Assembly: GCF_002813775.1 (NCBI RefSeq)
Contig: NZ_CP020370.1
Coordinates: 2,071,501 to 2,135,500 of the forward strand
DNA from: Candidatus Thiodictyon syntrophicum
GTDB taxonomy: Bacteria > Pseudomonadota > Gammaproteobacteria > Chromatiales > Chromatiaceae
Length of the DNA stretch: 64,000 bases
Direction of reading: 5' to 3'
Shown here: in pieces, positions 1 through 64,000 of the stretch
How positions within the stretch are numbered: the stretch's first letter is position 1
Layout: each line of letters begins with the position of its first letter
Made by a program: the position numbers and the translations under genes
The notes under the pieces: model-generated
What the model saw: the letters and a program-made list of their open reading frames with translations, nothing else
The model's database searches: none
What the model was told of the DNA's origin: nothing

Positions 1-1
1 C

Positions 2-400
2 GATCACCCGATGCAATGGGGTTCAAAACGGACCGGTCCGGACCTGGCCCGCCTGGGCGGCAAGTATTCGGACGAGTGGCACCGCCAGCATCTGCGCCGG
101 CCCCAGGACCTGGTGCCGGAGTCGGTGATGCCGGCCTATGTCTGGCTCGACCAGACCCCGGTGGACCCCGACCGCTCATTGGTGGTGTTCGGCTGGACCC
201 TGTGGCCTGCCCCGACCGGCTCCAGGATGCAGCGACACATGAAGGGCCTGCGGCTGGTCGGGGTCCCTTACACCGACGCCGACATCGCGGCCGCCGGCCC
301 CTTGGTCGAGGGCAAGACCGAACTGGATGCCCTGGTGAGCTATCTGCAAGTGTTGGGTACCATGGCGAAGCTGGACGATGCCAAGGCCTATCGTGAATAG
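2..400 (+). CDS. ccoO: cbb3-type cytochrome c oxidase subunit II (3' part only)
   Basis: The frame is open from the window edge and ends in TAG at 400, so only the last 132 residues are seen. They match the periplasmic end of CcoO/FixO, the mono-haem, membrane-anchored electron-transfer subunit of the high-affinity cbb3 terminal oxidase: segments such as MPAYVWLD and the closing VSYLQVLGT are typical of this tail. The haem-binding CxxCH lies upstream of the window. The gene opens the cco operon seen here and is followed at once, with overlap, by ccoQ. Identity rests on both the tail and the gene order O-Q-P-G-H-I-S. Confidence 0.93.
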
Positions 401-608
401 CATCAGCGCGTACTTCCACACCGATTGGGCGGCGATGACGGTCAGCGACTGGGTCGGGACCATCCTGACCGTCGTCATCTTCGTCCTGATGGTGGTGGTG
501 TACTTCCAGGTCTTCCGTCCCAAGAACCGGGATCGCCTCGAGGCACAAAAGCACATCCCGTTCGAAGTGGACAACGAATCCAACGGAGACAAAGATGGCG
601 GAAAATAA
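393..608 (+). CDS. ccoQ: cbb3 oxidase small subunit CcoQ/FixQ
   Basis: Small single-span membrane protein (hydrophobic segment [19 protein letters not shown], then a charged cytoplasmic tail), the size and plan of CcoQ, which stabilises the CcoP-CcoNO core complex. It lies between ccoO and ccoP. The start is uncertain: GTG at 393 has AAGG six bases upstream and overlaps the end of ccoO; ATG at 378 and ATG at 435 are alternatives in the same frame. Its end overlaps the ccoP start at 595, which implies coupled translation. Confidence 0.88.
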
Positions 609-1509
609 TCCCTTCCCCGGTGAGAACAACACGGGGCACGTCTGGGACGGCAATCTGCGCGAGTTGAAGAACCCGCCGCCGCGCTGGTGGATGCTGGCCT
701 TCTGGGCCTCGATTGCCTTCTGGATCGGCTATGCGATCCTCTATCCCATGTGGCCCGTGGGCCAGGAGCCGACCCAGGGCGTGCTGGGCTGGAGCCAGAT
801 GAAGGAATATCAGGAGGGCCTGGATCAGATGGTGGCCAAACGCGCCCGCTTCGAGGACCAGCTCGCCGCCATGACGCCGGCCCAGATCATTGAGGACCCG
901 GGCCTCAAGCAATACACCCTGGCTGCCGCCAAGGTGCTGTTCGGCGACAACTGTCGCGCCTGTCACGGTACCGGGGGTGCCGGCAATCCGGGGTATCCGG
1001 TCCTGGCCGATGACGATTGGATCTATGGCGGTACCACGGTGAAGATCCAGGAGTCCATCGTGGGCGGACGCCAACCGGCGATGACCGCCCACGAAAAGAC
1101 CCTCACGCCGGCCGAGGCGGACACCCTGGCCAAATGGGTGGTGCAGATGAATGAGACCGTCGGCAAGGGCGGGAGTGACGAGGGTTGGGCCCTGTACAAG
1201 ACCAAGGGCTGCACCGCCTGCCACGGTGAGAAGGCGAACGGCCATGTGGTCGACCTGCCGGGCGGGGACTTCGTGACCGTCGGTGCGGCCAACCTCACGG
1301 ACGGGATCTGGCGCTTCGAGCCGGGCGGCTACGACAGCGCCAGGCACACGATCCTCTACGGGGTGAACCAGGCTGGTGTGACCCAGACCCGCAATGCGGT
1401 GATGCCCGTCTGGGGTCCCGACCCGGCCCGTCAGGGTCAGGCGAAGCTCAGTGCGGAGGAGATCAAGAAACTCGTGGTCTATGTCCACGAACTGGGCGGT
1501 GGCTACTAG
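595..1509 (+). CDS. ccoP: cbb3 oxidase di-haem cytochrome c subunit CcoP/FixP
   Basis: 304 residues, normal length for CcoP. An N-terminal membrane anchor (about residues 32-55) is followed by two cytochrome c domains with haem motifs CRACH (120-124) and CTACH (206-210). CcoP passes electrons from soluble cytochromes to CcoO and the CcoN catalytic subunit. The ATG at 595 overlaps the last codons of ccoQ. Residues such as MPVWG near the end supply the expected methionine axial ligand of the second haem. Confidence 0.97.
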   Translation: MAENNPFPGENNTGHVWDGNLRELKNPPPRWWMLAFWASIAFWIGYAILYPMWPVGQEPTQGVLGWSQMKEYQEGLDQMVAKRARFEDQLAAMTPAQIIEDPGLKQYTLAAAKVLFGDNCRACHGTGGAGNPGYPVLADDDWIYGGTTVKIQESIVGGRQPAMTAHEKTLTPAEADTLAKWVVQMNETVGKGGSDEGWALYKTKGCTACHGEKANGHVVDLPGGDFVTVGAANLTDGIWRFEPGGYDSARHTILYGVNQAGVTQTRNAVMPVWGPDPARQGQAKLSAEEIKKLVVYVHELGGGY

Positions 1510-1591
1510 GGCATCGCCCGACTGACGCGGGTCCGGCGGGCGGCGGCGGCGCCCTCCGTCGGCAGATTAAATTCAGAGAGGGGGAGTCGCC

Positions 1592-1747
1592 ATGGGTGTA
1601 GTCACCAACCTGATGAACTGGGATCCGGTGGCCTGGCTGTCGATCCTGATGGTGGTGGGCGCCATCGCCATCGTCGTCTTCCTGTCCTTCAAGGTCTCGG
1701 CCCTCATCAAGCGCGACGCCGAGGCGCACAAGGACCAGAAACCGTAG
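1592..1747 (+). CDS. small single-span membrane peptide in the cco operon
   Basis: A 51-residue frame preceded by a strong ribosome site (GAGAGGGGGAG, with a six-base gap). It encodes a short N-terminal stretch, one membrane span (about residues 14-34, LSILMVVGAIAIVVFLSF) and a charged C-terminus ending KDQKP. It sits between ccoP and ccoG on the same strand. By size and place it could be an extra small subunit or assembly aid of the cbb3 oxidase, comparable in idea to CcoM of Pseudomonas, but I see no sequence basis for equating them. Its TAG stop lies in the first bases of a palindromic repeat. Confidence 0.6.
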   Translation: MGVVTNLMNWDPVAWLSILMVVGAIAIVVFLSFKVSALIKRDAEAHKDQKP

Positions 1748-1783
1748 GGTCCGCTGCGCGGACCGCGGACCGCGGACCGCTGG
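1744..1783. repeat. REP-like palindrome, family E (GTAGGGTCCGC...)
   Basis: Begins GTAGGGTCCGCTGCGCGGAC and continues with reiterated GCGGACC. The same palindrome, with TGTG for TGCG, recurs at 13411, 13444, 23892, 45288, 45358, 55841, 63818 and 63850. This copy directly ends the small membrane peptide gene and supplies its stop codon. The rest of the gap to ccoG (1784-1937) holds a second short repeated motif around GATGATCGAGGCC. Confidence 0.75.
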
Positions 1784-2045
1784 CCGGAACGCCGGAATGA
1801 TGATCGAGGCCGCCGTGGGGTCTTCAGTCCGCACAGCGGCCCCGACGCTGGCCGGCAGCGCGGGCAAGGTGGGCCGGGCGCGCCCCCGCATCCCCCTTGT
1901 TTCTGCCTGGAAGCTCTTGATACTCAATCAGTTATAATTGCGAAAACGCATAGTTCGAGGGGCGGCGAGGGCGCACTGTGGCGGCTTGGCCGTCACCGGC
2001 CGCACCGGCGGCGTGGCCGGTCGGTCACCCGATTGGAGAGGGTTC

Positions 2046-3479
2046 TTGAGTACGAGCAACGTGATTCCGGGGTCGGCGGCCGTCGATGCACTCTATGACG
2101 AGGCCGAACACTGGCATGTCAACACCGGTAATGCCAGGATCCACGCCAAGCGTCTGCGCGGGCGCTGGCGCACCATCAAGTGGGCGAGCGCTGCCGTCTG
2201 GCTGATCTTCTTCCTGGGGCCCTATCTGCGCTGGGATGGGCGGCAGGCGGTCCTCTTCGATATCCCGAACCGCCAGTATCATCTCTTCGGCGTGACCGTC
2301 CTCCCCCAGGACTTCTGGATGCTGTCGCTGCTGTTGTTGTTCTTCGCGATCCTCTTGGCGGTCGCCACCGCCTTGGCCGGGCGTGTCTGGTGCGGCTTTT
2401 TCTGCTTCCAGACGGTCTGGACCGACATATTTACCTGGATCGAGGAGCGGCTCGAGGGGCCGCCGCCGCAGCGGCGCAAACTCGACGCGGCGCCCCTGAC
2501 CCGCGACAAGTTGCGCATCAAGGCCACCAAGCACGGCATCTGGCTCGCCATCGGCTTCTTCACGGGCTTCAGCTTCGTGTCCTGGTTTACCCCGGCCCCC
2601 TCCTTGTGGCTGGAGTTCTTCTCCGGCCAGGCGAACGGTGCCGTCTATATCACGGTCGCCCTCTTTACGGTCGGCACCTATCTGCTCGCGGGCTTTCTGC
2701 GCGAGCAGGTCTGCTTCTGGTTGTGCCCATACGCCCGTATTCAGGGGGTAATGCTCGACAAGACCACCCTGGTGCCGACCTATGACGAGCGCCGTGGCGA
2801 ACCCCGGGGCCGGGTCCAAAAGGGGGAGGGCGCGCAGCAGCGGACCTTCGGCGACTGCGTGGACTGCAAGCAGTGCGTCGCCGTCTGCCCGACCGGTATC
2901 GATATCCGGGGTGGGCAACAGGAGGGCTGCATCACCTGCGCCCTGTGCATTGATGCCTGCGATGAGGTCATGGACAAGGTCGGACGCCCGCGGGGTCTGG
3001 TCCGTTACGCCTCGCTCGACGAGTTGGAGGGCAAGCCCGCGCGCCCGCTGCTCAAGCGCCCGCGGGTCTGGGTCTATTCGGCCATCCTGCTCTTGGCCCT
3101 GTCCGGCATCCTTTACGGGCTGTCATCCCTGGACGCCATCGATCTGAAGGTCCTGCACGAGCGCGCGCCCCTGTTCGTGACCTTGGGTGACGGCTCAGTG
3201 CAGAACCGCTATACGCTGAAGGTCCTGAACAAGATGCCGGAGCCGCTCACGGTGCGGATCAGCGTCACGGGTCCGCCCGGTCTCACCCTGGTCGGCGCCG
3301 ATGCGCCGGTCAATGTCCATGAAGGCGGGGTCACGGCGACCGGGGTCTTCGTCAAGGTCCCGAAGAAGAACCTCACGCAAGAGCAGGCGCCGATCCGGTT
3401 CCGGGTCGAGGCGGTCCGTCCCAACGGGCAGGCCATCGCCTCGGAGCGCACCAGCGTCTTCGTCGGGCCGCCGCGTTAG
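2046..3479 (+). CDS. ccoG: cbb3 oxidase accessory iron-sulfur protein CcoG/RdxA
   Basis: Membrane-bound polyferredoxin required for maturing the cbb3 oxidase, thought to reduce copper for delivery to the binuclear centre. Visible parts: N-terminal hydrophilic stretch, several membrane spans (about 50-240), a motif GRVWCGFFC, two ferredoxin-type cysteine clusters (CVDCKQCVAVCP and CITCALCIDAC, about residues 271-316), one more membrane span, and a C-terminal Ig-like periplasmic domain. I chose TTG at 2046 because GAGAGGG lies just upstream and the protein then starts as family members do; an in-frame TTG at 1938 would add a non-conserved extension. First of the ccoGHIS assembly set. Confidence 0.94.
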   Translation: MSTSNVIPGSAAVDALYDEAEHWHVNTGNARIHAKRLRGRWRTIKWASAAVWLIFFLGPYLRWDGRQAVLFDIPNRQYHLFGVTVLPQDFWMLSLLLLFFAILLAVATALAGRVWCGFFCFQTVWTDIFTWIEERLEGPPPQRRKLDAAPLTRDKLRIKATKHGIWLAIGFFTGFSFVSWFTPAPSLWLEFFSGQANGAVYITVALFTVGTYLLAGFLREQVCFWLCPYARIQGVMLDKTTLVPTYDERRGEPRGRVQKGEGAQQRTFGDCVDCKQCVAVCPTGIDIRGGQQEGCITCALCIDACDEVMDKVGRPRGLVRYASLDELEGKPARPLLKRPRVWVYSAILLLALSGILYGLSSLDAIDLKVLHERAPLFVTLGDGSVQNRYTLKVLNKMPEPLTVRISVTGPPGLTLVGADAPVNVHEGGVTATGVFVKVPKKNLTQEQAPIRFRVEAVRPNGQAIASERTSVFVGPPR

Positions 3480-3586
3480 ACGGGGTTGAGCAAGCCCCAA
3501 CTTCCCATGCGTCAAGTTCTTGTGGTGGGCGTGAACGCGGCCAAATGCGCAATCACAAGGCGAACTCCGAGCCGTCAGCGAATAAA

Positions 3587-3667
3587 TGGACAGGATTAAC
3601 AGGATTGCCGATGACTACGTTCGTGACGTTTTCATCCTGTTAATCCTGAAAAGTCCTGTTAATCTTC
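3587..3667. repeat. inverted repeat, family A (CAGGATTAA units)
   Basis: Left arm GGACAGGATTAACAGGATT, about 30 bases of unique loop, then the reverse complement ATCCTGTTAATCCTG and another AGTCCTGTTAATC. A second copy lies at 4397-4502, on the other side of ccoH. The gap between ccoG and ccoH otherwise shows nothing codable. Confidence 0.85.
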
Positions 3668-3768
3668 TCTAATTTCCAACCGGCGGGCCATGACTTCCAG
3701 TGTGACATAGCGGTCTATGGTCGCGGTTTTTTTTCTTAGGGTGTGCCGCCGTGTGCACCGGGAGAGTG

Positions 3769-4290
3769 ATGGCAATGCAACTATTCGCACAGCCGGTCGT
3801 CCAGTCGAACTCACCGTGGCGCAGCCCTTGGGTGCTCGCCTGGATCGGCCTGATCACGGTGGTCCTGCTGGTCAATGTGACCTTCGTCTATCTGGCCTTC
3901 GCGACCAATCCCGGGTTGGTCAACGACGACTATTACGAGCGTGGTCAGCATTACGAGAAGACCCTGAGTTCCCGCCTGGCCAAGGACCCGGGCTGGACCC
4001 TGAGCGCCGACATCCCCGACGACCTCAAGGCGGGTGAGGCCGCGGCTATCCTGGTCACCCTGGTGGACAAGACCGGTCAGCCGGTGACGCCGGACCAGGT
4101 CAACCTCTATGCCTACCGGCCGTCCGACAAGACCCGGGACTTTTCCGCCCCCATGGTGGCCGTCGGTGCCGGCCAATACTCGGCGCGGGTGGTCTTCCCC
4201 CTGTTCGGGGCCTGGGACGCACTGATCGCCGTCCGCCAGGGCGAGGACGAATTCACCACCGGGGAACGACTCACCGTCGCGCGACCCTGA
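3769..4290 (+). CDS. ccoH: cbb3 oxidase assembly protein CcoH/FixH
   Basis: About 173 residues: a single N-terminal membrane span (WVLAWIGLITVVLLVNVTF, about residues 18-36) and a periplasmic domain with the DYYERGQHYEKTL segment typical of FixH. CcoH is a lasting membrane partner of cbb3 oxidase needed for its assembly. It sits between ccoG and ccoI, in the standard order. ATG at 3769 follows GGGAG; a GTG at 3751 and an ATG at 3775 are also possible. Copies of repeat family A bracket the gene on both sides. Confidence 0.93.
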   Translation: MAMQLFAQPVVQSNSPWRSPWVLAWIGLITVVLLVNVTFVYLAFATNPGLVNDDYYERGQHYEKTLSSRLAKDPGWTLSADIPDDLKAGEAAAILVTLVDKTGQPVTPDQVNLYAYRPSDKTRDFSAPMVAVGAGQYSARVVFPLFGAWDALIAVRQGEDEFTTGERLTVARP

Positions 4291-4396
4291 CGGCCGCAGC
4301 GCGGCGGTCCACCAGTTCCAAGGGGCACTGCCTGTGCCGAGTACCGCCAAGCGTAACGCCTGAAACCACGCTGACGAGTGACCAAGCGGCAGGAAA

Positions 4397-4502
4397 TTGG
4401 ACAGGATTAACAGGATTTCGCAGGATTAACCAGGATAACGAGGGTGCGATGTTCATCAACAACACATCCTGTAAATCCTGAGAAATCCTGTTAATCCTGT
4501 CT
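4397..4502. repeat. inverted repeat, family A, second copy
   Basis: Left arm GGACAGGATTAACAGGATTT with a further CAGGATTAACCAGGAT, a loop of about 40 bases, then ATCCTGTAAATCCTG and AATCCTGTTAATCCTGTC. Same units as at 3587-3667. It lies between ccoH and ccoI, 28 bases before the ccoI start. Confidence 0.85.
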
Positions 4503-4529
4503 AGTTCTCCAGTTCACGGATATTCTCGA

Positions 4530-7040
4530 ATGGTATCGCGATCTGCCCCTGAGGGTACCAGGTCCGGGTGCTTTCACTGCGGTCTGCCGCTGAACCCGGG
4601 GTCGGAGGTGACGGCCGTCATCCGTGGGGGCGAGCGGGCCTTCTGTTGTATCGGCTGCCGGTCGGTGTGCGAGGCGATCCATACGGCTGGTCTGGACGGC
4701 TTCTACCGCCGCACCACGGCGGGCGAGCCGCTGGGACCGCCCCCCGAACTGCCCAGGGACCTGAGGCTCTACGACCTCGACGCGGTGCAGGAGGAGTTTG
4801 TCGATATCGCTGTCGATGATCGGGAGATCAACCTGCTGGTCGAAGGCATCCACTGTGCCGCCTGTGTCTGGCTGATCGAGACGGGGCTCAAGACCCTGCC
4901 GGGCGTCACGGAGGCCCGGGTCAACCTGACCGGGCGGCGGCTGCGGGTGCGCTGGGACAACGGTCGGCTGAAGCTCTCCACCCTCCTGCGGCGGCTCGGC
5001 GACCTGGGCTTCAGCGCCGTCCCCTTCGATCCGGAGTCCGCCGAGGGCGCCCTGCGCCGCCAGGGTCGCGACCTGCTCTATCGGATGGCCTTCGCCGGGT
5101 TCGCCATGATGAACCTGCTGTGGGTCTCCATCGCACTCTACAGCGGGGCCGATCGGGGGGAGTTCCGGGGACTCTTCCAGTGGGTCGGCTGCGCGCTCGC
5201 CACCCCCACGCTGCTCTACAGCGGCTACCCCTTCTACCAGGGCGCCTGGGCGGGCCTGCGCTCCGGGCGGCTCGGCATGGATCTGCCGATCGCCATCGGC
5301 GCCTCGATCACCTATGTCTATTCGCTCTATGTAACGGTCAGCGGCACCAGGGCCGGGGAGGTCTACTGGGACACGGTGGTCAACTTCCTGTTCGTGATCC
5401 TGCTCGGGCGCTTCCTGGAGGGCCTGTCCAGGCGCGCGGCGGTCGCCTCGACCCAGCGCCTGCTCGATCTCCAGCCCAAGGTCGCCACCGTGCTGCGCGA
5501 CGACACCGAGACCCTGGTCCCGATCCGCTCCATCGCCCGGGACGAACTGGTCCTGGTGCGCCCCGGGGAGCGGGTGCCGGTGGATGGGGCCGTGGTCGAG
5601 GGTCTGAGCGAGGTCGACGAGTCCATGCTGACCGGTGAGTCCAGGCCGGTGCGCAAGACCCAGGGGGAGACGGTCTGCGCCGGCACCATCAACGGCGCCG
5701 GGGTGCTCAAGGTGCGTGCCACCGCGACCCTGCGCGACACCGCGCTGGGGCGCATCATCCGCCTGGTGGAGGATGCGCAGGCGAGCCGCGCCCCGATCCA
5801 ACGCCTGGCCGACCGCATCGTCCCCTGGTTCGTGGCGCTCACCCTGGGGCTCGCCGCCCTGACCTTCATCGCCTGGGTCGGGGTCGACCTCCAGACCGCC
5901 ATCCTGGCCGGGACCGCGGTGCTCATCATCACCTGCCCCTGCGCCTTCGGTATGGCCACCCCCATGGCGGTCGCGGTCGCCGCGGGCCTGGGCGCGTCGC
6001 GCGGTATCCTGATCAAGAACGGCGCCGTGCTGGAGCGCCTCTCGTCGATCGAGCACTTCGTCTTCGACAAGACCGGCACCCTCACCACCGGACGGCCGGA
6101 GGTCACCGGATGGCGCTTCGGGTCGGCGCCCTGGCAGTCGTTGGGGTCCGAGCCCTTGGTCCTGGCGGACGATCGGCGCGACCTGCTGCGTCGCGTCGGC
6201 GCCCTGGAGCGACTCTCGGAACACCCGGCGGCGGCGGCGGTGCTGGCCCTGTGCGAGCGGCTGGATATCGCGACGGCGCCCGCCCGGGTGGCGTCGGTCG
6301 AGGTAGTTCCGGGGCTCGGCATCCGCGGCCAGGTGGACGGCGCACTTGTCGTCGTCGGGAGTGCCGATTGGCTTGCCGACAACGCGCTTGCGCCGGCCGC
6401 GTTGGACGGCGCCGCGCCGCGGTCTGATGGATCGAGGGAGGGCGGTCTGATCCACTGTGCCGTCGCGGGCCTGGGTACCCTGGTGCTGGCCACCGCGGAC
6501 CGCCTGCGCCCAGGCGCCGCCGCGGTCATCGCACGGATGCGCGCCCAGGGTCTGCGCGTGACCCTGCTCACCGGTGACCGCTGCGCCGCGGCCGAGCACA
6601 TCGCCACCGAGCTTGGGGCCATCGAGGTCATTGCCGAGGTCCTGCCCGCGGACAAGGATCGGGTCATCGCCGAACTGCAAACCAAGGGCCGGCGCGTCGC
6701 CATGATCGGCGACGGGGTCAACGACGCCCCGGCCCTGGTGCGCGCGGACGTCGGCATCGCCATGGGCAGCGGGACCGATGTGTCCATCGCCAGCGCCGAC
6801 ATCGTCCTCATGTCAAACGAACTGGAACGGGTCGCCGAGGCCGCCGAACTCTCCCGCCGGACGCTGCGCACCATCCGCCAGAACATCGGGATCTCGATCG
6901 TCTATAACCTGATCATGGTCCCGCTCGCCATGGCCGCGGTGCTGACGCCGCTGATCGCCGCTATCGCGATGCCGCTCAGTTCACTCGCCGTCATCGGTAA
7001 TTCCGCCCGTATCCGCGGTCTGTTCAAGGGCCGCCCCTGA
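4530..7040 (+). CDS. ccoI: P1B-type copper ATPase for cbb3 oxidase assembly, CcoI/FixI
   Basis: 836 residues. Order of parts: cysteine-rich N-terminal metal-binding domain (CFHCG at 14-18, CCIGC at 39-43), a heavy-metal-associated domain with CAAC at 109-112, eight-span P-type ATPase core with the intramembrane CPC motif (near residue 470), the phosphorylation loop DKTGTLT (near 514) and the hinge GDGVNDAP (near 728). CcoI exports or inserts copper used by the CuB site of cbb3 oxidase. ATG at 4530 gives the cysteine-rich domain in full. Its end is 17 bases from ccoS. Confidence 0.97.
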   Translation: MVSRSAPEGTRSGCFHCGLPLNPGSEVTAVIRGGERAFCCIGCRSVCEAIHTAGLDGFYRRTTAGEPLGPPPELPRDLRLYDLDAVQEEFVDIAVDDREINLLVEGIHCAACVWLIETGLKTLPGVTEARVNLTGRRLRVRWDNGRLKLSTLLRRLGDLGFSAVPFDPESAEGALRRQGRDLLYRMAFAGFAMMNLLWVSIALYSGADRGEFRGLFQWVGCALATPTLLYSGYPFYQGAWAGLRSGRLGMDLPIAIGASITYVYSLYVTVSGTRAGEVYWDTVVNFLFVILLGRFLEGLSRRAAVASTQRLLDLQPKVATVLRDDTETLVPIRSIARDELVLVRPGERVPVDGAVVEGLSEVDESMLTGESRPVRKTQGETVCAGTINGAGVLKVRATATLRDTALGRIIRLVEDAQASRAPIQRLADRIVPWFVALTLGLAALTFIAWVGVDLQTAILAGTAVLIITCPCAFGMATPMAVAVAAGLGASRGILIKNGAVLERLSSIEHFVFDKTGTLTTGRPEVTGWRFGSAPWQSLGSEPLVLADDRRDLLRRVGALERLSEHPAAAAVLALCERLDIATAPARVASVEVVPGLGIRGQVDGALVVVGSADWLADNALAPAALDGAAPRSDGSREGGLIHCAVAGLGTLVLATADRLRPGAAAVIARMRAQGLRVTLLTGDRCAAAEHIATELGAIEVIAEVLPADKDRVIAELQTKGRRVAMIGDGVNDAPALVRADVGIAMGSGTDVSIASADIVLMSNELERVAEAAELSRRTLRTIRQNIGISIVYNLIMVPLAMAAVLTPLIAAIAMPLSSLAVIGNSARIRGLFKGRP

Positions 7041-7057
7041 TCCCACGGAGGTCCCCA

Positions 7058-7273
7058 ATGGACGTCATCTATGGCCTGATCCCCGGCATGATCATCCTCG
7101 GCCTGGTCGCGGTCGGTGTCCTCTTCTGGGCTGCCCGCAGCGGCCAGTTCGACGACCTGGAAGGCGACGGCCGGCGCATCCTCATGGATGAGGATGAGGT
7201 CGACCCGCGCTGTATACCGGACGCCGACCGGGACCCCGAGCCGCCCAAGGCGGGCGGTAGCGCCAGCAGGTAG
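7058..7273 (+). CDS. ccoS: cbb3 oxidase maturation protein CcoS/FixS
   Basis: 71 residues, one membrane span (MIILGLVAVGVLFWAARSGQFDDLEGDGRRIL is cut here into its parts: span at 11-27, then the conserved QFDDLEG and RRIL). CcoS is needed to insert cofactors into CcoN. Good ribosome site (GGAGG) before ATG 7058. The protein is longer than most CcoS: the last 20 or so residues, from about residue 51, are encoded by a copy of an intergenic repeat (7206-7302; second copy 10286-10381) which also supplies the TAG stop. Confidence 0.94.
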   Translation: MDVIYGLIPGMIILGLVAVGVLFWAARSGQFDDLEGDGRRILMDEDEVDPRCIPDADRDPEPPKAGGSASR

Positions 7274-7302
7274 GATCGGGCAGAGTGAGGGCGATGCCCA
7301 CA
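7206..7302. repeat. repeat N copy 1, overlapping the 3' end of ccoS
   Basis: About 97 bases nearly identical to 10286-10381 (shared landmarks: CGCGCTG(T/C)ATACCGG, GGACCCCGAGCCGCCCA, CCAGCAGGTAGGAT, GCGATGCCCA). The first half is translated as the C-terminal extension of CcoS; the stop codon lies inside the repeat. Confidence 0.8.
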
Positions 7303-7312
7303 TCCTTACGCC

Positions 7313-7409
7313 GCCGAGCGGATCAGCCGCCGGAACCGCGTCAAGGCGGTGCTCTCGGGGATCAATGCCGCCATCGCGCGGATTCGCGAGGCGCCCGCGG
7401 TGTTCGTCC
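7313..7409 (+). pseudogene. fragment of a GAF/PAS-type signalling protein gene
   Basis: The frame from 7313 reads AERISRRNRVKAVLSGINAA followed by IARIRE. This is the linker that commonly precedes a GAF domain in diguanylate cyclases and hybrid kinases (the RNRVYAVLSGIN type). Both ends are lost: upstream is repeat N, downstream the similarity stops after about 32 codons with no domain behind it. I take it as a remnant left by a deletion. The remaining gap to 7657 shows no other gene. Confidence 0.5.
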
Positions 7410-7657
7410 AAAAAGGTGAGCCATTACGCAGAATCCGCCATCGCAGCGACCAGCGGGGCGCAGAACGTCCGACGCTGCCTGGAAGATCCTGGAAAGCAAG
7501 TTAAACTCCAGTGGTGTTTTCCCCGGCGCCGTGCGGTGAGTGTGACCGGTGTCGATCCCAGAAGAACCCCGGTCTCCCGGGTGTCGATGCCCGTTTCAGT
7601 CGCGACACCGATGGGAGGGGGACCGTCTCGCATGCGACTCAGACTCAGGAGACAACA

Positions 7658-9523
7658 ATGAAGATCAGCACACACGAATCGGCGGGGCGGCGGGCAGGCT
7701 GGATGGCCAGCCTGCCGCTCCTGGGTTGCTCCCTCCTTGCGTTGTATGGCGCGCCGATTGGGGCCGGCCCGGCGAGTCCGGGGCCCTTCACCCTCGAGCA
7801 GCCGGACGGACAGCAGGTCGTCGCCAGACAGCGGGGCGACGAGCGCAATCACTGGGTGGAGACCGAGAGCGGCTATACCATCGCCCGGGACCAGAACGGG
7901 GTGTGGCACTATGTCAGCGGCTTCGTCGCGCCGGGCGCGGCGGCTGCGCAAGTGCCTGCCCTGGGCCCCGATGTGACCCCGGCGATGACCCCGGTGCTGA
8001 CCCCGGTGCTGACCCCGGTGCTGACCCCGGTCCCGGCGCAGGACCCCCCGCCGGCCGGGCTGCTGAAACACCTGCACGCGACGATTATGCCGCCGGCGGC
8101 CGCGTCGGGCGTCGCGCCCGCCACTGCGACCGGGTGGTCAACGCCGACCGGCGGCACTGCCCCACCGCCCACCCGGGTTCTGTTGATCCTGGCGAGCTTC
8201 AATAACCAGGCGGGGACCTTCGGGCAGCCGCTGTGGGCCACCGGATTCATGGACGGCCTCCTCGACTATTACTACCGGGCGTCCTACGGCGCGGTCGGCC
8301 TGCTGCCCGCGTATGAGGATGACAGTGCCTTGGGTCAAGGGGCAGCCGCCAACAACGGCGTCATCGGCTGGGTCAACATCAGCGGTCGCTTGCAGCAACT
8401 GGAGCAGGTCCTCGGAATGTCCGATCAGACCGGGAATCATCCGAGCCCGGGCGAGAGTGCTGCACTCGCCCAATATAACCGGCTGATCGCCAAGGTGGCG
8501 ATGCAGGCCGCCGCTCCCTACATCGACTATTCCCAGTATGACCACGACGGCGATGGTCAGGTCACGGCCGATGAGTTGGCGGTCGTCATCGTCGTGGCCG
8601 GCAGCGAGGCGTCGGCCGAGGGTCCGGCCCCTCATGTTTGGGCTCACGCCGCGGATCTCTTTCCCATACTCGACGATGGGCCGCTCGTCCTGAACGGCAA
8701 GACCCTCGGCGTCGGGGTCGCCCGGCCAGGTGTGGGCCCACTGGGAGCGACCTCCGGATATGCCATGGTCGGCGAGAAGTTTCCCAATCTTTCGGGGTCT
8801 CCCGTCCAAGCCACGATCGGCCTGACGCTCCACGAACTGGGCCATGAGATATTCGGCCTCCCGGATTTATACGAGGTGAACACCTTCCTGTGCCCTGACC
8901 TGAAGCCCAGCCGCGGTGTCGGCGCCTGGAGTCTCATGGGGCTCGGGAATTGGGGAGCCCGCACGGGGGAGATCAAGGGCGCCACGCCGGTATTGCTGGA
9001 TGCCTGGTCGAAATTGCAGCTGGGCTGGGTCCTGCCGATCGACCGGGATCGGGCGATACTCGTCGGCGCCGGGGAGGCGGACGCGACCAGACTCAATACC
9101 GTTTATGGGGTGGTTACCGGGGGTCCCGCCAGCGAGTATTTCCTCATCGAGAACCGCCAGAACCAGGGCTATGATCAGGGCCTGCAGAGCATCGTTTCCG
9201 GCTTCACCGGCGGCCTGGCCATCTGGCACATCGACGACAACATTTCCTGCCTCAACAACGAGTGCAACTCCCGGGTGACCAATCCGCACCCCCGGGTCTA
9301 TCTGGAGGCCGGGGGCCGCACCTGTGTGTCCACATCGAGTGCCAACCAATCCGATCTGTTCATCAACGGCAGCGGCTCGCGGACGGTCCTGAATGCGGGT
9401 AGCGCGCCGACCAACAGCCGGTTGTGGAGCGGCGCCGTCAAGGGTGACGTCAGCGGCGTGAGCATCATGGACATCCTGCAGGCCAAGACCTCGCGGCTGA
9501 TCCGGGTGCGCGCTTCGCGGTAA
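7658..9523 (+). CDS. secreted M6-family (immune inhibitor A-like) metalloprotease domain protein
   Basis: 621 residues from ATG 7658, which has CAGGAGA upstream and starts a signal peptide (hydrophobic core MASLPLLGCSLLALYGAP). The zinc motif HELGHEIFG is at 392-400, followed by LPDLYE and a third-ligand region typical of the M6 domain. An acidic loop YDHDGDGQVTADEL near residue 295 looks like a calcium-binding EF-hand or dockerin-type loop. A proline-rich linker (about 109-130) is built from 12-base tandem repeats encoding TPVL (7985-8033). Likely an exported protease; substrate unknown. The next gene, also exported, may be co-transcribed. Confidence 0.85.
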   Translation: MKISTHESAGRRAGWMASLPLLGCSLLALYGAPIGAGPASPGPFTLEQPDGQQVVARQRGDERNHWVETESGYTIARDQNGVWHYVSGFVAPGAAAAQVPALGPDVTPAMTPVLTPVLTPVLTPVPAQDPPPAGLLKHLHATIMPPAAASGVAPATATGWSTPTGGTAPPPTRVLLILASFNNQAGTFGQPLWATGFMDGLLDYYYRASYGAVGLLPAYEDDSALGQGAAANNGVIGWVNISGRLQQLEQVLGMSDQTGNHPSPGESAALAQYNRLIAKVAMQAAAPYIDYSQYDHDGDGQVTADELAVVIVVAGSEASAEGPAPHVWAHAADLFPILDDGPLVLNGKTLGVGVARPGVGPLGATSGYAMVGEKFPNLSGSPVQATIGLTLHELGHEIFGLPDLYEVNTFLCPDLKPSRGVGAWSLMGLGNWGARTGEIKGATPVLLDAWSKLQLGWVLPIDRDRAILVGAGEADATRLNTVYGVVTGGPASEYFLIENRQNQGYDQGLQSIVSGFTGGLAIWHIDDNISCLNNECNSRVTNPHPRVYLEAGGRTCVSTSSANQSDLFINGSGSRTVLNAGSAPTNSRLWSGAVKGDVSGVSIMDILQAKTSRLIRVRASR

Positions 9524-9617
9524 CGGCGGCCCGGCGCGTCCTGGACCACGGCGGTTCAGGGCGCGCCGACTCGCCCGGCATTGCCTTCTTACTGGAATCT
9601 CAACGAGGTCATTCAGA

Positions 9618-10229
9618 ATGAACAAGCGGCTCCTGGCGGCGGCGCTGGCCTCGGCCTTCGCGGCCAACGCCCACGCCTTTCTGATCACGGTGGAACCGGA
9701 CGACTTCACTCACGAACAGAATATCTCCGCCCTCACCCCGGGCGTGACATTGCAGTGGGTGTCGGGGAGCCCGGTGTACGCCTATGAGACCGACGATTTC
9801 GAATACGCCTCGACCGGGACCAGGGTGTTCGGCTATGACGCCGGGTTCGGCGTCGAGCCTTACTGGGATGACGAGAATCAATTCCGCGCCGATTTTGCAG
9901 GATGGGTCAACTACGTGTCGATCGACGTGGTCAACAACGATGAAGAGGGCGACAACGACAGCGCCTATATGGAGGTATACGGCGTGAGCGGTCTCCTGGC
10001 GACGGTCTATACGAACGGCATTTCCTTCCCTGGGTTCGAGACGCTGTCCTTCTATGAAGGCACTGTCAACATCAGTTATATTTTAATGTCGAGTGCCGAC
10101 GGCGCCGACTACAATCTCGACCGTATGGAGTTCGGGATTCCCGCGGCTCCAACCCTGGCGTTGTTCAGCCTCGGCCTGCTTGGCCTGGCCTCGACGCGTG
10201 CGCGAGTGGGTGGCCCGCGGCGACTGTAG
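9618..10229 (+). CDS. exported protein with PEP-CTERM-like C-terminus
   Basis: 203 residues with a signal peptide (LLAAALASAFAANAHAF) and a C-terminal pattern of a short AAPT motif, hydrophobic span (LALFSLGLLGLAS) and basic end (RARVGGPRRL). This is the plan of PEP-CTERM sorting signals, which direct proteins to exosortase-linked surface export, though the motif reads AAPT instead of VPEP. The middle part (about 30-180) is rich in D, E, Y and aromatic residues and looks like a beta-sandwich domain. No known family was recognised. Located 94 bases after the metalloprotease. Confidence 0.7.
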   Translation: MNKRLLAAALASAFAANAHAFLITVEPDDFTHEQNISALTPGVTLQWVSGSPVYAYETDDFEYASTGTRVFGYDAGFGVEPYWDDENQFRADFAGWVNYVSIDVVNNDEEGDNDSAYMEVYGVSGLLATVYTNGISFPGFETLSFYEGTVNISYILMSSADGADYNLDRMEFGIPAAPTLALFSLGLLGLASTRARVGGPRRL

Positions 10230-10285
10230 GTCACCCCTCAGCCCTGGGGCGGAACGCCGCCGGTGGTTCCGCCGCTTCGGTGCTC

Positions 10286-10381
10286 CGCGCTGCATACCGG
10301 GCGCCGAGCAGGACCCCGAGCCGCCCACGCCGGGCGGTGGCTCCAGCAGGTAGGATGGGCAGAGCGAGAGCGATGCCCACC
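10286..10381. repeat. repeat N copy 2
   Basis: Second copy of the element that forms the 3' end of ccoS (7206-7302), here in the gap after the PEP-CTERM-like gene. The gap 10230-10595 holds this element, a stretch of low complexity (CTTTGTGTTCTTTGTGTC) and repeat family H; no gene is seen. Confidence 0.8.
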
Positions 10382-10487
10382 CTTTGAGGATCGCGGTGCT
10401 TTGTGTTCTTTGTGTCTTTGTGAGAGCAATTGCCGGATTCAGGTTCAAGTGCCCAAGCGCCCGGGACCCCGATCCGCATCCCCGCAG

Positions 10488-10567
10488 GGGTATGACCTAT
10501 CAGCCCAGGGTAACGCCCTGGATTATACCGAAGAGACTGTCCAGCCCTGAAAGGGCGTGACATACGA
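10488..10567. repeat. repeat family H (TGAAAGGGCGTGACATA type)
   Basis: Contains CAGCCCAGGGTAACGCCCTGG and AGCCCTGAAAGGGCGTGACA, two small palindromes (CCCAGGG..CCCTGG; CCCTGAAAGGG). The same two modules recur, in several orientations, at 40858-41047. Confidence 0.8.
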
Positions 10568-10595
10568 GAAACCACATCAATCTGCGGGCGCCGGC

Positions 10596-10985
10596 TCAGG
10601 CCGTGATCTCGATGCGATTCCCATCCGGGTCCAGGACGACGCTCTCGTAGTAACCGTCCCCGGTTCTCCGGGGGCCATCGAGAACCGGATACCCGTCGGC
10701 CTTCAGTCGCCGCGTCAGCTCATCGACGAGCCGCTCCGACCCAAGCGAGATGGCGAAGTGCGTCAGTCCCATGCGCTGTACACCTGGGGCGATGACCAGT
10801 GGGTCGAGCATAGTCGTCATCATGGCCTCGATCCGCGCCCCGTCGGTGAACCGCAGGAAGCAGGACGCGAAGCCTTTCTGTGGATTGGTGTATCCGCTGT
10901 CCGCGACCGCGCCGAAATACGCCACGTAGAACGCCTTGCAGCGCTCCAGGTCATTGGTCCAGAGGGCGATGTGGTCGATGTGCAT
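10596..10985 (-). CDS. VOC-fold (glyoxalase/bleomycin resistance) protein
   Basis: 129 residues with the beta-alpha-beta-beta-beta plan of a vicinal oxygen chelate protein: start MHIDHIALWTNDLERCKAFY, middle SCFLRFTDGARIEAM, and closing VVLDPDGNRIEI. Candidate metal ligands are His4, Glu near 55 and the terminal Glu in NRIEI. Substrate cannot be told; this compact type includes glyoxalase-like and stress-resistance proteins. Stands alone on the minus strand before the broken toxin region. Confidence 0.88.
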   Translation of the reverse strand: MHIDHIALWTNDLERCKAFYVAYFGAVADSGYTNPQKGFASCFLRFTDGARIEAMMTTMLDPLVIAPGVQRMGLTHFAISLGSERLVDELTRRLKADGYPVLDGPRRTGDGYYESVVLDPDGNRIEITA

Positions 10986-11009
10986 CCGTGGTTCGGCTGG
11001 TGCGCAGCC

Positions 11010-11262
11010 TCAAGCCGCCTTCAGCACGACGTCGACGTGTATCTCGTCAAAGGGGAAGAGGACCTGATCCCGACCTAGGACCCTGCTGTCGCCATTGCTC
11101 CCGGATACGCTCGGCGGATTCATGGGCCATCTGCACCAGAACATCGATACGATAATCGGCCGCGCGATTGATCTCGCGTTTGACCTCCCAGAGTTCCGCA
11201 AGGACTGCGTCCGGCGCTCTTGGAATGGTCAATTGTGGTCCGTTGGTTTCGTCCGGGATCAT
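11010..11262 (-). pseudogene. antitoxin-like gene, frameshifted near its 3' end
   Basis: From ATG at 11262 the frame reads as a small helical protein (VLAELWEVKREINRAADYRI) of a type found next to PIN toxin genes, then runs to a premature stop at 11047. Shifting frame near 11070 restores a sensible ending (DQVLFPFDEIHVDVVLKAA) that stops at 11010. The overlap with the PIN remnant start side at 11259-11262 matches a toxin-antitoxin pair. A single-base change, or a sequencing error, would explain it. Confidence 0.5.
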
Positions 11263-11471
11263 CTTGCAATCTCCAGAAGTTCTTCAGGGGTGGTCAGGAG
11301 TGGCAGTGTGTGCCCAAGTGCACGCAGGGTATCCAGCAGTCGGAGTTTTGTATCCGGACCGACGAGATGGGCGAAATTCCAGGTGACGAGGTAATGGGCC
11401 TGAGAGATGGTGGCAATGGCGATATGCAGCGCGTCCTCGGGTTCAGTGACGGGAATCGCTCCGGCGTCCAT
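11259..11471 (-). pseudogene. 3' fragment of a PIN-domain toxin gene
   Basis: Reads DAGAIPVTEPEDALHIAIAT, then HYLVTWNFAHLVGPD and LLTTPEELLEIAR: the C-terminal half of a VapC-like PIN ribonuclease, holding the acidic residues of the last half of the active site. The N-terminal half is missing; at about 11468 the frame joins unrelated sequence. Partner of the frameshifted antitoxin gene next to it. Confidence 0.6.
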
Positions 11472-11629
11472 GTATGGCGAGGAAAGCGACGAGCGGCGAT
11501 AAAGTGCTGCTGCCAACCAGCCGGAGGCCGAGCCGACAACTGCAAGAAATAATCCTGCAATCCGGAGTACTGCGGGTCCTGTCGTGTTCTTTCTTTCACG
11601 ATTCCTACGATCCGAAGTCCTTCTGTATT
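11468..11629 (-). pseudogene. 5' fragment of an unidentified small protein gene
   Basis: In one frame the segment reads GLRIVGIVKERTRQDP...YFLQLSARPPAGW...FPRHTW. The look (L.LS..PP..W...F...PRH.W) recalls the first half of a small uncharacterised family, but I cannot name it. It is cut on the PIN side at 11468 and on the TIR side at about 11630-11695. Confidence 0.3.
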
Positions 11630-11695
11630 TCCACCTCCAAGATTGGGCCGCAGAGTAGCGCCCGTCGTCGATGGTGCGGAGATTGCGAGGCTTCG

Positions 11696-11839
11696 TTCTT
11701 TCTGTACCCACGCTGATCCTATCGAGTTGGATGATATCACTGCCGCCACAAATTTCATCTGATCAATAGCGGCCGATATCTTATCAATTAGCGAATCGCC
11801 GATGTTGATCTCGGCTTCGTCGAGCCAAACGACTACGCC
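11696..11839 (-). pseudogene. fragment of a TIR-domain gene
   Basis: 48 codons read VVVWLDEAEINIGDSLIDKI then FVAAVISSNSIGSAWVQKE. This is the central part of a TIR domain: the BB-loop region (WLDEAEI..GDSL) and the SxWVxxE motif carrying the glutamate used by TIR NADases. The N-terminal strand and the C-terminal helices are absent. It is joined in frame to the end of the Fic fragment. TIR domains of this kind act in bacterial immunity. Confidence 0.55.
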
Positions 11840-12618
11840 GTCAGCTGTGAGCCGCTTGGCCTTGTCCCACACGACCAACCCCTGATCCCGCAGCCCTTGC
11901 AGATCACGCTGTTTGGTCTTGTCGGTGCGCTCAAGGTAGAGCGCACGATACCAAGGCGCGCGACGCAGTTCGGCCAATGCGACGGGGCGGCCGGCCTGGA
12001 GTATCTGGGTGGCGATGGCATACTGACGGGCGTTGATCCGCTTCTCCTCGTGGCGGCGTTTGAGATCGTTCTCGAACAGCAGCAGGTGCACCAGCCGATT
12101 GACCCGGTCGTGCAGGGTGTTGAGGCTCGTCAACATGCCTTCCAGGAAGAAGAGCACGAAGTCTGTGTTGGGGGCCGCGGCGCCCTTTCCGCCGCCTTGC
12201 GGCAGGTGTTGAAGAGGGTGAAATAGCGGTCGATCTGATCGAGGTAGAAGCGGGCCTGGGCGAAGGGGGCGTATTTGAAACCCTCCCGCAGCAGCAGGCT
12301 GGCCTCGATCACGCGGCCGACACGTCCATTGCCGTCCCAGAAGGGGTGAATGCACTCATAGTCGAGGGCCAGTCGGGTCTCTTCCTCGGAGAGAGTACCG
12401 CCCTCGATGCTGTTGGTACCGAAGACGCTGGTCGCCACGACCTCAGGTTCCAACTGGCCGGCGACCTGGGCGAGCGGCGATCCCTGGAGACGTTGGTGGG
12501 CGTCGCCGACGCGCAGCAAGGCGGTCTCAACGGCCGCGGGATTGACGCCCACCTGGAAGGTGAAGGGGCCGAAGCGGGCGGTCTCGACGGTGAGCCTGTG
12601 GTCCGCGAACTCGGGCAT
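11840..12618 (-). pseudogene. Fic-family AMPylase gene, deleted and frameshifted
   Basis: Start at ATG 12618. The N-terminal part holds the inhibitory-helix type motif (TNSIEGGTLS) and the Fic motif HPFWDGNGRVGR. Only a few residues separate the two where intact Fic proteins have about 60-100, so an in-frame internal deletion is likely. Near 12175 the frame shifts; the other frame continues with a normal Fic C-terminal winged-helix region (FVLFFLEGMLTSLNTL, INARQYAIATQIL, TDKTKQRDLQGLRDQGLVVW) to about 11840, where TIR-type sequence follows. Not expected to give a working protein. Confidence 0.6.
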
Positions 12619-12624
12619 CGGCGA

Positions 12625-12748
12625 TCTGGTCTTGTTGTCCGGCGGAATGTCCGGTGGAATGTCCGGCGAAAGATGATCGCATCTTATTGATGTCGATGGG
12701 TTATTTTAACCGGGGCGGGAAGGAATGTCCGAAAAAATGTCCAGTCCG
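12625..12748. repeat. short tandem repeats (GGAATGTCCG units)
   Basis: Upstream of the Fic remnant: GTCCGGCGGAATGTCCGGTG then GAATGTCCGGCG, and after a gap GGAATGTCCGAAAAAATGTCC. Four or five copies of ATGTCCG with 12-base spacing. Nothing codable is seen between 12619 and 12854. Confidence 0.6.
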
Positions 12749-12854
12749 GTTTTCATCGACAGCCCCTCGTGGGGAACCTGGCCGTCCGACGGTGGGGCGG
12801 ACCTGGATGACGCGCGTCGAGCGGCGCACCAGTGTCAGTGCGCCGCCGGCTCGG

Positions 12855-13343
12855 TCAGGGCTTGAGCCCGTACTTGCCGGGGTCCACGCGGGCCCAGGTG
12901 CTGGTACGCCCGATCAGGCTGACCATGATGTAACCGCGCAGTTCCAACCGGTCCTTGCCCGCCATGGTGATGGTCCCGGAGTAGGTCTTGCCGTTGCGCG
13001 GGTCGTAGACCTGCCCCCCTTCGCACACCCCCTTCGCGTCGGGCGGCGCGAAACCCCAGACGATGGGCAGGCCCAATAGCTTGCGCTCGCGCTGCGCGCT
13101 ATCCGGGTTGCGCTCGTCCACCTTCGGCTGGCCCGTCCGCCCCCGCGCGTCCCCGGCCGGATAGTTGGGCTCCTTCAGCCAGACGATCCGGCCGCCCAGT
13201 TTTCCGCCGGATTCCTCGATCCGGACCACGGAGGTGCCTTCCTGAACGAGCCAGTAACCCACCGGGGCGGGGGCCGCCGACAGCGCAGCCGAGGGCAGGG
13301 CGAGCGCGAGACAGACAATCAGGAGGTAGTCGCGGCGGGTCAT
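12855..13343 (-). CDS. DUF2147 periplasmic protein
   Basis: 162 residues with a cleavable signal peptide (LLIVCLALALPSAALSAAP) and the DUF2147 pattern: GYWLVQEG near the start, KLLGLPIVWGF, a GGQVYDPRNGKTYSG segment and a closing R(T)STW motif. Members are small lipocalin-like periplasmic proteins of unknown ligand. Single gene; palindromes of family E lie upstream. Confidence 0.85.
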   Translation of the reverse strand: MTRRDYLLIVCLALALPSAALSAAPAPVGYWLVQEGTSVVRIEESGGKLGGRIVWLKEPNYPAGDARGRTGQPKVDERNPDSAQRERKLLGLPIVWGFAPPDAKGVCEGGQVYDPRNGKTYSGTITMAGKDRLELRGYIMVSLIGRTSTWARVDPGKYGLKP

Positions 13344-13410
13344 TGCAGGCTCCGATGATCGCAGGGGCCTTGATTATAATCCCGGCCGATCAGCTAACGG
13401 CGAGGTCTGT

Positions 13411-13464
13411 GGTCCGCACAGCGGACCCTACGACCCCGCACCCGTAGGGTCCGCTGTGCGGACC
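13411..13464. repeat. paired REP-like palindromes, family E
   Basis: Two copies in opposite orientation: GGTCCGCACAGCGGACCCTA at 13411-13431 and GTAGGGTCCGCTGTGCGGAC at 13444-13464, 12 bases apart. A linked motif GGCCGGAGCGATGATCAAGG follows at 13488. Could fold as a cruciform or as an mRNA hairpin ending either flanking gene. Confidence 0.85.
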
Positions 13465-13543
13465 AGCGACATCCCGTCCCGCAGGGTGGCCGGAGCGATG
13501 ATCAAGGCCGGTCGCGGGCGTCCCGGACGCGTGCGGGCCGACC

Positions 13544-14107
13544 CTACACCGCCCCCCAAACCTCCCGGCGACTCCCGGTCTTGCCGGCCAGCACCTGCTC
13601 CAGGGTCTGTAACGGGTACTTGTGGGTGTGGCCCTTGGCGGCCTGGGCGACGGTGAGCACCTTGTCCTCTGAACTCTGGCCCTTGAGGTCGCCTTTCTCC
13701 ACGAAGAACTCGTCCATCAGGTTGTTCCAGACGATGCCGTCGTGGTATTGGATCAGGCAATAACGCTGGTCGCCGACCTGGACCTGCGCGCTGGCGGCGA
13801 TGTCGTCGATATAGAAGACCGGGACGCACCCGGGGGCCAGGTGGCCCTGGAAGTATTCGATGAACTGCGGCAGTTCCTCAATGCTCGAGAAGTTGCCCGC
13901 GACGAATTCGAGCCGGTCGGCCGTTGCCAGCACCACGGCCTGCTTGAGCAGGGCCTGGGGCGGGTTGCGTTTACGGGCCGCCTCGTCGAACTCTCCGGCC
14001 AGTATGATCAGGTCGCCGCGGAAGGCGTAGAGCCCGGCGGTGCTGGTCTGGCCCTGGGCGGTGATAAGCCAGTAGCGTTCCTGTTCCTGGTAGGTGTCGA
14101 GCAGCAT
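13544..14107 (-). CDS. uncharacterised protein, last gene of the nif-side cluster
   Basis: 187 residues from ATG 14107 (GAGAGA upstream). No signal peptide or membrane span; a mixed alpha/beta protein with motifs YWLITAQGQTST, FVAGNFSSIEELPQFIEYF and YIDDIAAS, and a lysine/histidine-rich end GHTHKYPLQTL. I do not recognise the family. Same strand as the nif genes and separated from the Rieske gene only by a repeat, so it may belong to the same transcription unit, but a nitrogen-fixation role is guesswork. Confidence 0.7.
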   Translation of the reverse strand: MLLDTYQEQERYWLITAQGQTSTAGLYAFRGDLIILAGEFDEAARKRNPPQALLKQAVVLATADRLEFVAGNFSSIEELPQFIEYFQGHLAPGCVPVFYIDDIAASAQVQVGDQRYCLIQYHDGIVWNNLMDEFFVEKGDLKGQSSEDKVLTVAQAAKGHTHKYPLQTLEQVLAGKTGSRREVWGAV

Positions 14108-14128
14108 CGGTGGTGGTCTCTCAGGTTG

Positions 14129-14263
14129 GTAACGAGTTAAGGACAAGTCAAACACAATCGTCGTTGTCGTTGTCGTTGTCGTAATCGGAGAAGCGATGCA
14201 CGAGAGAGTCCGGGGCGCCAGGATCGCCTCGATTACGACAACGACAACGACAACGACGCTAGT
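14129..14263. repeat. repeat family D (CGTTGTC arms with a leader)
   Basis: Leader GTAACGAGTTAAGGACAAGT (14129-14148), then (GTCGTT)n GTCGTAATCGGA, a loop with GAAGCGATGCAC and GAGAGAGTCCG, and the inverted arm CTCGATTACGACAACGACAA. The order matches the element at 31993-32157. Lies between the Rieske gene and the unknown gene at 13544. Confidence 0.85.
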
Positions 14264-14660
14264 CGAGCAGCGTGGTGCGCTTCTCGGTGAGGTACAGGGT
14301 GCCGTCGCGCTCCTGCACCCGCAGCCGGGTCAGCGACTCGCCCGCGCAGATCTCGCTCAGGCACTCGCCGGTCGTGGGTGCATAGGTGATGCCGTGCATG
14401 GAGCAGCGGATGGATTCGCCGGCGGCGTCGAAGACATGGCAGTGTTCGCAGTCCAATTCCTTGGGCATGTGCACGCACTGATTCAGATACCCATAGGCGA
14501 CACCGCGGAAGCGCACCAGGATCGCCTCCCGCGGGTCGCCGCGGTAGCGCACACGGAAGCGGTGCCGGCCCAGTTCCGCCAAGGCGGCGGACGGGCAGAT
14601 CGGGGCCGCGGTCCGGGGCAGCGGTGCGGACAGGTCCGCGCCCGGTGTCTCAGGCGCCAT
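14259..14660 (-). CDS. Rieske-type [2Fe-2S] protein of the nif cluster
   Basis: 133 residues. The Rieske ligands are clear: QCVHMPKEL (Cys-x-His) and, after a Cys/His-rich insert DCEHCHVF, RCSMHGITYAPTTGEC (Cys-x-x-His). No membrane anchor, so probably a soluble ferredoxin or an electron donor component. It overlaps the end of the upstream gene (14650) by 11 bases, which indicates co-translation with that nif-linked gene. The extra CEHCH motif in the cluster loop is unusual. Precise partner unknown. Confidence 0.85.
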   Translation of the reverse strand: MAPETPGADLSAPLPRTAAPICPSAALAELGRHRFRVRYRGDPREAILVRFRGVAYGYLNQCVHMPKELDCEHCHVFDAAGESIRCSMHGITYAPTTGECLSEICAGESLTRLRVQERDGTLYLTEKRTTLLD

Positions 14661-15606
14661 AGGGCTGGTTATACCAGTCGCGCAGGACCTTGAGGTCGCG
14701 CACGGGAAGATAGGCGTAGGCGCCGATCAGGTCGTCGTGGACGGCCGTGGCCAGGCGGTGCGAGACCTTGGGGTTGGTCAGCATGTAAAAGTACCAGGCG
14801 AAGGGGTAGCCGAGCACCCGGTCGAAGCCGTGGATCTGGTTGGCCAGTTGGGCGCCGCGCGCGACCACGCCGTCGGGCAGGGCCGGCGGCACCGCGGCCG
14901 ACACGGGGATCGGTTTGGCGCTCAGATGGTCGTCACCCTCCTGATCGCGATATTCGCGGATGGACAGGACCCAGTGCTCGCAGAAAATCGAGGTCTCGCC
15001 GGCGCTGCTGCGGTCCCAGTCGTCCAGGAAACGGACCAGGCGCGGTCCCGCGTCCGAGGACTTCAGGAGTCTATTCACCGGGACCAGGCGGCGAAAGACG
15101 AGCCGCGGCGGCCCTACCGGCTCGGGCTCCAGGCGGGGGAAGTCCAGCGGGTCGACGAACTCGGCGATGCTGTCCGGGAACCAGTCCGGGTCCGTGATGC
15201 AGCGGTCCAGTACCTCCTGCAATTCCTCCACCTCGATCTGGATGAAGTCGCGCGCGGCCGGGCCGGTCGGCACCACCAGGTAGTGGGTCTGACCGTTGAG
15301 GCGGGTGACGAAGAGCCGCAGGTCCGCGACCTTCTGCATCAGTTCATCGATGTCCCCGCCGGAGATCGTCTCGGCCCAGGTCCCCAGGTGCTCGGCAATG
15401 CGGCCCCCGTCCAGGTCCACCACCCCGCCCAGGCGGTGCCATCCGCCCCGGGTCAGGGCGTGCTGGACCTGAGCGCCGGGCAGCAGGCCCTCGATGGCAG
15501 CGACCAGGCCCGGGACGCCGGCGCGGGCCGGCAGCGCCGCGCAGGCCTCGGCAACCCGCAGGGCAAGGGTCTGGGACTGGTTGGGGTCAAGGTCGGTCGC
15601 TGTCAT
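14650..15606 (-). CDS. uncharacterised nif-cluster protein (318 residues)
   Basis: Soluble protein, rich in W, R, D and hydrophobic residues, with recognisable blocks LGTWAETISGGDIDELMQ, FIQIEVEELQEVLDRCI and HGFDRVLGYPFAWYFYML. I do not recognise a named domain. It lies between the LRV protein and the Rieske protein on the nif strand and overlaps the latter, so the two are probably made together. A role in supporting nitrogenase (electron supply or protection) is a fair guess from position only. Confidence 0.75.
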   Translation of the reverse strand: MTATDLDPNQSQTLALRVAEACAALPARAGVPGLVAAIEGLLPGAQVQHALTRGGWHRLGGVVDLDGGRIAEHLGTWAETISGGDIDELMQKVADLRLFVTRLNGQTHYLVVPTGPAARDFIQIEVEELQEVLDRCITDPDWFPDSIAEFVDPLDFPRLEPEPVGPPRLVFRRLVPVNRLLKSSDAGPRLVRFLDDWDRSSAGETSIFCEHWVLSIREYRDQEGDDHLSAKPIPVSAAVPPALPDGVVARGAQLANQIHGFDRVLGYPFAWYFYMLTNPKVSHRLATAVHDDLIGAYAYLPVRDLKVLRDWYNQPYGA

Positions 15607-15652
15607 CGTCTTGGCCTGATAGTTCGGTGGTCGGTGAAGTTATTAAGAATCA

Positions 15653-15970
15653 TTTGTCCGCAAATGAACGCAAATAAACGCAAATCTTCACGAAACGCGC
15701 TGATCGTTGAACTTCCGGGCCGGACGAGGACGGCGCCCCATCCGGAGCGTTGTCTCCGGACCCGCGGCCACGCGCCAATCGCAGCCGCAGCATTAAACGT
15801 TCGGGACGGGGCGAATGCCCCGTCCCGCCCCCGGGCGCGGCCCGTGTTCCGGGCCGGACAGGGCCGGCGCCCCGCCCCGCCCTCCGTCGGTAGCCGACAG
15901 TGCCCGACACGATGCCGCCTAGCTCACATTCATTTCTTTATTTGCGTTCATTTGCGTTCATTTGCGGACA
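15653..15970. repeat. inverted repeat family B (AAATGAACGCAAATAAACGC) with 250-base loop
   Basis: Left arm 15653-15685 (GTCCGCAAATGAACGC, AAATAAACGCAAAT), right arm 15938-15970 (TTTATTTGCGTTCATTTGCG and GGACA) in inverse orientation. The loop (about 250 bases) contains its own GC-rich palindromic stretch (GGGACGGGGCGAATGCCCCG) but no gene. This fills the gap between the LRV gene and the next nif-side gene. Confidence 0.85.
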
Positions 15971-15990
15971 ATCGTCTTTCCTGCCCGCGT

Positions 15991-16731
15991 TCATTCGCGG
16001 ACCTCTTGCTCGCCCGCCGCGGCACGCGCCTGCGCGGCGGCCCGGACATCCGGGTCGGCGTCCTCCAGCAGGGTCCCGAGCTGGCCGATCGGCAGGCGTT
16101 CCGCCAGGCGCAGGCGCACCCGCCAATCGGGGTCGCGCAGCAGGCCGTTGGCCTCCTCGCAGCGGATGCGCCCCGCGACGGTGATGCGCACCTCCGCGTC
16201 GGGGTCGTTGCGCAGCAGGCCCAGGCTTTCCAGCGGCAGGCGCCCCGCCACGGTGCAGCGTACCTGCCGGTCCGGGTCGCGGATCATCCGGAACAGGCGC
16301 CCGACCGGCAGTCGCCGCGCGACATATTGGCGCACCAGATAGTCCGGGTCCGCGGCCAGCCGCTCCAGGCGTTCGGGGGGCAGGCGGTCGGCGACCATCA
16401 CCCGCACCTCCCGGTCCGGGTCGCCGATCAGCGGGTCCAGGGCCTCGACCGGCAGGCGGTAGGCGAGTACGCGCCGGACCACCTCGTCCGGGTCATGGAT
16501 CAGCGACAGCAGTTGGCGCTGGGAGAGATAGCGGGCGGCGATGGCACGGCGTTCCCAGAAGGCATCGCCCGCGTAGGTGTCTGCCAGAGACGGGTTGACC
16601 CGGAAGAAGCGCTCGATCTGACGCCCGCTCATGGCGCGCACGCACACATCCCCCGGGGTGCAACGGCCCTGGGTGAGCAGGTCGCGCCGGTGGGGGCACT
16701 CGGCGCAGTTGGCGATCGGCGTCGCGGACAT
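15991..16731 (-). CDS. LRV (leucine-rich variant) repeat Fe-S protein
   Basis: About 246 residues. N-terminal cysteine cluster (CAECPHRRDLLTQGRC then GDVC) is the [4Fe-4S] site of LRV proteins; the rest is a solenoid of about eight 24-residue helical repeats with the pattern DPDxxVRxxVAxRLPxxxL. The Azotobacter vinelandii lrv gene also lies downstream of nifHDKTY. Function is unknown, though the family is tied to nitrogen fixation loci. ATG 16731 gives a compact start before the cysteines; ATG 16782 would overlap the preceding gene by 14 bases. Confidence 0.88.
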   Translation of the reverse strand: MSATPIANCAECPHRRDLLTQGRCTPGDVCVRAMSGRQIERFFRVNPSLADTYAGDAFWERRAIAARYLSQRQLLSLIHDPDEVVRRVLAYRLPVEALDPLIGDPDREVRVMVADRLPPERLERLAADPDYLVRQYVARRLPVGRLFRMIRDPDRQVRCTVAGRLPLESLGLLRNDPDAEVRITVAGRIRCEEANGLLRDPDWRVRLRLAERLPIGQLGTLLEDADPDVRAAAQARAAAGEQEVRE

Positions 16732-16768
16732 GCCGGGCGGACTCGCCACTGGCCCAGGGGCGGGTGCC

Positions 16769-17053
16769 CTACTGGGCACCATGGTCCAGTTCCGCCAGGA
16801 CCAGGCCGGTGGCGGCGTCCGGATCGGCGGTGAGGCGCAGGCAATGGGCCTGCCCATCGACCAGATAGAGATTGAAGCCCGCGGCCCGGCGCACCGGCGC
16901 CGCGACCCCGATCCCCTCGCCGATGTCCTCGTCCCGGCAGTAGGTGAAATGGATGGGTGCCAGGGTCTCGCGCAGGGCCCCGACGGTCTGCTCGGAGAGG
17001 CCCGCCCGCTCCACGATCTGCACCACCTGGTCGAGACGCTCGGTGCTGATCAT
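16769..17053 (-). CDS. small conserved nif-associated protein
   Basis: 94 residues starting MISTERLDQVVQIVERAGLS. The ATG overlaps the stop of the nafY-like gene as ATGA (17050-17053), a sign of coupled translation. Helical first half, beta-rich second half (GFNLYLVDGQAHCLRLTADP). Proteins of this size and place occur directly after nifY/nafY in other diazotrophs; no biochemical role is known to me. Confidence 0.75.
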   Translation of the reverse strand: MISTERLDQVVQIVERAGLSEQTVGALRETLAPIHFTYCRDEDIGEGIGVAAPVRRAAGFNLYLVDGQAHCLRLTADPDAATGLVLAELDHGAQ

Positions 17054-17754
17054 GCCGGGTCCTCTTCGCTCAAGGCAAAGCGGATACGCTCCTGCGGGGG
17101 CTTGCCCATCGCCTTGGCGAGCCACGGCGGGGTCTGGTGGGCCAGGGTCTCCTGGAGCCGGACCATGCGCTCCCGGGCGCTGCCGCCGCCGGAGTCCTTG
17201 ATCGGGTGGATATCGAGCTTGATCACCTTGGCGGCGGCCGGCCCGCCGATGGAGGCGACATAGAGGACCTGGCAGTCACCGATCAGCCCGGCGCGGTAGG
17301 CATTCTTATCCTCGGCACCGGTGTCCTCCACCCGCCGCACGGCGATCAGCCGGCACTGGGTGGCGGAGACCTGGTAGATCAGGAAGCGGCGGGCGGCGCC
17401 GAAGTGCCCGTCCAGGTTCTCGCCCGTGTCCGAGGCGCAGGCGACGCGGATGGAGTCCGGCATGTCGTTGTCGGCATAGGGATCGAGCGGGGGCGGGGGG
17501 GCCGCATCGGTGAGCCCCTCGCCCTTGAGATAGGTCAGGGCGGCCTTGAGTGCATCGGGGTCGATGTCGCCCAATTCCCCGGCCGCCGCGGTCTTCAGGT
17601 CCTTGACCTTGAGGGCGGCGAGCTTCTCCGCCGTCGGCGGCAGCCCGACCGCATCGGCCAGGACCCGCAGCAGCCGCGCCGGGTCGGTCTCCGGCAGTGC
17701 GCGGGCGGCCAGGCCGATCCGCAGGGCGAGGTCTTCGGAGATGGGGCTGGGCAT
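17050..17754 (-). CDS. NafY/NifY-type nitrogenase cofactor-binding protein
   Basis: 234 residues in two parts: an N-terminal helical domain (about 1-80, as in NafY, which binds apo-nitrogenase) and a C-terminal NifX/NifB-like ribonuclease-H-fold domain (about 100-215) with SDTGENLDGHFGAARRFLIY, where the His of DGHF lies at the usual cofactor-binding position. Such proteins hold FeMo-co or stabilise cofactor-free NifDK until it is loaded. ATG 17754 is chosen; the in-frame TTG at 17772 lies in an intergenic repeat. Followed by an overlapping small gene. Confidence 0.88.
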   Translation of the reverse strand: MPSPISEDLALRIGLAARALPETDPARLLRVLADAVGLPPTAEKLAALKVKDLKTAAAGELGDIDPDALKAALTYLKGEGLTDAAPPPPLDPYADNDMPDSIRVACASDTGENLDGHFGAARRFLIYQVSATQCRLIAVRRVEDTGAEDKNAYRAGLIGDCQVLYVASIGGPAAAKVIKLDIHPIKDSGGGSARERMVRLQETLAHQTPPWLAKAMGKPPQERIRFALSEEDPA

Positions 17755-17762
17755 GGGATGTC

Positions 17763-17932
17763 TTGTCCGCAAATAAACGCAAATAAACGCAAATGAAGAA
17801 AAGGTCCGCAGAATGAGTGATTAACGCCGGCCGATCCATCCGTCGACCGCTGCCGCGACCTGCGGTGTGATCCGGCCCGCTCGTACGGGCCGCACTATCT
17901 TCATTTGCGTTAATTTGCGTTCATTTGCGGAC
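17763..17932. repeat. inverted repeat family B, second copy
   Basis: Arms GTCCGCAAATAAACGCAAAT plus AAACGCAAATGAAGA (17763-17800) and CATTTGCGTTAATTTGCG with TTCATTTGCGGACCAT (17900-17932) around a loop of about 100 bases. Located between the ferredoxin gene and the nafY-like gene, starting nine bases before the latter's ATG, so it forms its leader. Confidence 0.85.
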
Positions 17933-17951
17933 CATACTCTTCTTCAGTGCC

Positions 17952-18146
17952 TCAGGCCGGGACGATACAGTTGTCCTCCATGCAGGCATTGACACACTGG
18001 GGCATGTCGAATTCGCCCTCGCACTCGGTGCAGGTGTCGGGGTCGATCTTGTAGAGGCCCTTGAAGGGGCTGATCGACTTGGTGGGGCAGACTGTCACGC
18101 AGTCACCGCAGGCGGTGCAGGCGGATTTCAGGATTTGCATGGCCAT
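17952..18146 (-). CDS. fdxN: 2[4Fe-4S] ferredoxin, FdxN type
   Basis: 64 residues with both cluster motifs: CTACGDCVTVCP at the start and CTECEGEFDMPQCVNAC later. The second motif has the longer spacer (C-x2-C-x8-C-x3-C) usual in nif-linked bacterial ferredoxins. Likely electron donor to nitrogenase reductase or to cofactor synthesis. The start ATG follows GGAGAC. Placed after nifT, in the nif transcription unit. The symbol fdxN is by type and context. Confidence 0.92.
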   Translation of the reverse strand: MAMQILKSACTACGDCVTVCPTKSISPFKGLYKIDPDTCTECEGEFDMPQCVNACMEDNCIVPA

Positions 18147-18212
18147 AGGAGTCTCCGGTGTTCGTTGAAACGGGGCCGCACGCGGCGGCGGCTTACAGGT
18201 CTATCGACCGGT

Positions 18213-18428
18213 CTAGTCGGCGCGCTTGAAACGCAGGGTGGTCGGAAAGACCGGCGGCGGGCTGATGGGGTCGACATACCACCGCGACCCGTCGGTCAGT
18301 TCCACCTCGCCGCCCCAGGTCTGCGGGGTGTCGGTCTCCACGGTGGCGATGGTCTCCTCCATGTCCTTCTTGGCGACATAGAAGAGGAGCGCGCCGCTGT
18401 CGCTCTTACGGATCATTACGCTGGGCAT
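18213..18428 (-). CDS. nifT: NifT/FixU protein
   Basis: 71-residue protein, all-beta, with start MPSVMIRKSDSGALLFYVAK and the block ATVETDTPQTWGGEVELTD followed by GSRWYVDP. This is the standard NifT length and pattern, and it follows nifK as in Azotobacter. Its function is unclear; mutants elsewhere have little effect on fixation. Confidence 0.95.
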   Translation of the reverse strand: MPSVMIRKSDSGALLFYVAKKDMEETIATVETDTPQTWGGEVELTDGSRWYVDPISPPPVFPTTLRFKRAD

Positions 18429-18463
18429 TGGTTTACCTTGAGTCTGTGTCGACCGCCGTCGTC

Positions 18464-18580
18464 GTAGGTCGGGTCAGGCGCGCCGCGGCGATCGGTCCTT
18501 GCCGCGAACTGCCGCTGCGCGCCTTGACCCGCGGCTTCCTGCCGGCTGCTGTCGGGTTACGCTTCGCTGACCCGACCTAC
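18464..18580. repeat. inverted repeat family I between nifK and nifT
   Basis: Ends GTAGGTCGGGTCA (18464-18476) and TGACCCGACCTAC (18568-18580) are exact reverse complements; the inside holds GCGCGCCGCGGCGAT and further GC-rich pairing. The right end overlaps the last codon and supplies the TAG stop of nifK. Could act as an mRNA-stabilising hairpin that sets nifHDK apart from the genes downstream. Confidence 0.85.
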
Positions 18581-20148
18581 CGCACCAGGTCGTAATTATA
18601 GTCCGTGGTGCCCATGCCTCGGGTCTCCTCGTCGAGGCGCTCCAGGACCGCGTTGACCAGGGTGGTGAGGATATACATGGCCCCCTCATACCCCAGGGTC
18701 GTCATCCGGTGCAGGTGATGACGGTCGAAGATCGGGAATCCGATACGGATCAGCGGGACCTCGAACTCCTTACCCTTGTGCAGGGTGTCGCGCTGAATGA
18801 ACTTGCCGTAGGAGTTGCCGATCATGAAGTCCGGCTTGTTGGTGAACATCAGGGAGCGGAAGTGCCACAGGTCCGCGCCGGTATGGACCGTCGCGAGCTT
18901 GCCGTAGGGCGAGGCGGCCAGAATCCCCTCCAACTCCTTCTTCCAGCGCTTATTCGCCTGATTGCACAGGATGTCGGTGGGCTCGGCGCCCAGTTCCAGC
19001 AGGAACTTGACCATCCCCAGCACATAGTCGGCATCGCCGTAGAGGGCAAACTTCTTGCCGTGCAGCCAGGCGTGGCTGTCGGTCATCATATCCACCAGCC
19101 GGCCGCGCTCCTTGGCCAGCGAGGCGGGGATGGGCTTGCCGCTCAGCTCGGAGACCTTCATCAGGAAGTCGTCGGTCCATTCCAGCCCCATCGGGATATT
19201 GATGTGGGTGGCCGGCTGGTTCCAGACCAGTTCGACATGCTTCTTGGTCTTGGGCAACTGCCAGGGCTGGAGCATCAGGGTGTCGATGGCGTTGGGGGCG
19301 TCCTTGATCTCGGCCTGGGTCGTGCCGCCGGCGTACATGCGATACTCGCCGTCGGCCGGGGTATCCAGCACCTCGGTGGGGTCGCACAACATGCTGTGGG
19401 CCACGCCCATCTCATCGAGCATCCGGTGGATGACCCGGTAGTTGCCCAGATAGGTCTCGAAGCCGGGCACGATGTTGAGCTTGCCGTTGCTGCCGACCTT
19501 CTTGCTGTCCATCACGTTGAGGCTGAAGAAGCGGATGATGCCCTCGAACATGTTGTCCCAGCCGGTGGTATGGGAACCGACGAAGCTCGGGGTATGGGCG
19601 AAGGGAACCGGCAGTGCGTCCGGGATATGACCCTCCTTCTTGGCGTTGGTGATGAAGCTGCTGAGATCATCGCCGATGACCTCGGCCATGCAGGTGGTGG
19701 AGACGGCGATCATCTCCGGCTTGTAGAGCGCGAGCGCGTTCTCCAGACCGTCGAACATGTTCTTCTGGCCGCCGAAGACCGCCGCGTCCTCGGTCATGGA
19801 ATCGGAGACGCAGGCGATCGGCTCCTTGAAGTGACGGTTGAAATAGGAGCGGAAATAGGCTACGCACCCCTGGGAGCCGTGCACATAGGGCAGGGTCTTT
19901 TCAAAGCCCAGGGCGCAGAGCACCGCGCCCAGCGGCTGGCAGGCCTTGGCCGGGTTGATGGTCAGGGCCTCGCGCTTGAAATTGAGTTCCTTGTACTCCT
20001 CGGTGGTGGTCCACTGGAAGACCTGCGCGAGCCGCTCGGGCGTGTGGGCCTCCTCGACCGTGTCGCGCTTTTTGGCGAGGTTCTCCTTGTACTCCGGCGT
20101 CCGGAACAGCGGGTAGCTCGGCTTGATGTCGTCGACTGTCTGGCTCAT
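18577..20148 (-). CDS. nifK: nitrogenase molybdenum-iron protein beta chain
   Basis: 523 residues. The three P-cluster cysteines fall at the classical Azotobacter positions: Cys70 (PAKACQPLG), Cys95 (GSQGCVAYF) and Cys153 (STTCMAEVIGDD). Forms the alpha2-beta2 dinitrogenase with NifD. Starts at ATG 20148 after AGGAGAA. Its TAG stop lies in the edge of a palindromic repeat. Third gene of the nifHDK operon. Confidence 0.99.
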   Translation of the reverse strand: MSQTVDDIKPSYPLFRTPEYKENLAKKRDTVEEAHTPERLAQVFQWTTTEEYKELNFKREALTINPAKACQPLGAVLCALGFEKTLPYVHGSQGCVAYFRSYFNRHFKEPIACVSDSMTEDAAVFGGQKNMFDGLENALALYKPEMIAVSTTCMAEVIGDDLSSFITNAKKEGHIPDALPVPFAHTPSFVGSHTTGWDNMFEGIIRFFSLNVMDSKKVGSNGKLNIVPGFETYLGNYRVIHRMLDEMGVAHSMLCDPTEVLDTPADGEYRMYAGGTTQAEIKDAPNAIDTLMLQPWQLPKTKKHVELVWNQPATHINIPMGLEWTDDFLMKVSELSGKPIPASLAKERGRLVDMMTDSHAWLHGKKFALYGDADYVLGMVKFLLELGAEPTDILCNQANKRWKKELEGILAASPYGKLATVHTGADLWHFRSLMFTNKPDFMIGNSYGKFIQRDTLHKGKEFEVPLIRIGFPIFDRHHLHRMTTLGYEGAMYILTTLVNAVLERLDEETRGMGTTDYNYDLVR

Positions 20149-20160
20149 CTCAATTCTCCT

Positions 20161-20257
20161 GCCGCGCCGCTAATCCGCGGACGACGGCATGATGGGATCG
20201 GGCCGGGTGCGCCAGGCGCACCCGTGCGAACGTGAACCGGGTGCGCCGGGCGCACCC
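20161..20257. repeat. nifD-nifK spacer: two perfect hairpins and a shared leader motif
   Basis: Palindromes GGGTGCGCCAGGCGCACCC (20205-20223) and GGGTGCGCCGGGCGCACCC (20239-20257) sit side by side. A further block GCCGCTAATCCGCGGACGAC at 20166-20185 resembles GCCGCGGCTAATCCGCCGAC upstream of nifD (21775-21794). Hairpins here probably protect or process the nifHD messenger. Confidence 0.8.
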
Positions 20258-20268
20258 GCGGGGCGGTC

Positions 20269-21750
20269 TCAGGCGCGAGCCCGCAGCGGCTGTGCCTGGG
20301 CCTCCTCCTCGACCAGCCAGGGGGCCGTCATCTTGCCCCAGCAGGGGTTGTTGATGGTCATGTCCATGTCGCGGGCGAAGATCGAGAAGCCGTCATAGCC
20401 GTGATAGGGGCCGGAGTAGTCCCAGGAGTGCATCTGGCGGAAGGGGATGCCCATCTTCTGGAAGATGTACTTCTCCTTGATGCCGGAGCCGATCAGGTCG
20501 GGCTTGATGCGCTTGACGAATTCCTCGAACTCGTAGCCGGTCACGTCGTCGTAGAGCAGCGTGGAGTCGGCCATGTCCTTGATGGTGCGGTCATAGTCGT
20601 CGTTGTGGGCGAACTCGTAGCCGGTGCCGACCACCTCCATCCCGAGATCCTCGTAGGCGCCGATGATATGGCGCGGACGCAGGCCGCCGACATAGAGCAT
20701 GACGCGCTTGCCTTCCAGCCGCGGACGGTACTTGGCGATGACGGCCGCGTGTTGCGCCTCGTACTTGGCGATGACCCGCTCCGCCCCGGCCTGGATGGTC
20801 TCATCGAAGAAGGCGGCGATCTTGCGCAGGGACTCGGCGATCTTGGTGGGCCCGAAGAAGTTGTATTCCATCCACGGGATCCCGTACTTCTCTTCCATGT
20901 GCCGGCTGATGTAGTTCATGGACCGGTAGCAGTGGATGAGGTTGAGCTTGACCTTGGGGGTCAACTCCATCTCGGCGATGGTGCCGTCGCCGGCCCACTG
21001 GGCGACCACCCGCAAGCCCATCTCCTCGAGCAGGATGCGCGAGGCCCAGGCGTCGCCGCCGATGTTGTAGTCGCCGATCACCGCCACGTCATAGGGTGTG
21101 GTCGGGAAGGAGTCGTCACCGTCGCGGTTGCCGATGACCCAGTCGCGGATGGCATCGTTGGCGATGTGGTGACCGAGCGACTGGGAGACCCCGCGGAAGC
21201 CCTCGCAACGCACCGGGACGATCGGCTTTTCCAGTTCCTTGGCCTTCTTCTTGGAGACCGCCTCGATGTCGTCGCCGATGAGCCCGATCGGGCATTCGGA
21301 CTGGATGGTGATGCCCTTGTTGAGCGGGAACAGCCCCTCGATCTCGTCGATCAGCTTGGCGAGCTTCTTGTCGCCGCCGAAGACGATGTCCTTCTCCTGG
21401 AAGTCGGACGTGAAATTCATGGTGCCGAAGGTGTTGACCCCGGTCATGCCGACATAGTAGTTGCGGCGCCCGGCGCGGGAATACTGACCGCAGCCGACGG
21501 GTCCGTGGGAGATATGGATCACGTCCTTGATCGGCCCCCACACCACCCCCTTGGAACCGGCATAGGCACAGCCGCGCACCGTCATGACCCCGGGCAGGGA
21601 CTTGCGGTTGGAGGTGATGCACTTCTTGGACTGCTCGATCGACTGGTCGTTGACCGCCAAGTGCTTGGCCCGGTCCTTCTTGGCCTTTTCCGGGTAGACT
21701 TCCAGGACCTCGGCGATGAGGTCCATGGTCTCTTCACGAGTCAAATTTGC
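20269..21750 (-). CDS. nifD: nitrogenase molybdenum-iron protein alpha chain
   Basis: 493 residues. P-cluster ligands Cys62, Cys88 and Cys154, the FeMo-co ligand Cys275 (LIHCYRSMN), His195 in SLGHH and the C-terminal histidine ligand in [16 protein letters not shown] all fall at expected positions. ATG 21750 (GGAG upstream) gives MANLTREE; an in-frame start six codons earlier is less likely. This is the molybdenum enzyme, not the V or Fe-only type. Confidence 0.99.
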
Positions 21751-21825
21751 CATAGTGGCTCTCCGCATCGGGCGCCGCGGCTAATCCGCCGACGGGACGC
21801 CCCGCAACAACACTGTTCTGAACCA

Positions 21826-21846
21826 CCAGGGCGCCGGGGCGCCTGG
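21826..21846 (-). terminator. hairpin between nifH and nifD
   Basis: CCAGG.GCGCC and GGCGCCTGG form a GC-rich stem with one bulged base and a very short loop, 24 bases after the nifH stop. No U-run follows, so it is more likely a pausing or mRNA-stabilising element that raises nifH over nifDK message than a full terminator. Confidence 0.45.
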
Positions 21847-21870
21847 GGCTCGATCTTGGTCCCGGCCCGA

Positions 21871-22801
<931 letters not shown>

Positions 22802-22810
22802 CGGGCAATC

Positions 22811-22826
22811 AGCAAATCGCGTGCCA
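22811..22826 (-). promoter_or_regulatory. sigma-54 (-24/-12) promoter of nifH
   Basis: On the minus strand the sequence reads TGGCAC, five bases, TTGCT: a full match to the sigma-54 consensus TGGCAC-N5-TTGCW. The -12 end lies 65 bases before the nifH ATG. Transcription should need RpoN and the activator NifA. Confidence 0.92.
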
Positions 22827-22924
22827 TCTCATGTACTGTAATATAAACGTCGTGAAAACAACTATGTATATTGATATTTCGGGCCGCTGGGCCTTGGTAG
22901 CATCCACGACAAGGCGGCGGCGGC

Positions 22925-22940
22925 TGTATGGATAATGACA
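22925..22940. promoter_or_regulatory. candidate NifA upstream activator site over the draT start codon
   Basis: TGT, ten bases, ACA, the exact NifA site form. Its centre is about 115 bases upstream of the sigma-54 element, a normal distance for DNA looping. The ATG of draT (22928) lies inside it. No other TGT-N10-ACA match was seen between nifH and draT. Confidence 0.55.
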
Positions 22941-23809
22941 GACAGCCGGAGTCGGAAATGGACCTTGCCCGACACGCCTCCTTCCTCGCCGCCGCGGCCA
23001 CCCTGCCGCCGGCGGCGCGCCTGTGCATCAACCGTTGCAACCTGCCGGCCTGGATCCTGGGCAGCCTCGCCTTCCAGCGGCACCCGGTGCCGCTGGCGAT
23101 CGATGGGGTGCACGACTTCCACAGCGATCTGTGCCGGCGCCTGGACCCCATCGCCGACCACGGCGCGCGGGCCCAGTGCTTCGCCGACTACATGACCGTC
23201 CGCTTCTGCCTGGAGGACTTGGAGGAGGCGGGGCTGACGCCGGGTCGGCGCAAGAAGTCCCGGGCCAACGCCAACTATCTGCGGCTGGTGCGCGGCTGGT
23301 CCTTCGACTCGGACGGCCGCGAGGGGGCCGTGCTCAAATACTGGGCCGAGACCCGCTTCGGCCTGCTGGCCCGCCACCACGGGCGGCCCCTGCACGGTCG
23401 CGGCAGCGAGGACTATCTCTGGTTCCAGGGGGAGGCGGTGCGCGGGATCTATGGCACTAACGCCGTGGAGTCCCAACTCGACCTGCTCTACACCTACTGT
23501 CAGTACGAACTGGCCCGCCAGCACCCCGGGACGACCCACCTGACGCTGCACCGGGGCATCAACTCCATCGGCGACCACGAGGTCTTGGGCCGCGAGCCGG
23601 ACGGCTCCTATCTCGTCCTGCTCAACAATCTCAACAGCTTCACCAGCGACCGGGAGCGCGCCGACGAGTTCGGCGACTACCTGCTGACCGCCCAGGTCCC
23701 GCGCGCCAAGGTCTTCTTCTACAACCGCCTGCTGCCCGGGATGCTCAAGGGCGAGGACGAGTTCGTCGTGGTCGGCGGGGTCTATGGGGTGCGCATCGCG
23801 ACCCTGTGA
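22928..23809 (+). CDS. draT: dinitrogenase reductase ADP-ribosyltransferase
   Basis: 293 residues, usual DraT length. It switches nitrogenase off by NAD-dependent ADP-ribosylation of NifH Arg101 after ammonium or a drop in energy. Recognisable blocks: CINRCNLPAWILGSLAFQ, the LTLHRGIN strand with the NAD-binding arginine, LLNNLNSFTSDRERADEFGD, and GEDEFVVVGG near the end with the acidic residues of the active site. Divergent from nifH. The reversing hydrolase gene draG, often next to draT, is not in the window. Confidence 0.96.
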   Translation: MDNDRQPESEMDLARHASFLAAAATLPPAARLCINRCNLPAWILGSLAFQRHPVPLAIDGVHDFHSDLCRRLDPIADHGARAQCFADYMTVRFCLEDLEEAGLTPGRRKKSRANANYLRLVRGWSFDSDGREGAVLKYWAETRFGLLARHHGRPLHGRGSEDYLWFQGEAVRGIYGTNAVESQLDLLYTYCQYELARQHPGTTHLTLHRGINSIGDHEVLGREPDGSYLVLLNNLNSFTSDRERADEFGDYLLTAQVPRAKVFFYNRLLPGMLKGEDEFVVVGGVYGVRIATL

Positions 23810-23891
23810 GGTGTCGGCCAACCCGAACTCAGGACCGGCGCGCACCCCAACCGGAGGTCGAGACTTCAGCCGGACGGCGGGTCGCGCCGTC

Positions 23892-23912
23892 GTAGGGTCC
23901 GCTGTGCGGACC
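23892..23912. repeat. REP-like palindrome, family E
   Basis: GTAGGGTCCGCTGTGCGGAC with a final C, in the gap between draT and the first Uma2 gene. Single copy here; the same palindrome occurs elsewhere in the window, often in pairs. Confidence 0.8.
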
Positions 23913-23957
23913 AACGCCCTCGCGGTCGGCGAAGATGGTCGGGACCACGACCGCCGC

Positions 23958-24542
23958 CTACGAGCCCGCCCCGAACTCGACCTTGTCGTAGACCTCGCTG
24001 AGCGGCAGCACGGCATCGAGCGCAATCAGCGGCACGTCCTCGCGCAGGTCGCTGTAGCTACGCAGCAGCCAGTCCCCACCGCCTTGACGCAGAAAGAGTT
24101 CGGCACCGACCCGGTGCTGGGAGAGCAGCAGATAGGCGCTCAGGCTCGGGAGGCTGCGGTAGTAGGCGAACTTGTCGCCGCGGTCGTAGGACTCCGTGCT
24201 GTCGGAGAGGACCTCGACGATGAGCGTGGGATTGGTGATGACATCCCGGCGTTCGTCCCAGAACCGCCGCTCCCCGCAGACCGCCATCACGTCCGGGTAG
24301 GTGCCCAGGTTGGCGGACTCGATCCGGACCTTCATGTCACTGGTGTAGACATAGCAGGGGCGGCCCTTGAAGCGGGTGCCCAGTTCACGCAGGACGTTCC
24401 CGCAGATCAGGTTATGGGTCTCGGTGCCGCCCGCCATGGCGAAGACCTCGCCGTCCAGGAATTCGGTGCGGCCCTGATCCGAGGCGCGCTCGGCGGCCAG
24501 CCAGTCGGCGAACTGGAGTTGTGGTTTGGGCTGCAGGGACAT
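23958..24542 (-). CDS. Uma2-family (DUF820) restriction-endonuclease-fold protein, copy 1
   Basis: 194 residues from MSLQPKPQLQFADWLAAERA. Motifs of the PD-(D/E)xK fold in Uma2 proteins: FLDGEVFAMAGGTETHN, YVYTSDMKV, YPDVMAVCG and LIVEVLSDSTE(S)YDRGDKF. Uma2 proteins are abundant in phototrophs; their job is unknown, with mobile or defence-linked roles suggested. A near-identical copy lies at 25970-26554 in the same orientation; most differences cluster around residues 40-60. Confidence 0.88.
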   Translation of the reverse strand: MSLQPKPQLQFADWLAAERASDQGRTEFLDGEVFAMAGGTETHNLICGNVLRELGTRFKGRPCYVYTSDMKVRIESANLGTYPDVMAVCGERRFWDERRDVITNPTLIVEVLSDSTESYDRGDKFAYYRSLPSLSAYLLLSQHRVGAELFLRQGGGDWLLRSYSDLREDVPLIALDAVLPLSEVYDKVEFGAGS

Positions 24543-24630
24543 CGTTTCAGTTCCCGGTCGAGGTGGAAAGGAAAAGATTATAGGGCCGAAACCGGTGGTC
24601 GACTGGTCCGGCCGGAACAGAAAGGCCCTT

Positions 24631-24721
24631 GTGGGAGCGGGCGGCGGCCGCGATCCGGCGCCGCGGCGAACGCCGATGCCGCGTTCCCCGCGCGGGCCGT
24701 CGCGGCTGAAGCCGCTCCCAC
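24631..24721. repeat. inverted repeat family J (GTGGGAGCGG)
   Basis: Starts GTGGGAGCGGGCGGCGGCCG and ends GCGGCTGAAGCCGCTCCCAC; ends pair over about ten bases. A half copy (TGTGGGAGCGGCGTC) is found at 52318. Lies upstream of Uma2 copy 1. Confidence 0.75.
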
Positions 24722-24775
24722 AGCGTCGGTGCGCGACTTTCATATGCAGGATTTGCGATGCGCCCGGACGACGAT

Positions 24776-25033
24776 TTAGATCCAAATAAGACGGCCGACG
24801 TACTTGGCTTGGTTCGTTGTCCTCGGCTCCGCGGTGGCGGTTTGCAGTTGCGCGCTGATCTCCGCCGCTAACCGCCCGGCCATCTTCACCATGGTCAATC
24901 GCATCGTCCGGGAGACCGTATCCTCGTCGATCTCTTCGCCGGCTTGGTCTGCGGCGATGATGGACAGCAGCGCACGCGCTTCTTCAATCATGGCGGTCCG
25001 CCCGCTTTCTTCGTTCCAGCTCATGGCGTTCAT
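24776..25033 (-). CDS. small hypothetical helical protein
   Basis: 85 residues from ATG 25033 (CAGGAGC seven bases upstream): MNAMSWNEESGRTAMIEEAR, then a helix-rich middle (MRLTMVKMAGRLAAEISAQL) that could be a dimerising or antitoxin-like helix bundle. No family recognised. Sits between the two Uma2 copies. Confidence 0.45.
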   Translation of the reverse strand: MNAMSWNEESGRTAMIEEARALLSIIAADQAGEEIDEDTVSRTMRLTMVKMAGRLAAEISAQLQTATAEPRTTNQAKYVGRLIWI

Positions 25034-25166
25034 CGCATGCTCCTGGGATTCCCAGATGGCCGTCCGTTTGCGTGAGGGGCGCGCGGATTCTGTACTATTC
25101 TCCCGGCGCTGCGACAGCATGAGGGTTCGCTCACGAAGGCGCAACGCGCGGGTTCAGTCGGTTCGC

Positions 25167-25866
25167 TCAGGCTGGGTGTTGGGTCAAATCAGCAGTAAGC
25201 GTCGGGTTTCTTGCGTCGCGTCGGCGGCCGCCGAACATGGCAGCATTACTCGCGACCACAGCCCCAAACAGCAGCGACAGGAACAGCCAGATCGCGGCGG
25301 TGGCGGATGCAGTACGGGCCTTCTCAGCCACTGCCCGATCGGTCACCGAGGCATCCTTGCGCGCGGCTTGCCAACGCGCAAAGGTATCAGCCACGCGCGT
25401 CTGGGCCTCCGACTGGCTGAGCCCCGTCTGGGTGACCACCAACTGCCCGGCATAGCGGATATCATCCGCCGGTAATGCACCCAGGCGTAGACCATTGGTG
25501 AAGATGCGGGTCGTCTTCACGGACACGGCCGCACTGGGTCCGTCGCTGTTGACTGCCGTAGGACCCGCGCGGAACAATGAGTCGACGAAGTAGTCCGTAT
25601 CGTCGTTCACTGTGCCGGGCGTGCCGTCGGCAGCGGCCATTGACGCGTCCGCGTCGGCAACGCTGGTTGCCGGTGTTATCACACTGGATTGGATGCCGCC
25701 ACTGATGATTGCTCCGATTCCACAATGAAGCGGCAGCGGCGGCGCCGCCGACGATCGCGCCCCAGCTTAACGCGCTGTGGCCGCTCTGATATTGGTTCTG
25801 AGTGCGGTCGACGATCAGCGTTTCGTTACCGAAGGGGTTGACAGGTACAGCTTGGGCAGTGAGCAT
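25167..25866 (-). pseudogene. two-span membrane protein gene with a frameshift
   Basis: From ATG 25866 the frame reads MLTAQAVPVNPFGNETLIVD, then a hydrophobic segment SALSWGAIVGGAAAAA. Near 25735, in a GC-repeat run, the frame changes; the other frame continues GIGAIISGGIQSSVITPATS, a soluble middle (GLSQSEAQTRVADTFARWQ) and a second span (AAIWLFLSLLFGAVVAS) to the stop at 25167. Together they make the usual plan of a common uncharacterised two-span protein of environmental Proteobacteria. Either a real frameshift or a base-calling slip in the GGCGGCGCC run. Confidence 0.55.
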
Positions 25867-25969
25867 GTTGCTTAGTCCGTTAGTGGGGGTAACTATCCAT
25901 ACTGTGCCGACCGTCGCCGGGAATCTGTACGGTGGCCCACGTAGAGCCAAGACCAATGCGCGTCCTCGC

Positions 25970-26554
25970 CTACGAGCCCGGCCCGAACTCGACCTTGTCG
26001 TAGACCTCACTGAGCGGCAGTAAGGCATCGAGCGCGGTCAGCGGTATCCCGTCGCGCAGGTCGCTGTAGGTACGCAGCAGCCAGTCGCCGCCGCCCTGAC
26101 GCAGAAAGAGTTCGGCACCGACCCGGTGCTGGGAGAGCAGCAGATAGGCGCTCAGGCTCGGGAGGCTGCGGTAGTAGGCGAACTTGTCGCCGCGGTCGTA
26201 GGACTCCGTGCTGTCGGAGAGGACTTCGACGATGAGCGTGGGGTTGGTGATGACATCCCGGCGGTCGTCCCAGAACCGCCGCTCCCCGCAGACCGCCATC
26301 ACGTCCGGGTAGGTGCCCAAGTTGGCGGACTCGATCCGGACCTTCATGTCACTGGTGTAGACATAGCAGGGGCGGCCCTTGAAGGCCGTGCGCAGTTCCC
26401 CGTAGACGTTGCCGGCAATCAGGTTGTGGGCCTCGGAGGCGCCCGCCATGGCGAAGACCTCGCCGTCCAGAAATTCGGTGCGGCCCTGATCCGACGCGCG
26501 CTCGGCGGCCAGCCAGTCGGCGAACTGGAGTCGCGGTTTGGGTTGAAGGGACAT
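25970..26554 (-). CDS. Uma2-family (DUF820) protein, copy 2
   Basis: 194 residues, same length and nearly the same sequence as the protein at 23958-24542. The block after the first strand differs clearly: LIAGNVYGELRTAFKGR here against LICGNVLRELGTRFKGR there, while flanking DNA is almost unchanged. Same motifs of the nuclease-like fold (YPDVMAVCG, LIVEVLSDSTE). Likely a recent duplication. Confidence 0.88.
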   Translation of the reverse strand: MSLQPKPRLQFADWLAAERASDQGRTEFLDGEVFAMAGASEAHNLIAGNVYGELRTAFKGRPCYVYTSDMKVRIESANLGTYPDVMAVCGERRFWDDRRDVITNPTLIVEVLSDSTESYDRGDKFAYYRSLPSLSAYLLLSQHRVGAELFLRQGGGDWLLRTYSDLRDGIPLTALDALLPLSEVYDKVEFGPGS

Positions 26555-26608
26555 CGTTTGAGTTCCTGGGTGGGGTGGCAGGGTGGCTGTTATCCCGGAA
26601 ACAGCAGT

Positions 26609-27235
26609 TTAGCCGCAAATTAACGCAAATCCCAGTAGTCTCAAGCCGTCACGAAAAAGGCCCAAGGCCAGGATACACAACACCACCCCAATCACTCGGG
26701 AACTGTAGATATACATCCTGCCGCTCAGGAACGAGCGCGAGGTCTCGACCGCCAGCGCGAGGGCGATTTTCGCGCCGACCAGGGCGCAATAGAAGGCGCC
26801 AATGAACGCCAGCGCGTAAGAAGGGTCGAGCTGCAGTGCCTTGACCATGGTCGGGGCGCCGACGCTGAACCAGAACAGGTAGGGATAGGGGCTGAGAAGA
26901 TTGGTCAACATGCCCTTGGTCAGCGATCTGGGCGCTCGCTGCCCATCAGCGAGTCTGAGTCCCTGGGAGCGGATGCTCTCGTAGCCGAGATAGCCGATGA
27001 AGCAAGCGCCGGTGAGTGAGATTATTCCCAGTATGTGATTGAAATGCGTGAGCCGTGCCAGGATGAAGACGGTGGCGACGATCACCGGCAGGTCGGTCAT
27101 CAGCGGGGCCAGGGCCACCTTGATACCGGATCTCAGCCCATGGGCCAGGGTTTCGGAAATCACGAGTGCTAAGACCGGGCCGGGCGCGAAACCGGCGGCC
27201 AGACCCAACAGGAAGCCGATGGTCAGGAATGCCAT
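26609..27235 (-). CDS. LysE/RhtB-family amino acid exporter
   Basis: 208 residues with six hydrophobic spans and the family start FLLGLAAGFAPGPVLALVIS (the GxxPGP motif), then SGIKVALAPLMTDLPVI and NLLSPYPYLFWFSVGAPTM. Substrate unknown (amino acids or small metabolites). The last residues LICG and the TAA stop are encoded by a family B repeat unit at 26609-26630, so the natural C-terminus may have been changed by the repeat. Confidence 0.9.
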   Translation of the reverse strand: MAFLTIGFLLGLAAGFAPGPVLALVISETLAHGLRSGIKVALAPLMTDLPVIVATVFILARLTHFNHILGIISLTGACFIGYLGYESIRSQGLRLADGQRAPRSLTKGMLTNLLSPYPYLFWFSVGAPTMVKALQLDPSYALAFIGAFYCALVGAKIALALAVETSRSFLSGRMYIYSSRVIGVVLCILALGLFRDGLRLLGFALICG

Positions 27236-27246
27236 AATTCAAGAAT

Positions 27247-27386
27247 CCACAGATGAACACAGATGAACACAGATGTTCTTTGAATCGTCATGCGCTGATC
27301 GCCATTGTCACAATCACCGGCAAGGTGAGTCCCCGGCCAAGCGTAAGTCGAGGAGTCATCTGTGATAATCTGTGTTCATCTGTGGA
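27247..27386. repeat. inverted repeat family C (CACAGATGAACACAGATG)
   Basis: Arms CCACAGATGAACACAGATGA plus ACACAGATG (27247-27275) and ATCTGTGATAATCTGTG plus TTCATCTGTGG (27357-27386) around a unique loop of about 80 bases. Same build as families A, B and D. Sits between lysE and the photolyase gene. Confidence 0.85.
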
Positions 27387-27412
27387 TGACTGCTCTCTCT
27401 GGGAGCGCGCGA

Positions 27413-28897
27413 TCATGCGGTCTTGATGCTGTCGAAGGCCGCCAGTGCCTCCAGCCGGGAGCGGGCGAGGTCGACCAGGGGGTGCGGATAGTCGCGGCCC
27501 AGGACCACCCCGGCGCTGCCCAGGATGGCGGTGGGGGCGGCCCAGGGCTGGTGGATGAACCGGTCCGGTACCCGGGCGAGTTCGGGACACCAGCGCCGCA
27601 CATAGTCGCCCCGGGGGTCGAAGCGCTCGCCTTGGCGCACCGGGTTGAAGACGCGAAAATAGGGGGCGGCGTCGGCCCCGCAGCCGGCGATCCATTGCCA
27701 ACCCAGGGTATTGGCCGCGAGATCGGCATCGACCAGGGTGTCCCAAAACCAGTCGGCGCCGGCCTGCCAGGGCAGGCGCAGGTTCTTGGTGAGGTAGGAG
27801 GCGACCACCATCCGCACCCGGTTGTGCATCCAGCCGGTGTGCCAGAGTTCGCGCATCCCCGCGTCTACCAGGGGGACGCCGGTGTGGCCGCGCTGCCAGG
27901 CGGCGAGCAAGGCCGCGGCGTCGGCGGTGCGCCAGGGGAAGCGGGCGAAACGGGGGTCCAAGGGCGTGGTCGTGGTGTGCGGGAAGTGATAAAGCAGGTG
28001 GTGGGCGAATTCACGCCAGCCGAGCTCGCGCACAAAGGCCTCCGCGGCCGGGGCCGTGATCGATCCGTACCGTTGCTCGATGAGTGCGAGCAGTCGTCGG
28101 GGGCCGATCTCGCCGAAGTGCAGGTGGGGCGATAGACTGGAGGTGCCGGGTTGGCCCGGCAGGTCGCGGCCCTGCGCGTATCCGTCCAGCGCGGCGGTGC
28201 CAGGGGGCGGGGCGTCCGGCGCACCGCCGATGAAACACCGGGCGCGCGCCAGGGCGGCGGACTCCCCCGGTTGCCAGCGCGCGGCGAGTCCCTGGTCCCA
28301 GGGGATCCGCGGCAGGAGGCCCAGGGCGTCGAGCTCGACCTGCACCGGTGTGTCCACGGCGGGTGGCCGTTTGAGTCCGGCGGGGGCCGGCAGCGGTGCG
28401 TTGGCGGCCAAGCCGCTCAAGTCCGACGACGCCTTGCGCCAAAAAGCGCTGTACACTTTATAGGGACTGCCGGTTCCGGTGAGCAGGTCCCAGGGTTCGC
28501 GCAGCAGGGCGGCATTATGACTCTCGCAGCGCAGGCCCTGGGCGCGCAGGGCCAGCTTGATGTGGGCGTCGCGCGCGCGGGTGGCGGGGTCGTAGAGCCG
28601 GTTCCAGTAGACGCGGGCGGCACCGGTCTGGGCGCTGATCCGGGCGAGGACCGCGAGGCTCTCGCCCGTCGCGATCAGGAGTCGGCTGCCCCGTTCGCGC
28701 AGGTCGTGATCGAGTGCGCGCAGACTGCCGTGCAGCCACCACCTGGCGGCGGCACCGGGGGCCCAGGGTGACTCCTCGGCGGGCGCATGGATATAGAGCA
28801 GCAGGACCCGTTCACACTCCGCCATGGCCCGGCTCAGGGCCGGGTTGTCGTCGAGGCGCAGGTCGCGCCTGAACCAGAGGATCGCGGTGTCGGGCAT
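27413..28897 (-). CDS. phrB: deoxyribodipyrimidine photolyase
   Basis: 494 residues from ATG 28897: MPDTAILWFRRDLRLDDNPA is the photolyase opening. The C-terminal FAD domain shows FVRELGWREFAHHLLYHFP, DAGMRELWHTGWMHNRVRM and LGWQWIAGCGADAAPYFR, with the tryptophans of the electron-transfer chain. Class I CPD-photolyase type, using light to split pyrimidine dimers. Transcribed away from the NACHT gene; the 198-base gap should hold both promoters. Named by family; a (6-4) or cryptochrome role cannot be excluded. Confidence 0.93.
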   Translation of the reverse strand: MPDTAILWFRRDLRLDDNPALSRAMAECERVLLLYIHAPAEESPWAPGAAARWWLHGSLRALDHDLRERGSRLLIATGESLAVLARISAQTGAARVYWNRLYDPATRARDAHIKLALRAQGLRCESHNAALLREPWDLLTGTGSPYKVYSAFWRKASSDLSGLAANAPLPAPAGLKRPPAVDTPVQVELDALGLLPRIPWDQGLAARWQPGESAALARARCFIGGAPDAPPPGTAALDGYAQGRDLPGQPGTSSLSPHLHFGEIGPRRLLALIEQRYGSITAPAAEAFVRELGWREFAHHLLYHFPHTTTTPLDPRFARFPWRTADAAALLAAWQRGHTGVPLVDAGMRELWHTGWMHNRVRMVVASYLTKNLRLPWQAGADWFWDTLVDADLAANTLGWQWIAGCGADAAPYFRVFNPVRQGERFDPRGDYVRRWCPELARVPDRFIHQPWAAPTAILGSAGVVLGRDYPHPLVDLARSRLEALAAFDSIKTA

Positions 28898-29095
28898 GAT
28901 GTGGCTCAGTGGTCGGTAACAGCAGCGGATCGCGCGCCATGCAGCGCGCCCAGGTGCGATGAATGCAATGGCATAATGACCGGGCGCGCGCAGGGCGCCG
29001 CGCGTCGCCGGGTGTGTGCGCAACGGTGGCGGCGCCAGGCTGGTTAGATTAAACGCATACGGCGCTCTGGCGAACCATAAAGAGAGGGCAGAGGC

Positions 29096-31951
29096 GTGTG
29101 GGAAGCGGCGGCGGAGGGCGAACAAGAGAACCCGGTGGGGCCGGTCGCGGCGGCGTCCGTGACGACGGACGCCGAGGCGGAGGCCTTGCGGCTACGCGCC
29201 CAACTTGGGGTTCTCCAGGAGCGGGCCCAGGCCCTCGACGACCGCCTGCGGGCGCAGGTGCGCAGCCGCTGGGTGGTCGGGGAGGGCGGCGGTGCGGCCG
29301 GGGTCGCCCCCAGCTTCATCAACGGCATCTTCGTCGGCGAGCGCTCCGAGGCCCCGGAACGGCAACTGCATATCCTGCGCGACCTGGCGGCGCTGAGTAC
29401 CTACTGCCTGCCGCTGCGTGGGATCGATGACGTGCAAGCCGGTCCCGGGATCGGCCGTCTCTATGTCCCATTGGCGACCGATCTGACCCTCGCGGAGGAC
29501 TTGGCCGCGCAGGTCCTGGCGGCGGCGGCGGACGGGGCCGCGCCCCCCTTTCCGGAAGCGGACCCCGGCGCGGAGCGGATCCCGGATCAGGCCCGGGCGC
29601 GTCACCTGAGCGCGTGCGAGGCGAGCATCCTGCGGCGTTCCCTGGTAATCCTGGGAGAGCCCGGCGCGGGCAAGACCACGCTCCTGGCCTTTCTGGCCCA
29701 CGCCCTGGCGACCGGCGACCGCGCGGCCCTGCCGGGCTGGCCGCAGCCCGAGTGGTCCTGTCTCCCGCTATTGATGCGGCTGCGCGATTTTGCGGCCTGG
29801 TTGGCCGAGTCCGGGGACCTGGCCGGCGCCGGGACGGCGACGAGCGACGCGTTGGTGTGGGGTTTTGTCCGCCATGAACTGGCCGAGCGCAACCTGACTT
29901 TCTGTCTGGGGGCGCTCGAGTCGGCGGTGCGCGGCGGGCGCGCGGTGTTGTTGTGGGACGGCCTGGACGAGGTGCCGCCGGGGGCCCTGGCGACGGTCCG
30001 CGAGAGCCTGCTGGCCTTCCGTGAGCGGGCTCCGGGTTGTCGCTATGTCCTCACCAGCCGGCTGTTGTCCTATTGCCGGCCGGAGCGGCGGTTGCCCGAG
30101 CCGGACTTTCCGGTCGTCTCGTTGCTCCCCTTCGACCGCGACCGGATCGGTCGTTTCGTCACCGATTGGTTCCAGGAATTGGGCGCCTGCGGCGACCTGC
30201 CCTGGGCGGAGGCGGAGCGCCTGGCTCTGCTCTTCCAGCAGGGGCTCGGCGAGGGGCACCTCACCCACCTGGCGGCCAATCCGCTGCTGCTCACACTCCT
30301 GGCGCTGGTCTTCACCCACCGCCGGGATCTGCCGACGGCGCGCGCCCAGGTCTTCGAGGCCGCCACCGGTATCCTGCTGGCACGCCTGGATGGGCCGCGC
30401 ACCGCGGGGGGGCCGCGCATCAGCGACCTGCTGCGCGAGGTCCATCGGGACCGCTGTGACCTGATCCGCTGGTGCGAGCGCCTGGCCATGCGGGTGCAAT
30501 CCAACAGCGAGCGCGGCCTGGAGCCGGGTGCCCCCGGACAGGTGGGGGTCGCCGGGGTCGGTGAGGCCGAGTTACTCGAGTCATTGCAGGCGCTGCACGC
30601 GCGGCGGGACCTGGAGTGGGCGCAGTCGCTGGTGGACCTGATCAAGCAGCGCGCCGGCCTGCTGCGCGAGGAGCGTCCGGGGGACTTCGACTTTCCGCAC
30701 CGCGCCTTGCGCGAGTATCTGGCCGGTTGTCAGCTGGCCCATGCCCCCGATTTCGCCGCGCAGGTCGCTGCCCTGGCCGTCGATCGCAGCGATTGGCAGG
30801 AGACCATCCGGCACGCGGTCGGCTTCCTGGTCCAAGGCCACCGCGAGTGCGCGCGCCCGCTCGCGCTGATCGAGCACCTGTGCCCCGCGGACGCCCCGGC
30901 GGACGACGCGGCCTGGCGGCGGGTCTGGCTGGCGGGCGAGGCGGCGCTCGAGCTCGGCGTCACCCGCGCCGCCGAGTCGCCGGCCGGCGCCCGCACCCTG
31001 GAGCGCGTCCGTCATCGACTGGCCGCCCTGGTGGAGGCCGGGCGGCTCCAGGTGGGTGAGCGGGTGGCGGTGGCCGCGGTCCTGGCGCGGCTCGGTGACC
31101 CGCGTTTCCATCCCCGGGGGCTGCATCTGCCGGTGCGCTATCGGGGCCAACGCGAACCCGCCTTGGGCTTGGTACGGGTCAGGCACGGCAGCTTAACGCT
31201 CGGCGGTCCCGCGGACCTGGAGAGTGCCCTGTCCAACGAAGTCGGCGGCGAGGGGCGCCTGGAACTGGACTATGCCTTCTGGATCGGCCGCTATCCGGTG
31301 ACCGTGGCGCAATTCCAGGCCTTCGTCGCGGCCGGTGGCTATGAACGGCGGGACTGGTGGCCGGATTTGGGGTGGGCCTGGTGCCGGGGGCAGCGGCGAC
31401 GCGAGCCCGAGCGGTGGTCGCACCAACGCCGCCAGGGCAATCGGCCGGTGGTGGGTATCACCTGGTTCGAGGCGCTCGCCTATGGTGTCTGGCTCGATGC
31501 CCAGTTACGCAAGCGTCACACCAAACTGCCGCGCGGCTATGGGCTGCGCCTGCCGACCGAGGCGGAGTGGGCACTGGCAGCGCGCGGCGGCCAGGGGCGG
31601 GTCTATCCCTGGGGAGGGGGTTTCAGCGCGGGCCAGGCCAATTGCATGGGCAGTGTCGGCGAGCCGTCAGCGGTGGGGACCTTTCCCCTGGGCGCGACCC
31701 CCGAAGGGGTCTTGGACCTGGCCGGCAATGTCTGGGAGTGGACCCTGAGCCGCTACCTGCCCTATCCCTATGACCCCGCCGACGGCCGCAACGATCCCCA
31801 GAGCAACGGGGCGCGGGTCCTGCGTGGGGGCTCCTACGACGCGGGGCCGCTGCGGGCCCGGACCGCGGCCCGGGCGCAGGCGCCGCTGGGCGAGGCGGCC
31901 CGGGATATCGGCTGCCGTCTGGTACTGTCGCTGGTGGATACGGGGGTGTGA
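29096..31951 (+). CDS. NACHT-type STAND ATPase fused to an FGE-sulfatase domain
   Basis: 951 residues from GTG 29096 (GAGAGGGCAGAGGC upstream). Parts: short N-terminal coiled coil (25-55); a small conserved region (70-150, SFINGIFVGE, RQLHILRDLA); NACHT ATPase with Walker A GEPGAGKTTLL (about 189-199) and Walker B VLLWDGLDEV (about 284-293); helical arm with FPHRALREYLAG (about 540); and a C-terminal formylglycine-generating-enzyme-like domain (about 690-945) with FWIGRYPVTVAQFQAF, GITWFEALAYGVWLD, RLPTEAEWALAARGG and AGNVWEWTLS. NACHT proteins of this layout act as threat sensors in bacterial conflict systems; the FGE fold may serve for recognition. No separate effector domain is visible and no partner gene is adjacent. 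Confidence 0.92.
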   Translation: MWEAAAEGEQENPVGPVAAASVTTDAEAEALRLRAQLGVLQERAQALDDRLRAQVRSRWVVGEGGGAAGVAPSFINGIFVGERSEAPERQLHILRDLAALSTYCLPLRGIDDVQAGPGIGRLYVPLATDLTLAEDLAAQVLAAAADGAAPPFPEADPGAERIPDQARARHLSACEASILRRSLVILGEPGAGKTTLLAFLAHALATGDRAALPGWPQPEWSCLPLLMRLRDFAAWLAESGDLAGAGTATSDALVWGFVRHELAERNLTFCLGALESAVRGGRAVLLWDGLDEVPPGALATVRESLLAFRERAPGCRYVLTSRLLSYCRPERRLPEPDFPVVSLLPFDRDRIGRFVTDWFQELGACGDLPWAEAERLALLFQQGLGEGHLTHLAANPLLLTLLALVFTHRRDLPTARAQVFEAATGILLARLDGPRTAGGPRISDLLREVHRDRCDLIRWCERLAMRVQSNSERGLEPGAPGQVGVAGVGEAELLESLQALHARRDLEWAQSLVDLIKQRAGLLREERPGDFDFPHRALREYLAGCQLAHAPDFAAQVAALAVDRSDWQETIRHAVGFLVQGHRECARPLALIEHLCPADAPADDAAWRRVWLAGEAALELGVTRAAESPAGARTLERVRHRLAALVEAGRLQVGERVAVAAVLARLGDPRFHPRGLHLPVRYRGQREPALGLVRVRHGSLTLGGPADLESALSNEVGGEGRLELDYAFWIGRYPVTVAQFQAFVAAGGYERRDWWPDLGWAWCRGQRRREPERWSHQRRQGNRPVVGITWFEALAYGVWLDAQLRKRHTKLPRGYGLRLPTEAEWALAARGGQGRVYPWGGGFSAGQANCMGSVGEPSAVGTFPLGATPEGVLDLAGNVWEWTLSRYLPYPYDPADGRNDPQSNGARVLRGGSYDAGPLRARTAARAQAPLGEAARDIGCRLVLSLVDTGV

Positions 31952-31992
31952 GGTCGTGCAGGGAACGCGGCCCTGCGGAACATTGCTCTAAG

Positions 31993-32157
31993 CGCCGTTG
32001 TCGTTGTCGTAATCGAGGTTAATCGTAGTGCCGCGGATTCTCTCGCACATCAAAGTGCATCGCTTATCCGATTACGACAACGACAACGATTACGGCAACG
32101 GCAACGGCAACGGCAACGAGTGGGTTTGTGTTTGATTTTGTCTTTGACTCGTTACTT
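31993..32157. repeat. repeat family D, long copy
   Basis: Read on the minus strand: leader GTAACGAGTCAAAGACAAAA (ending at 32154), CACTCG, (TTGCCG)n, TAATCGTTGTCGTTGTCG, core ATAAGCGATGCAC and GAGAGAATCCGCGGCA, then inverted arm CGATTACGACAACGACAACG (31993-32013). Same order as at 14129-14263, but with TTGCCG units mixed with TTGTCG units. It fills the gap between the NACHT gene and the hlyIII gene. Confidence 0.85.
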
Positions 32158-32161
32158 ATCC

Positions 32162-32779
32162 TTACAGATACAGCAAGATCGCAAAGTAGTGGCTGACGCT
32201 CCCGGCCAGCACGAACAGGTGCCAGATGCCGTGGCACCAGGGCCAGCGGCTGTCGAGGGCGTAGAAGGCCACCCCTACGGTGTAGAAGAGCCCGCCCGCT
32301 ACCAGCCAGGCGAAGCCGGCCGGGGGCAGGGCGGCGATGATGTCGCCCAGGGCGAAGACGATCAGCCAGCCCATCAGCAAATAGATGCAGACCGACAGCA
32401 GGCGTCCGCCCCCGCCACGCAGGGTGTCGGTGATCATGCCGATCAGGGCCAACCCCCAGACGGCGCCGAACAGCCACCAGCCGGTCTTGCTGCCGCGTAG
32501 TGCGACCAGGGTGAAGGGGGTGTAGGTGCCGGCGATCAGGAGATAAATCGCGTGATGGTCGAGGACCTGGAAGACCTCCTTCGCGCGCCCCCGCAGGCTG
32601 TGGTAGAGGGTCGACGACAGGTACAGCAGGAACAGCGTCACCCCATAGACGGTGAAACTGATGATCCGCGTGGCCCCGCCCTCGACCCCGGCCAGGGTGA
32701 CCAGCACCGTCACCCCGATCAGGGCCAGCACGGCCCCGACCAGGTGGGTGATACTGTTGAAACGCTCGCCTTCGTACAT
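32162..32779 (-). CDS. hemolysin III family (PAQR-type) membrane protein
   Basis: 205 residues with seven hydrophobic spans. Family marks: LSSTLYHSLRGRAKEVF, LDHHAIYLLIAGTYTPF and near the end CHGIWHLFVLAGSVSHY, supplying the Ser, Asp and His residues thought to bind a metal in PAQR/HlyIII proteins. In bacteria the family (TrhA) is linked to membrane energetics and lipid balance; haemolysis is not a general property. ATG 32779 chosen. Copies of the family D leader lie directly before the start (32795-32822) and after the stop. Confidence 0.9.
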   Translation of the reverse strand: MYEGERFNSITHLVGAVLALIGVTVLVTLAGVEGGATRIISFTVYGVTLFLLYLSSTLYHSLRGRAKEVFQVLDHHAIYLLIAGTYTPFTLVALRGSKTGWWLFGAVWGLALIGMITDTLRGGGGRLLSVCIYLLMGWLIVFALGDIIAALPPAGFAWLVAGGLFYTVGVAFYALDSRWPWCHGIWHLFVLAGSVSHYFAILLYL

Positions 32780-32859
32780 GCTGGTTATGACTCGGTGTTT
32801 AACTTGTTCCTGACGCGTTACCAAGGCGTGGTTACACGCTCGCGAGCGGGGCACTGGGC

Positions 32860-33840
32860 TCAGCCCGACAGACCGTGCGGGTGCGTTTCCAACCATTTGC
32901 GCAGGCGGTTGGAGTCACCCACCGGGCTGCGCTTGCCGGGCGAATCCAGGAGCACGATCGAGAGCAGCCGCCCGCCGATGACGGCGCGCATGACCAGACA
33001 GTGCCCGGCCTCGTTCACGAAGCCGGTCTTGCTCAGTTCCAGGTGCCAGTCAGGGCTTCTTACCAGCGGATTGGTGTTGCGGTACTGCAAGGTGCCCGCG
33101 TCGCCGTAGGGGTGGACCTCCATGGACGCGCTGGTGGTGAGCTCGCGGATCAGGGGATAGGCCGCGGCCGCCCGCGCCATCATCACGAGGTCCTCCGCGG
33201 TGGAGGTGTTGTTGCCATCCAGGCCGGTGGGGTCCGCGAACCGGGAGTCGAGCATCCCCAGCGCCTCGGCCTTGCGGTTCATGGCCGCCACGAAGATCGG
33301 TTTGCCGCCGGGGAAGGTGGTCCGCCCCAGGGCCGCAGCAGCGCGGTTGTCGGAGGACATCAGGGCGACGGCCAGTACCTCGCGCCGTTGCAGGGTGGCC
33401 GCCCGGTCGATGCGCAGGCGCGAACGGCTATGGCGCAGTTGGTCCCGGTCCTCCTCCAGGATCGTCAGGGGTTGGTCCAAAGGCACCGCGGAATCCAGCA
33501 CCACCATGGCCGTCATGAGCTTGGTGATGGAGGCGATGGGTCGCTGGTCGCGGGTCCCTTTGGCATAGAGGGCCCGGCCCGCCTCGTCCACCACCAGGGC
33601 CGAGGCCGAGCTGAGGCCTAGGCCCGGCGGGACCAGCTCGGCGATGGGGGGGCGGGGCGGCCGTTGCGGGGCCGGCGGCTGGACGATGACGGGGATCGGC
33701 GGCGCGGGCGCGGGAGTGTCCCCAGCGGACTGCGCGGCGACCTGGGCGGGGCGCGGCGGCACCAAGGCCAGGGCCAGCGGCAGCACCAGGGCCAGCGCCA
33801 GCGCCGGCAGGGACCAAGGGGTGCGGGGTTTCGATCTCAC
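32860..33840 (-). CDS. pbpG: D-alanyl-D-alanine endopeptidase (PBP7 type)
   Basis: About 326 residues. Serine peptidase S11 triad: SITK (SxxK), SSDN (SxN) and KTGF (KTG). N-terminal signal/anchor (LPALALALVLPLALALVPP) and a proline-rich linker precede the domain. Trims or cleaves cross-links in peptidoglycan. GTG 33840 is preferred (AAGGA seven bases upstream); an in-frame start at 33897 adds a polar stretch. Symbol given by family resemblance to E. coli PBP7. Confidence 0.9.
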   Translation of the reverse strand: MRSKPRTPWSLPALALALVLPLALALVPPRPAQVAAQSAGDTPAPAPPIPVIVQPPAPQRPPRPPIAELVPPGLGLSSASALVVDEAGRALYAKGTRDQRPIASITKLMTAMVVLDSAVPLDQPLTILEEDRDQLRHSRSRLRIDRAATLQRREVLAVALMSSDNRAAAALGRTTFPGGKPIFVAAMNRKAEALGMLDSRFADPTGLDGNNTSTAEDLVMMARAAAAYPLIRELTTSASMEVHPYGDAGTLQYRNTNPLVRSPDWHLELSKTGFVNEAGHCLVMRAVIGGRLLSIVLLDSPGKRSPVGDSNRLRKWLETHPHGLSG

Positions 33841-34020
33841 TGGGATATCCTTGCAGGACTGATGGCGCGGGTAGTGCGGCGCACCGGGTGAACCCACCCG
33901 GGCGGGTGAGCGGTGACGGGCGGTGCCGCGGACAGTTGCTATAGTATCCCGGGTTGCGCCGTGGGTTAAGCGGTGAATTTGCGCGCGGGGTGCGGTTGGC
34001 CGCGGGTCACGGGGCCGACC

Positions 34021-35073
34021 TCAGGCCTGTCCTTGCAGATAGGCGCGCAGTCCCAGCACGGTGTTGGGCGACACATCGAAGGGAGCAGGGGCCTCGAGGA
34101 GGGCATAGTAGCGGTCCGGGCGGGTCGGAAAGGGCTGCACGGGCACGCAGGCGAGGCACCAAGCCGCCGCGTCGAGCACGGCCTCGCCCTGCTCCTGCGC
34201 GAAGAAGGTGGCGGCCTGCCGCCGCTCCAGGCGCTCCACCACCGTCGGCGGGGCCCCCGCGATCCGCGCCATGGTGGCCTGCGCGGCGAGCGCGGCGGCG
34301 CTGAAGGTCAGCAACAGACGGCCCCGGCCGTGCTCGTCCACCAGCATGAAGCCGTCCAGCGGGTCGGCAATCACGTAATACTCGATGATGTCCAAATCCT
34401 CGCACAGGTGGGCGAAGAGGTCACAGAAGCCCGGGTCCTCCCAGTCCATGAGAATCTCGGCACGCAAGGCCTGGCGGACCAGGCGGGAGGCGTCGGCGAT
34501 GAAGGCCCGCTGATAGCGCGCAATGCGCTCGCGCAGGAGGCTGACGCAGTTGCGGGCGCCCTTAGGCAGGAAGAAGTCGATCAGGTCCTCGTTGAAGGCG
34601 GCGACCGCGTGCGCCTCGCTGGCCTGGCCGGTCAGCAGGATTTTCCGGCAGGGCAGGTGGGCGAGCCGTCGGCATAGTTCCAGGCCGTCCATCTCCGGCA
34701 TGTCGTAGTCCACCACTATGACACTTACAGGGTTGAAACGGTGCCGTCCAAAGACCCGCATCAACAGCATCGTCTTGTCCAGCGACAGCATCTGCTCGAG
34801 CTGCGGGTCAGCGAAGCGGCCCGTGTAACTGCTCCAGCACTCGACCTGGAGCTGGGTCTCCAACCGGCCCCGGGCGATATCGGTCAGCAAGGCCCCGGGC
34901 GATGCGTAACACGAGATGGGGAAGTTGGCGTTCAGGCCCGGCGGGAAGTATTTGAGAAAATTGGGATCATCATCGACGAACACGACTCGCGTCGGGTGAA
35001 AGAACGGCAGGCACCCGGTGTCCGGCGTCGGCGGACCCTTGAGGTGCGGCAAGGATTTCTTGTTGTTCAACAC
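34021..35073 (-). CDS. lqsR: LqsR-like response regulator of the hydroxyketone quorum-sensing locus
   Basis: About 350 residues from a GTG at 35073. Receiver domain: acidic pocket VFVDDDPNF (about 32-40), phosphorylation site Asp122 in VVDYDMPEMDG, and conserved lysine in FFLPKG. Between the acidic pocket and the phosphorylated aspartate there are about 40 residues more than in ordinary receivers. The C-terminal half (about 180-350: EYYVIADPLDGFMLVDEHG, YYALLEAPAPFDVSPNTVLG) is no known DNA-binding domain. It is divergent from lqsA and near lqsS, as LqsR is in Legionella. Start codon and exact orthology are less certain than the receiver itself. Confidence 0.75.
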   Translation of the reverse strand: MLNNKKSLPHLKGPPTPDTGCLPFFHPTRVVFVDDDPNFLKYFPPGLNANFPISCYASPGALLTDIARGRLETQLQVECWSSYTGRFADPQLEQMLSLDKTMLLMRVFGRHRFNPVSVIVVDYDMPEMDGLELCRRLAHLPCRKILLTGQASEAHAVAAFNEDLIDFFLPKGARNCVSLLRERIARYQRAFIADASRLVRQALRAEILMDWEDPGFCDLFAHLCEDLDIIEYYVIADPLDGFMLVDEHGRGRLLLTFSAAALAAQATMARIAGAPPTVVERLERRQAATFFAQEQGEAVLDAAAWCLACVPVQPFPTRPDRYYALLEAPAPFDVSPNTVLGLRAYLQGQA

Positions 35074-35414
35074 GGTATTGGCCCGCTTTTTGGCGTTCGT
35101 CGGGCGGATCTTACCATCGGACGGGCTGGCTCGTGTCGCTCGCCCCGCCTGTCTTTCGCGGGGTCCGCGGTCGAGCGCCGACAGCCGCCGCGCGGGTCGC
35201 CGCGCGGGTCGCTCGAAAAAAAAGGCCTGCGCACCTGATCGCGAGGCGTGCCCCGCGCCGCTTTCCTGTCTAGACTGTGTCCGGGGCCCTGGGCGCACCG
35301 CCCCGGTCCCAAGGTTCCAACCACTGCCTGCGAGGCAGTCCACACCGGAGCCGGGCGGGAAACCGCTGACCTCCTGTCCGTTGCTCCGATTCACGCAACC
35401 GACAGGACATCCCG
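35074..35414. other. divergent intergenic region lqsR-lqsA
   Basis: 341 bases between the start of the regulator gene and the start of the autoinducer synthase gene. It must carry both promoters. I see GC-rich stretches (GCCGCGCGGGTCGCCGCGCG) and a CTAGACTGTGTCCGG block but no site I can assign. Confidence 0.5.
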
Positions 35415-36755
35415 ATGACGACTAGAGCGCCCCGTTGCCTTCTTTCGCGTTCCTTCCCGCTCCCGCCCCTCACTGCTGCACGTATCGATCGATTCGAGGC
35501 TGAGATGGCTTATGCCGACACCACGGCCCGCTCGCTCGTGCTCGGACCAGCGCCCGCTCCGGGCGACATCAATCTCAGATCAAACGATTACCTATCCCTC
35601 GGACGCCACCCTGAACTCGTCGATGCCCAGGTAAAGGCACTGGTGGAAAGCGGGAACGGGGAGATGATGTCGGCGGTCTTTCTGAATCCCGGTAATCCGC
35701 AGTTTGATCTGGAGCGAAAGTTCGCCGATCTGCTCCATGCCGAGGGCGCTGTCCTATTCCAGTCCGGCTATCAAGCCAATACCGGTTTGCTGGAGGCTGT
35801 GGCCTGCCCCGGACTGCCGGTTTACATCGACCAGATGGCCCATGCGTCGCTGTATCAGGGCGTAATGATCGCGGGCGCCGACCTCAGGCCATTTCGCCAC
35901 AGCGATGTGGAACATCTGCTACGGCAGTTGCGCAGATATGGGCCGGGCATTATTCTGATGGAAACGGTCTACAGCACTGACGGCAGCCTGGGGCCAATTG
36001 CGGAGATAATGGATGCCGCCGAGGAGTTTGGGTGCATTTTGATTGCGGATGAATCACACTCGTTAGGCACCCACGGTCCCGGTGGTGCCGGCCTGGTGGT
36101 GGCACTCGGCCTTCAGGACCGGGTGCATTTTCGCACGGCCAGTCTGGCGAAGGCGTTCTGCGGGCGGGCGGGGCTGGTGGCCTGCCCCCGGCGCCTGGCG
36201 CCGTACCTCAGGTTTACGAGCGCGCCGAGTATCTTTTCAAGTGCCGTCATGCCCCACGAGTTGGTTGGCTTTGCCAGGACGATTGACATCGTGCAGCGGG
36301 ATGAATACCGTCGGGTCCGTCTCCACCGCAACGCCGATCGCCTGCGCTCCAACCTCGATGCGCTCGGTTACAACGTCTCGGCGAGTGCCTCACAAATCAT
36401 CGCCCTGGAGGCCGGAAGCGAACAGAGTGTGGTGCGGCTGGGACAGGCGCTGAACGCGCGCGGGGTCTATGGTTCGCCCTTCTTCGCTCCGGCTACACCC
36501 AAGCATCGCGCCTGTATCCGGCTGTCGGTAAACGCGGCGCTGGTCGATGATGATCTGGAGAGGATTACGGCGGTCTGCGGTGAGATTCGCGCAGCGGTGG
36601 GGTTGGCGGAGTGGGCTTCGACGCGGCGCAAGGGCCGCCGCCGAACGCCACTGCAGCGGGAGCCGGCGGGGGCCGGGGCGGGAGGGCATTTGCCCGTGGC
36701 CCAGGCAGTGCGGGATGAAGCGGGGGGCGAGACCGCGCTGCGCCAGGCGGCATAA
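35415..36755 (+). CDS. lqsA: alpha-hydroxyketone autoinducer synthase (LqsA/CqsA family)
   Basis: 446 residues. PLP-dependent alpha-oxoamine-synthase-fold enzyme: LRSNDYLSLGRHPELVDAQ near the start, QSGYQANTGLLEAVA, YIDQMAHASLYQG, the aspartate/histidine DESHSLGTHGPGGAG, and the PLP lysine in TASLAKAFCGRAG. The EMMSAVFLNPGNPQFDLE and SLYQGV features mark LqsA/CqsA and set it apart from KBL, BioF and HemA. It condenses an acyl-CoA with an amino acid on the way to the signal. A CqsS-type kinase lies next to it, which strengthens the call. The last 50 residues are Gly/Arg/Ala-rich and not conserved-looking. Confidence 0.9.
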   Translation: MTTRAPRCLLSRSFPLPPLTAARIDRFEAEMAYADTTARSLVLGPAPAPGDINLRSNDYLSLGRHPELVDAQVKALVESGNGEMMSAVFLNPGNPQFDLERKFADLLHAEGAVLFQSGYQANTGLLEAVACPGLPVYIDQMAHASLYQGVMIAGADLRPFRHSDVEHLLRQLRRYGPGIILMETVYSTDGSLGPIAEIMDAAEEFGCILIADESHSLGTHGPGGAGLVVALGLQDRVHFRTASLAKAFCGRAGLVACPRRLAPYLRFTSAPSIFSSAVMPHELVGFARTIDIVQRDEYRRVRLHRNADRLRSNLDALGYNVSASASQIIALEAGSEQSVVRLGQALNARGVYGSPFFAPATPKHRACIRLSVNAALVDDDLERITAVCGEIRAAVGLAEWASTRRKGRRRTPLQREPAGAGAGGHLPVAQAVRDEAGGETALRQAA

Positions 36756-36779
36756 GGCGACCGGGCGCCGCCCGGTCAG

Positions 36780-38099
36780 TCAATCCGCCGACGGCCGGGC
36801 GGGAAACCGCAGAATCATCTCGGTGAATTTGCCTGGAACGCTACGACAGCGGATATCCCCGCCGAAACGACGCATCACCGATTGACAAAAGTGCAGGCCG
36901 AGCCCGGTGCCGTTGGTCTTGGTGGAGAAAAAGGCTGTGAAAATTGCAGTCTGCAGGTCGCGCGCGATCCCCTGCCCATTATCGCGAAAGTGCAGACAAT
37001 GAACCTGGTGGCCAGGGACGGCCCAGATCCTGATTTCGCCGCTGTCGGTACGACCGGCGGCCTGGATTGCATAGATGCTGTTTTTCAATAGATTGAAAAC
37101 CAGATGGTGGAAGAGTAACGGGATGACCTGGATGGGCACGCTCGTCGTCCGCGAAATCCGCAGCCACTGCCGTTGGGCCTGGTCTCGGAAGGGATACCGA
37201 TCAAGGGCTTCAGTGGTCAGGGTCATGGCGTCCACCGCCCGGGATTCATCGGCACCAAAAGGGCGCAGTCCGGCGTTGGCAAGCGCCAGGTCGATGATCA
37301 TGAAGGCGTGCTCGACTTCCCGGCCGATCATCGTCGGCGCCTCGGCCAATAGTTCGCGCTCCGCGCCCCCAATCGGTGTATGGTCGTCGGCGCTTGCCTG
37401 TGCCTCGTCGAGCGCGAGCAGCCGCGGAAGTTTGCCGCCGACGATGTGCGATGCAGCCTCGATCGTCATCAATGGGGTTCGCAGTTCATGGGCGATATGG
37501 CTGCCGAGGGCGATGGCGGCAGCGATCTTTGCGCGCTTCTCCCGCGCGAGTTCGCGATTGAAGAGGCTGGTGGTTACGACCGCGAACAGGTAGACTGGAA
37601 ATTGCTCAGCGAGTTGGGGCCAGGGCACGGGCTGGATACTGGTAAGGGAGTATGCCAGGAACGCGGCGCCGATGCCAAGGGAGAGCATTAAAATGGCATT
37701 GAGCACGTCGGAGATCAAGAACACCATCACGATTCCCGCCAACAACGAACCTGACCACACCGTGTTGGCCTGATTGTGCAGAAGCATGAAGGTGAAAAAG
37801 AACGGCGAACAGAGCAAAATGGAGAACCACCAGTAGCCGGGGACGTAACGCCGCGCCGCCGGTGGCCAATACTTGATGATCAGTGCGGGAGCGGCAACGC
37901 ACATGCCGCCGATCCGGATGGCCAGGTTTTCATACGGTTGAGGAAACAGATAATTCCAAACGAAATAAAAAAAGGGGAAGCCGAAAACGCCGAACAGTCC
38001 GAACAGCAGCAGCTTGGGTTCGGCATCTTCTGCTGACTCCACGATGGATTGCACGAGCCGACGATAGAGTTGATGGAGTTGCTTGACCAATTTCAGCAT
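36780..38099 (-). CDS. lqsS: CqsS/LqsS-type hydroxyketone sensor histidine kinase
   Basis: 440 residues. Six membrane spans in the first 170 residues; the segment FGFPFFYFVWNYLFPQPYEN is very close to the opening of Vibrio CqsS. Then HisKA with HIAHELRTPL (phospho-His), a gap segment, and HATPase with N box HLVFNLLKNSIYAIQ and G boxes DNGQGIA and GTGLGLHFC. The final MRRFGGDIRCRS also matches CqsS. Unlike Vibrio CqsS there is no C-terminal receiver, so phosphate should pass straight to a separate regulator such as that at 34021. Convergent with lqsA, stops 24 bases apart. Confidence 0.93.
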   Translation of the reverse strand: MLKLVKQLHQLYRRLVQSIVESAEDAEPKLLLFGLFGVFGFPFFYFVWNYLFPQPYENLAIRIGGMCVAAPALIIKYWPPAARRYVPGYWWFSILLCSPFFFTFMLLHNQANTVWSGSLLAGIVMVFLISDVLNAILMLSLGIGAAFLAYSLTSIQPVPWPQLAEQFPVYLFAVVTTSLFNRELAREKRAKIAAAIALGSHIAHELRTPLMTIEAASHIVGGKLPRLLALDEAQASADDHTPIGGAERELLAEAPTMIGREVEHAFMIIDLALANAGLRPFGADESRAVDAMTLTTEALDRYPFRDQAQRQWLRISRTTSVPIQVIPLLFHHLVFNLLKNSIYAIQAAGRTDSGEIRIWAVPGHQVHCLHFRDNGQGIARDLQTAIFTAFFSTKTNGTGLGLHFCQSVMRRFGGDIRCRSVPGKFTEMILRFPARPSAD

Positions 38100-38478
38100 G
38101 ACTTTCCCCGGGGGTGGACCGCACGCAGGACCTGTCCCGAATGAAGGGCGCAACGGCGACGGGGCGCGGCTGCCGGCGACACTGGCACCCCGGTTCGGTC
38201 AGTCGGCCGACGGGGCGAGGCCGGAACCCTGGCGCGCGCGTCGATTCCGGCGCAAGGATAGCGCGGGTGCGTCGTCCGCACCGCTTCCACTCGGGCCCCG
38301 AGTTCCTGCCGCCCCGCAAATCCGGTTACGATGCCGCCACTCGTGCGCCCGGCGTCAGGCCCGGCGACCGCCGGTCCGCCAAGGCTACCCCCGGCGGTCA
38401 ATCGTTCGGTGCGCGGGTTCGCCCCCGGTTCCCGTCACCCAGTCCCTCAACCCCCTGCGCGACAGCTTCAGCCAACCA
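38100..38478. other. intergenic region lqsS-recJ
   Basis: 379 bases between divergent lqsS and recJ, GC-rich. It is open in the recJ frame but the translation is basic and unlike RecJ. No repeat or recognised site was found; it should hold both promoters. Confidence 0.4.
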
Positions 38479-40197
38479 GTGACCCCAACCCAGATCCACC
38501 GCGTCCCGACCAATCCCACTGCGGCTCCACCCGCCAACCCCGCGGACCTGCTGCGCCAACTTTATGCCTGCCGCGGCCAGGCGGAGTCCGAGTCGGAGTT
38601 GGGGCTCGCCGGGCTTGCGCCCTATCAATCCCTGGCGGGACTGGAGGCGGCGGTGGCGCTGCTCGCCGCCAACCTGGGCGCGGGTGGCTCGATCCTGGTG
38701 GTCGGCGACTATGACGCGGACGGGGCGACCGGCAGTGCGCTCGCCGTGCTCGGGTTGCGCGCCCTGGGCGCCCCCGCGGTGTCCTATCTGGTACCGAGTC
38801 GCTTTGCCTACGGTTACGGTCTGAGCCCGCCGGTGGTGGACGCGGCGGCGGCGCTCGCGCCTAAGCTCCTGATCACCGTGGACAACGGCATCGCCGGTGT
38901 CGCCGGGGTGGAGCGCGCCAATCAACTCGGCATCCCGGTGCTGATCACCGATCACCACCAGGCCGGGGCGGTGCTGCCGGCGGCGGCGGCCATCGTTAAC
39001 CCCAACCAGCCCGGCTGCGGTTTCCCGAGCAAGCACCTGGCAGGGGTCGGGGTGGTCTTTTATGTGCTGGTCGCCCTGCGCGCCCAACTGCGGGCAGCGG
39101 GCTGGTTCAGCGCCGCGCGACCGGAGCCGAATCTGGCCGAGTATCTGGACCTGGTGGCCCTGGGCACGGTGGCGGACGTGGTGACGCTCGATCGCAACAA
39201 CCGCATCCTGGTCGAGCAAGGGCTGCGGCGTATCCGTGCCGGCCGCTGTCGGCCCGGTATCCGCGCCCTGCTCCAGGTGGCGGGGCGGGACCCGGCGCGG
39301 GCCACGGCGACTGATCTCGGGTTCTTCGTCGGCCCCCGGCTCAACGCCGCCGGGCGGCTCACCGAGATGACCCTCGGGGTGGAGTGCCTGCTGTGCGACG
39401 AGCCCGCCCGTGCCCTGGACCTGGCCGGTCAGCTCGACGGGCTCAACCGGCAGCGCCGCGAGATCGAGGGCACGATGCGTGAGCAGGCCGAGACCCTGGT
39501 GGAGCGCATTCAACTGCGCGGTGACGACCTGCCGCCGGCCTTTTGTCTCTATGGCAAGGGCTGGCACCAGGGGGTGTCCGGGATCGTCGCCGCCCGCATC
39601 CGGGAGCGCTATCATCGGCCCTGCATCGCCTTCGCGGACGCCGGGGAGGGGGTCCTGCGCGGCTCTGCCCGCTCGGTGGACGGCCTGAACATCCGCGACG
39701 CCATCGATTTGGTGGATCGGCGGCGGCCCGGGCTCATCGAACGCTTCGGCGGCCACGCCATGGCGGCGGGGCTGACCCTGCGCACCGCGGCCCTGGCCGA
39801 TTTCCGCGCCGCCTTCCGGGAGGCGGTGCGCGAGCAGCTCGGCGAGGCCCCGGTGGTACGCCAGATCCGCTCCGACGGTGAACTGCCCGCGCGGCTCATG
39901 AACCTGGAGACCGCCGAGGTCCTGCGTCTGGGCGGACCCTGGGGCAAGGGGTTCCCCGAACCCCTGTTCGACGGCGAGTTCGAGGTGGTCCAGGCGCGCC
40001 TGGTGGGTGAGCGGCACCTGAAGCTGCGGCTCAAGCCCGAGCGCGGCCCCTTTCTCGACGCCATCGGTTTCGGACTCGGTGAGCGGCTGGAGCAGGCGCG
40101 CGGCTGCGTGCGCCTTGCCTACCGGTTGGATGTCAATGAATATAGGGGGGAACGCGCCCCCCAACTGATCCTGGAGCACCTGCAATCGACCACCTAG
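38479..40197 (+). CDS. recJ: single-stranded-DNA-specific exonuclease RecJ
   Basis: About 572 residues. DHH-family motifs in order: VVGDYDADGATGSA (motif I), ITVDNGIAG (II), ITDHHQAG (III, DHH), and VALGTVADVV (IV); the DHHA1 domain follows with GWHQGVSGIVAARI and FGGHAMAAGLTL, and an OB-type end. 5'-3' exonuclease of recombination and mismatch repair. The start is unsure: GTG 38479 gives a normal N-terminus but has no clear ribosome site. Its 3' end overlaps the probable start of darP. Confidence 0.94.
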   Translation: MTPTQIHRVPTNPTAAPPANPADLLRQLYACRGQAESESELGLAGLAPYQSLAGLEAAVALLAANLGAGGSILVVGDYDADGATGSALAVLGLRALGAPAVSYLVPSRFAYGYGLSPPVVDAAAALAPKLLITVDNGIAGVAGVERANQLGIPVLITDHHQAGAVLPAAAAIVNPNQPGCGFPSKHLAGVGVVFYVLVALRAQLRAAGWFSAARPEPNLAEYLDLVALGTVADVVTLDRNNRILVEQGLRRIRAGRCRPGIRALLQVAGRDPARATATDLGFFVGPRLNAAGRLTEMTLGVECLLCDEPARALDLAGQLDGLNRQRREIEGTMREQAETLVERIQLRGDDLPPAFCLYGKGWHQGVSGIVAARIRERYHRPCIAFADAGEGVLRGSARSVDGLNIRDAIDLVDRRRPGLIERFGGHAMAAGLTLRTAALADFRAAFREAVREQLGEAPVVRQIRSDGELPARLMNLETAEVLRLGGPWGKGFPEPLFDGEFEVVQARLVGERHLKLRLKPERGPFLDAIGFGLGERLEQARGCVRLAYRLDVNEYRGERAPQLILEHLQSTT

Positions 40198-40829
40198 ACG
40201 ATGACCCGGACCGCCCGGACCCCTGGGAGACGGACGACGGCGATGACCGCGACGCGACCGACCCCGGTCCGCCCCAGGGCGCCGACGCGCACCTGCAAGA
40301 CGAGGAGGAAGCGCCCGCCGGCCCCAGCAAGAGCCACTTCAAGCGCGAGCACCAGGCGCTCCAGGCCCTGGCCGAGCGCCTGACCGCCATGCCGCGGGTC
40401 GAACTGGAACGGCTGCGGCTCAGCGCCGTGACCTGGGCGGCAATCGAGGAGACGGCCCGCATCAAGGACATTCGCGCCCGCGGCCGACACTACAAGCGCA
40501 TCGCCAACCTGCTGGAGCGCGAGGACATGCACGCCGTTCACGCCCTGATGGACCAGGCGCAGGAGCGCGAGCGCGCGGACGCCGCCCGCCACCACCGGTT
40601 GGAGCGCTGGCGCGAGCGCCTGATCGGCGAGGGCGACGCCGCCTTGAGCGAGTTCCTGGACGAGTATCCGGACGCCGACCGCCAGCAATTGCGCACCCTG
40701 GTACGCGCCGCCAAGCGTGACACCGAGCGCGGGCGCCTGGAGGCGCCGCGCAAGCTGTTCCGGTTTCTGCGGGGGGTGGTGGAGGCGCAGCCGGATCGGG
40801 ACGATGAAACCGAAGATGAAAACGAGTGA
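40185..40829 (+). CDS. darP: ribosome biogenesis protein DarP (YjgA, DUF615)
   Basis: The family is clear from IKDIRARGRHYKRIANLL and YPDADRQQLRTLVRAAKRD; DarP joins 50S subunit assembly. The first ATG in frame (40389) would give 146 residues and would cut off conserved sequence: upstream the same frame continues with an acidic N-terminus and KSHFKREHQALQALAERL, which fits the N-terminal helix of E. coli DarP. No ATG, GTG or TTG exists between the stop at 40143-40145 and 40389. The best start is ATC at 40185, with GGAG eight bases before it, inside the end of recJ. The 5' end is therefore uncertain. Confidence 0.85.
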   Translation: MDHLDDDPDRPDPWETDDGDDRDATDPGPPQGADAHLQDEEEAPAGPSKSHFKREHQALQALAERLTAMPRVELERLRLSAVTWAAIEETARIKDIRARGRHYKRIANLLEREDMHAVHALMDQAQERERADAARHHRLERWRERLIGEGDAALSEFLDEYPDADRQQLRTLVRAAKRDTERGRLEAPRKLFRFLRGVVEAQPDRDDETEDENE

Positions 40830-40857
40830 GTACAACTGAGGGACGGATTTTCCTGCG

Positions 40858-41047
40858 CCCCGCTGAAGCCCCGAAGGGGCGTCACATACCAGCCCAGGGC
40901 AACGCCCTGGGTATGAGGTATGAGTGAGCCTAGCCCTGAAAGGGCGTGACATAAAGGTCTGCGCCACTATGTCACGCCCTTTCAGGGCTAGGCCGATTAA
41001 ACTTTCCCAGGGCGTTGCCCTGGGCTGGTATGTTCGACCCCGTTGGG
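40858..41047. repeat. repeat family H, multi-module array
   Basis: Modules CCCCGAAGGGGCGTCACATA, CAGCCCAGGGCAACGCCCTGG (first 20 bases shown by type), and CTAGCCCTGAAAGGGCGTGA occur, then the same modules in inverse orientation (TGTCACGCCCTTTCAGGGCT; CCCAGGGCGTTGCCCTGGGC), ending near GACCCCGTTGGGGTC. The single site at 10488-10567 has two of the modules. It fills the gap between darP and the DUF4124 gene. Confidence 0.8.
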
Positions 41048-41131
41048 GTCGGCATGCAGATCAACGCAATTGCGCAGCTAAGATGGCGGCAGCGTTTTCG
41101 GTGACTGTGAGTCTTTGTTAAGGAGGTCAGT

Positions 41132-41677
41132 ATGCATTTCCCGATCTCAATCCTGAGGCTGTTCGCGGTCGGCCTGGTCGGCCTGGCGGCAGCCTGGAGT
41201 CTCGACGCGGCGGCCGAGGAGGCCGCGGTGCAGGTCTATGAATGCCATCAGGGCGGGCAGGTGACCTTCTCCGATGAGCCCTGCGCCGGGCGCGAGCAGA
41301 CCCTGGAAGTGGATTATTCCCGCCCGGATGCCGCCCAGGCGCGGGCCGCCGCCCAGTCCGCCGCGGCGCGGGAGTATCAGGCGGGGACGGTGGCGCAGGG
41401 CTACGTGCTCGATAGCGAGATCCTGAGCCTGGAGCAGCAGATCACGAACCAGGAGACGGAGCGTGATGCCCGCATCGCCGCCCTGCGCAACCAATTGGCC
41501 CAGGGCACCGAAGGGACCGACACCGCCGCCTGGGAGGCGTCGTTGAATCAACAGATCGCCTCGACCTACGAGGGCTACACCGACAACCTCCTGGCCCAGC
41601 GGGCGCGGCTGGGCACGCTCAAGGCCCAGCGCGAGGCGCTGGGGCGCGAGCCCCCGCGGTCCGGGCCGGCGCCTTAG
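41132..41677 (+). CDS. exported DUF4124 protein with coiled coil
   Basis: 181 residues: signal peptide (ILRLFAVGLVGLAAAWSLDA), a DUF4124 module (VYECHQGGQVTFSDEPC, two cysteines likely to form a disulfide), then an alanine/glutamine-rich coiled coil (about 70-165: ILSLEQQITNQETERDARIA). Good ribosome site AAGGAGG before ATG 41132. DUF4124 proteins are periplasmic and of unknown role. Confidence 0.88.
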   Translation: MHFPISILRLFAVGLVGLAAAWSLDAAAEEAAVQVYECHQGGQVTFSDEPCAGREQTLEVDYSRPDAAQARAAAQSAAAREYQAGTVAQGYVLDSEILSLEQQITNQETERDARIAALRNQLAQGTEGTDTAAWEASLNQQIASTYEGYTDNLLAQRARLGTLKAQREALGREPPRSGPAP

Positions 41678-41696
41678 CTGAAGAAAGAGTATCCGG

Positions 41697-41825
41697 CCGC
41701 AAATGAACGCAAATAAGCGCAAATAAATCGGATAGTTGGCATCGTCCCGGGCGTCACCCGGACGGTCAACGGGCAGCCAAGGCCAAGGTTGTAATTATTT
41801 GCGTCAATTTGCGTTCATTTGCGGC
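41697..41825. repeat. inverted repeat family B, third copy
   Basis: Arms CCGCAAATGAACGCAAATAA with GCGCAAATAAA (41697-41726) and TTATTTGCGTCAATTTGCGT with TCATTTGCGGC (41796-41825), about 70-base loop. Lies between the convergent DUF4124 and pdxA genes, where it could end transcription from both sides. Confidence 0.85.
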
Positions 41826-41891
41826 TAAACAGCTCTTCCTAGGGTTTCTTGGCCTTTGCTCACCGGCCCGACTGGAATCGGCAGTCGCGCC

Positions 41892-42908
41892 TCAAGGTAT
41901 CATCTGTTGCGTCTGTCGATAGGCGGGCGCATAGCGCGCCGCCACCAGCAGCGATTCGATCATGCCCACCGGGCTCGCCGTCCCCTGCCAGGCGATGTCG
42001 AAGGCGGTGCCGTGGTCGACGCTCAGGCGCAGAAAGGGCAGCCCCAGGGTCAGTGAGATGGTGCGCTCGAAGTCCAGGGTCTTGGTGGCGATATGGCCCT
42101 GGTCGTGGTAGAGCGCCAGGACGGCCGCGTAGCGCCCGGTCTTGGCCTGATGGAAGACCGAATCGGGGCCGATGGGGCCGGCGACGCGCCACCCCCGGGC
42201 CCGCGCCTCGGCGACGGCCGGCGCCACCTCCCGAACCTCTTCATCGCCGAACAGGCCGTGCTCCCCGCAATGGGGGTTGAGGCCCGCGACCGCGAGTTCG
42301 CCGCCGCCCAGACCGAGTTGGTCCATGGCCTGATGACAGCGTGCGATGTAGTCGAGCAACCGCGCCCGCGTGACCAGGGCGCAGGAGTCGCGCAGCGAGA
42401 CATGGCGGCTTAAGAAAAACACCCGCAGGCCGAGCGTCTCGAACATCGTCAGCGGGTCATGGGCCCCGGTCAGGGCCGCCAGCATCTCGGTATGGCCGAT
42501 ATAGGGCACGCCGGCCGCCTGGATCGACTCCTTGTTGATCGGGGCGGTGTCGAGCGCCGCGACCTCACCCCGCAGGGCCGCCTGCACGGCCGCCTCGATA
42601 TAGTCCCAGGCGGCCTGCCCGCAGCGGGCCTGGACCTGGCCCGGCACGAAGGCCGCCGGGTCGGCGTTGGCGAAGTCGATGACCTCGATCGACCCCGGCG
42701 CATAACGCGCCTCGTCCCCGCGGTGGATGGCCCGGACCGCAAGTCCCAGGCGCGCCTCCCGGACCGCCTTTTCGACCACCCGGGCGTCGCCGTAGACCAG
42801 GCAGCGGACGGCCTCCTCGACGCGCGGGTCGGCGAGGGCGCGGACCAGGATCTCGGGGCCGACCCCGGCCGGATCGCCCAGGGTGACGGCGATGATGGGC
42901 TTGCTCAT
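41892..42908 (-). CDS. pdxA: 4-hydroxythreonine-4-phosphate dehydrogenase
   Basis: 338 residues. PdxA marks: VTLGDPAGVGPEI at the start, YIGHTEMLA, LNPHCGEHGLFGDEE, the metal-site HDQGHIATK and DHGTAFDIAW near the end. Oxidises 4-phosphohydroxy-L-threonine in vitamin B6 synthesis. Its ATG overlaps the stop of the ABC ATPase gene upstream (42905-42908), so it is co-translated with a metal transporter, an odd pairing. PdxA2-type enzymes with other substrates exist, so the exact reaction is not proved. Confidence 0.93.
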   Translation of the reverse strand: MSKPIIAVTLGDPAGVGPEILVRALADPRVEEAVRCLVYGDARVVEKAVREARLGLAVRAIHRGDEARYAPGSIEVIDFANADPAAFVPGQVQARCGQAAWDYIEAAVQAALRGEVAALDTAPINKESIQAAGVPYIGHTEMLAALTGAHDPLTMFETLGLRVFFLSRHVSLRDSCALVTRARLLDYIARCHQAMDQLGLGGGELAVAGLNPHCGEHGLFGDEEVREVAPAVAEARARGWRVAGPIGPDSVFHQAKTGRYAAVLALYHDQGHIATKTLDFERTISLTLGLPFLRLSVDHGTAFDIAWQGTASPVGMIESLLVAARYAPAYRQTQQMIP

Positions 42909-43744
42909 AAGGGTTCTCCGGCGGCGACGTGATGCCGATGGTCGTGCGTGTGGGCGAGACCGTCGGCATGGACGTGCCAGTGCGCATGCAGCAACTGTGT
43001 GGCACGCAGCAAGGCACCATCGCCCAGGATGTCGGTTGGCGTGCCTTGTGCCACCAGGCGTCCGGCCTGGAGCACGAAGCAGTAGTCGGCGATCTCGGCC
43101 ACGATATCGAGGTTGTGGGTCGCCGTGACAACAGTGCGGCCGGTACCGCGGCAGTCGGCGAGGAAGCGCACGACCTCACCCTGACTGCGCGGGTCCAGCG
43201 CGGCCGTGGGTTCGTCCAGCAACAGCACCTCGGGCCTGGTGATGAGCACGCATGCCAGCGCGACCCGCTTCTTCTCGCCGCCCGAGAGCCGGTGCGGCGA
43301 GCGGTGCCTTAAGTCCACAAGCGCAAACTCGGCGAGCATCGCGTCCACGCACCGCAGGATTTCCTCTCTGGTCCAACCCAGTTGCAGCGGCCCGAAGGCC
43401 AGTTCGTCGAAGACGGTCGGATTGAAGAGTTGCACCTCGGGATTCTGGAACACCAGACCGACCCGACGGCGAAAGGCATAGGCGAGCGCCTCCTGCTGCA
43501 TCCGCTCATCGGACAGGTCCTCGCCGAACGCGGCAAGGCGCCCGCGGTCGGGAAAGCACAGTGCCGCGAGCAGCCGCAGCAGCGTCGACTTGCCGGAGCC
43601 GTTGGCGCCCAACAGGGCGATGCACTGACCGGTCGGAATGCGCAGGCTCACCCCATTCAAGGCGGGGATGTCCTGATAGGCGTAGTGCACCTCGACCAGC
43701 TCGAACGCCGCCGCGGCTTGCGGATGCGCAGCAGCGGCTGGCAT
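42905..43744 (-). CDS. ECF/Cbi-type metal transporter ATPase (CbiO/NikO)
   Basis: 279 residues with Walker A GANGSGKSTLL, Q-loop VFQNPEVQLF, signature RLSGGEKKR and Walker B VLLLDEPTAALDP. The PEVQLFNPTV(F)DELAFGP block is typical of ECF and CbiO/NikO ATPases. The last 25 residues are histidine-rich (LHAHWHVHADGLAHTHDHRH), which points to a nickel or cobalt system. Overlaps both neighbours (the T component upstream, pdxA downstream). Confidence 0.9.
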   Translation of the reverse strand: MPAAAAHPQAAAAFELVEVHYAYQDIPALNGVSLRIPTGQCIALLGANGSGKSTLLRLLAALCFPDRGRLAAFGEDLSDERMQQEALAYAFRRRVGLVFQNPEVQLFNPTVFDELAFGPLQLGWTREEILRCVDAMLAEFALVDLRHRSPHRLSGGEKKRVALACVLITRPEVLLLDEPTAALDPRSQGEVVRFLADCRGTGRTVVTATHNLDIVAEIADYCFVLQAGRLVAQGTPTDILGDGALLRATQLLHAHWHVHADGLAHTHDHRHHVAAGEPL

Positions 43745-44622
43745 CAGCCGCCGTCACCGATCGCGGGCAGCCAGGGCCAGCCGATGGCGACTGCCGCGAT
43801 GCTCAGCAAGCCGGCCAGGGCCAGCCAATCCCGGGGGCGGGTGCGCAACTCATCGAGCAGGTGCACCTCACCGCGATAGCCGCGCGCGATCATCGCCAGA
43901 TGGACCTCCGTGGCGAGCTGTAACGACCGCTCGAGCAAGACCACGACACTGGTCATGGCCAGCCGTCGGCGCTGCGGGCCGGGCAGCGGACCCATGACCC
44001 GACTGCGCTTGGCCTCGAACAGTTGCACGCTGCTCTCGAGCAGCACGAAGATATAGCGATGGGTCATACCGAGGATCGCGACCAGTATCAGCGGCACGCC
44101 CAGACTGCGCAGCGCCTTGAGCACCTGCGGCCAGGGCGTGGTCAGCACCACCAACAGGGCGAAGGTCGCCGCCGTCTGTGCGCGTCCGATCAGGAAGGCC
44201 GCACCCCGCAGCCCCTGCCGGGTGATGGTCCAGTCCAGCAACGGCACCACGGCCACGGCGTCGCCGGGGACCAGCACGATGGCCGGAATCGCAAGCACCC
44301 CCGTGAACAGGAATACGCCGATCCAGACCTGACGGGCCAAGCGCCGCAGGGTGATCCCCGAGGCCAGGGCCAGGGCGGTCGCGCAGGCGAAGAGCAAGGC
44401 CAGGGCGACCAGCGACTTCACGAAGACCGCGGTCACGACGAGCGACAGCAGCCCGAGGGTCTTGAGCCGCGGGTCGAGGCGCTGAAGCAAACCGGGAGCC
44501 GCGGCGAGCCGCTCGGCGTCGGCCGCATGATCCATCGCGTCCAGCAGGCCGCGCAGCAGTCGCTCCAGAAAATCCCCCCGCCCCCGAGGATGACCACCGC
44601 GCAGAAACGATTGCTCCCCCAT
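43744..44622 (-). CDS. ECF/Cbi-type transporter membrane component (CbiQ/NikQ, EcfT)
   Basis: 292 residues with 5-6 membrane spans, the LDPRLKTLGLLSLVV opening and two Ala-Arg-Gly-type coupling motifs at the C-terminal cytoplasmic region (FEAKRSRVMG; MIARGYRGEVHL). It links the ATPase to a substrate-binding membrane subunit. No CbiM/NikM-like S component is found here; it must be elsewhere or be shared. Start ATG 44622. Confidence 0.88.
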   Translation of the reverse strand: MGEQSFLRGGHPRGRGDFLERLLRGLLDAMDHAADAERLAAAPGLLQRLDPRLKTLGLLSLVVTAVFVKSLVALALLFACATALALASGITLRRLARQVWIGVFLFTGVLAIPAIVLVPGDAVAVVPLLDWTITRQGLRGAAFLIGRAQTAATFALLVVLTTPWPQVLKALRSLGVPLILVAILGMTHRYIFVLLESSVQLFEAKRSRVMGPLPGPQRRRLAMTSVVVLLERSLQLATEVHLAMIARGYRGEVHLLDELRTRPRDWLALAGLLSIAAVAIGWPWLPAIGDGG

Positions 44623-45060
44623 GGTCTTTAGCGGGCGCCCGTCGTCATGGATTGGCTATGATTACGAACGGGAACGCCGCGACTACCGCGACCGCAGCAG
44701 CGCCCGCGCGGGTCAAGGGGCTCAGGTGACCATCAGTAATGTGCATTGTTCGGTGCTCTTCATCACGCAGGCCGTGGGCGCATTGTATGACGAAAGTAAA
44801 AAGGATCATACTTGGGATGCCAGGTTCCACCCCAATGCCGTTACGTTAAGCCCGGCGCGGGTCGCTCGTCTCTCGTTGCTCAACTCCAGCGTGGGAATGC
44901 CGTGCGGGCGCCGCGCGTCCCGTCTGGTTACACTGGACGCCGAGCCGCGGAACGGGCGCCGGCGGGCGGTAGTCCCGCTGCCGGGGAACCATCTTCCCGC
45001 ATCGATCTTTGAAATTCTCGGTTGCGCAGCGCGCAGCCGAACCGAACAAAGGGGTGAAAC
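44623..45060. other. gap between cbiQ-like gene and ibaG
   Basis: 438 bases with frames open on both strands but no convincing protein. A segment near 44860-44920 (CTCAACTCCAGCGTGGGAAT) has the look of another dispersed intergenic repeat. The ibaG ribosome site (GGGGTGAAAC) closes it. Confidence 0.4.
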
Positions 45061-45291
45061 GTGGAGACTGAAGCAATCGCAACCCTGATCCGGGCCGGTA
45101 TGCCGGACGCGGCGGTGCAGGTGACGGGTGACGGCAGTCACTTCGAGGCGGTGGTGGTGAGCCCGGCCTTCGCGGGGCTGACGCCGCTCAAGAAACAGCG
45201 CCTGGTGATGGATACGGTGCGCGAGCAGCTCGCGAGCGGGGAGCTGCACGCGCTGTCCATCAAGGCCCTGACACCCGCCGAGCGAGGGTAG
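45061..45291 (+). CDS. ibaG: BolA-family protein IbaG
   Basis: 76 residues from GTG 45061. BolA fold: VQVTGDGSHFEAVVVSPAFA (the His is a likely [2Fe-2S] ligand with glutaredoxin), then LTPLKKQRLVMDTV and a short helix end. Length and lack of the BolA C-terminal extension favour IbaG (YrbA). Works with monothiol glutaredoxin in Fe-S or acid-stress biology. Its TAG stop lies in a family E palindrome. Confidence 0.93.
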   Translation: METEAIATLIRAGMPDAAVQVTGDGSHFEAVVVSPAFAGLTPLKKQRLVMDTVREQLASGELHALSIKALTPAERG

Positions 45292-45378
45292 GGTCCGCTG
45301 TGCGGACCGCTGCCCACTTCGGCCATGGCTGCGAGGGTTGCGAGGCGCGAGGCCGCCGGTCCGCACAGCGGACCCTAC
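45288..45378. repeat. paired REP-like palindromes, family E, after ibaG
   Basis: GTAGGGTCCGCTGTGCGGAC at 45288-45307 and its inverse GGTCCGCACAGCGGACCCTA at 45358-45377, about 50 bases apart. The first provides the ibaG stop codon. Can act as a transcription end hairpin. Confidence 0.85.
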
Positions 45379-45469
45379 GGGTGGCCTCGCTTTGTCCGTT
45401 GGCGTGCCGCGCCGACGGTGCCATACTGCAGGGGACCCGGAATACGCCGACAGCCACCGAGGTAAGACG

Positions 45470-45709
45470 ATGTTTCTAAAACACTCAATGTCCGGCAAGA
45501 TGGTCGAAGTCCTGAGCCTGCGGGATCTGTTCAACCCGCTGCGCGGGACCGTGATCGGGCGCTATCACTATGGCGATGAGGCGCAGGACCCGGAGAGCTT
45601 CGATAAGGGCGATCTGGCCTTCTGCTCGGACGAGCCCATCCCCAAGTGCTGGACCGATCCGCATTACCGCGACGATGGGGTGACGGGGCACGACCAGGCC
45701 CCCGGCTGA
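45470..45709 (+). CDS. small conserved hypothetical protein
   Basis: 79 residues from ATG 45470 (GGTAAGAC upstream): KMVEVLSLRDLFNPLRGTVI, GRYHYGDEAQDPESF, IPKCWTDPHYRDD. Acidic, soluble, with WTDPHYR at the end. I have an impression of a widespread family in Chromatiales next to ibaG-type genes but no function. Convergent with the methyltransferase. Confidence 0.65.
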   Translation: MFLKHSMSGKMVEVLSLRDLFNPLRGTVIGRYHYGDEAQDPESFDKGDLAFCSDEPIPKCWTDPHYRDDGVTGHDQAPG

Positions 45710-45716
45710 GCGGCCA

Positions 45717-46613
45717 TCATCCCGGTTTGTGTGCGACCGCCAGGACGTAGTCCAGCCCCCGATAGATGCCCGCCGCATCCATGGACAGGGTCACGCGCGC
45801 CGGCAGCCGCATCAGGGGGTGCAGCCGCGCGATCGGCGCCGGGTCCTGGGCCAGACAGCGGTGCAGGGGCGCATAGACCTCGTCGCGGATGGAGTCCACC
45901 CGCACCCCGGTGAATCCGCAGGCCGCGAGCCGCCCGGCATACTCTTGCCGCGTGTAGATATTCTCCTTCGGAATTGGAAACTTGCCGGCGACCAGGGTCC
46001 AAGACACGCGTTGCTGGAGGCGCGCCCCCCAGCCGCTTGCCGTCGGCATGGGCAGGATGTCGGCGACCACCAGGCGCCCGCCCGGGCGCAGCACCCGGAA
46101 GGCCTCGGCGAAGAAGCGCTCGCGGGTGCGGAAGTGGAAGGCGCATTCGAGTGCCGTCACCACGTCGAAGGCGGCGTCCGGCAGAGGCATCGCGGTGGCC
46201 GAGCCCTCGCGCAGGTCGATCCGCTCGCAGAGTCCCAGGTCCGCGACCCGGGCGCGGGCGACGGCGACCTGGGAGGCGGTGATGTTGAGCCCGGTGATGG
46301 ACCGCGGCGCCCGCGTCTGGGCCCAGCGGATATCCTGATCGGCAAAGCCGAAGCCCACGTCCAGTACCGCGTCCGCGTCCGTCATGTCGGCGCGCTCGGC
46401 CAGCAGGTCGGCCATGGCGACGCAGGCGTCGTCGAGCGTCCGGGCGTCGCGCCAATAGCCCAGGTTGAGCCAGAGACCGCGCCCGGTGGGCGCGCGGGTG
46501 GACAGCAGGTCATAGACCTGGGACACGTCCAGTGACTGGAAGGGGTTGTAGACCCAGTTCAGGTAGCGCAGCGACTCGCGCAGTGAACCGGCGTGGGCGG
46601 GGGCGGCAGGCAT
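45717..46613 (-). CDS. SAM-dependent methyltransferase
   Basis: 298 residues. Class I methyltransferase fold: motif I VLDVGFGFADQD, then the ITGLNITASQVAVARARV strand, AMPLPDAAFDVVTALECAFHF, and FRVLRPGGRLVVADILP. The layout (long N-terminal arm with LNLGYWRDARTLDDAC, C-terminal lid with YTRQEYAGRLAACGF) fits small-molecule methyltransferases of the sterol/tocopherol/erythromycin type. Substrate unknown. Confidence 0.9.
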   Translation of the reverse strand: MPAAPAHAGSLRESLRYLNWVYNPFQSLDVSQVYDLLSTRAPTGRGLWLNLGYWRDARTLDDACVAMADLLAERADMTDADAVLDVGFGFADQDIRWAQTRAPRSITGLNITASQVAVARARVADLGLCERIDLREGSATAMPLPDAAFDVVTALECAFHFRTRERFFAEAFRVLRPGGRLVVADILPMPTASGWGARLQQRVSWTLVAGKFPIPKENIYTRQEYAGRLAACGFTGVRVDSIRDEVYAPLHRCLAQDPAPIARLHPLMRLPARVTLSMDAAGIYRGLDYVLAVAHKPG

Positions 46614-46781
46614 ATTTGAGACCTCGTGCGGGTGTTACCCCCGAACTTGGGTCCTGGCCCGCCGGATCACCAGGTCGCCCACCCCGATATAGCGTCGGGA
46701 CTGCTGTCCAATTACAACCAGCCGGCACCGTCGTTGATGCGCAACTTTGTGGCCGCCGACTCGCCGGCCTGAGGAGCCTCG

Positions 46782-47219
46782 CTAGATCTTGAGCCCCAAG
46801 GCCAACCCGGCGATGAAGGACGCGGAGTTCGAGAGGTTGTGGCCGATGAAGTCCAGGAAGGCGCCGCCATTGAGCGACAGCCAACTGGCCCAGGTGTCGT
46901 ACTGGCCCTCCATCCCGGACCAGTCGACGTGTGCGATGCCGGCGTATTGCAGCGCGAAGATGCCGATCAGGATCACGCCGATCATCACCAGCGCGAGCTT
47001 GAAGGCGATCTTCAGTGCATAGCCCACCGCCAGGCCGACCATGAAAGAGAAGCCGAGTTTGAGAAAGAAGGCCTCGTTGAACAGGGTGCTGAAATCGGTC
47101 ACGGGCGGTCCGGGTGGAAGCGCCACCGGCTGCACCGGGGCGGCGGCGTGGGTAACGGCGCCGAAGAGGGCGCCCGGGATCAGGGTGAGGGCGGAGATCC
47201 GGCGGTTCAGAGGCGGCAT
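46782..47219 (-). CDS. FUN14-family membrane protein
   Basis: 145 residues from ATG 47219 with a possible signal segment, then FUN14-type helices: LGFSFMVGLAVGYALKIAFK, LALVMIGVILIGIFALQYAG and a last span ASFIAGLALGLKI. FUN14 proteins are known from mitochondria (FUNDC1) and many bacteria; bacterial role unknown. Downstream of soxZ on the same strand but separated by a palindrome. Confidence 0.87.
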   Translation of the reverse strand: MPPLNRRISALTLIPGALFGAVTHAAAPVQPVALPPGPPVTDFSTLFNEAFFLKLGFSFMVGLAVGYALKIAFKLALVMIGVILIGIFALQYAGIAHVDWSGMEGQYDTWASWLSLNGGAFLDFIGHNLSNSASFIAGLALGLKI

Positions 47220-47283
47220 GGGACGACTTGGGCTCGATGCGAAAGGTGGCGCCATTATAGCCCGCGGACGTGATAGCCGGATG

Positions 47284-47312
47284 TAGGGGCGGGTTTCAAA
47301 CCCGCCCCCGCC
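47284..47312. repeat. palindrome family L (GGGGCGGGTTTCAAACCCGC)
   Basis: GGGGCGGGTTT-CAAACCCGCCCC is nearly a perfect palindrome, between soxZ and the FUN14 gene. It may end the bepA-soxYZ transcript. Confidence 0.75.
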
Positions 47313-47355
47313 CCTGCACCAGGGGCCTGTCCGGAGGTCAGGTGCGAAGGCTCTA

Positions 47356-47667
47356 TCAACTGATCGGGGCGGTTTCGCTCTGGCTCTGGCCCAGATTGTC
47401 CTTCCAGGTGATCTCCACCGGGTCGCCGACCGCGCCGCCCAGGAACTTGAAGGACAGGTAGGGGTTCTTGGAGACGCCGCCGCTCCAGGAGGCGGTGAGT
47501 ACCACCTCGCCCTTCCACTTGCAGACGACTTCCTCGATGAAGTGGGCCGGCACCAGTTCGCCGGTCTTGGCGTCCTTGCGCAGACCGTTCTCCATGGGGT
47601 GGCTGATCAGGCACTTGACCACCGTTTCGGTGCCTTCGAGCTTGGCCCGCACCTTGATATCGGACAT
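47356..47667 (-). CDS. soxZ: thiosulfate oxidation carrier complex protein SoxZ
   Basis: 103 residues, Ig-like: VKCLISHPMENGLRKDAKTG, FIEEVVCKWKGEVVL, GGVSKNPYLSFKFLGG and the conserved end DPVEITWKDNLGQSQ. Binds SoxY to form the SoxYZ carrier to which sulfur intermediates are attached. Follows soxY closely. Confidence 0.97.
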   Translation of the reverse strand: MSDIKVRAKLEGTETVVKCLISHPMENGLRKDAKTGELVPAHFIEEVVCKWKGEVVLTASWSGGVSKNPYLSFKFLGGAVGDPVEITWKDNLGQSQSETAPIS

Positions 47668-47709
47668 GTTCGCTGACCTCGGGAGACATGAATGATGGGG
47701 GTCGCGCGC

Positions 47710-48174
47710 TCAGCCGCCGCAGCCGCCGATGGTGACCTTGACGGTCTTGGTGTTACTGAACAACCGCTCGTCCTGCTTCACCACCGCAATCAGGTCCGCC
47801 GTCTTGGCCATCTTGACGCGCGTCGAGACGTAGGGCAGGGCGGCGGGACCCAGGACGAAGGAGGCGACCAGGGGGCGCTCGTTGCCGGCGGCGACGATGG
47901 CGATGGTGGTGACGTTCTCCAGGCTGGTCTCCACCGTCACCGGGACCACGGCGCCGTTCTCGGCGAGGTCCGGGGCCTTGATACGGACCTCGTCATTGGT
48001 CTCGGGGGCGCCGCTGCCCAGCAGGGCCTTGAGGGCCGAGCCCAGGTCCTGGGACGCGAAGGCGGCCTGGTTCCAGTCCGCCAAGAGCAGCCCCGGGGCC
48101 AGCGCGAGCGCGGCGCCGACGGGGCCGACGGCCAGGGAGCCTTTGAGGAGGGTCCTGCGGGTGTCGTCAATCAT
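47710..48174 (-). CDS. soxY: thiosulfate oxidation carrier protein SoxY
   Basis: 154 residues. Twin-arginine-type start (DDTRRTLLKGSLAVG), a soluble Ig-like domain, and the C-terminal swinging arm KVTIGGCGG whose cysteine carries the thiosulfate-derived sulfur. Exported folded with SoxZ. Its ATG directly follows the stop of the BepA-like gene. soxA, soxX and soxB are not in the window. Confidence 0.97.
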   Translation of the reverse strand: MIDDTRRTLLKGSLAVGPVGAALALAPGLLLADWNQAAFASQDLGSALKALLGSGAPETNDEVRIKAPDLAENGAVVPVTVETSLENVTTIAIVAAGNERPLVASFVLGPAALPYVSTRVKMAKTADLIAVVKQDERLFSNTKTVKVTIGGCGG

Positions 48175-49743
48175 TCACTTTGCTCCTCTGCGAATATCGA
48201 TGAGTGTCTTGGGTCCGTCGGCAGCGCCTGCGGCGTTGAGCCCGAAGGGGTCGCGCCCGCGTTTCTTCTGCGCCCGCTCCTCCTCCTTCCAACTCTCCAG
48301 CAGGACCTGGATCTGCGCCGCCTCGTAGTAGTCGAGGTCACGCTGGCGCAGGGCGAACTCCAGTTGCTTGATGGCCGGCTCCAGGTCGCCCTCGGCATAG
48401 AGCTTCTCGGCGCGATAGCGCAGACTCGCCCCCTTATCGCCCGACTTGATGGCGACCTGGCCCAAGAGGTCGAGCACCATGGCGTTGCCGGGGCGCACCG
48501 CCGCGACCGCCTTGAGCTGCTCCATCGCCTTGCGGGGCTGCCCGGCGCTCGTCAGGGCCTCGGCGTAGGCGACGCGCAGCGGCCAGTTGCCGGGGTACAG
48601 GCCGACCGCCTCGCGCAGGTGGGCCAGGGCCGCGTCGGTGCGGCCCTGCTTCAGGTCGATGCGGGCATCCAGCACGATGAACTCGGCCAGGCTCGGTTGT
48701 CCCGCGAGCAGCCGGGACGCCTCGGCCTTGGCCTCGTCGAGCTGGCCCGAACGCAGCAGGGCCAGGGTGTAACCGTAACGCTCCGCGGACTCGTTGCTGA
48801 AGCGGCCCTCCCGCAGCGACGCCTTGAAGGCTGCCAGCGACTTTTCCGGACGGTCATAGGACGCCTCGCGCAGGCGGGCGCGCGCCAGCAGGAAGCGCAG
48901 GCTGTCGGGGCGCTGGCGGACCCCGTACTCGGCCGCCCGGCCCAGGGCGTCGCCGATGCGGTTGCTGTTCACCGGGTGGGTGCGCAGGAACTCCGGCGCA
49001 TTGTTCTCGTAGAGTCGGCTGGTCTTGGAGAGGCGCTCGAAGAAGGCCGCCATGGCGTAGGGATCGCGCCGGGCGTTGGCCAGGGTGGCGATGCCGATGC
49101 GGTCCGCCTCCTTCTCATCCTCGCGGATGACATTGATCTGCCGCTGGATGGCCGCCGCCTGGATGCCGGCCAGGGCGGCCATCCCCGCGTCCCCGGACCC
49201 GGCCTGGGTGGCGAGGATGGCGGCCGCGATCATCAGTGCCATGGTGGGGATGTTGAACTTGCTCTGGTCCTCGTAGCCGCGCATCAGGTGGTGCTGGGTG
49301 ATGTGGGCGATCTCGTGGGCTATCACGGCGGCCAACTCGTCCTCGCTCTGGGCGGCCAGGATCAGGCCCGCGTAGATGCCGACGTGGCCGCCCGGTCCGG
49401 CGAAGGCGTTGACCACCGGCTGATCGATCAGGAAGAAGTCGAAGCTGCCCTTGGCGCTCTTGTCCGCGGCCACCAGTTCGTTGCCGAGCGATTCCAGATA
49501 GGCGGTGATCAGGGGATCGTCCGAGACCGGCAGGGTCGCGCGCACATGGCGCATGAAGGCCCGGCCCAGGCGGATCTCCGCCCCGCTGCTGATGAGCGCG
49601 TCCGAGGAGTCGCCCATGTCCGGGAGGTTGAACTGGCCGGCCCCGACGGGCGCCCAGGGCGCGGCGCCCAGGGTCAACGCGCCCGCGAGGCTCAGGTGCA
49701 GCGCCGCCCGGCGCCACGCGGTGGTCTTGGTGTTGTAGTTCAT
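48175..49743 (-). CDS. M48 metalloprotease with TPR repeats, BepA-like
   Basis: 522 residues. Signal peptide (LHLSLAGALTLGAAPWAPVG), M48 zinc site VIAHEIAHITQHH with the third ligand in REDEKEADRIG, and a C-terminal TPR superhelix (about 290-490; SLAAFKASLREGRFSNES, AALAHLREAVGLYPGNWPL). BepA-type proteins act in outer-membrane protein quality control (LptD folding and degradation). It abuts soxY. ATG 49743 gives a good signal peptide. Confidence 0.92.
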   Translation of the reverse strand: MNYNTKTTAWRRAALHLSLAGALTLGAAPWAPVGAGQFNLPDMGDSSDALISSGAEIRLGRAFMRHVRATLPVSDDPLITAYLESLGNELVAADKSAKGSFDFFLIDQPVVNAFAGPGGHVGIYAGLILAAQSEDELAAVIAHEIAHITQHHLMRGYEDQSKFNIPTMALMIAAAILATQAGSGDAGMAALAGIQAAAIQRQINVIREDEKEADRIGIATLANARRDPYAMAAFFERLSKTSRLYENNAPEFLRTHPVNSNRIGDALGRAAEYGVRQRPDSLRFLLARARLREASYDRPEKSLAAFKASLREGRFSNESAERYGYTLALLRSGQLDEAKAEASRLLAGQPSLAEFIVLDARIDLKQGRTDAALAHLREAVGLYPGNWPLRVAYAEALTSAGQPRKAMEQLKAVAAVRPGNAMVLDLLGQVAIKSGDKGASLRYRAEKLYAEGDLEPAIKQLEFALRQRDLDYYEAAQIQVLLESWKEEERAQKKRGRDPFGLNAAGAADGPKTLIDIRRGAK

Positions 49744-49976
49744 GGTCGACTGAGAGGCTCGCCCGCCGATCAGGGTCCGGCCCGCACGGCGGCGGACATG
49801 AATGGCGGGCATTATGGACGAGACGGGGTGCGTAAGTGCGCAATTAAGGGGGATATGCGCCGCATCCCGGCCAATCCAAGCCGGTGAGCGGGAACGCAGG
49901 GCGCCGACCCGGGATCCTGAAGGGCCGCCCGGGCGCGACACCCGCCCCGGCGTGCCCGCTCCCTTAGGCCCCGCCA

Positions 49977-50064
49977 GCCTTGATCATCCTTGCGGCCGCC
50001 CCGGGCCGGAGTCCAAGGCTTCAGCCTTGGATGGACAGGACCAAGGCTGAAGCCTTGGACTCCA
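49977..50064. repeat. composite repeat: motif M plus inverted repeat family G
   Basis: GCCTTGATCATCCTTGCGGCC (motif M, 49977; 20-base core) is followed by GGAGTCCAAGGCTTCAGCCT at 50008 and the inverse CCAAGGCTGAAGCCTTGGAC up to 50064. The same pair of elements occurs at 55502-55592. In the gap 49744-50333 nothing else is recognised apart from GC-rich sequence without a gene. Confidence 0.8.
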
Positions 50065-50333
50065 GAGGGTGGTCGCTGGCCGGCGCGCCGATCACGGCCG
50101 GCCCCGCCGAACCCCCGCCACGCTCCCCCGGCTTGTCTTCTATTAGAAAACCGCTGTATTCTTATTTTAGTCTCTTGGCCAGGCTCCCGGGTCTGGCCGC
50201 CTACCCGGCAAGGCACGCCCCGCGACCGACCGGCGAGACCGCAGAGGACCAGCCCGCGGCCCGACTGCGCCGCGGGGCGACGGTCGCGACCCGCGATCCA
50301 AACACCACACAACCAAACGCTCGGAGACCGCAG

Positions 50334-50531
50334 ATGAATCAGTTCTACTACGACGCCGTAACCAAGATGGAGCAGGCGGGCGTCGCTGACGAGTACATCC
50401 AGGGCTGGCAGTGCGGCTTCCTGCAGAACCCCAAACGCGAAGACCAACGCCTGACGGAGGCCTACGAGGCCGGCTATGCCGACGGTGAGGAGAAGAATGT
50501 CGACAACTTCGCCGACTGGGTCCAGGACTGA
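50334..50531 (+). CDS. small conserved hypothetical protein
   Basis: 65 residues from ATG 50334 (GGAGACCGCAG upstream): MNQFYYDAVTKMEQAGVADE, YIQGWQCGFLQNPKRE and TEAYEAGYADGEEKNVDNFA. The GW..GF and AYEAGY.DG pattern looks conserved; family and function are not known to me. Very acidic, likely cytosolic. Confidence 0.7.
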   Translation: MNQFYYDAVTKMEQAGVADEYIQGWQCGFLQNPKREDQRLTEAYEAGYADGEEKNVDNFADWVQD

Positions 50532-50579
50532 CCCGTTGCCGAGCGCGGCCGACCGGCCGTGCTCTTGCGCATCTTTCCT

Positions 50580-50667
50580 GTAGGCTGGGTAGAGCGCAGC
50601 GAAACCCATCCCTCGCGTGCGGCTAAGGCGCTGAATGCTGGGTTTCGCTGCGCTCTACCCAGCCTAC
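50580..50667. repeat. inverted repeat family F (GTAGGCTGGGTAGAGCGCAG)
   Basis: GTAGGCTGGGTAGAGCGCAG..CGAAACCCATC and its inverse GGGTTTCGCTGCGCTCTACC..CAGCCTAC around 25 unique bases. Two direct copies of the same unit lie at 62223-62302. Sits before the next gene, about 100 bases upstream. Confidence 0.85.
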
Positions 50668-50764
50668 GGATCAAGCCTCGAGTGATCGGCACACGGTCCC
50701 ATTTGCGGACCAGTACGCCGTGCAGGACAATCGCTCCATCCAAGCCGAGCGACCCCCAAGCCCC

Positions 50765-51658
50765 ATGTCCTTCCCCGTGCCGTTCCCTGGCGATTCCTCC
50801 GGTTCCGCCCCCGCGCGCTTGCGTACCCTGCTGGCGGGGGAGGGCTGTCTCACCATGCCCTGCTGCTTCGACGCCCTGTCCGCCCGCCTGATCGAGCAGT
50901 CCGGCTTTGCGCTCAGCTTCATGAGCGGCTTCGCGGTCTCCGCGGCGCGCCTGGCCCTGCCGGACACGGGCCTGATCACCGTGACCGAGATGCTGGACCA
51001 GGGCCGGGCCATCTGCCAGGCGGTCGCGATCCCGGTCATCGCCGACGGCGACACCGGCCACGGCAACCCGGCCAATGTGCGTCGGAGCGTCACGCAGTTC
51101 GGCCTGGCCGGCTTCGCCGGGGTCATGATCGAAGACCAGGCGGCCCCCAAGCGCTGCGGACATACCGGCGTCAAAGAGGTGGTCGGGCGCGCCGAGGCCC
51201 TGGCCCGGGTGCGCGCCGCGGTCGACGCCCGGGACGCGGGGGCCGGCACCCTGATCATGGCCCGCACCGACGCCCGCAGTGCCCTGGGTCTGGAGGAGGC
51301 CCTCTGGCGCCTGGCCGCCTTCGCCGACCTGGGCGCCGACCTCCTGTTCCTGGAGGCCCCGCGCGATGAGGCCGAGATGGCCCGCTGCTGTCGGCAGGTC
51401 CCCGGGGTGCACATGGCCAATATGCTCGAAGGCGGCCTCACGCCCGTCCTGCCCCCGGCGCGTCTGGCTGAGCTCGGCTATCGCATCGCCGCCTATCCGC
51501 TGACCCTGCTCGCGGTCGCCGTCGCTGCTATGCGCGAGGCCCTGGCCGGGCTGGCCGCCGGGCAGATGCCGCCGCACCAGACCGACTTCGCGACCCTGCG
51601 TGTCATCCTCGGCTTCGACGCCTACGACCGCCTGCTCGAAGACTACGCTGCCCCCTGA
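50765..51658 (+). CDS. isocitrate lyase/PEP mutase family enzyme
   Basis: 297 residues: LTMPCCFDALSARLIEQSGF, the Mg-binding PVIADGDTGHGN, VMIEDQAAPKRCGH (catalytic KRCGH cysteine loop), TLIMARTDARS and FLEAPRDEAEM. A TIM-barrel C-C lyase of the oxaloacetate decarboxylase/2-methylisocitrate lyase/carboxyphosphonoenolpyruvate mutase group; the substrate is not clear from sequence. ATG 50765 chosen. Ends 13 bases before the next gene. Confidence 0.9.
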   Translation: MSFPVPFPGDSSGSAPARLRTLLAGEGCLTMPCCFDALSARLIEQSGFALSFMSGFAVSAARLALPDTGLITVTEMLDQGRAICQAVAIPVIADGDTGHGNPANVRRSVTQFGLAGFAGVMIEDQAAPKRCGHTGVKEVVGRAEALARVRAAVDARDAGAGTLIMARTDARSALGLEEALWRLAAFADLGADLLFLEAPRDEAEMARCCRQVPGVHMANMLEGGLTPVLPPARLAELGYRIAAYPLTLLAVAVAAMREALAGLAAGQMPPHQTDFATLRVILGFDAYDRLLEDYAAP

Positions 51659-51671
51659 GTCCAGCCCTCGC

Positions 51672-52298
51672 ATGCCACCCAGTCTCGACACCCTGATGTA
51701 CTGGATCGGCCAGAGCGCCGTGGTCCTGATGGCCGCGGCCGGGGTGCTGGAGGCCGGGCGCAAGCGCTTCGACCTGTTCGGCACCGTGCTCATCGCCGTG
51801 GCCGCCGCCCTGGGCGGTGGCTCGGTACGCGATCTCCTGCTCGCGCGCCCCGTCTTCTGGGTCGGCGACCAGACCTACCTCATCTGTGCCGTGAGCGCCG
51901 CCCTGGTGACCTTCTTCCTCGCCCGAGTCTTCGTACTCCCGGCCCGCCTCTTCCTGATCCCGGACGCCGCCGGGCTCGCACTATTCAGCGTCGCCGGCAC
52001 CAAGGCGGCCCTGGTCTGCGGCGCCCCCTGGCTGGTCGCGAGCGTCATGGGCGTCGTCACCGGCGTGGTTGGCGGCATCCTGCGCGACGTCCTGTGCAAC
52101 GAGGAGCCCCTGGTCTTCCAGGGCACCCTCTACGCCACCGCCGCCTGGGCCGGCGCACTCGCCCTCATCGCCCTGCTGGCCCTGGGGCTCGACGGACGCA
52201 TCGCCGCCCTGCTCGCCGGCTCCGGCATCTTCCTGCTGCGGGTAGCCGCCATCCGCTGGGACATCGGCCTGCCGCGGTTCACCGCCAAGGGCGCCTGA
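51672..52298 (+). CDS. TRIC/YadS-type (UPF0126) membrane protein
   Basis: 208 residues, seven spans in two repeats, each with the hallmark glycine motif: AALGGGSVRDLLLARPVFWV and VVGGILRDVLCNEEPLVF. Bacterial relatives are trimeric cation channels or glycine transporters. Start ATG 51672 just after the previous gene, so one operon. Confidence 0.9.
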   Translation: MPPSLDTLMYWIGQSAVVLMAAAGVLEAGRKRFDLFGTVLIAVAAALGGGSVRDLLLARPVFWVGDQTYLICAVSAALVTFFLARVFVLPARLFLIPDAAGLALFSVAGTKAALVCGAPWLVASVMGVVTGVVGGILRDVLCNEEPLVFQGTLYATAAWAGALALIALLALGLDGRIAALLAGSGIFLLRVAAIRWDIGLPRFTAKGA

Positions 52299-52545
52299 GC
52301 GCCGCGCGCCGCCCCCTGTGGGAGCGGCGTCCCGCCGCGACGAGGCCCGCGCGGACCTGTCAGGACTCATCGGGCTCCTGGGCCGCCCCCAGCGTCGATG
52401 CCGTCAAGCCAGACGACGTGCGACCGACGGTTTGCCTCTCGTTCCCAGGTCCAGCCGAGACGCTGGACTGTTGAAGTGCGATCGGGTATCAATAGTCCTC
52501 CGGGACCGATCGCCCCGGGAGGACTCACAACCGGAGAAGACAACG

Positions 52546-52761
52546 ATGATCGAACTACCGCTCGCCGCCCTTTCGGTGGAGGAAAAGATCCAGGTGATGG
52601 AATCGCTGTGGGACGACCTTTGTCATCGGGCGGACGACTTGGAATCGCCATCCTGGCACGCCGACATACTGGCGCAACGAGCGGCCGACATTGCGCAAGG
52701 CACGGAGCAATTCACTGACTGGGAAAGTGCCAAACGGGCAATCCGGGGCCGGTTGCCGTGA
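52546..52761 (+). CDS. addiction-module antitoxin component (CHP02574 type), orphan
   Basis: 71 residues from ATG 52546 (GGAGAAGAC upstream): LPLAALSVEEKIQVMESLWD and QFTDWESAKRAIRGRLP. This short family is normally followed at once by a RelE/ParE-type toxin. Here a GTG at 52758 overlaps the end but its frame stops after about 34 codons without toxin likeness, so the toxin seems lost. Confidence 0.82.
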   Translation: MIELPLAALSVEEKIQVMESLWDDLCHRADDLESPSWHADILAQRAADIAQGTEQFTDWESAKRAIRGRLP

Positions 52762-52929
52762 AAGTCGGAATACTCTCCGCGGCGTCCTGCCTGCCTTTCG
52801 CGGGCCGCATCCCTGCCCTTGAACGAGACGGCAGACAACCAGCACCAGATTGCCGATAATCGCCCTAAGTCGGCCGTCCCACGGTCGCCCACAGCCGCGC
52901 CCCCTTCCCCGAGGCAAGGACCCTGACCC

Positions 52930-53640
52930 ATGGCCAAGTTTCTCAACACCAGTGCGACCAACTACTTTCTGGAAGAGCTGATCAAGGCCGCCCGGGAGCG
53001 GCTGATCATCATCAGCCCCTTCCTCAAGTTCAACGACCGCATCCGCGAACTGCTCGAAGACAAGGACCGCATGAAGATCGACGTGCGGATCGTCTACGGC
53101 AAGAGCGAACTGGCGCCCCATGAGATCAACTGGCTGCGCTCGCTCGCTTTCGTACGCACCAGCTTCTGCCAGAACCTCCATGCCAAGTGCTATCTGAACG
53201 AGCGCTCCGCCATCATCACCTCGATGAATCTTTACGATTTCAGTCAGGTGAACAACAACGAGATGGGCGTCTTCGTCGAGCGCGACCAGGAGTCGGACCT
53301 GTACCGCGAGACCTACGAAGAGGCCCAGCGCCTGATCCGGGTCAGCGAAGAGGTCAGACTCTCGGCCGAGAAGGTCGAGCAGCCGAAGGATGAGGGACGC
53401 GAACCGGCTGCCGGTGCCGCGGATGAAAACGGGTTCGAGAAGCTCACCACGTCCAAGCTCGCCAAGGCGCTTGGGATGCGGACCGGGGAACTGGGCGACA
53501 AACTTATCCGTGCGGGGTTGGTCGAGCGGGATGGGGAGGATTTGAAGCTCACCGCCAAGGGTAAGGCGGCGGGAGGGGAATTGAGGGTGTCCGGGAAGTT
53601 TGGGCCGTATTTTCTGTGGCCGGCGGATTTGCGCCCTTGA
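52930..53640 (+). CDS. PLD-fold protein with a winged-helix-like C-terminus
   Basis: 236 residues. N-terminal single phospholipase-D-like domain: YFLEELIKAARERLIIISPF, LHAKCYLNERSAIITSMNLY (HxK motif; the aspartate position of HKD is occupied by Asn) and NNNEMGVFVERDQ. A linker rich in E, P and A is followed by a C-terminal module (about 150-236: SKLAKALGMRTGELGDKLIR, LTAKGKAAGG) like a small helix-turn-helix or end domain found on PLD nucleases. Probably a nuclease-like enzyme working as a dimer. Next to a second PLD-fold gene. Confidence 0.85.
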   Translation: MAKFLNTSATNYFLEELIKAARERLIIISPFLKFNDRIRELLEDKDRMKIDVRIVYGKSELAPHEINWLRSLAFVRTSFCQNLHAKCYLNERSAIITSMNLYDFSQVNNNEMGVFVERDQESDLYRETYEEAQRLIRVSEEVRLSAEKVEQPKDEGREPAAGAADENGFEKLTTSKLAKALGMRTGELGDKLIRAGLVERDGEDLKLTAKGKAAGGELRVSGKFGPYFLWPADLRP

Positions 53641-53742
53641 TGCTAGCGGCAATGGTTTTCATATACCGTTTCCCGTCGTTTCAAAGGCAAGAGTATAGCC
53701 AGCCCCCGGCTACAGACTTCATGCGTAAGATAGGTTACGGCT

Positions 53743-54993
53743 ATGGACGTTGATTTCTTTGCCGAGGATCCCCGTAAAGGGGCTCGGTCTGCCATGGAGC
53801 AGGTAATGAACAAGGGCACCGACCAACTGGCCATCGCTTCAGCGTTTTGCACGGCCGCAGGTGTTGCGCTTCTTAAACGCCAAACGAGCCGCCTGAAAAC
53901 GACGGACTCGTTTGTCGTGGTCTCAGCAGCACCACCAACCGACTATGATCAGCTCGCAACGCTCCATCCCTTGATACCTGCAAGTCTCTTCGTCCATTGG
54001 GGAGCGCTGGCGCCTTGGGAGAAGAAGGCTGGTGCAGCGTTGATGCATTCAAAGGTAATCTATGCTCGATCTGGTCGAGAATGTTGGCTGTGGACGGGTA
54101 GCCACAACCTGACCGGAAACGCAACGCAAGGCGGAAATTGCGAGGCAGCAGTGTTGCTGCATGGGTCTACCGAGGAAAAGCCGTTTGTCGATGCCCTACG
54201 ACATCTGAAAGCTTGCCGGAATGAGGCTACGCTCTACGATCCGGATACACCAGCGCCTAGCGGGGTCGAGCGCAACAACATCTTGGTGATTCACGCGGAA
54301 GGGGACCCTATACCGCGAATTGCGTTGCCTTGGCGTATTCACCTCTGCTTAGACTCCGCTGATTTTGATGAGCTGATTGCGGCTCCAGCGCAGGTTCGAT
54401 TGTTTTTATACTCAACAGGAGCGCTTCGTCACGGATGGCAAAGAGCTACGCCGAATGCGGCGTATGCGGGCAAGCTCACAGGCCTAAACCTGACAGCCCT
54501 GAATCCAAATGCGGGGCAGGCCGGGACGACTGCTGCATGGAGTGCGGCAGACTTCAATATTGTAGAATCAAGCGGCGTGCCGGTGTTAGCCGCCTCCGGA
54601 GCACCGGGTGCGGCAGTGACAACCCAAGCTGTTATCTTCATTAACGCTGTGTCCAGTGCGACTGAGGTGCTTTTTTCGGAGAAACCCCGGGTTGAGATTG
54701 AGATGGAACCTGGCGAGCAACGATGGGCTCCTGTCGATCCCGACATGCGAACTTTCTTTCGCGGCAGTCATGTCCGTGGCTCTATGTTGCTTCACATTCC
54801 TATCGCTGGTCGTCGACAGGTAATCAGGGTAACCGGGAACGAAGCGCGAGAGCGTGATTTCGATAGAATCCAAGCGGCGGTGGCTGGCAATCGTGACTTC
54901 CCTGTCTTGTATGGGGAGATGTCGGAGGCTAGACTTGTCAAACGGCATCCATTTATCGTCCGCGCCAAATATCGGCTACGCGATGGAGACTGA
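53743..54993 (+). CDS. PLD-fold protein, low-GC, probably horizontally acquired
   Basis: 416 residues. The N-terminal third has a PLD-type HxK block: LMHSKVIYARSGRECWLWTG then SHNLTGNATQGGNCEAAVLL. The remaining 230 residues are unlike known PLD enzymes and may be a target or regulatory domain. Codon use is clearly more AT-rich than the neighbours. With the previous gene it may form a transferred nuclease pair of the kind found in defence islands. No domain beyond the PLD half is recognised. Confidence 0.72.
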   Translation: MDVDFFAEDPRKGARSAMEQVMNKGTDQLAIASAFCTAAGVALLKRQTSRLKTTDSFVVVSAAPPTDYDQLATLHPLIPASLFVHWGALAPWEKKAGAALMHSKVIYARSGRECWLWTGSHNLTGNATQGGNCEAAVLLHGSTEEKPFVDALRHLKACRNEATLYDPDTPAPSGVERNNILVIHAEGDPIPRIALPWRIHLCLDSADFDELIAAPAQVRLFLYSTGALRHGWQRATPNAAYAGKLTGLNLTALNPNAGQAGTTAAWSAADFNIVESSGVPVLAASGAPGAAVTTQAVIFINAVSSATEVLFSEKPRVEIEMEPGEQRWAPVDPDMRTFFRGSHVRGSMLLHIPIAGRRQVIRVTGNEARERDFDRIQAAVAGNRDFPVLYGEMSEARLVKRHPFIVRAKYRLRDGD

Positions 54994-55111
54994 ACTATTT
55001 CTATTCTCAACGGGACTCAAGTTCGGAAGTCCGGGGACAGCATTCTGATTTCCCTGGCCGCCAAGCGCAAAGCGGATGTGCAACGGAGGCCGGGATGATG
55101 AGGAGAGTCAA

Positions 55112-55357
55112 ATGAACACCTTGACGATTGAGCTTCCGGTAAAGGGACTACCCTCACCAGCCGAGTTGGCGGATAATTTCGCCGACGAGGCGCGCTTCCT
55201 GCGTGCACTCAAGCTCTTCGAGTTGGGCCGCATTTCCTCGGACAAGGCTGGCCGATTGTGCGGCATGGGTCGCGTCGAATTTCTGTTGACGGCAAGCCGC
55301 GCCGGGGTCCCATTGGTCGATTTGAAGGGTGACGATCTCGCGGAAGAGTTCGTCTGA
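55112..55357 (+). CDS. UPF0175 family antitoxin
   Basis: 81 residues from ATG 55112 (ATGAGGAGAGTCAA upstream): FADEARFLRALKLFELGRIS, SDKAGRLCGMGRVEFLLTAS and a closing DLAEEFV. UPF0175 proteins are DNA-binding antitoxins that pair with DUF3368 PIN-type toxins. Its stop overlaps the ATG of the broken toxin gene. Confidence 0.88.
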   Translation: MNTLTIELPVKGLPSPAELADNFADEARFLRALKLFELGRISSDKAGRLCGMGRVEFLLTASRAGVPLVDLKGDDLAEEFV

Positions 55358-55500
55358 TGCCGGCGGAAAGCGCGGTGATCAACGCCGGTCCGCTGGTCGC
55401 CCTCTCGTTGGTGGGGCGGCTCGATTTGCTGACCGACCGTTGCTGGATCTGAGACGGGCTGGCTATTACCTGTCCGACGCGATGATCGAGAGCGCTTGTG
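55357..55500 (+). pseudogene. DUF3368 PIN-type toxin gene with internal deletion
   Basis: The ATG at 55357 overlaps the antitoxin stop. The frame reads MPAESAVINAGPLVALSLVG then RLDLLTD, the first strand and helix of the toxin, and ends at 55452. Just after, in another frame, RAGYYLSDAMIESAC matches the last helix of this family. About 100 codons between them are missing, so the toxin is dead while the antitoxin is whole. Confidence 0.65.
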
Positions 55501-55501
55501 C

Positions 55502-55956
55502 GGCCTCGATCATCGTTCCGGCCAGTTCCCTGACGGAGTCCAAGGCTTCAGCCTTGGATGGGCAGGACCAAGGCTGAAGCCTTGGACTCCAGAAGATGGC
55601 TGCCGGTTGGGACGATGATTGAGGCCGCTTGTGCAGCGGCCCTGCGCACCTGAAAGGCCGCCATTCTCCGCCATGGCTGACGCCGCGCGAGTCTCTATCG
55701 GTCGCGCAAGTGGGTAGGTCGCTCAGGTCGACCGAGAGGCAGCCTTCGACCGCCTCGTAGAACCGCGCCGTTTCAGGGCTGAAGGCCCTTACGAGGGCCT
55801 TGATCATAACTCCGGCCCCCCTGCTGGACGGGCGGTCGCTGGTCCGCGCAGCGGACCCTACGGCGTCTCAGGGTCCGGGCAGTCTTGCGTGCAGTGTCAG
55901 TGTCTCGGTACGCGGGCGTCACGGGATGTGGCGCCAAGGCTGAAGCCTTGGACTCC
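55502..55956. repeat. repeat cluster: motif M, family G pair, family E and family G single
   Basis: Motif M GGCCTCGATCATCGTTCCGG (55502), family G pair at 55535-55592 (GGAGTCCAAGGCTTCAGCCT and inverse), motif M inverse near 55608, motif M near 55793, family E GGTCCGCGCAGCGGACCCTA at 55841-55860, family G single CCAAGGCTGAAGCCTTGGAC at 55934-55953. On the minus strand 55660-55807 an open frame (MIKALVRAFSPETARFYEAV) might be a remnant of a gene, but I cannot support it. The gap 55501-56139 has no other gene. Confidence 0.75.
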
Positions 55957-56139
55957 AGGGGGCGCGGTGTGCCTCCTTGGCGGATTGTGCCTTCGGGGGG
56001 CGTCGGCCTCGCAATTGCCCGCGCCACGGCGCCGCGATTCACCTAAGATTGGCGGTTACCCCGGGCGCACCCCGGCGACCGGTGTCCCGGCGCCGGGGGC
56101 GCCCCCCGGTCACTGTGACCCCAGTCAGAGGATTTTGCG

Positions 56140-57171
56140 ATGTCAGACACTTGGCGCTTTGTGGCGCGTCCCGGCGCGACCGATACCATTTATGGGCTGG
56201 ATCTGAGCCCCGACGGCGGGCGCGTCGCGACGGCGAGTTGGGACAGCGCGGTGCGGGTGATGGACCTGCAGGAGGGGCGCACCCTGCATACGCTCAACGG
56301 GCATGAGGGGCGGGTCTACTCGGTCGCGTTCCACCCGGACGGGCGGCTGCTGGCCTCCGGCGGGACCGACGCGGTGGTGCGGGTCTGGGACTCGCTGGAG
56401 GGTCGGGCGCTGTGGAGCCAGAGCGGGCACACGAGCCTGATCTACGGTGTCGATTTCCAGCCCCAGGGGGACTTGCTCGCCTCGGGCAGCGAGGATGGGA
56501 CCGTCGCGATCTGGACGGTGCAGGGGGAGCGGGTCCACCACATCGAGGGCCACAACCAGTATGTGCAGGGGGTCGCCTTCAGCCCGGACGGGCGCCTGCT
56601 GGCCTCCGGCAGCCGCGACTGCAACCTGATCCTGTGGGATGTGCGCAGCGGCGCCGAGGTCGGGCGGGTGGCGGTGGTCCACAACGGGATCAACAGCGTG
56701 CGCTTCACGGGCGACGGCAAGCGGGTGCTGCTGACCAATGTGGACGGCTCGGTCGGCATCTGGGACCTGGCCAGCGGGACACTGCTGATGGAGCGCAACG
56801 AGCACCGCTACCCGGTGTGGTCGGCGGTCTTCAGCCCGGACGGCGGTACCTTCGCCACCGCGAGCGCGGACCGGACCGTGTGCTTGTGGGATACGGCGAG
56901 CGGTACCCAGCTAGGGCGCTTCACCGGGTTCGGGGCGGACGTCTACAGCCTGGAATACACCCCGGACGGACGCTTCCTGGTCTGCGGCAGCGCGGATAAG
57001 ACGATCCGGCTCTGGGGCCGGGACCTGTCGGACGCCGACTGGCAGTCGCTTACCGGGCGCTGGGCCGCGAGCGAGGAGGCCGAGCGTGCCGGGCTGGCCC
57101 CGGCGGCGGCCAAGCCGGCACCGGCGGCGGGGCAGGGGGGCATCTTCGGGCGGCTCTTCGGGCGTCGCTGA
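56140..57171 (+). CDS. seven-bladed WD40 repeat protein
   Basis: 343 residues: seven WD repeats of about 42 residues with the usual GH...V..V.F.PDG..LASGS.D..V.IWD pattern (e.g. LNGHEGRVYSVAFHPDGRLL, DCNLILWDVRSGAEV, ADKTIRLWGRD), closing a beta-propeller over residues 15-295. The tail (300-343) is an Ala/Pro linker ending IFGRLFGRR. No catalytic domain: a scaffold for protein contacts. Stands alone. Confidence 0.92.
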   Translation: MSDTWRFVARPGATDTIYGLDLSPDGGRVATASWDSAVRVMDLQEGRTLHTLNGHEGRVYSVAFHPDGRLLASGGTDAVVRVWDSLEGRALWSQSGHTSLIYGVDFQPQGDLLASGSEDGTVAIWTVQGERVHHIEGHNQYVQGVAFSPDGRLLASGSRDCNLILWDVRSGAEVGRVAVVHNGINSVRFTGDGKRVLLTNVDGSVGIWDLASGTLLMERNEHRYPVWSAVFSPDGGTFATASADRTVCLWDTASGTQLGRFTGFGADVYSLEYTPDGRFLVCGSADKTIRLWGRDLSDADWQSLTGRWAASEEAERAGLAPAAAKPAPAAGQGGIFGRLFGRR

Positions 57172-57176
57172 GAGGA

Positions 57177-57233
57177 GCGGGGGCGTCCCGCCCCCGTCGG
57201 CAAGAGACCCGGGGCGGGACGCCCCGGCTCCTG
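57177..57233. repeat. inverted repeat family K (GGGGCGTCCCGCCCC)
   Basis: GAGCGGGGGCGTCCCGCCCC and GGGGCGGGACGCCCCGGCTC pair around GTCGGCAAGAGACCC. It lies between the convergent WD40 gene and hemH, a good place for a two-way terminator. Confidence 0.7.
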
Positions 57234-57234
57234 T

Positions 57235-58428
57235 CTAGGCCGCCGCCCCCAACTCCCGCGCCCGCTCCCGGCGGGTGTTGAGATCCGGGCTGTCGGCGAG
57301 CGGCGCGGACTCCGGCCAGCCGGCGCAGTGACGCTCGATCAGGCCCGCAAGGCCCGCGATGTGCTCGGGTCCGTCGTTGAGGCAGGGGATGTAGCCGTAG
57401 GACTGGCCGCCGGACTCCAGAAAATAGTCCCGATTCTCCACCGAGATCTCCTCGATGGTCTCCAGACAGTCGGCCGCGAACCCCGGCGAGATGACGTGCA
57501 CCGAGCGCACCCCCGTGGCGGCCCACTCCTTGAGGGTCTCGTCCGTATAGGGCTTGAGCCATTCCTGCAGGCCGAAGCGCGACTGGAAGGACAGCAGCCA
57601 GCGTTCCTTGGCCAGACCCAAGTCCTCGACTACCAGGCGGGCGGTCTTCTGGCACTGGCAGTAGTAGGGGTCACCGTTGAGAAAATAGTCCTTGGGGATG
57701 CCGTGAAAGGAGAACAGCAGCCGCTCGGGCTCCCCGTGCGCGGCCCAGTAGCTGCGGATGCTGGCAGCCAGGGCGGCGATATAGCCGGGGTCGTCGTGAT
57801 ACTGGTTGACGAAGCGCAGCTCCGGCAGCCAGCGCCAGGTGCGCAGTTCCGCCGTCACCGCGTCGAAGGTGGAGGCGGTGGTGGTGGCCGAATATTGCGG
57901 ATAGAGCGGCAATACCAGGATGCGCCGGGCATGGGCGGCGCGCAGTTGCGCGAGCGCGCTCGGGATCGACGGGTTGCCGTAGCGCATGCCGAGCACGACC
58001 TTGACCGGCGCGGCGAAGCGGGCGGCGAGCGCCGTCTGCATGGCCGCGGCCAGGCGTTTTGAGATCACCATCAGCGGTGAGCCCTCCGGGGTCCAGACCG
58101 CCTGGTAGTTCCGGGCCGTGCGCGGCGGGCGCGCCCGCAGGATGATCCCGTGCAGGATCAGCCACCAGAGGGGGCGCGGCAGTTCCACCACCCGCGGGTC
58201 CCACAGGAACTCGGCCAGATAGCGGCGCACGGCCGGGACCGTGGGGGCGTCCGGCGTCCCCAGGTTCACGAGCAGCACGCCCAGGGTTTCGGGGCTGTCG
58301 TGGGGCCCCCCGCGGGTGTTGGCATAGAGGATGGTGCCGTCGCGTTTTCTCGACCCGGCCGTCAGTGTTTCGGCCGCGGCGGGCGCCGCGGGGTTCGTCG
58401 GGCGGGGTTCTGACTCAAGTCCAGGCAT
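57235..58428 (-). CDS. hemH: ferrochelatase
   Basis: 397 residues. LGVLLVNLGTPDAPTVPAVR opening, the iron-site histidine in LLFSFHGIPKDYFLNGDPY, LPLYPQYSATTTAST, WLLSFQSRFGLQEWLKPYTD and VISPGFAADCLETIEEI with the glutamate of the active site. Inserts Fe2+ into protoporphyrin IX. The N-terminal 45 residues are an extra, poorly conserved stretch. Follows the hemerythrin gene by 12 bases. Confidence 0.96.
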   Translation of the reverse strand: MPGLESEPRPTNPAAPAAAETLTAGSRKRDGTILYANTRGGPHDSPETLGVLLVNLGTPDAPTVPAVRRYLAEFLWDPRVVELPRPLWWLILHGIILRARPPRTARNYQAVWTPEGSPLMVISKRLAAAMQTALAARFAAPVKVVLGMRYGNPSIPSALAQLRAAHARRILVLPLYPQYSATTTASTFDAVTAELRTWRWLPELRFVNQYHDDPGYIAALAASIRSYWAAHGEPERLLFSFHGIPKDYFLNGDPYYCQCQKTARLVVEDLGLAKERWLLSFQSRFGLQEWLKPYTDETLKEWAATGVRSVHVISPGFAADCLETIEEISVENRDYFLESGGQSYGYIPCLNDGPEHIAGLAGLIERHCAGWPESAPLADSPDLNTRRERARELGAAA

Positions 58429-58440
58429 GTCGATCGGGCC

Positions 58441-58992
58441 TCAGTCCTGTGCCTGCTCGGACAGGTGTCTGAACAGGGCGCGAAAGCGCTGGGGGTCCGG
58501 GGTGCCGAACAGGGGGTCATCGGCACGGGGGGCAAGGGCCTCGATCGCGTCCCAGTCCGCCGTGTCGAGACGCGCCCGCGCGATGGGGAAGGCCTGCGCA
58601 TCCTCCAGGGTCATGTGGGCGTGCAGCGTCGTGACCAGTTCCCGGCCCTGGCCCTCCACCTCGTCGCGGCGCAGGACCTCCTCGTGGGCGATGCCGTCCA
58701 GGGAGCGGCGAAAGCGCTTGTTCATCTGGACCACGACGCTGTGCTGGCGCATCAACACCTCGAAGACATCGCGGTTTTCCGCCCCCTGGTCGAGGGCGCG
58801 GCGAAAGATCAGGTCTTCCGTGGGGTGATGGATGGTATCGGCGTAGGTGTCCATGTACTCGAGCAGCTCGCAGAAGAGGTCGTAGTCCGGTTCCTGGCCG
58901 TCGCGGAAGCGGTCGAGCAGGGCACTGAGCAGGTCGAGCAGACGCACCAGACGGACGTGGTCCTGGGCGAGACGTTGCATGAGCGGATGCAT
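58441..58992 (-). CDS. hemerythrin domain protein
   Basis: 183 residues from ATG 58992. Four-helix bundle with a di-iron ligand set: His12 (AQDHVRLV), HHPTEDLIF (His, Glu; 55-63), RQHSVVVQM (His84) and LHAHMTLEDAQAF (His125/Asp). Such proteins bind O2 or handle iron and nitrosative stress. Operon with hemH, so a link to iron or haem supply is possible. Confidence 0.9.
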   Translation of the reverse strand: MHPLMQRLAQDHVRLVRLLDLLSALLDRFRDGQEPDYDLFCELLEYMDTYADTIHHPTEDLIFRRALDQGAENRDVFEVLMRQHSVVVQMNKRFRRSLDGIAHEEVLRRDEVEGQGRELVTTLHAHMTLEDAQAFPIARARLDTADWDAIEALAPRADDPLFGTPDPQRFRALFRHLSEQAQD

Positions 58993-60210
58993 GGGCGCAT
59001 GACTCCAAGGTGAAGGGGCCGGACGTCGCGAGTGGACGCTGAGCACGGGCCGCCAGGATGTCCCTGGTCGCGACCGCGCCGGCCCAAACCCCACTAATAA
59101 GGCATCACGGCGGCATTGCCAAGCGCAAAGCGCGCACAGTGTGCGCCAAGCGGGACTGCGGCGTCGGCAAGCAGTCCGCGAGGCGGGCGGGAAACGCGCC
59201 CTTCGCGCACCAAAAGGGGCGCTGTGGGGGGCATTTGTGGCCTGCCGATCGCCGCAGGAGGAAGGTTTCGAGCCCCGACAGGAGCCGATAACGAGCCCGA
59301 AGTTGGGCGCCGGGGCGAGGACGACAAAGAAACCGAAGATGGTCTTCTCGGGGTTTATGGGGACCCCGATGGGACTGCCGGGGCGGTCCGGCAGCCCGGG
59401 GGGACGCGGCGCTTGCCGCAATGGCCGGGAAGGGTACCCGGCCTAAGAGGTCGCGATGGGGCGGCCGTCACCGCCTGTCCAGAAGCATCTCAGCAGAACG
59501 ATTACGCAAGATTCTCCATAATCGTTCCGCTGACTGTCAGACCCCTGGTGCGCCTGCTCAGCGCATATTGCGTCCATTGGCGGCCACCCTCGGCGATCCG
59601 GGCGGGGACGCCTTGGATGTCGCAGGTCCGGCGGACGGGGCACATTTCTCCTTGCCGCTGCCGGTCGCTTCGTTACTGCGCGTGGCCAAGCGGTTGACAC
59701 AACTGCCGATGACGCCTTCCTTGCCGGAGCAAGGTTCACTAGCGCGCCATTCTGCGGCCGCGGACGAAGCGGAAAGGACGGCCAAGACTGCGATCACGAG
59801 TTGACCGCTTTTGTCAACAATAATTTTGGCGGTCGATGCCGGGACCGCAGGTCGCTCGAGCGGACCGTCCGCGGTTGGCCTGGACGCTGATCAGGCCCCC
59901 GGAATTCCAGTGCCGCACGAGGACTGACGCGACCCGCCCCGCGGGGAACCGGATCACAGATTCCCAATCCCGCGGGTCGCGCGCGCCCGGTCTTTCGACA
60001 ATTGCGGATGCACGTCACTGTCCGTTCGTCGGATGCTGTTAAGCTCCCATCGACGCAATGTTGCATTCGGTCACGGATGTTGCGTAGCGGCGCGGCCCTG
60101 CCCCGGCCTCAGGCCGGGAGCGGACGCCATCTCGCATCCATCGCGGCAGAGGGCCACGGGTCGGTCGGTCAGCCCCGCGATTACTTCTAACGAGTCTGGG
60201 AGCTCTATCC
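58993..60210. other. 1.2-kb region without a supported gene
   Basis: GC-rich with scattered lower-GC parts (59490-59560, 59810-59830). Frames are open on both strands but look like noise or worn remnants. The only hint is on the minus strand, 59797 down to about 59560: a GTG-started frame with a signal-peptide-like start (IAVLAVLSASSAAAEWRAS) and two or three cysteines; I rate it below one in four. The leader of the gene at 60211 (GGGAGCTCTATCC) ends the region. Confidence 0.45.
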
Positions 60211-61743
60211 ATGTCAGCGCAAGAGAACAACAACGGCGTCGGTCTCGATCGTCGCGGCTTCCTCAAGGGCTTCGCCTCCGCGGCGGTGGCTGCCACCCTG
60301 GTCGGCCCACGCGAGGTCCTCGCCGATGAGTCCAGTGCACCCGGACGGCTCGGGCGCGAGCTCCTGCCGCCCCCGACCATCACCAAGCCGGCCGGTACCG
60401 AGAAATACTGGCGGCAGGTCCGCAAGGCGTTCTCCCTGTCGAGCGACTATATCCACATGAACACCGGCACCACCGGGTCCCAGCCGGAGTTCGTCCAGAA
60501 CAACCTGGCCGTCTACAACCGCTACAAGAGCGAGGACCCGCGCGACTGGGCGGCCAACCTGGCGGCCGATTTTCCGACCCTGTTCCCGATCACGCCCTCC
60601 GCCATGGGCGCCCGCCAGTTGCAGGTCGCCAACGCCTACGGGGCCAACGCCGAAGAGATCGTCCTGAGCTACAACACCACCGACGCCTGCAACCTGATCT
60701 TCGCCGGCACCCCCTGGCAGCCCGGTGACCGCATCGTCACCACCAGCTTCGAGCATCCGGGCCTGGCCGGTCCGATTGCCTGGGCGCGGGACTACCATCA
60801 GGTCGAGGTCGTCGTGGTCGACATGCCCTCCAGCTTCCCCGCCACCCTGACCCCGGCGCAGGTGGTCGAGTGGTTCCGGCCCGCCTTGGCGGCGAATCTG
60901 GGTGCCGGGAACAAGCAGTACCTTGCCGTTTCCGAGGTCTTCTACAAGAACGGCCTGCGCCTGCCGATTGCGGAACTCTGCACGCTGGCCCGCAGTTATG
61001 GCGCCTTCACCATCATCGACGCCGCCCATGGCTGGGGCATGTTGCCGGTCGACTGCCATGCCTATGGGGCGGACTTCATCGCCGGGGCCGGCCACAAGTG
61101 GCTGTGCGGCGGACCGGGCACGGGCATCTTCTATTGCCGCACCTCCGATGCCGCGGCACACACCCTGCCGCCCCTGGCCCCCGGCAGTTTCTCCAGTTAC
61201 GGTAACCCGTTCGTGATCCCCAGCGTCTTGTTCAACAGCCGCGCCTTCCGCCCGTCGAGTTCCATCCAGTCGCGCGGCGAGTACAACACCCCGGCCGTCT
61301 ATGCTATGACCGACTCGCTGGCCTTCTTCTCCCAGATCGGCCTCAACGCCATCTACAACCGCGGTGTAGCCCTGGGCAACTACCTGAAGGGCCTGATCGC
61401 CGCCCAGTGGGGCCCCGGGGCCCTGTGGGTGCAACAGAACCCGAACAGCGCCTTCGCCACCGCGGTGACCTCGTTCAACCCCTTTGCCGCCAAGGACGAT
61501 TCGGCGAGCCACGGCGTCATGAATGCAGCGATTTCGACGATCCTCACCAACCTGGCCGCGGAGATACCGAAGATCTATATTCGCTCGACCACCTGGCGCA
61601 CCAGCCACCTGCTGACGGCGGACAACCGGGTGGGGTTCCGTATCTCCACCCACGGCGTCTACAACAACTACGACGAGATCGACTACGTCTTCGCCCGTCT
61701 GGTCGACCAGGTCAACCTGAGCGGACTGGCGCAGCACGACTGA
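60211..61743 (+). CDS. Tat-exported class V aminotransferase-fold PLP enzyme
   Basis: 510 residues. N-terminal twin-arginine signal (LDRRGFLKGFASAAVAATLV, about 13-32). The rest is a fold-type I PLP enzyme of the class V (isopenicillin N epimerase/cysteine desulfurase-like) group: YIHMNTGTTGSQPEFVQ, LSYNTTDACNLIF, TSFEHPGLAGP, IIDAAHGWGMLPVD (Asp binding the pyridine N) and AGAGHKWLCGGPGTGIFYC (PLP lysine near 296). Export of a folded cofactor enzyme fits the Tat route. Substrate unknown; ergothioneine-type or amino-acid lyase or epimerase reactions are possible. Confidence 0.88.
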   Translation: MSAQENNNGVGLDRRGFLKGFASAAVAATLVGPREVLADESSAPGRLGRELLPPPTITKPAGTEKYWRQVRKAFSLSSDYIHMNTGTTGSQPEFVQNNLAVYNRYKSEDPRDWAANLAADFPTLFPITPSAMGARQLQVANAYGANAEEIVLSYNTTDACNLIFAGTPWQPGDRIVTTSFEHPGLAGPIAWARDYHQVEVVVVDMPSSFPATLTPAQVVEWFRPALAANLGAGNKQYLAVSEVFYKNGLRLPIAELCTLARSYGAFTIIDAAHGWGMLPVDCHAYGADFIAGAGHKWLCGGPGTGIFYCRTSDAAAHTLPPLAPGSFSSYGNPFVIPSVLFNSRAFRPSSSIQSRGEYNTPAVYAMTDSLAFFSQIGLNAIYNRGVALGNYLKGLIAAQWGPGALWVQQNPNSAFATAVTSFNPFAAKDDSASHGVMNAAISTILTNLAAEIPKIYIRSTTWRTSHLLTADNRVGFRISTHGVYNNYDEIDYVFARLVDQVNLSGLAQHD

Positions 61744-61786
61744 GTCCAGCCCCGCGAGCGCCGGGCACGGGCCCGGCGCGCCTGCC

Positions 61787-62146
61787 TCAGGACGGCTTCT
61801 TATGCCGCAGCCCGGCCTGGGCGAGTTCGTCCAGATACCCCTGCCAGAGGCGTTCCTGATTGACGCCCAGGTGGCGCAGATATTCCCAGGAATAGATGCC
61901 GGTGTGGTGGTCATCGTCGAAGTGCAGGCAGACGGCATAGTGGCCGACCGGCTCGATCCGGTCGATGCCCACGTCCTCCTTGCCCACCTGGAGCGTCCCC
62001 TGGCCCGGGCCATGGCCCTGGACCTCGGCGGAGGGTGAGAAGACACGCAGATACTCGCAGGGGAGGCTGAAGCGGGCGCCGTCCTCGAAGGCGACCTCCA
62101 GGACGCGGGACAGTTGGTGCAGGTTGAGTTCGGTCGGTGCGGGCAT
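61787..62146 (-). CDS. DUF971 (gamma-butyrobetaine hydroxylase-like N-terminal domain) protein
   Basis: 119 residues: LNLHQLSRVLEVAFEDGARF, LPCEYLRVFSPSAEVQGHG, EPVGHYAVCLHFDDDHHTGI, YSWEYLRHLG. The domain is a small zinc/Fe-S-linked module found alone in Proteobacteria, often downstream of hslVU, as here. Role not established. Confidence 0.93.
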   Translation of the reverse strand: MPAPTELNLHQLSRVLEVAFEDGARFSLPCEYLRVFSPSAEVQGHGPGQGTLQVGKEDVGIDRIEPVGHYAVCLHFDDDHHTGIYSWEYLRHLGVNQERLWQGYLDELAQAGLRHKKPS

Positions 62147-62222
62147 CTGGTACTCCTACCCCGCGCGCCGCCGGCGCGCGGGGTGTTGATGAATATGAGT
62201 GACGGCCGTCGGGCCGTACGCC

Positions 62223-62302
62223 GTAGGATGGGTAGAGCGCAGCGAAACCCATCGTTCCCGATCGCAGAATCGTAGGATGGGTAGAGCGCAGCGAAACCCA
62301 TC
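62223..62302. repeat. direct repeat family F (GTAGGATGGGTAGAGCGCAG)
   Basis: Two direct copies of GTAGGATGGGTAGAGCGCAG-CGAAACCCATC at 62223-62253 and 62272-62302, between hslU and the DUF971 gene. The inverted form is at 50580-50667. Confidence 0.85.
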
Positions 62303-62333
62303 GCTGCGCGGGGCCGCTCCCGCCGCCAGGCCG

Positions 62334-63668
62334 TCAGAGGATGTAACGCGACAGGTCCTCGTCCGCCGCCAGTTGGGACAGGTTCTGGTCCACATAGGCG
62401 GCCGTGACGGTCACGGTCACCCGGTCCAGGTCCGAGGCGTTGTAGGAAACGTCCTCCAGCAGCCGCTCCAGCACCGTGTGCAGCCGCCGGGCGCCGATGT
62501 TCTCGGTGCGCTCGTTGACCTGCCAGGCGATCTCGGCCAGGCGGCGAATGCCGTCCGGGGTGAACTCCAGGTTGACCCCTTCGGTCGCGAGCAGCGCCTT
62601 GTACTGATCCGTCAGCGAGGCGTCCGGCTCGGTCAGGATGCGCACGAAGTCCTCCGTGGTCAGGGCCTTCAACTCCACGCGGATGGGCAGGCGGCCCTGC
62701 AGCTCGGGGATCAGGTCGGAGGGGCGCGCCAGGTGGAAGGCGCCCGAGGCGATGAACAGGATGTGATCGGTCCGCACCGAGCCGTGCTTGGTGGAGACGG
62801 TACTGCCCTCCACCAGCGGCAGCAGGTCGCGCTGCACCCCCTCGCGCGAGACGTCGGCCCCGGAGACGCCCTCACCACGGCGGGTCACCTTGTCGATCTC
62901 GTCGAGAAAGACGATGCCGTTCTGCTCCACGTTCTCGATGGCGCGCAGCTTCAACTCCTCCTCGTTGACCCGCTTGGCCGCCTCCTCGTCGCGCAGCAGC
63001 TTGCGCGCGTCCTTGATCCGCAGCTTGCGCCGCTTGGTGCGGCCCTGGCCCAGGTTCTGGAACAGGCCCTGGAGCTGGCTCGTCATCTCCTCCATACCGG
63101 GCGGGGCCATGATCTCCACGCCCAGGGGCGCGGCCGAGACCAGGATCTCCACCTCCCGCTCGTCGAGTTCGTTGGCGCGCAGCTTGACGCGGAATTTCTC
63201 CCGGGTGGCGGTAGTCGCCGTGGTGGTGCGGCTCTCCTCCTCGAAGCCGCCCGGGGGCGGCAGCAGGGCGTCCAGGATGCGCTCCTCCGCGGCCGCCTCG
63301 GCCAGATCGGCGAGCCGGGCCATCTCCTGCTCGCGGCACAGCTTGATGCCGATGTCCGCCAAATCCCGGATGATGGACTCCACGTCGCGGCCCACATAGC
63401 CCACCTCAGTGAACTTGGTGGCCTCGATCTTGATGAAGGGGGCATTGGCGAGACGGGCCAGGCGGCGCGCGATCTCGGTCTTGCCGACCCCGGTGGGGCC
63501 GATCATCAGGATGTTCTTGGGCGTGATCTCGGTGCGCATCGGCTCCGGGATCTGCATCCGCCGCCAGCGGTTGCGCAGCGCGATCGCCACCGCGCGCTTG
63601 GCCTCGTCCTGGCCGACGATGTGCTTGTCCAGTTCGGCGACGATCTCTTGGGGGGTGATTTCCGACAT
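62334..63668 (-). CDS. hslU: ATP-dependent protease ATPase subunit HslU
   Basis: 444 residues from ATG 63668. [20 protein letters not shown], Walker [17 protein letters not shown], the pore loop [12 protein letters not shown], Walker [11 protein letters not shown] and the C-terminal SRYIL, which docks into HslV. The I-domain (about 110-240) is present. Partner peptidase gene hslV normally lies just upstream; the 332 bases left here do not contain it. Confidence 0.97.
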
Positions 63669-63817
63669 TGGATTTGGAGGTCCGTGGATGGGCCGCCCGG
63701 CCGGCGGCTCGGCGTGACGCTTGAGGTTATATATAGGGTATAAACGCCCTTCAAAGGGCACTAAGGTGTGGGTCGTCCACGGCTTCCGCAAGACTGCCCG
63801 GCGTCGGCGCGATCGTC

Positions 63818-63870
63818 GGTCCGCACAGCGGACCCTACGGGCGCGGCCCGTAGGGTCCGCTGTGCGGACC
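63818..63870. repeat. paired REP-like palindromes, family E, upstream of hslU
   Basis: GGTCCGCACAGCGGACCCTA (63818) and GTAGGGTCCGCTGTGCGGAC (63850) in opposite orientation, 11 bases apart. Confidence 0.85.
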
Positions 63871-63936
63871 AAAGCCCTACCCGCACACGCCGCGGCATCG
63901 ACAGGGCAGAGACCCCGACGTACTCCCGTACTAAGG

Positions 63937-64000
63937 AACGGTTCACGAATAAGTTAAACAATTCCATTGGGCTGCACGATGGCGTCGTTGTCGTTGTCGT
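63937..64000. repeat. repeat family D, partial copy at window edge
   Basis: Leader-like AACGGTTCACGAATAAGTTA-AACA followed by GCACGATGGC and (GTCGTT)n running off the window. Resembles the leaders at 14129 and 32795. Confidence 0.65.

Follow-up and report, generated by a model that had tools for sequence, protein, structure and literature searches.

Whether an anoxygenic phototroph carries a complete circuit for alpha-hydroxyketone signalling, and how such a circuit diverges among close relatives, is the question raised by three clustered genes in the chromosome of Thiodictyon syntrophicum Cad16T, the purple sulfur bacterium whose kind a preliminary description of the window (the whole 64,000-nucleotide stretch of DNA analysed here) had rightly suspected. 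Clusters of lqs genes have been described across Proteobacteria, and this kind of locus is already known; less ordinary are its rarity in the order, its gene order, and the decayed, diverged copy in a sister genome. We consider it probable, at roughly 0.8, that the genes form a working Lqs-type alpha-hydroxyketone quorum-sensing circuit and that its synthase-receptor pair was replaced as a unit while lqsR stayed.

Components of the lqs locus

All three reading frames, clustered within 34021-38099 (Table 1), sit where the preliminary description had placed a complete Lqs/Cqs-type locus, and that claim stands: the synthase exceeds the family cut-off and is accompanied by a kinase and an LqsR-family regulator.

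Table 1. Positions, in window coordinates, of the lqs genes, neighbouring markers and the segment of raised divergence.
Feature	Position	Strand	Remarks
Flanking dac	32860..33897	-	D-alanyl-D-alanine carboxypeptidase-like gene; synteny marker
Whole lqs cassette	33985..38460	.	between dac-like and recJ-like genes; edges approximate
lqsR-family response regulator, 350 aa	34021..35073	-	GTG start 35073; receiver and LqsR-type output domain
Intergenic region, divergent lqsR/lqsA	35074..35414	.	G+C-rich lqsA leader able to fold
Candidate exchange segment, lqsA and lqsS	35400..38285	.	identity profile, blastn segments, four-fold divergence, controls
lqsA/cqsA-type PLP-dependent autoinducer synthase, 446 aa	35415..36755	+	NF005526, CqsA alignment, tree
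Perfect 7-bp stem, 3-nt loop	36760..36776	.	read directly from sequence; between convergent lqsA/lqsS ends
lqsS-type sensor histidine kinase, 439 aa	36780..38099	-	ATG start 38099; HATPase_c 1.2e-18
Flanking recJ-like gene	38473..40197	+	likely true start ~38473; synteny marker

The CqsA/LqsA-type synthase proposed earlier is borne out by a score of 481.5 bits against NF005526, the NCBI model for 'alpha-hydroxyketone-type quorum-sensing autoinducer synthase' (cut-off 428), with bioF (243.8 bits), glycine C-acetyltransferase (208.9) and ALAS (183.1) each below its own cut-off. Among solved structures the closest are two of the CAI-1 synthase, 3hqt and 2wk8 (E 1.4e-91 and 1.8e-91), and Lys246 aligns with the PLP-binding lysine of CqsA, Lys236 (PMC3376566 names Lys236/Lys258). 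A basic C-terminal tail of ~45 aa is present on Cad16 LqsA as well as on the sister remnant discussed below. In a tree of 72 rows Cad16 falls on the CqsA/LqsA side, from which four superfamily rows are cut off at 100/99; these four score below the NF005526 cut-off and are presumably BioF/KBL-like, with typed BioF, KBL and ALAS rows absent from the tree. Together with the failed bioF, KBL and ALAS cut-offs, this separation supports the CqsA/LqsA assignment in the phylogenetic check that had been proposed. The Cad16 branch is long (1.49 changes per column vs a median of 0.26), and the 72-row tree gave it no resolved place inside the family. The tree and the conserved-column counts leave out 25 of 96 synthase matches, namely 20 second ids of kept loci, L134 and L138 (contigs present twice), the partial L084, the window itself (L177) and L077 (G796).

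The kinase keeps His204, Asn336/Asn340, Asp373/Gly377 and Gly399/Gly401, phosphorelay residues invariant in an alignment of 23 kinases. Its FGFPFFYFVWNYLFPQPYEN segment, for which a likeness to Vibrio CqsS had been claimed, indeed aligns with the sensors of six genomes of one family (f184), which we take to be Vibrionaceae, and with many other loci. The proposed six spans fared less evenly: an AlphaFold model (mean pLDDT 81.6, pTM 0.48) contains six N-terminal helices of sufficient length, whereas a plain hydropathy scan met its threshold at four separate N-terminal places only, and the kinase probably has six membrane spans. CqsS-type sensors carry a C-terminal receiver and measure 681-695 aa in the six f184 genomes; the Cad16 kinase has 439 aa, and its Pfam matches include no receiver family, in keeping with the suggestion that it lacks this domain and that, with a separate LqsR, the circuit takes the Legionella form. 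No second sensor of the LqsS kind was found in the Cad16 genome, where 31 other matches cover residues 182-439 only. In our alignment the column tentatively matched to Vibrio CqsS residue 170/175, a candidate guide to the length of the signal's tail, holds Phe in Cad16 LqsS; according to PMC3285556, however, the helix concerned shows poor conservation from CqsS to LqsS, and the column gives no dependable prediction.

The regulator, previously described simply as receiver-type, is a full-length member of the LqsR family, matching the LqsR structure 6sy9 with E 3.1e-41 over residues 32-354; 6sy9 also ranks first in a fold search with the regulator model. Cad16 LqsR shares 25-34% identity with the relatives aligned. 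Counting from the GTG start, the columns of Asp122, Asp34/Asp35, Thr148 and Lys171 are invariant in 34 LqsR sequences, the window included (33 of the best 80 relatives entered the structure alignment, L085 being dropped because of a stop inside its translated range). From receiver-family knowledge, we take Asp122 to be the phospho-acceptor and Asp34/Asp35 the acidic pocket, and presume roles for Thr148 and Lys171 likewise. Across columns conserved at ≥95% in other rows, LqsA retains 59 of 65 (66 other rows), LqsS 37 of 43 and LqsR 25 of 27; the six departures each in LqsA and LqsS are among the most of any row.

Most likely, judging from these sequences, the locus works as an Lqs-type quorum-sensing circuit, with signal chemistry and phosphotransfer that we infer as follows. 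LqsA, with PLP on Lys246, would join a fatty acyl-CoA and a small amino donor, which in Vibrio is SAM, into an enamino- or hydroxyketone. This lipophilic signal would bind the LqsS membrane domain and determine whether LqsS acts at His204 as a kinase or as a phosphatase; phosphate would pass to Asp122 of the separate LqsR, whose degenerate GGDEF-like output domain may then alter gene expression.

The lqsA leader (35266-35430) folds with z -2.33 (3 of 200 shuffles as low), and Rfam returned no family at E up to 1 across 33800-38600. The stem between lqsA and lqsS is terminator-like, without a T run; promoter and terminator scans gave two promoter-like and four terminator-like sites (shuffle means 0.7 and 3.7), which were set aside. 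The only repeats in the cassette are inverted pairs with mismatches and weak families of two copies. The flanking names dac and recJ are our own readings; the recJ-like frame as called starts at 38083, overlapping the kinase start, and is probably over-long, relatives mostly matching from ~38473 onward. PADLOC gave no match for the regulator or the kinase, and the viral contigs searched held no relative of the synthase. Elsewhere in the genome, a LuxI-family (PF00765) match scores better as a GNAT/FeeM-like acyltransferase.

Gene order and distribution

Among the best 80 of 319 LqsR relatives, the usual arrangement, lqsS-lqsR facing lqsA, occurs at 44 loci and is a habit, not a defining feature; Cad16 departs from it with the order S-A-R, found at none of the 80. 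The fetched stretch holds all three genes at 47 of these loci, the remaining 33 lacking a full visible set in some cases since the contig ends. The preliminary description mentioned neither this order nor the decayed sister copy and the compositional contrast of lqsA-lqsS with lqsR. The recurrent company of the three genes bears on whether the synthase, as a CqsA/LqsA relative, might make another, non-signalling alpha-oxoamine while the kinase-regulator pair senses something else. Its long branch without a firm place in the family and its departures at some conserved columns would suit such a product, but the score above the curated cut-off, the linkage to a CqsS/LqsS-type membrane domain and LqsR, and the 47 complete loci speak against it, and we regard it as very unlikely.

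The proposed search of other Chromatiaceae for the block came back empty: among 195 genomes of the order, a sample of a larger group with at most eight candidates scored per genome, Cad16's own was the only one with a synthase above the NF005526 cut-off, and none of the seven congeners included exceeded it. The dac-like and recJ-like genes adjoin, without the cassette, in three congeners, and two congeners (G061 and G053) have broken or partial lqs copies. With no congener above the cut-off and the sister copy broken, the system is therefore dispensable in the genus. LqsR-type regulators occur on 12 plasmid records, all below 60% identity, which marks plasmids as a possible route but identifies no donor.

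Divergence from the sister genome

In the congener G061, flanks ~90-95% identical to those of Cad16 enclose lqs remnants that match in position, order and orientation but are interrupted by deletions and frameshifts. Between these near-identical flanks lies a highly diverged segment (Table 1). Its left edge falls at ~35400, near the lqsA start, intergenic identity being 95-97% at 35306-35385. Its right edge is blurred; blastn alignment of the flank resumes at 38286, and the identity profile is patchy there (93% at 38290-38329, then 45%, 75% and 78%). This patchiness, like a drop to 53-62% at 35146-35225 within the intergenic region that the two genomes share, counts against a clean exchange.

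Four-fold divergence between the two genomes is 3-15% in nine flanking genes and 8/53 (15%) in the lqsR C-terminus, within the flank range, vs 7/12, 10/19 and 7/13 in lqsA pieces and 26/38 in lqsS (53-68%, few sites); the comparison covers one genome pair and short pieces of 40-136 codons. Rapid neutral decay in G061, which the deletions and frameshifts of its copy might invite, is an extremely unlikely cause, because the adjoining lqsR remnant is broken too and reaches only 15%, and because the lqsS piece runs for 136 codons without a stop and retains its ATP-binding motifs. In 13 control pairs with LqsR-region identity of.85-.95, the LqsS region reaches at least.79 and the LqsA region at least.82; for Cad16 and G061, at.90 in LqsR, these fall to.57 and.65. 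A mild excess of divergence in lqsA and lqsS over lqsR is seen among Legionella loci as well, exceeding.15 in 8 of 140 pairs, and counts against exchange. Composition shows the same partition: GC3 in Cad16 is.866 in lqsR, like the flanks,.711 in lqsA and.714 in lqsS, a difference of +.15 vs a mean of -.013 (SD.028) in 54 other loci, left unthinned for near relatives. Among the fetched three-gene loci (54 and 52 loci), no other case was as extreme; these represent one genome per species, so that within-species variation is not visible.

Our reading, which one genome pair supports, is that a linked module of synthase and receptor was replaced beside a conserved regulator, and we infer exchange by recombination. 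The two genes would have been replaced as a unit on one of the two branches after the split from G061, with lqsR left in place. Exchange could be dispensed with if an ancestor had two lqsA-lqsS modules beside one lqsR, one being lost in Cad16 and the other in G061. The lqsS pieces of the two are mutually closest (56% vs 44% to other rows), both synthases share the C-terminal tail and both alleles have low GC3, all in favour of this history; it requires two tandem modules, however, and in neither genome does the site, equal in place, order and orientation, show a trace of a second one, which leaves it somewhat unlikely. Identity between the LqsA pieces of the two genomes (67%) barely exceeds that to the next locus (63%), a point against the exchange reading.

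Between Cad16 and G061, lqsS differs at 0.30 of first and second codon positions and at 0.60 of third positions; this half-as-frequent change indicates that the alleles were constrained for much of their history. The same ratio weighs against a Cad16 locus that is dead or dying, as in G061 and G053, ahead of visible frame breaks. So do its three unbroken frames (350, 446 and 439 aa), which retain the catalytic and phosphotransfer residues. The damaged or partial copies of two congeners, seven congeners without a synthase above the cut-off, and the long synthase branch lend this prospect some colour, yet we find it quite unlikely.

In this one pair, signal and receptor genes at the same site have diverged far beyond regulator and flanks, the pattern of a pherotype locus; the only other allele seen there, that of G061, is broken. 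Replacement as a unit may, tentatively, mean that the Thiodictyon synthase and receptor form a swappable module, in which an outside pool of long-diverged alleles supplies new pairs and regulator and site stay, aided by an order in which lqsA and lqsS adjoin and lqsR lies outside.

Relation to known signalling systems

Legionella Lqs resembles the Cad16 locus in uniting a synthase, a kinase without receiver and a full-length LqsR, with its fold and residues, but its order is S-R-A vs S-A-R, and in L. pneumophila hdeD lies among the lqs genes, with no gene between them in Cad16. Vibrio Cqs (CqsA-CqsS) shares the synthase family (E 1.4e-91) and membrane sensor domain, and differs in its longer sensor, where Cad16 has a separate LqsR. 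In agr and comQXP, the pherotype loci of Gram-positives, a variable signal-receptor block with several intact alleles stands beside a conserved regulator and uses peptide signals, whereas Thiodictyon offers one intact and one broken allele; the pherotype-like systems known to us are peptide-based. Closer in setting is Jqs of Janthinobacterium sp. HH01, environmental too, with three neighbouring genes (jqsA, jqsS, jqsR) and an LqsR homologue, although it belongs to a betaproteobacterium and drives violacein; PMC3566124 reports that a jqsA deletion is partly restored by cqsA and lqsA. In Ralstonia, PhcX is of the LqsR family and lqsR is inferred to have changed partners in evolution (PMC10653808); there lqsR joined another system (Phc), whereas in Cad16 lqsR stays and the Lqs synthase-receptor pair changes.

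With Cad16, an anoxygenic phototroph joins the bacteria in which the hydroxyketone circuit is complete, and the search of 195 genomes of its order showed no other. The organism reportedly forms aggregates (Peduzzi 2012) and is reported to fix about a quarter of bulk inorganic carbon in a model stratified lake (PMC6413534). Signalling in the chemocline becomes a question testable with one gene. If the exchange is true, it would offer a route to hydroxyketone dialects in which maker and receiver are swapped together and the output is kept, and if the module reading holds, this would be a pherotype-like system in small-molecule Gram-negative quorum sensing.

Components of the probable hydroxyketone signalling locus

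The lqsA product scored 481.5 bits against the NCBI model for alpha-hydroxyketone-type quorum-sensing autoinducer synthases (NF005526, cut-off 428) and fell under the respective cut-offs of the bioF, KBL and ALAS models. CqsA entries are its best solved relatives (E 1.4e-91), and alignment to CqsA places the PLP lysine at position 246. In a 72-row tree, the synthase lies on the CqsA/LqsA side, with four more distant superfamily rows splitting off (100/99), and occupies a long branch whose neighbour lacks resolution. In genome G235, a second synthase-like gene (L070; 371 bits, under the cut-off) splits off deeply next to the CqsA/LqsA clade and has a long branch. The lqsA leader contains several strong hairpins (fold z −2.33) and may be a regulated leader.

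The regulator matches Legionella pneumophila LqsR over nearly its full length (E 3.1e-41), the LqsR structure 6sy9 was the first match of its predicted model (mean pLDDT 77.8), and its receiver residues are invariant across 34 aligned sequences. Alignments show that the kinase has the CqsS/LqsS membrane domain and kinase motifs common to its relatives; its model (mean pLDDT 81.6, pTM 0.48) has six N-terminal helices of spanning length, whereas a plain hydropathy scan picked four spans. A receiver domain was not found in the Cad16 kinase, and the circuit is therefore of the Legionella form, bearing out the preliminary description. All three proteins have, in alignments, the residues needed for the proposed pathway steps. 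The pathway probably runs in Cad16 and would there control targets of its own. PMC10653808 likens the LqsR output domain to a degenerate diguanylate cyclase whose activity was not detected.

Features of the lqs locus and its surroundings in Cad16 (window positions)
Feature	Position	Strand	Remarks
lqsR, regulator	34021-35073	-	
lqsA, synthase	35415-36755	+	
lqsS, kinase	36780-38099	-	
lqsA leader	35266-35430		
Leader part	35306-35385		95-97% conserved in sister genome G061
951-aa protein near the lqs locus	29096-31951	+	NACHT-type ATPase with C-terminal FGE-sulfatase domain; weak PADLOC match (E 6.4e-4)
Acido-Lenti-1 RNA	40867-40911	-	43.4 bits, gathering score 37
REP- or MITE-like short stretches	14129-14273, 31992-32158, 63931-64000		match one or several G061 places, ~72-88% over most of their length

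Distribution and gene order

The Cad16 locus is no new kind of system. Clusters of lqs genes are reported from Alpha-, Beta- and Gammaproteobacteria (PMC10653808), and Nitrococcus and Burkholderia had already been named for them in 2012. Our LqsR scan of named genomes returned 319 relatives, the best 80 of which were kept for locus comparison; 47 of these 80 loci had all three lqs genes within the fetched stretch. One of the 47 (L102) belongs to a MAG named Halorhodospira, and Cad16 may thus not be the sole phototrophic sulfur bacterium with the three-gene set. Synthases over the NF005526 cut-off came from a single genome among 195 at order level (Cad16 itself), from 8 among 369 at class level and from 16 among 398 at phylum level, in samples that overlap and each count the Cad16 genome.

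The usual arrangement, with lqsS and lqsR running together towards lqsA, was present at 44 of the 80 LqsR loci. The Cad16 arrangement, with lqsA between lqsS and lqsR, was found at none of the 80, nor at any of four three-gene loci of the class sample (one also among the 80). At seven of the 80 (L100, L107, L121, L130, L143, L144 and L147), an LqsR-family regulator faces a kinase-like gene in a fetched stretch without a synthase match, which is a different partnership of the family.

Three contigs make up the 7,738,984 bp of the Cad16T genome, and the first measures 6,837,296 bp; these sizes are identical to the published ones (PMC5944118). Word searches for "quorum" and "autoinducer" gave no hit in the main text of that Thiodictyon syntrophicum Cad16T paper, nor in those of PMC6413534 and PMC13116554. 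PMC7947596 suggests quorum sensing once as a possible cause of a concerted sulfide response, and PMC6374484, on the Chromatium okenii genome, mentions parts of acyl-homoserine-lactone sensing. Elsewhere in the Cad16 genome, a GNAT/FeeM-like acyltransferase (L179, G000:C1:1926604-1927158) also matches a LuxI family model. No title on this lqs locus was among the matches listed for Thiodictyon, Chromatiaceae or purple sulfur bacteria with quorum sensing, autoinducer or hydroxyketone in the open-licence literature, which is no proof of its being unpublished.

The cassette site in congeners

Three congeners (G107, G150 and G158) have the dac-like gene adjoining the recJ-like gene, with matched parts 352-407 bp apart and no lqs match between them, and in two more (G125 and G023) dac and lqs matches were absent from the 15.0 and 3.5 kb fetched upstream of recJ. 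Sister genome G061 mostly shares 90-95% identity with Cad16 across the flanks and carries at the same site a broken cassette in the Cad16 gene order: lqsR is frameshifted and has lost its first two thirds, lqsA has apparently suffered two internal deletions, and lqsS retains 136 codons of its C-terminal part and a scrap of the last span. In G053 only the lqsR end was found, beside unmatched sequence at a contig edge. This pattern of intact, broken and absent cassettes points to a probable single arrival in the ancestor of Cad16, G061 and G053, with a whole copy left only in Cad16.

Signs of two histories within one cassette

At four-fold sites, nine flanking genes differ between Cad16 and G061 by 3-15% and the lqsR end at 8/53, in contrast to 7/12, 10/19 and 7/13 in the lqsA pieces and 26/38 in lqsS, a comparison of one genome pair with short remnants. 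At the left edge, identity drops from 95-97% at 35306-35385 to 73% at 35386-35425 and 59% beyond, and on the right the flank alignment picks up again at 38286, although the profile is noisy (53-62% at 35146-35225 within the shared intergenic region) and the right edge is patchy. Fast decay as the cause of this divergence is very unlikely because of the contrast with lqsR.

Region identities between Cad16 and G061 are.90 for LqsR,.57 for LqsS and.65 for LqsA. Among 1326 control pairs drawn from 52 loci, which were sampled at species level, the 13 with an LqsR region of.85-.95 have LqsS at least.79 and LqsA at least.82; conversely, 141 pairs with LqsS of.54-.60 have LqsR of.19-.54. Over whole proteins, lqsA or lqsS lags lqsR by >.15 in 8 of 140 pairs; this mild lag indicates that part of the contrast is general, but none of these pairs approaches its size in Cad16 and G061. 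The two lqsS pieces are closer to each other (56% identity) than to any other row (next 44%), but for the middle lqsA pieces this margin is only slight (67%, next 63%).

In Cad16, lqsR has a GC3 of.866 and three flank genes lie at.859-.891, versus.711 for lqsA and.714 for lqsS; in G061, the values are.898 (lqsR remnant),.736 and.706. The lqsR value minus that of lqsA/lqsS is +.15 in Cad16, compared with a mean of −.013 (SD.028, range −.082 to +.054) at 54 other loci.

The main rival explanation is differential loss, in which an ancestor carried two modules and each lineage lost a different one. Most simply, an allele that had diverged long before, drawn from a pool of lower GC, would have taken the place of the linked synthase and receptor together in one of the lineages, while lqsR and the site stayed. 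In peptide pherotypes, such a swap changes the signal. Although the sole second allele, that of G061, is dead, it is attractive to suppose by analogy that joint replacement may have altered the signal here as well.
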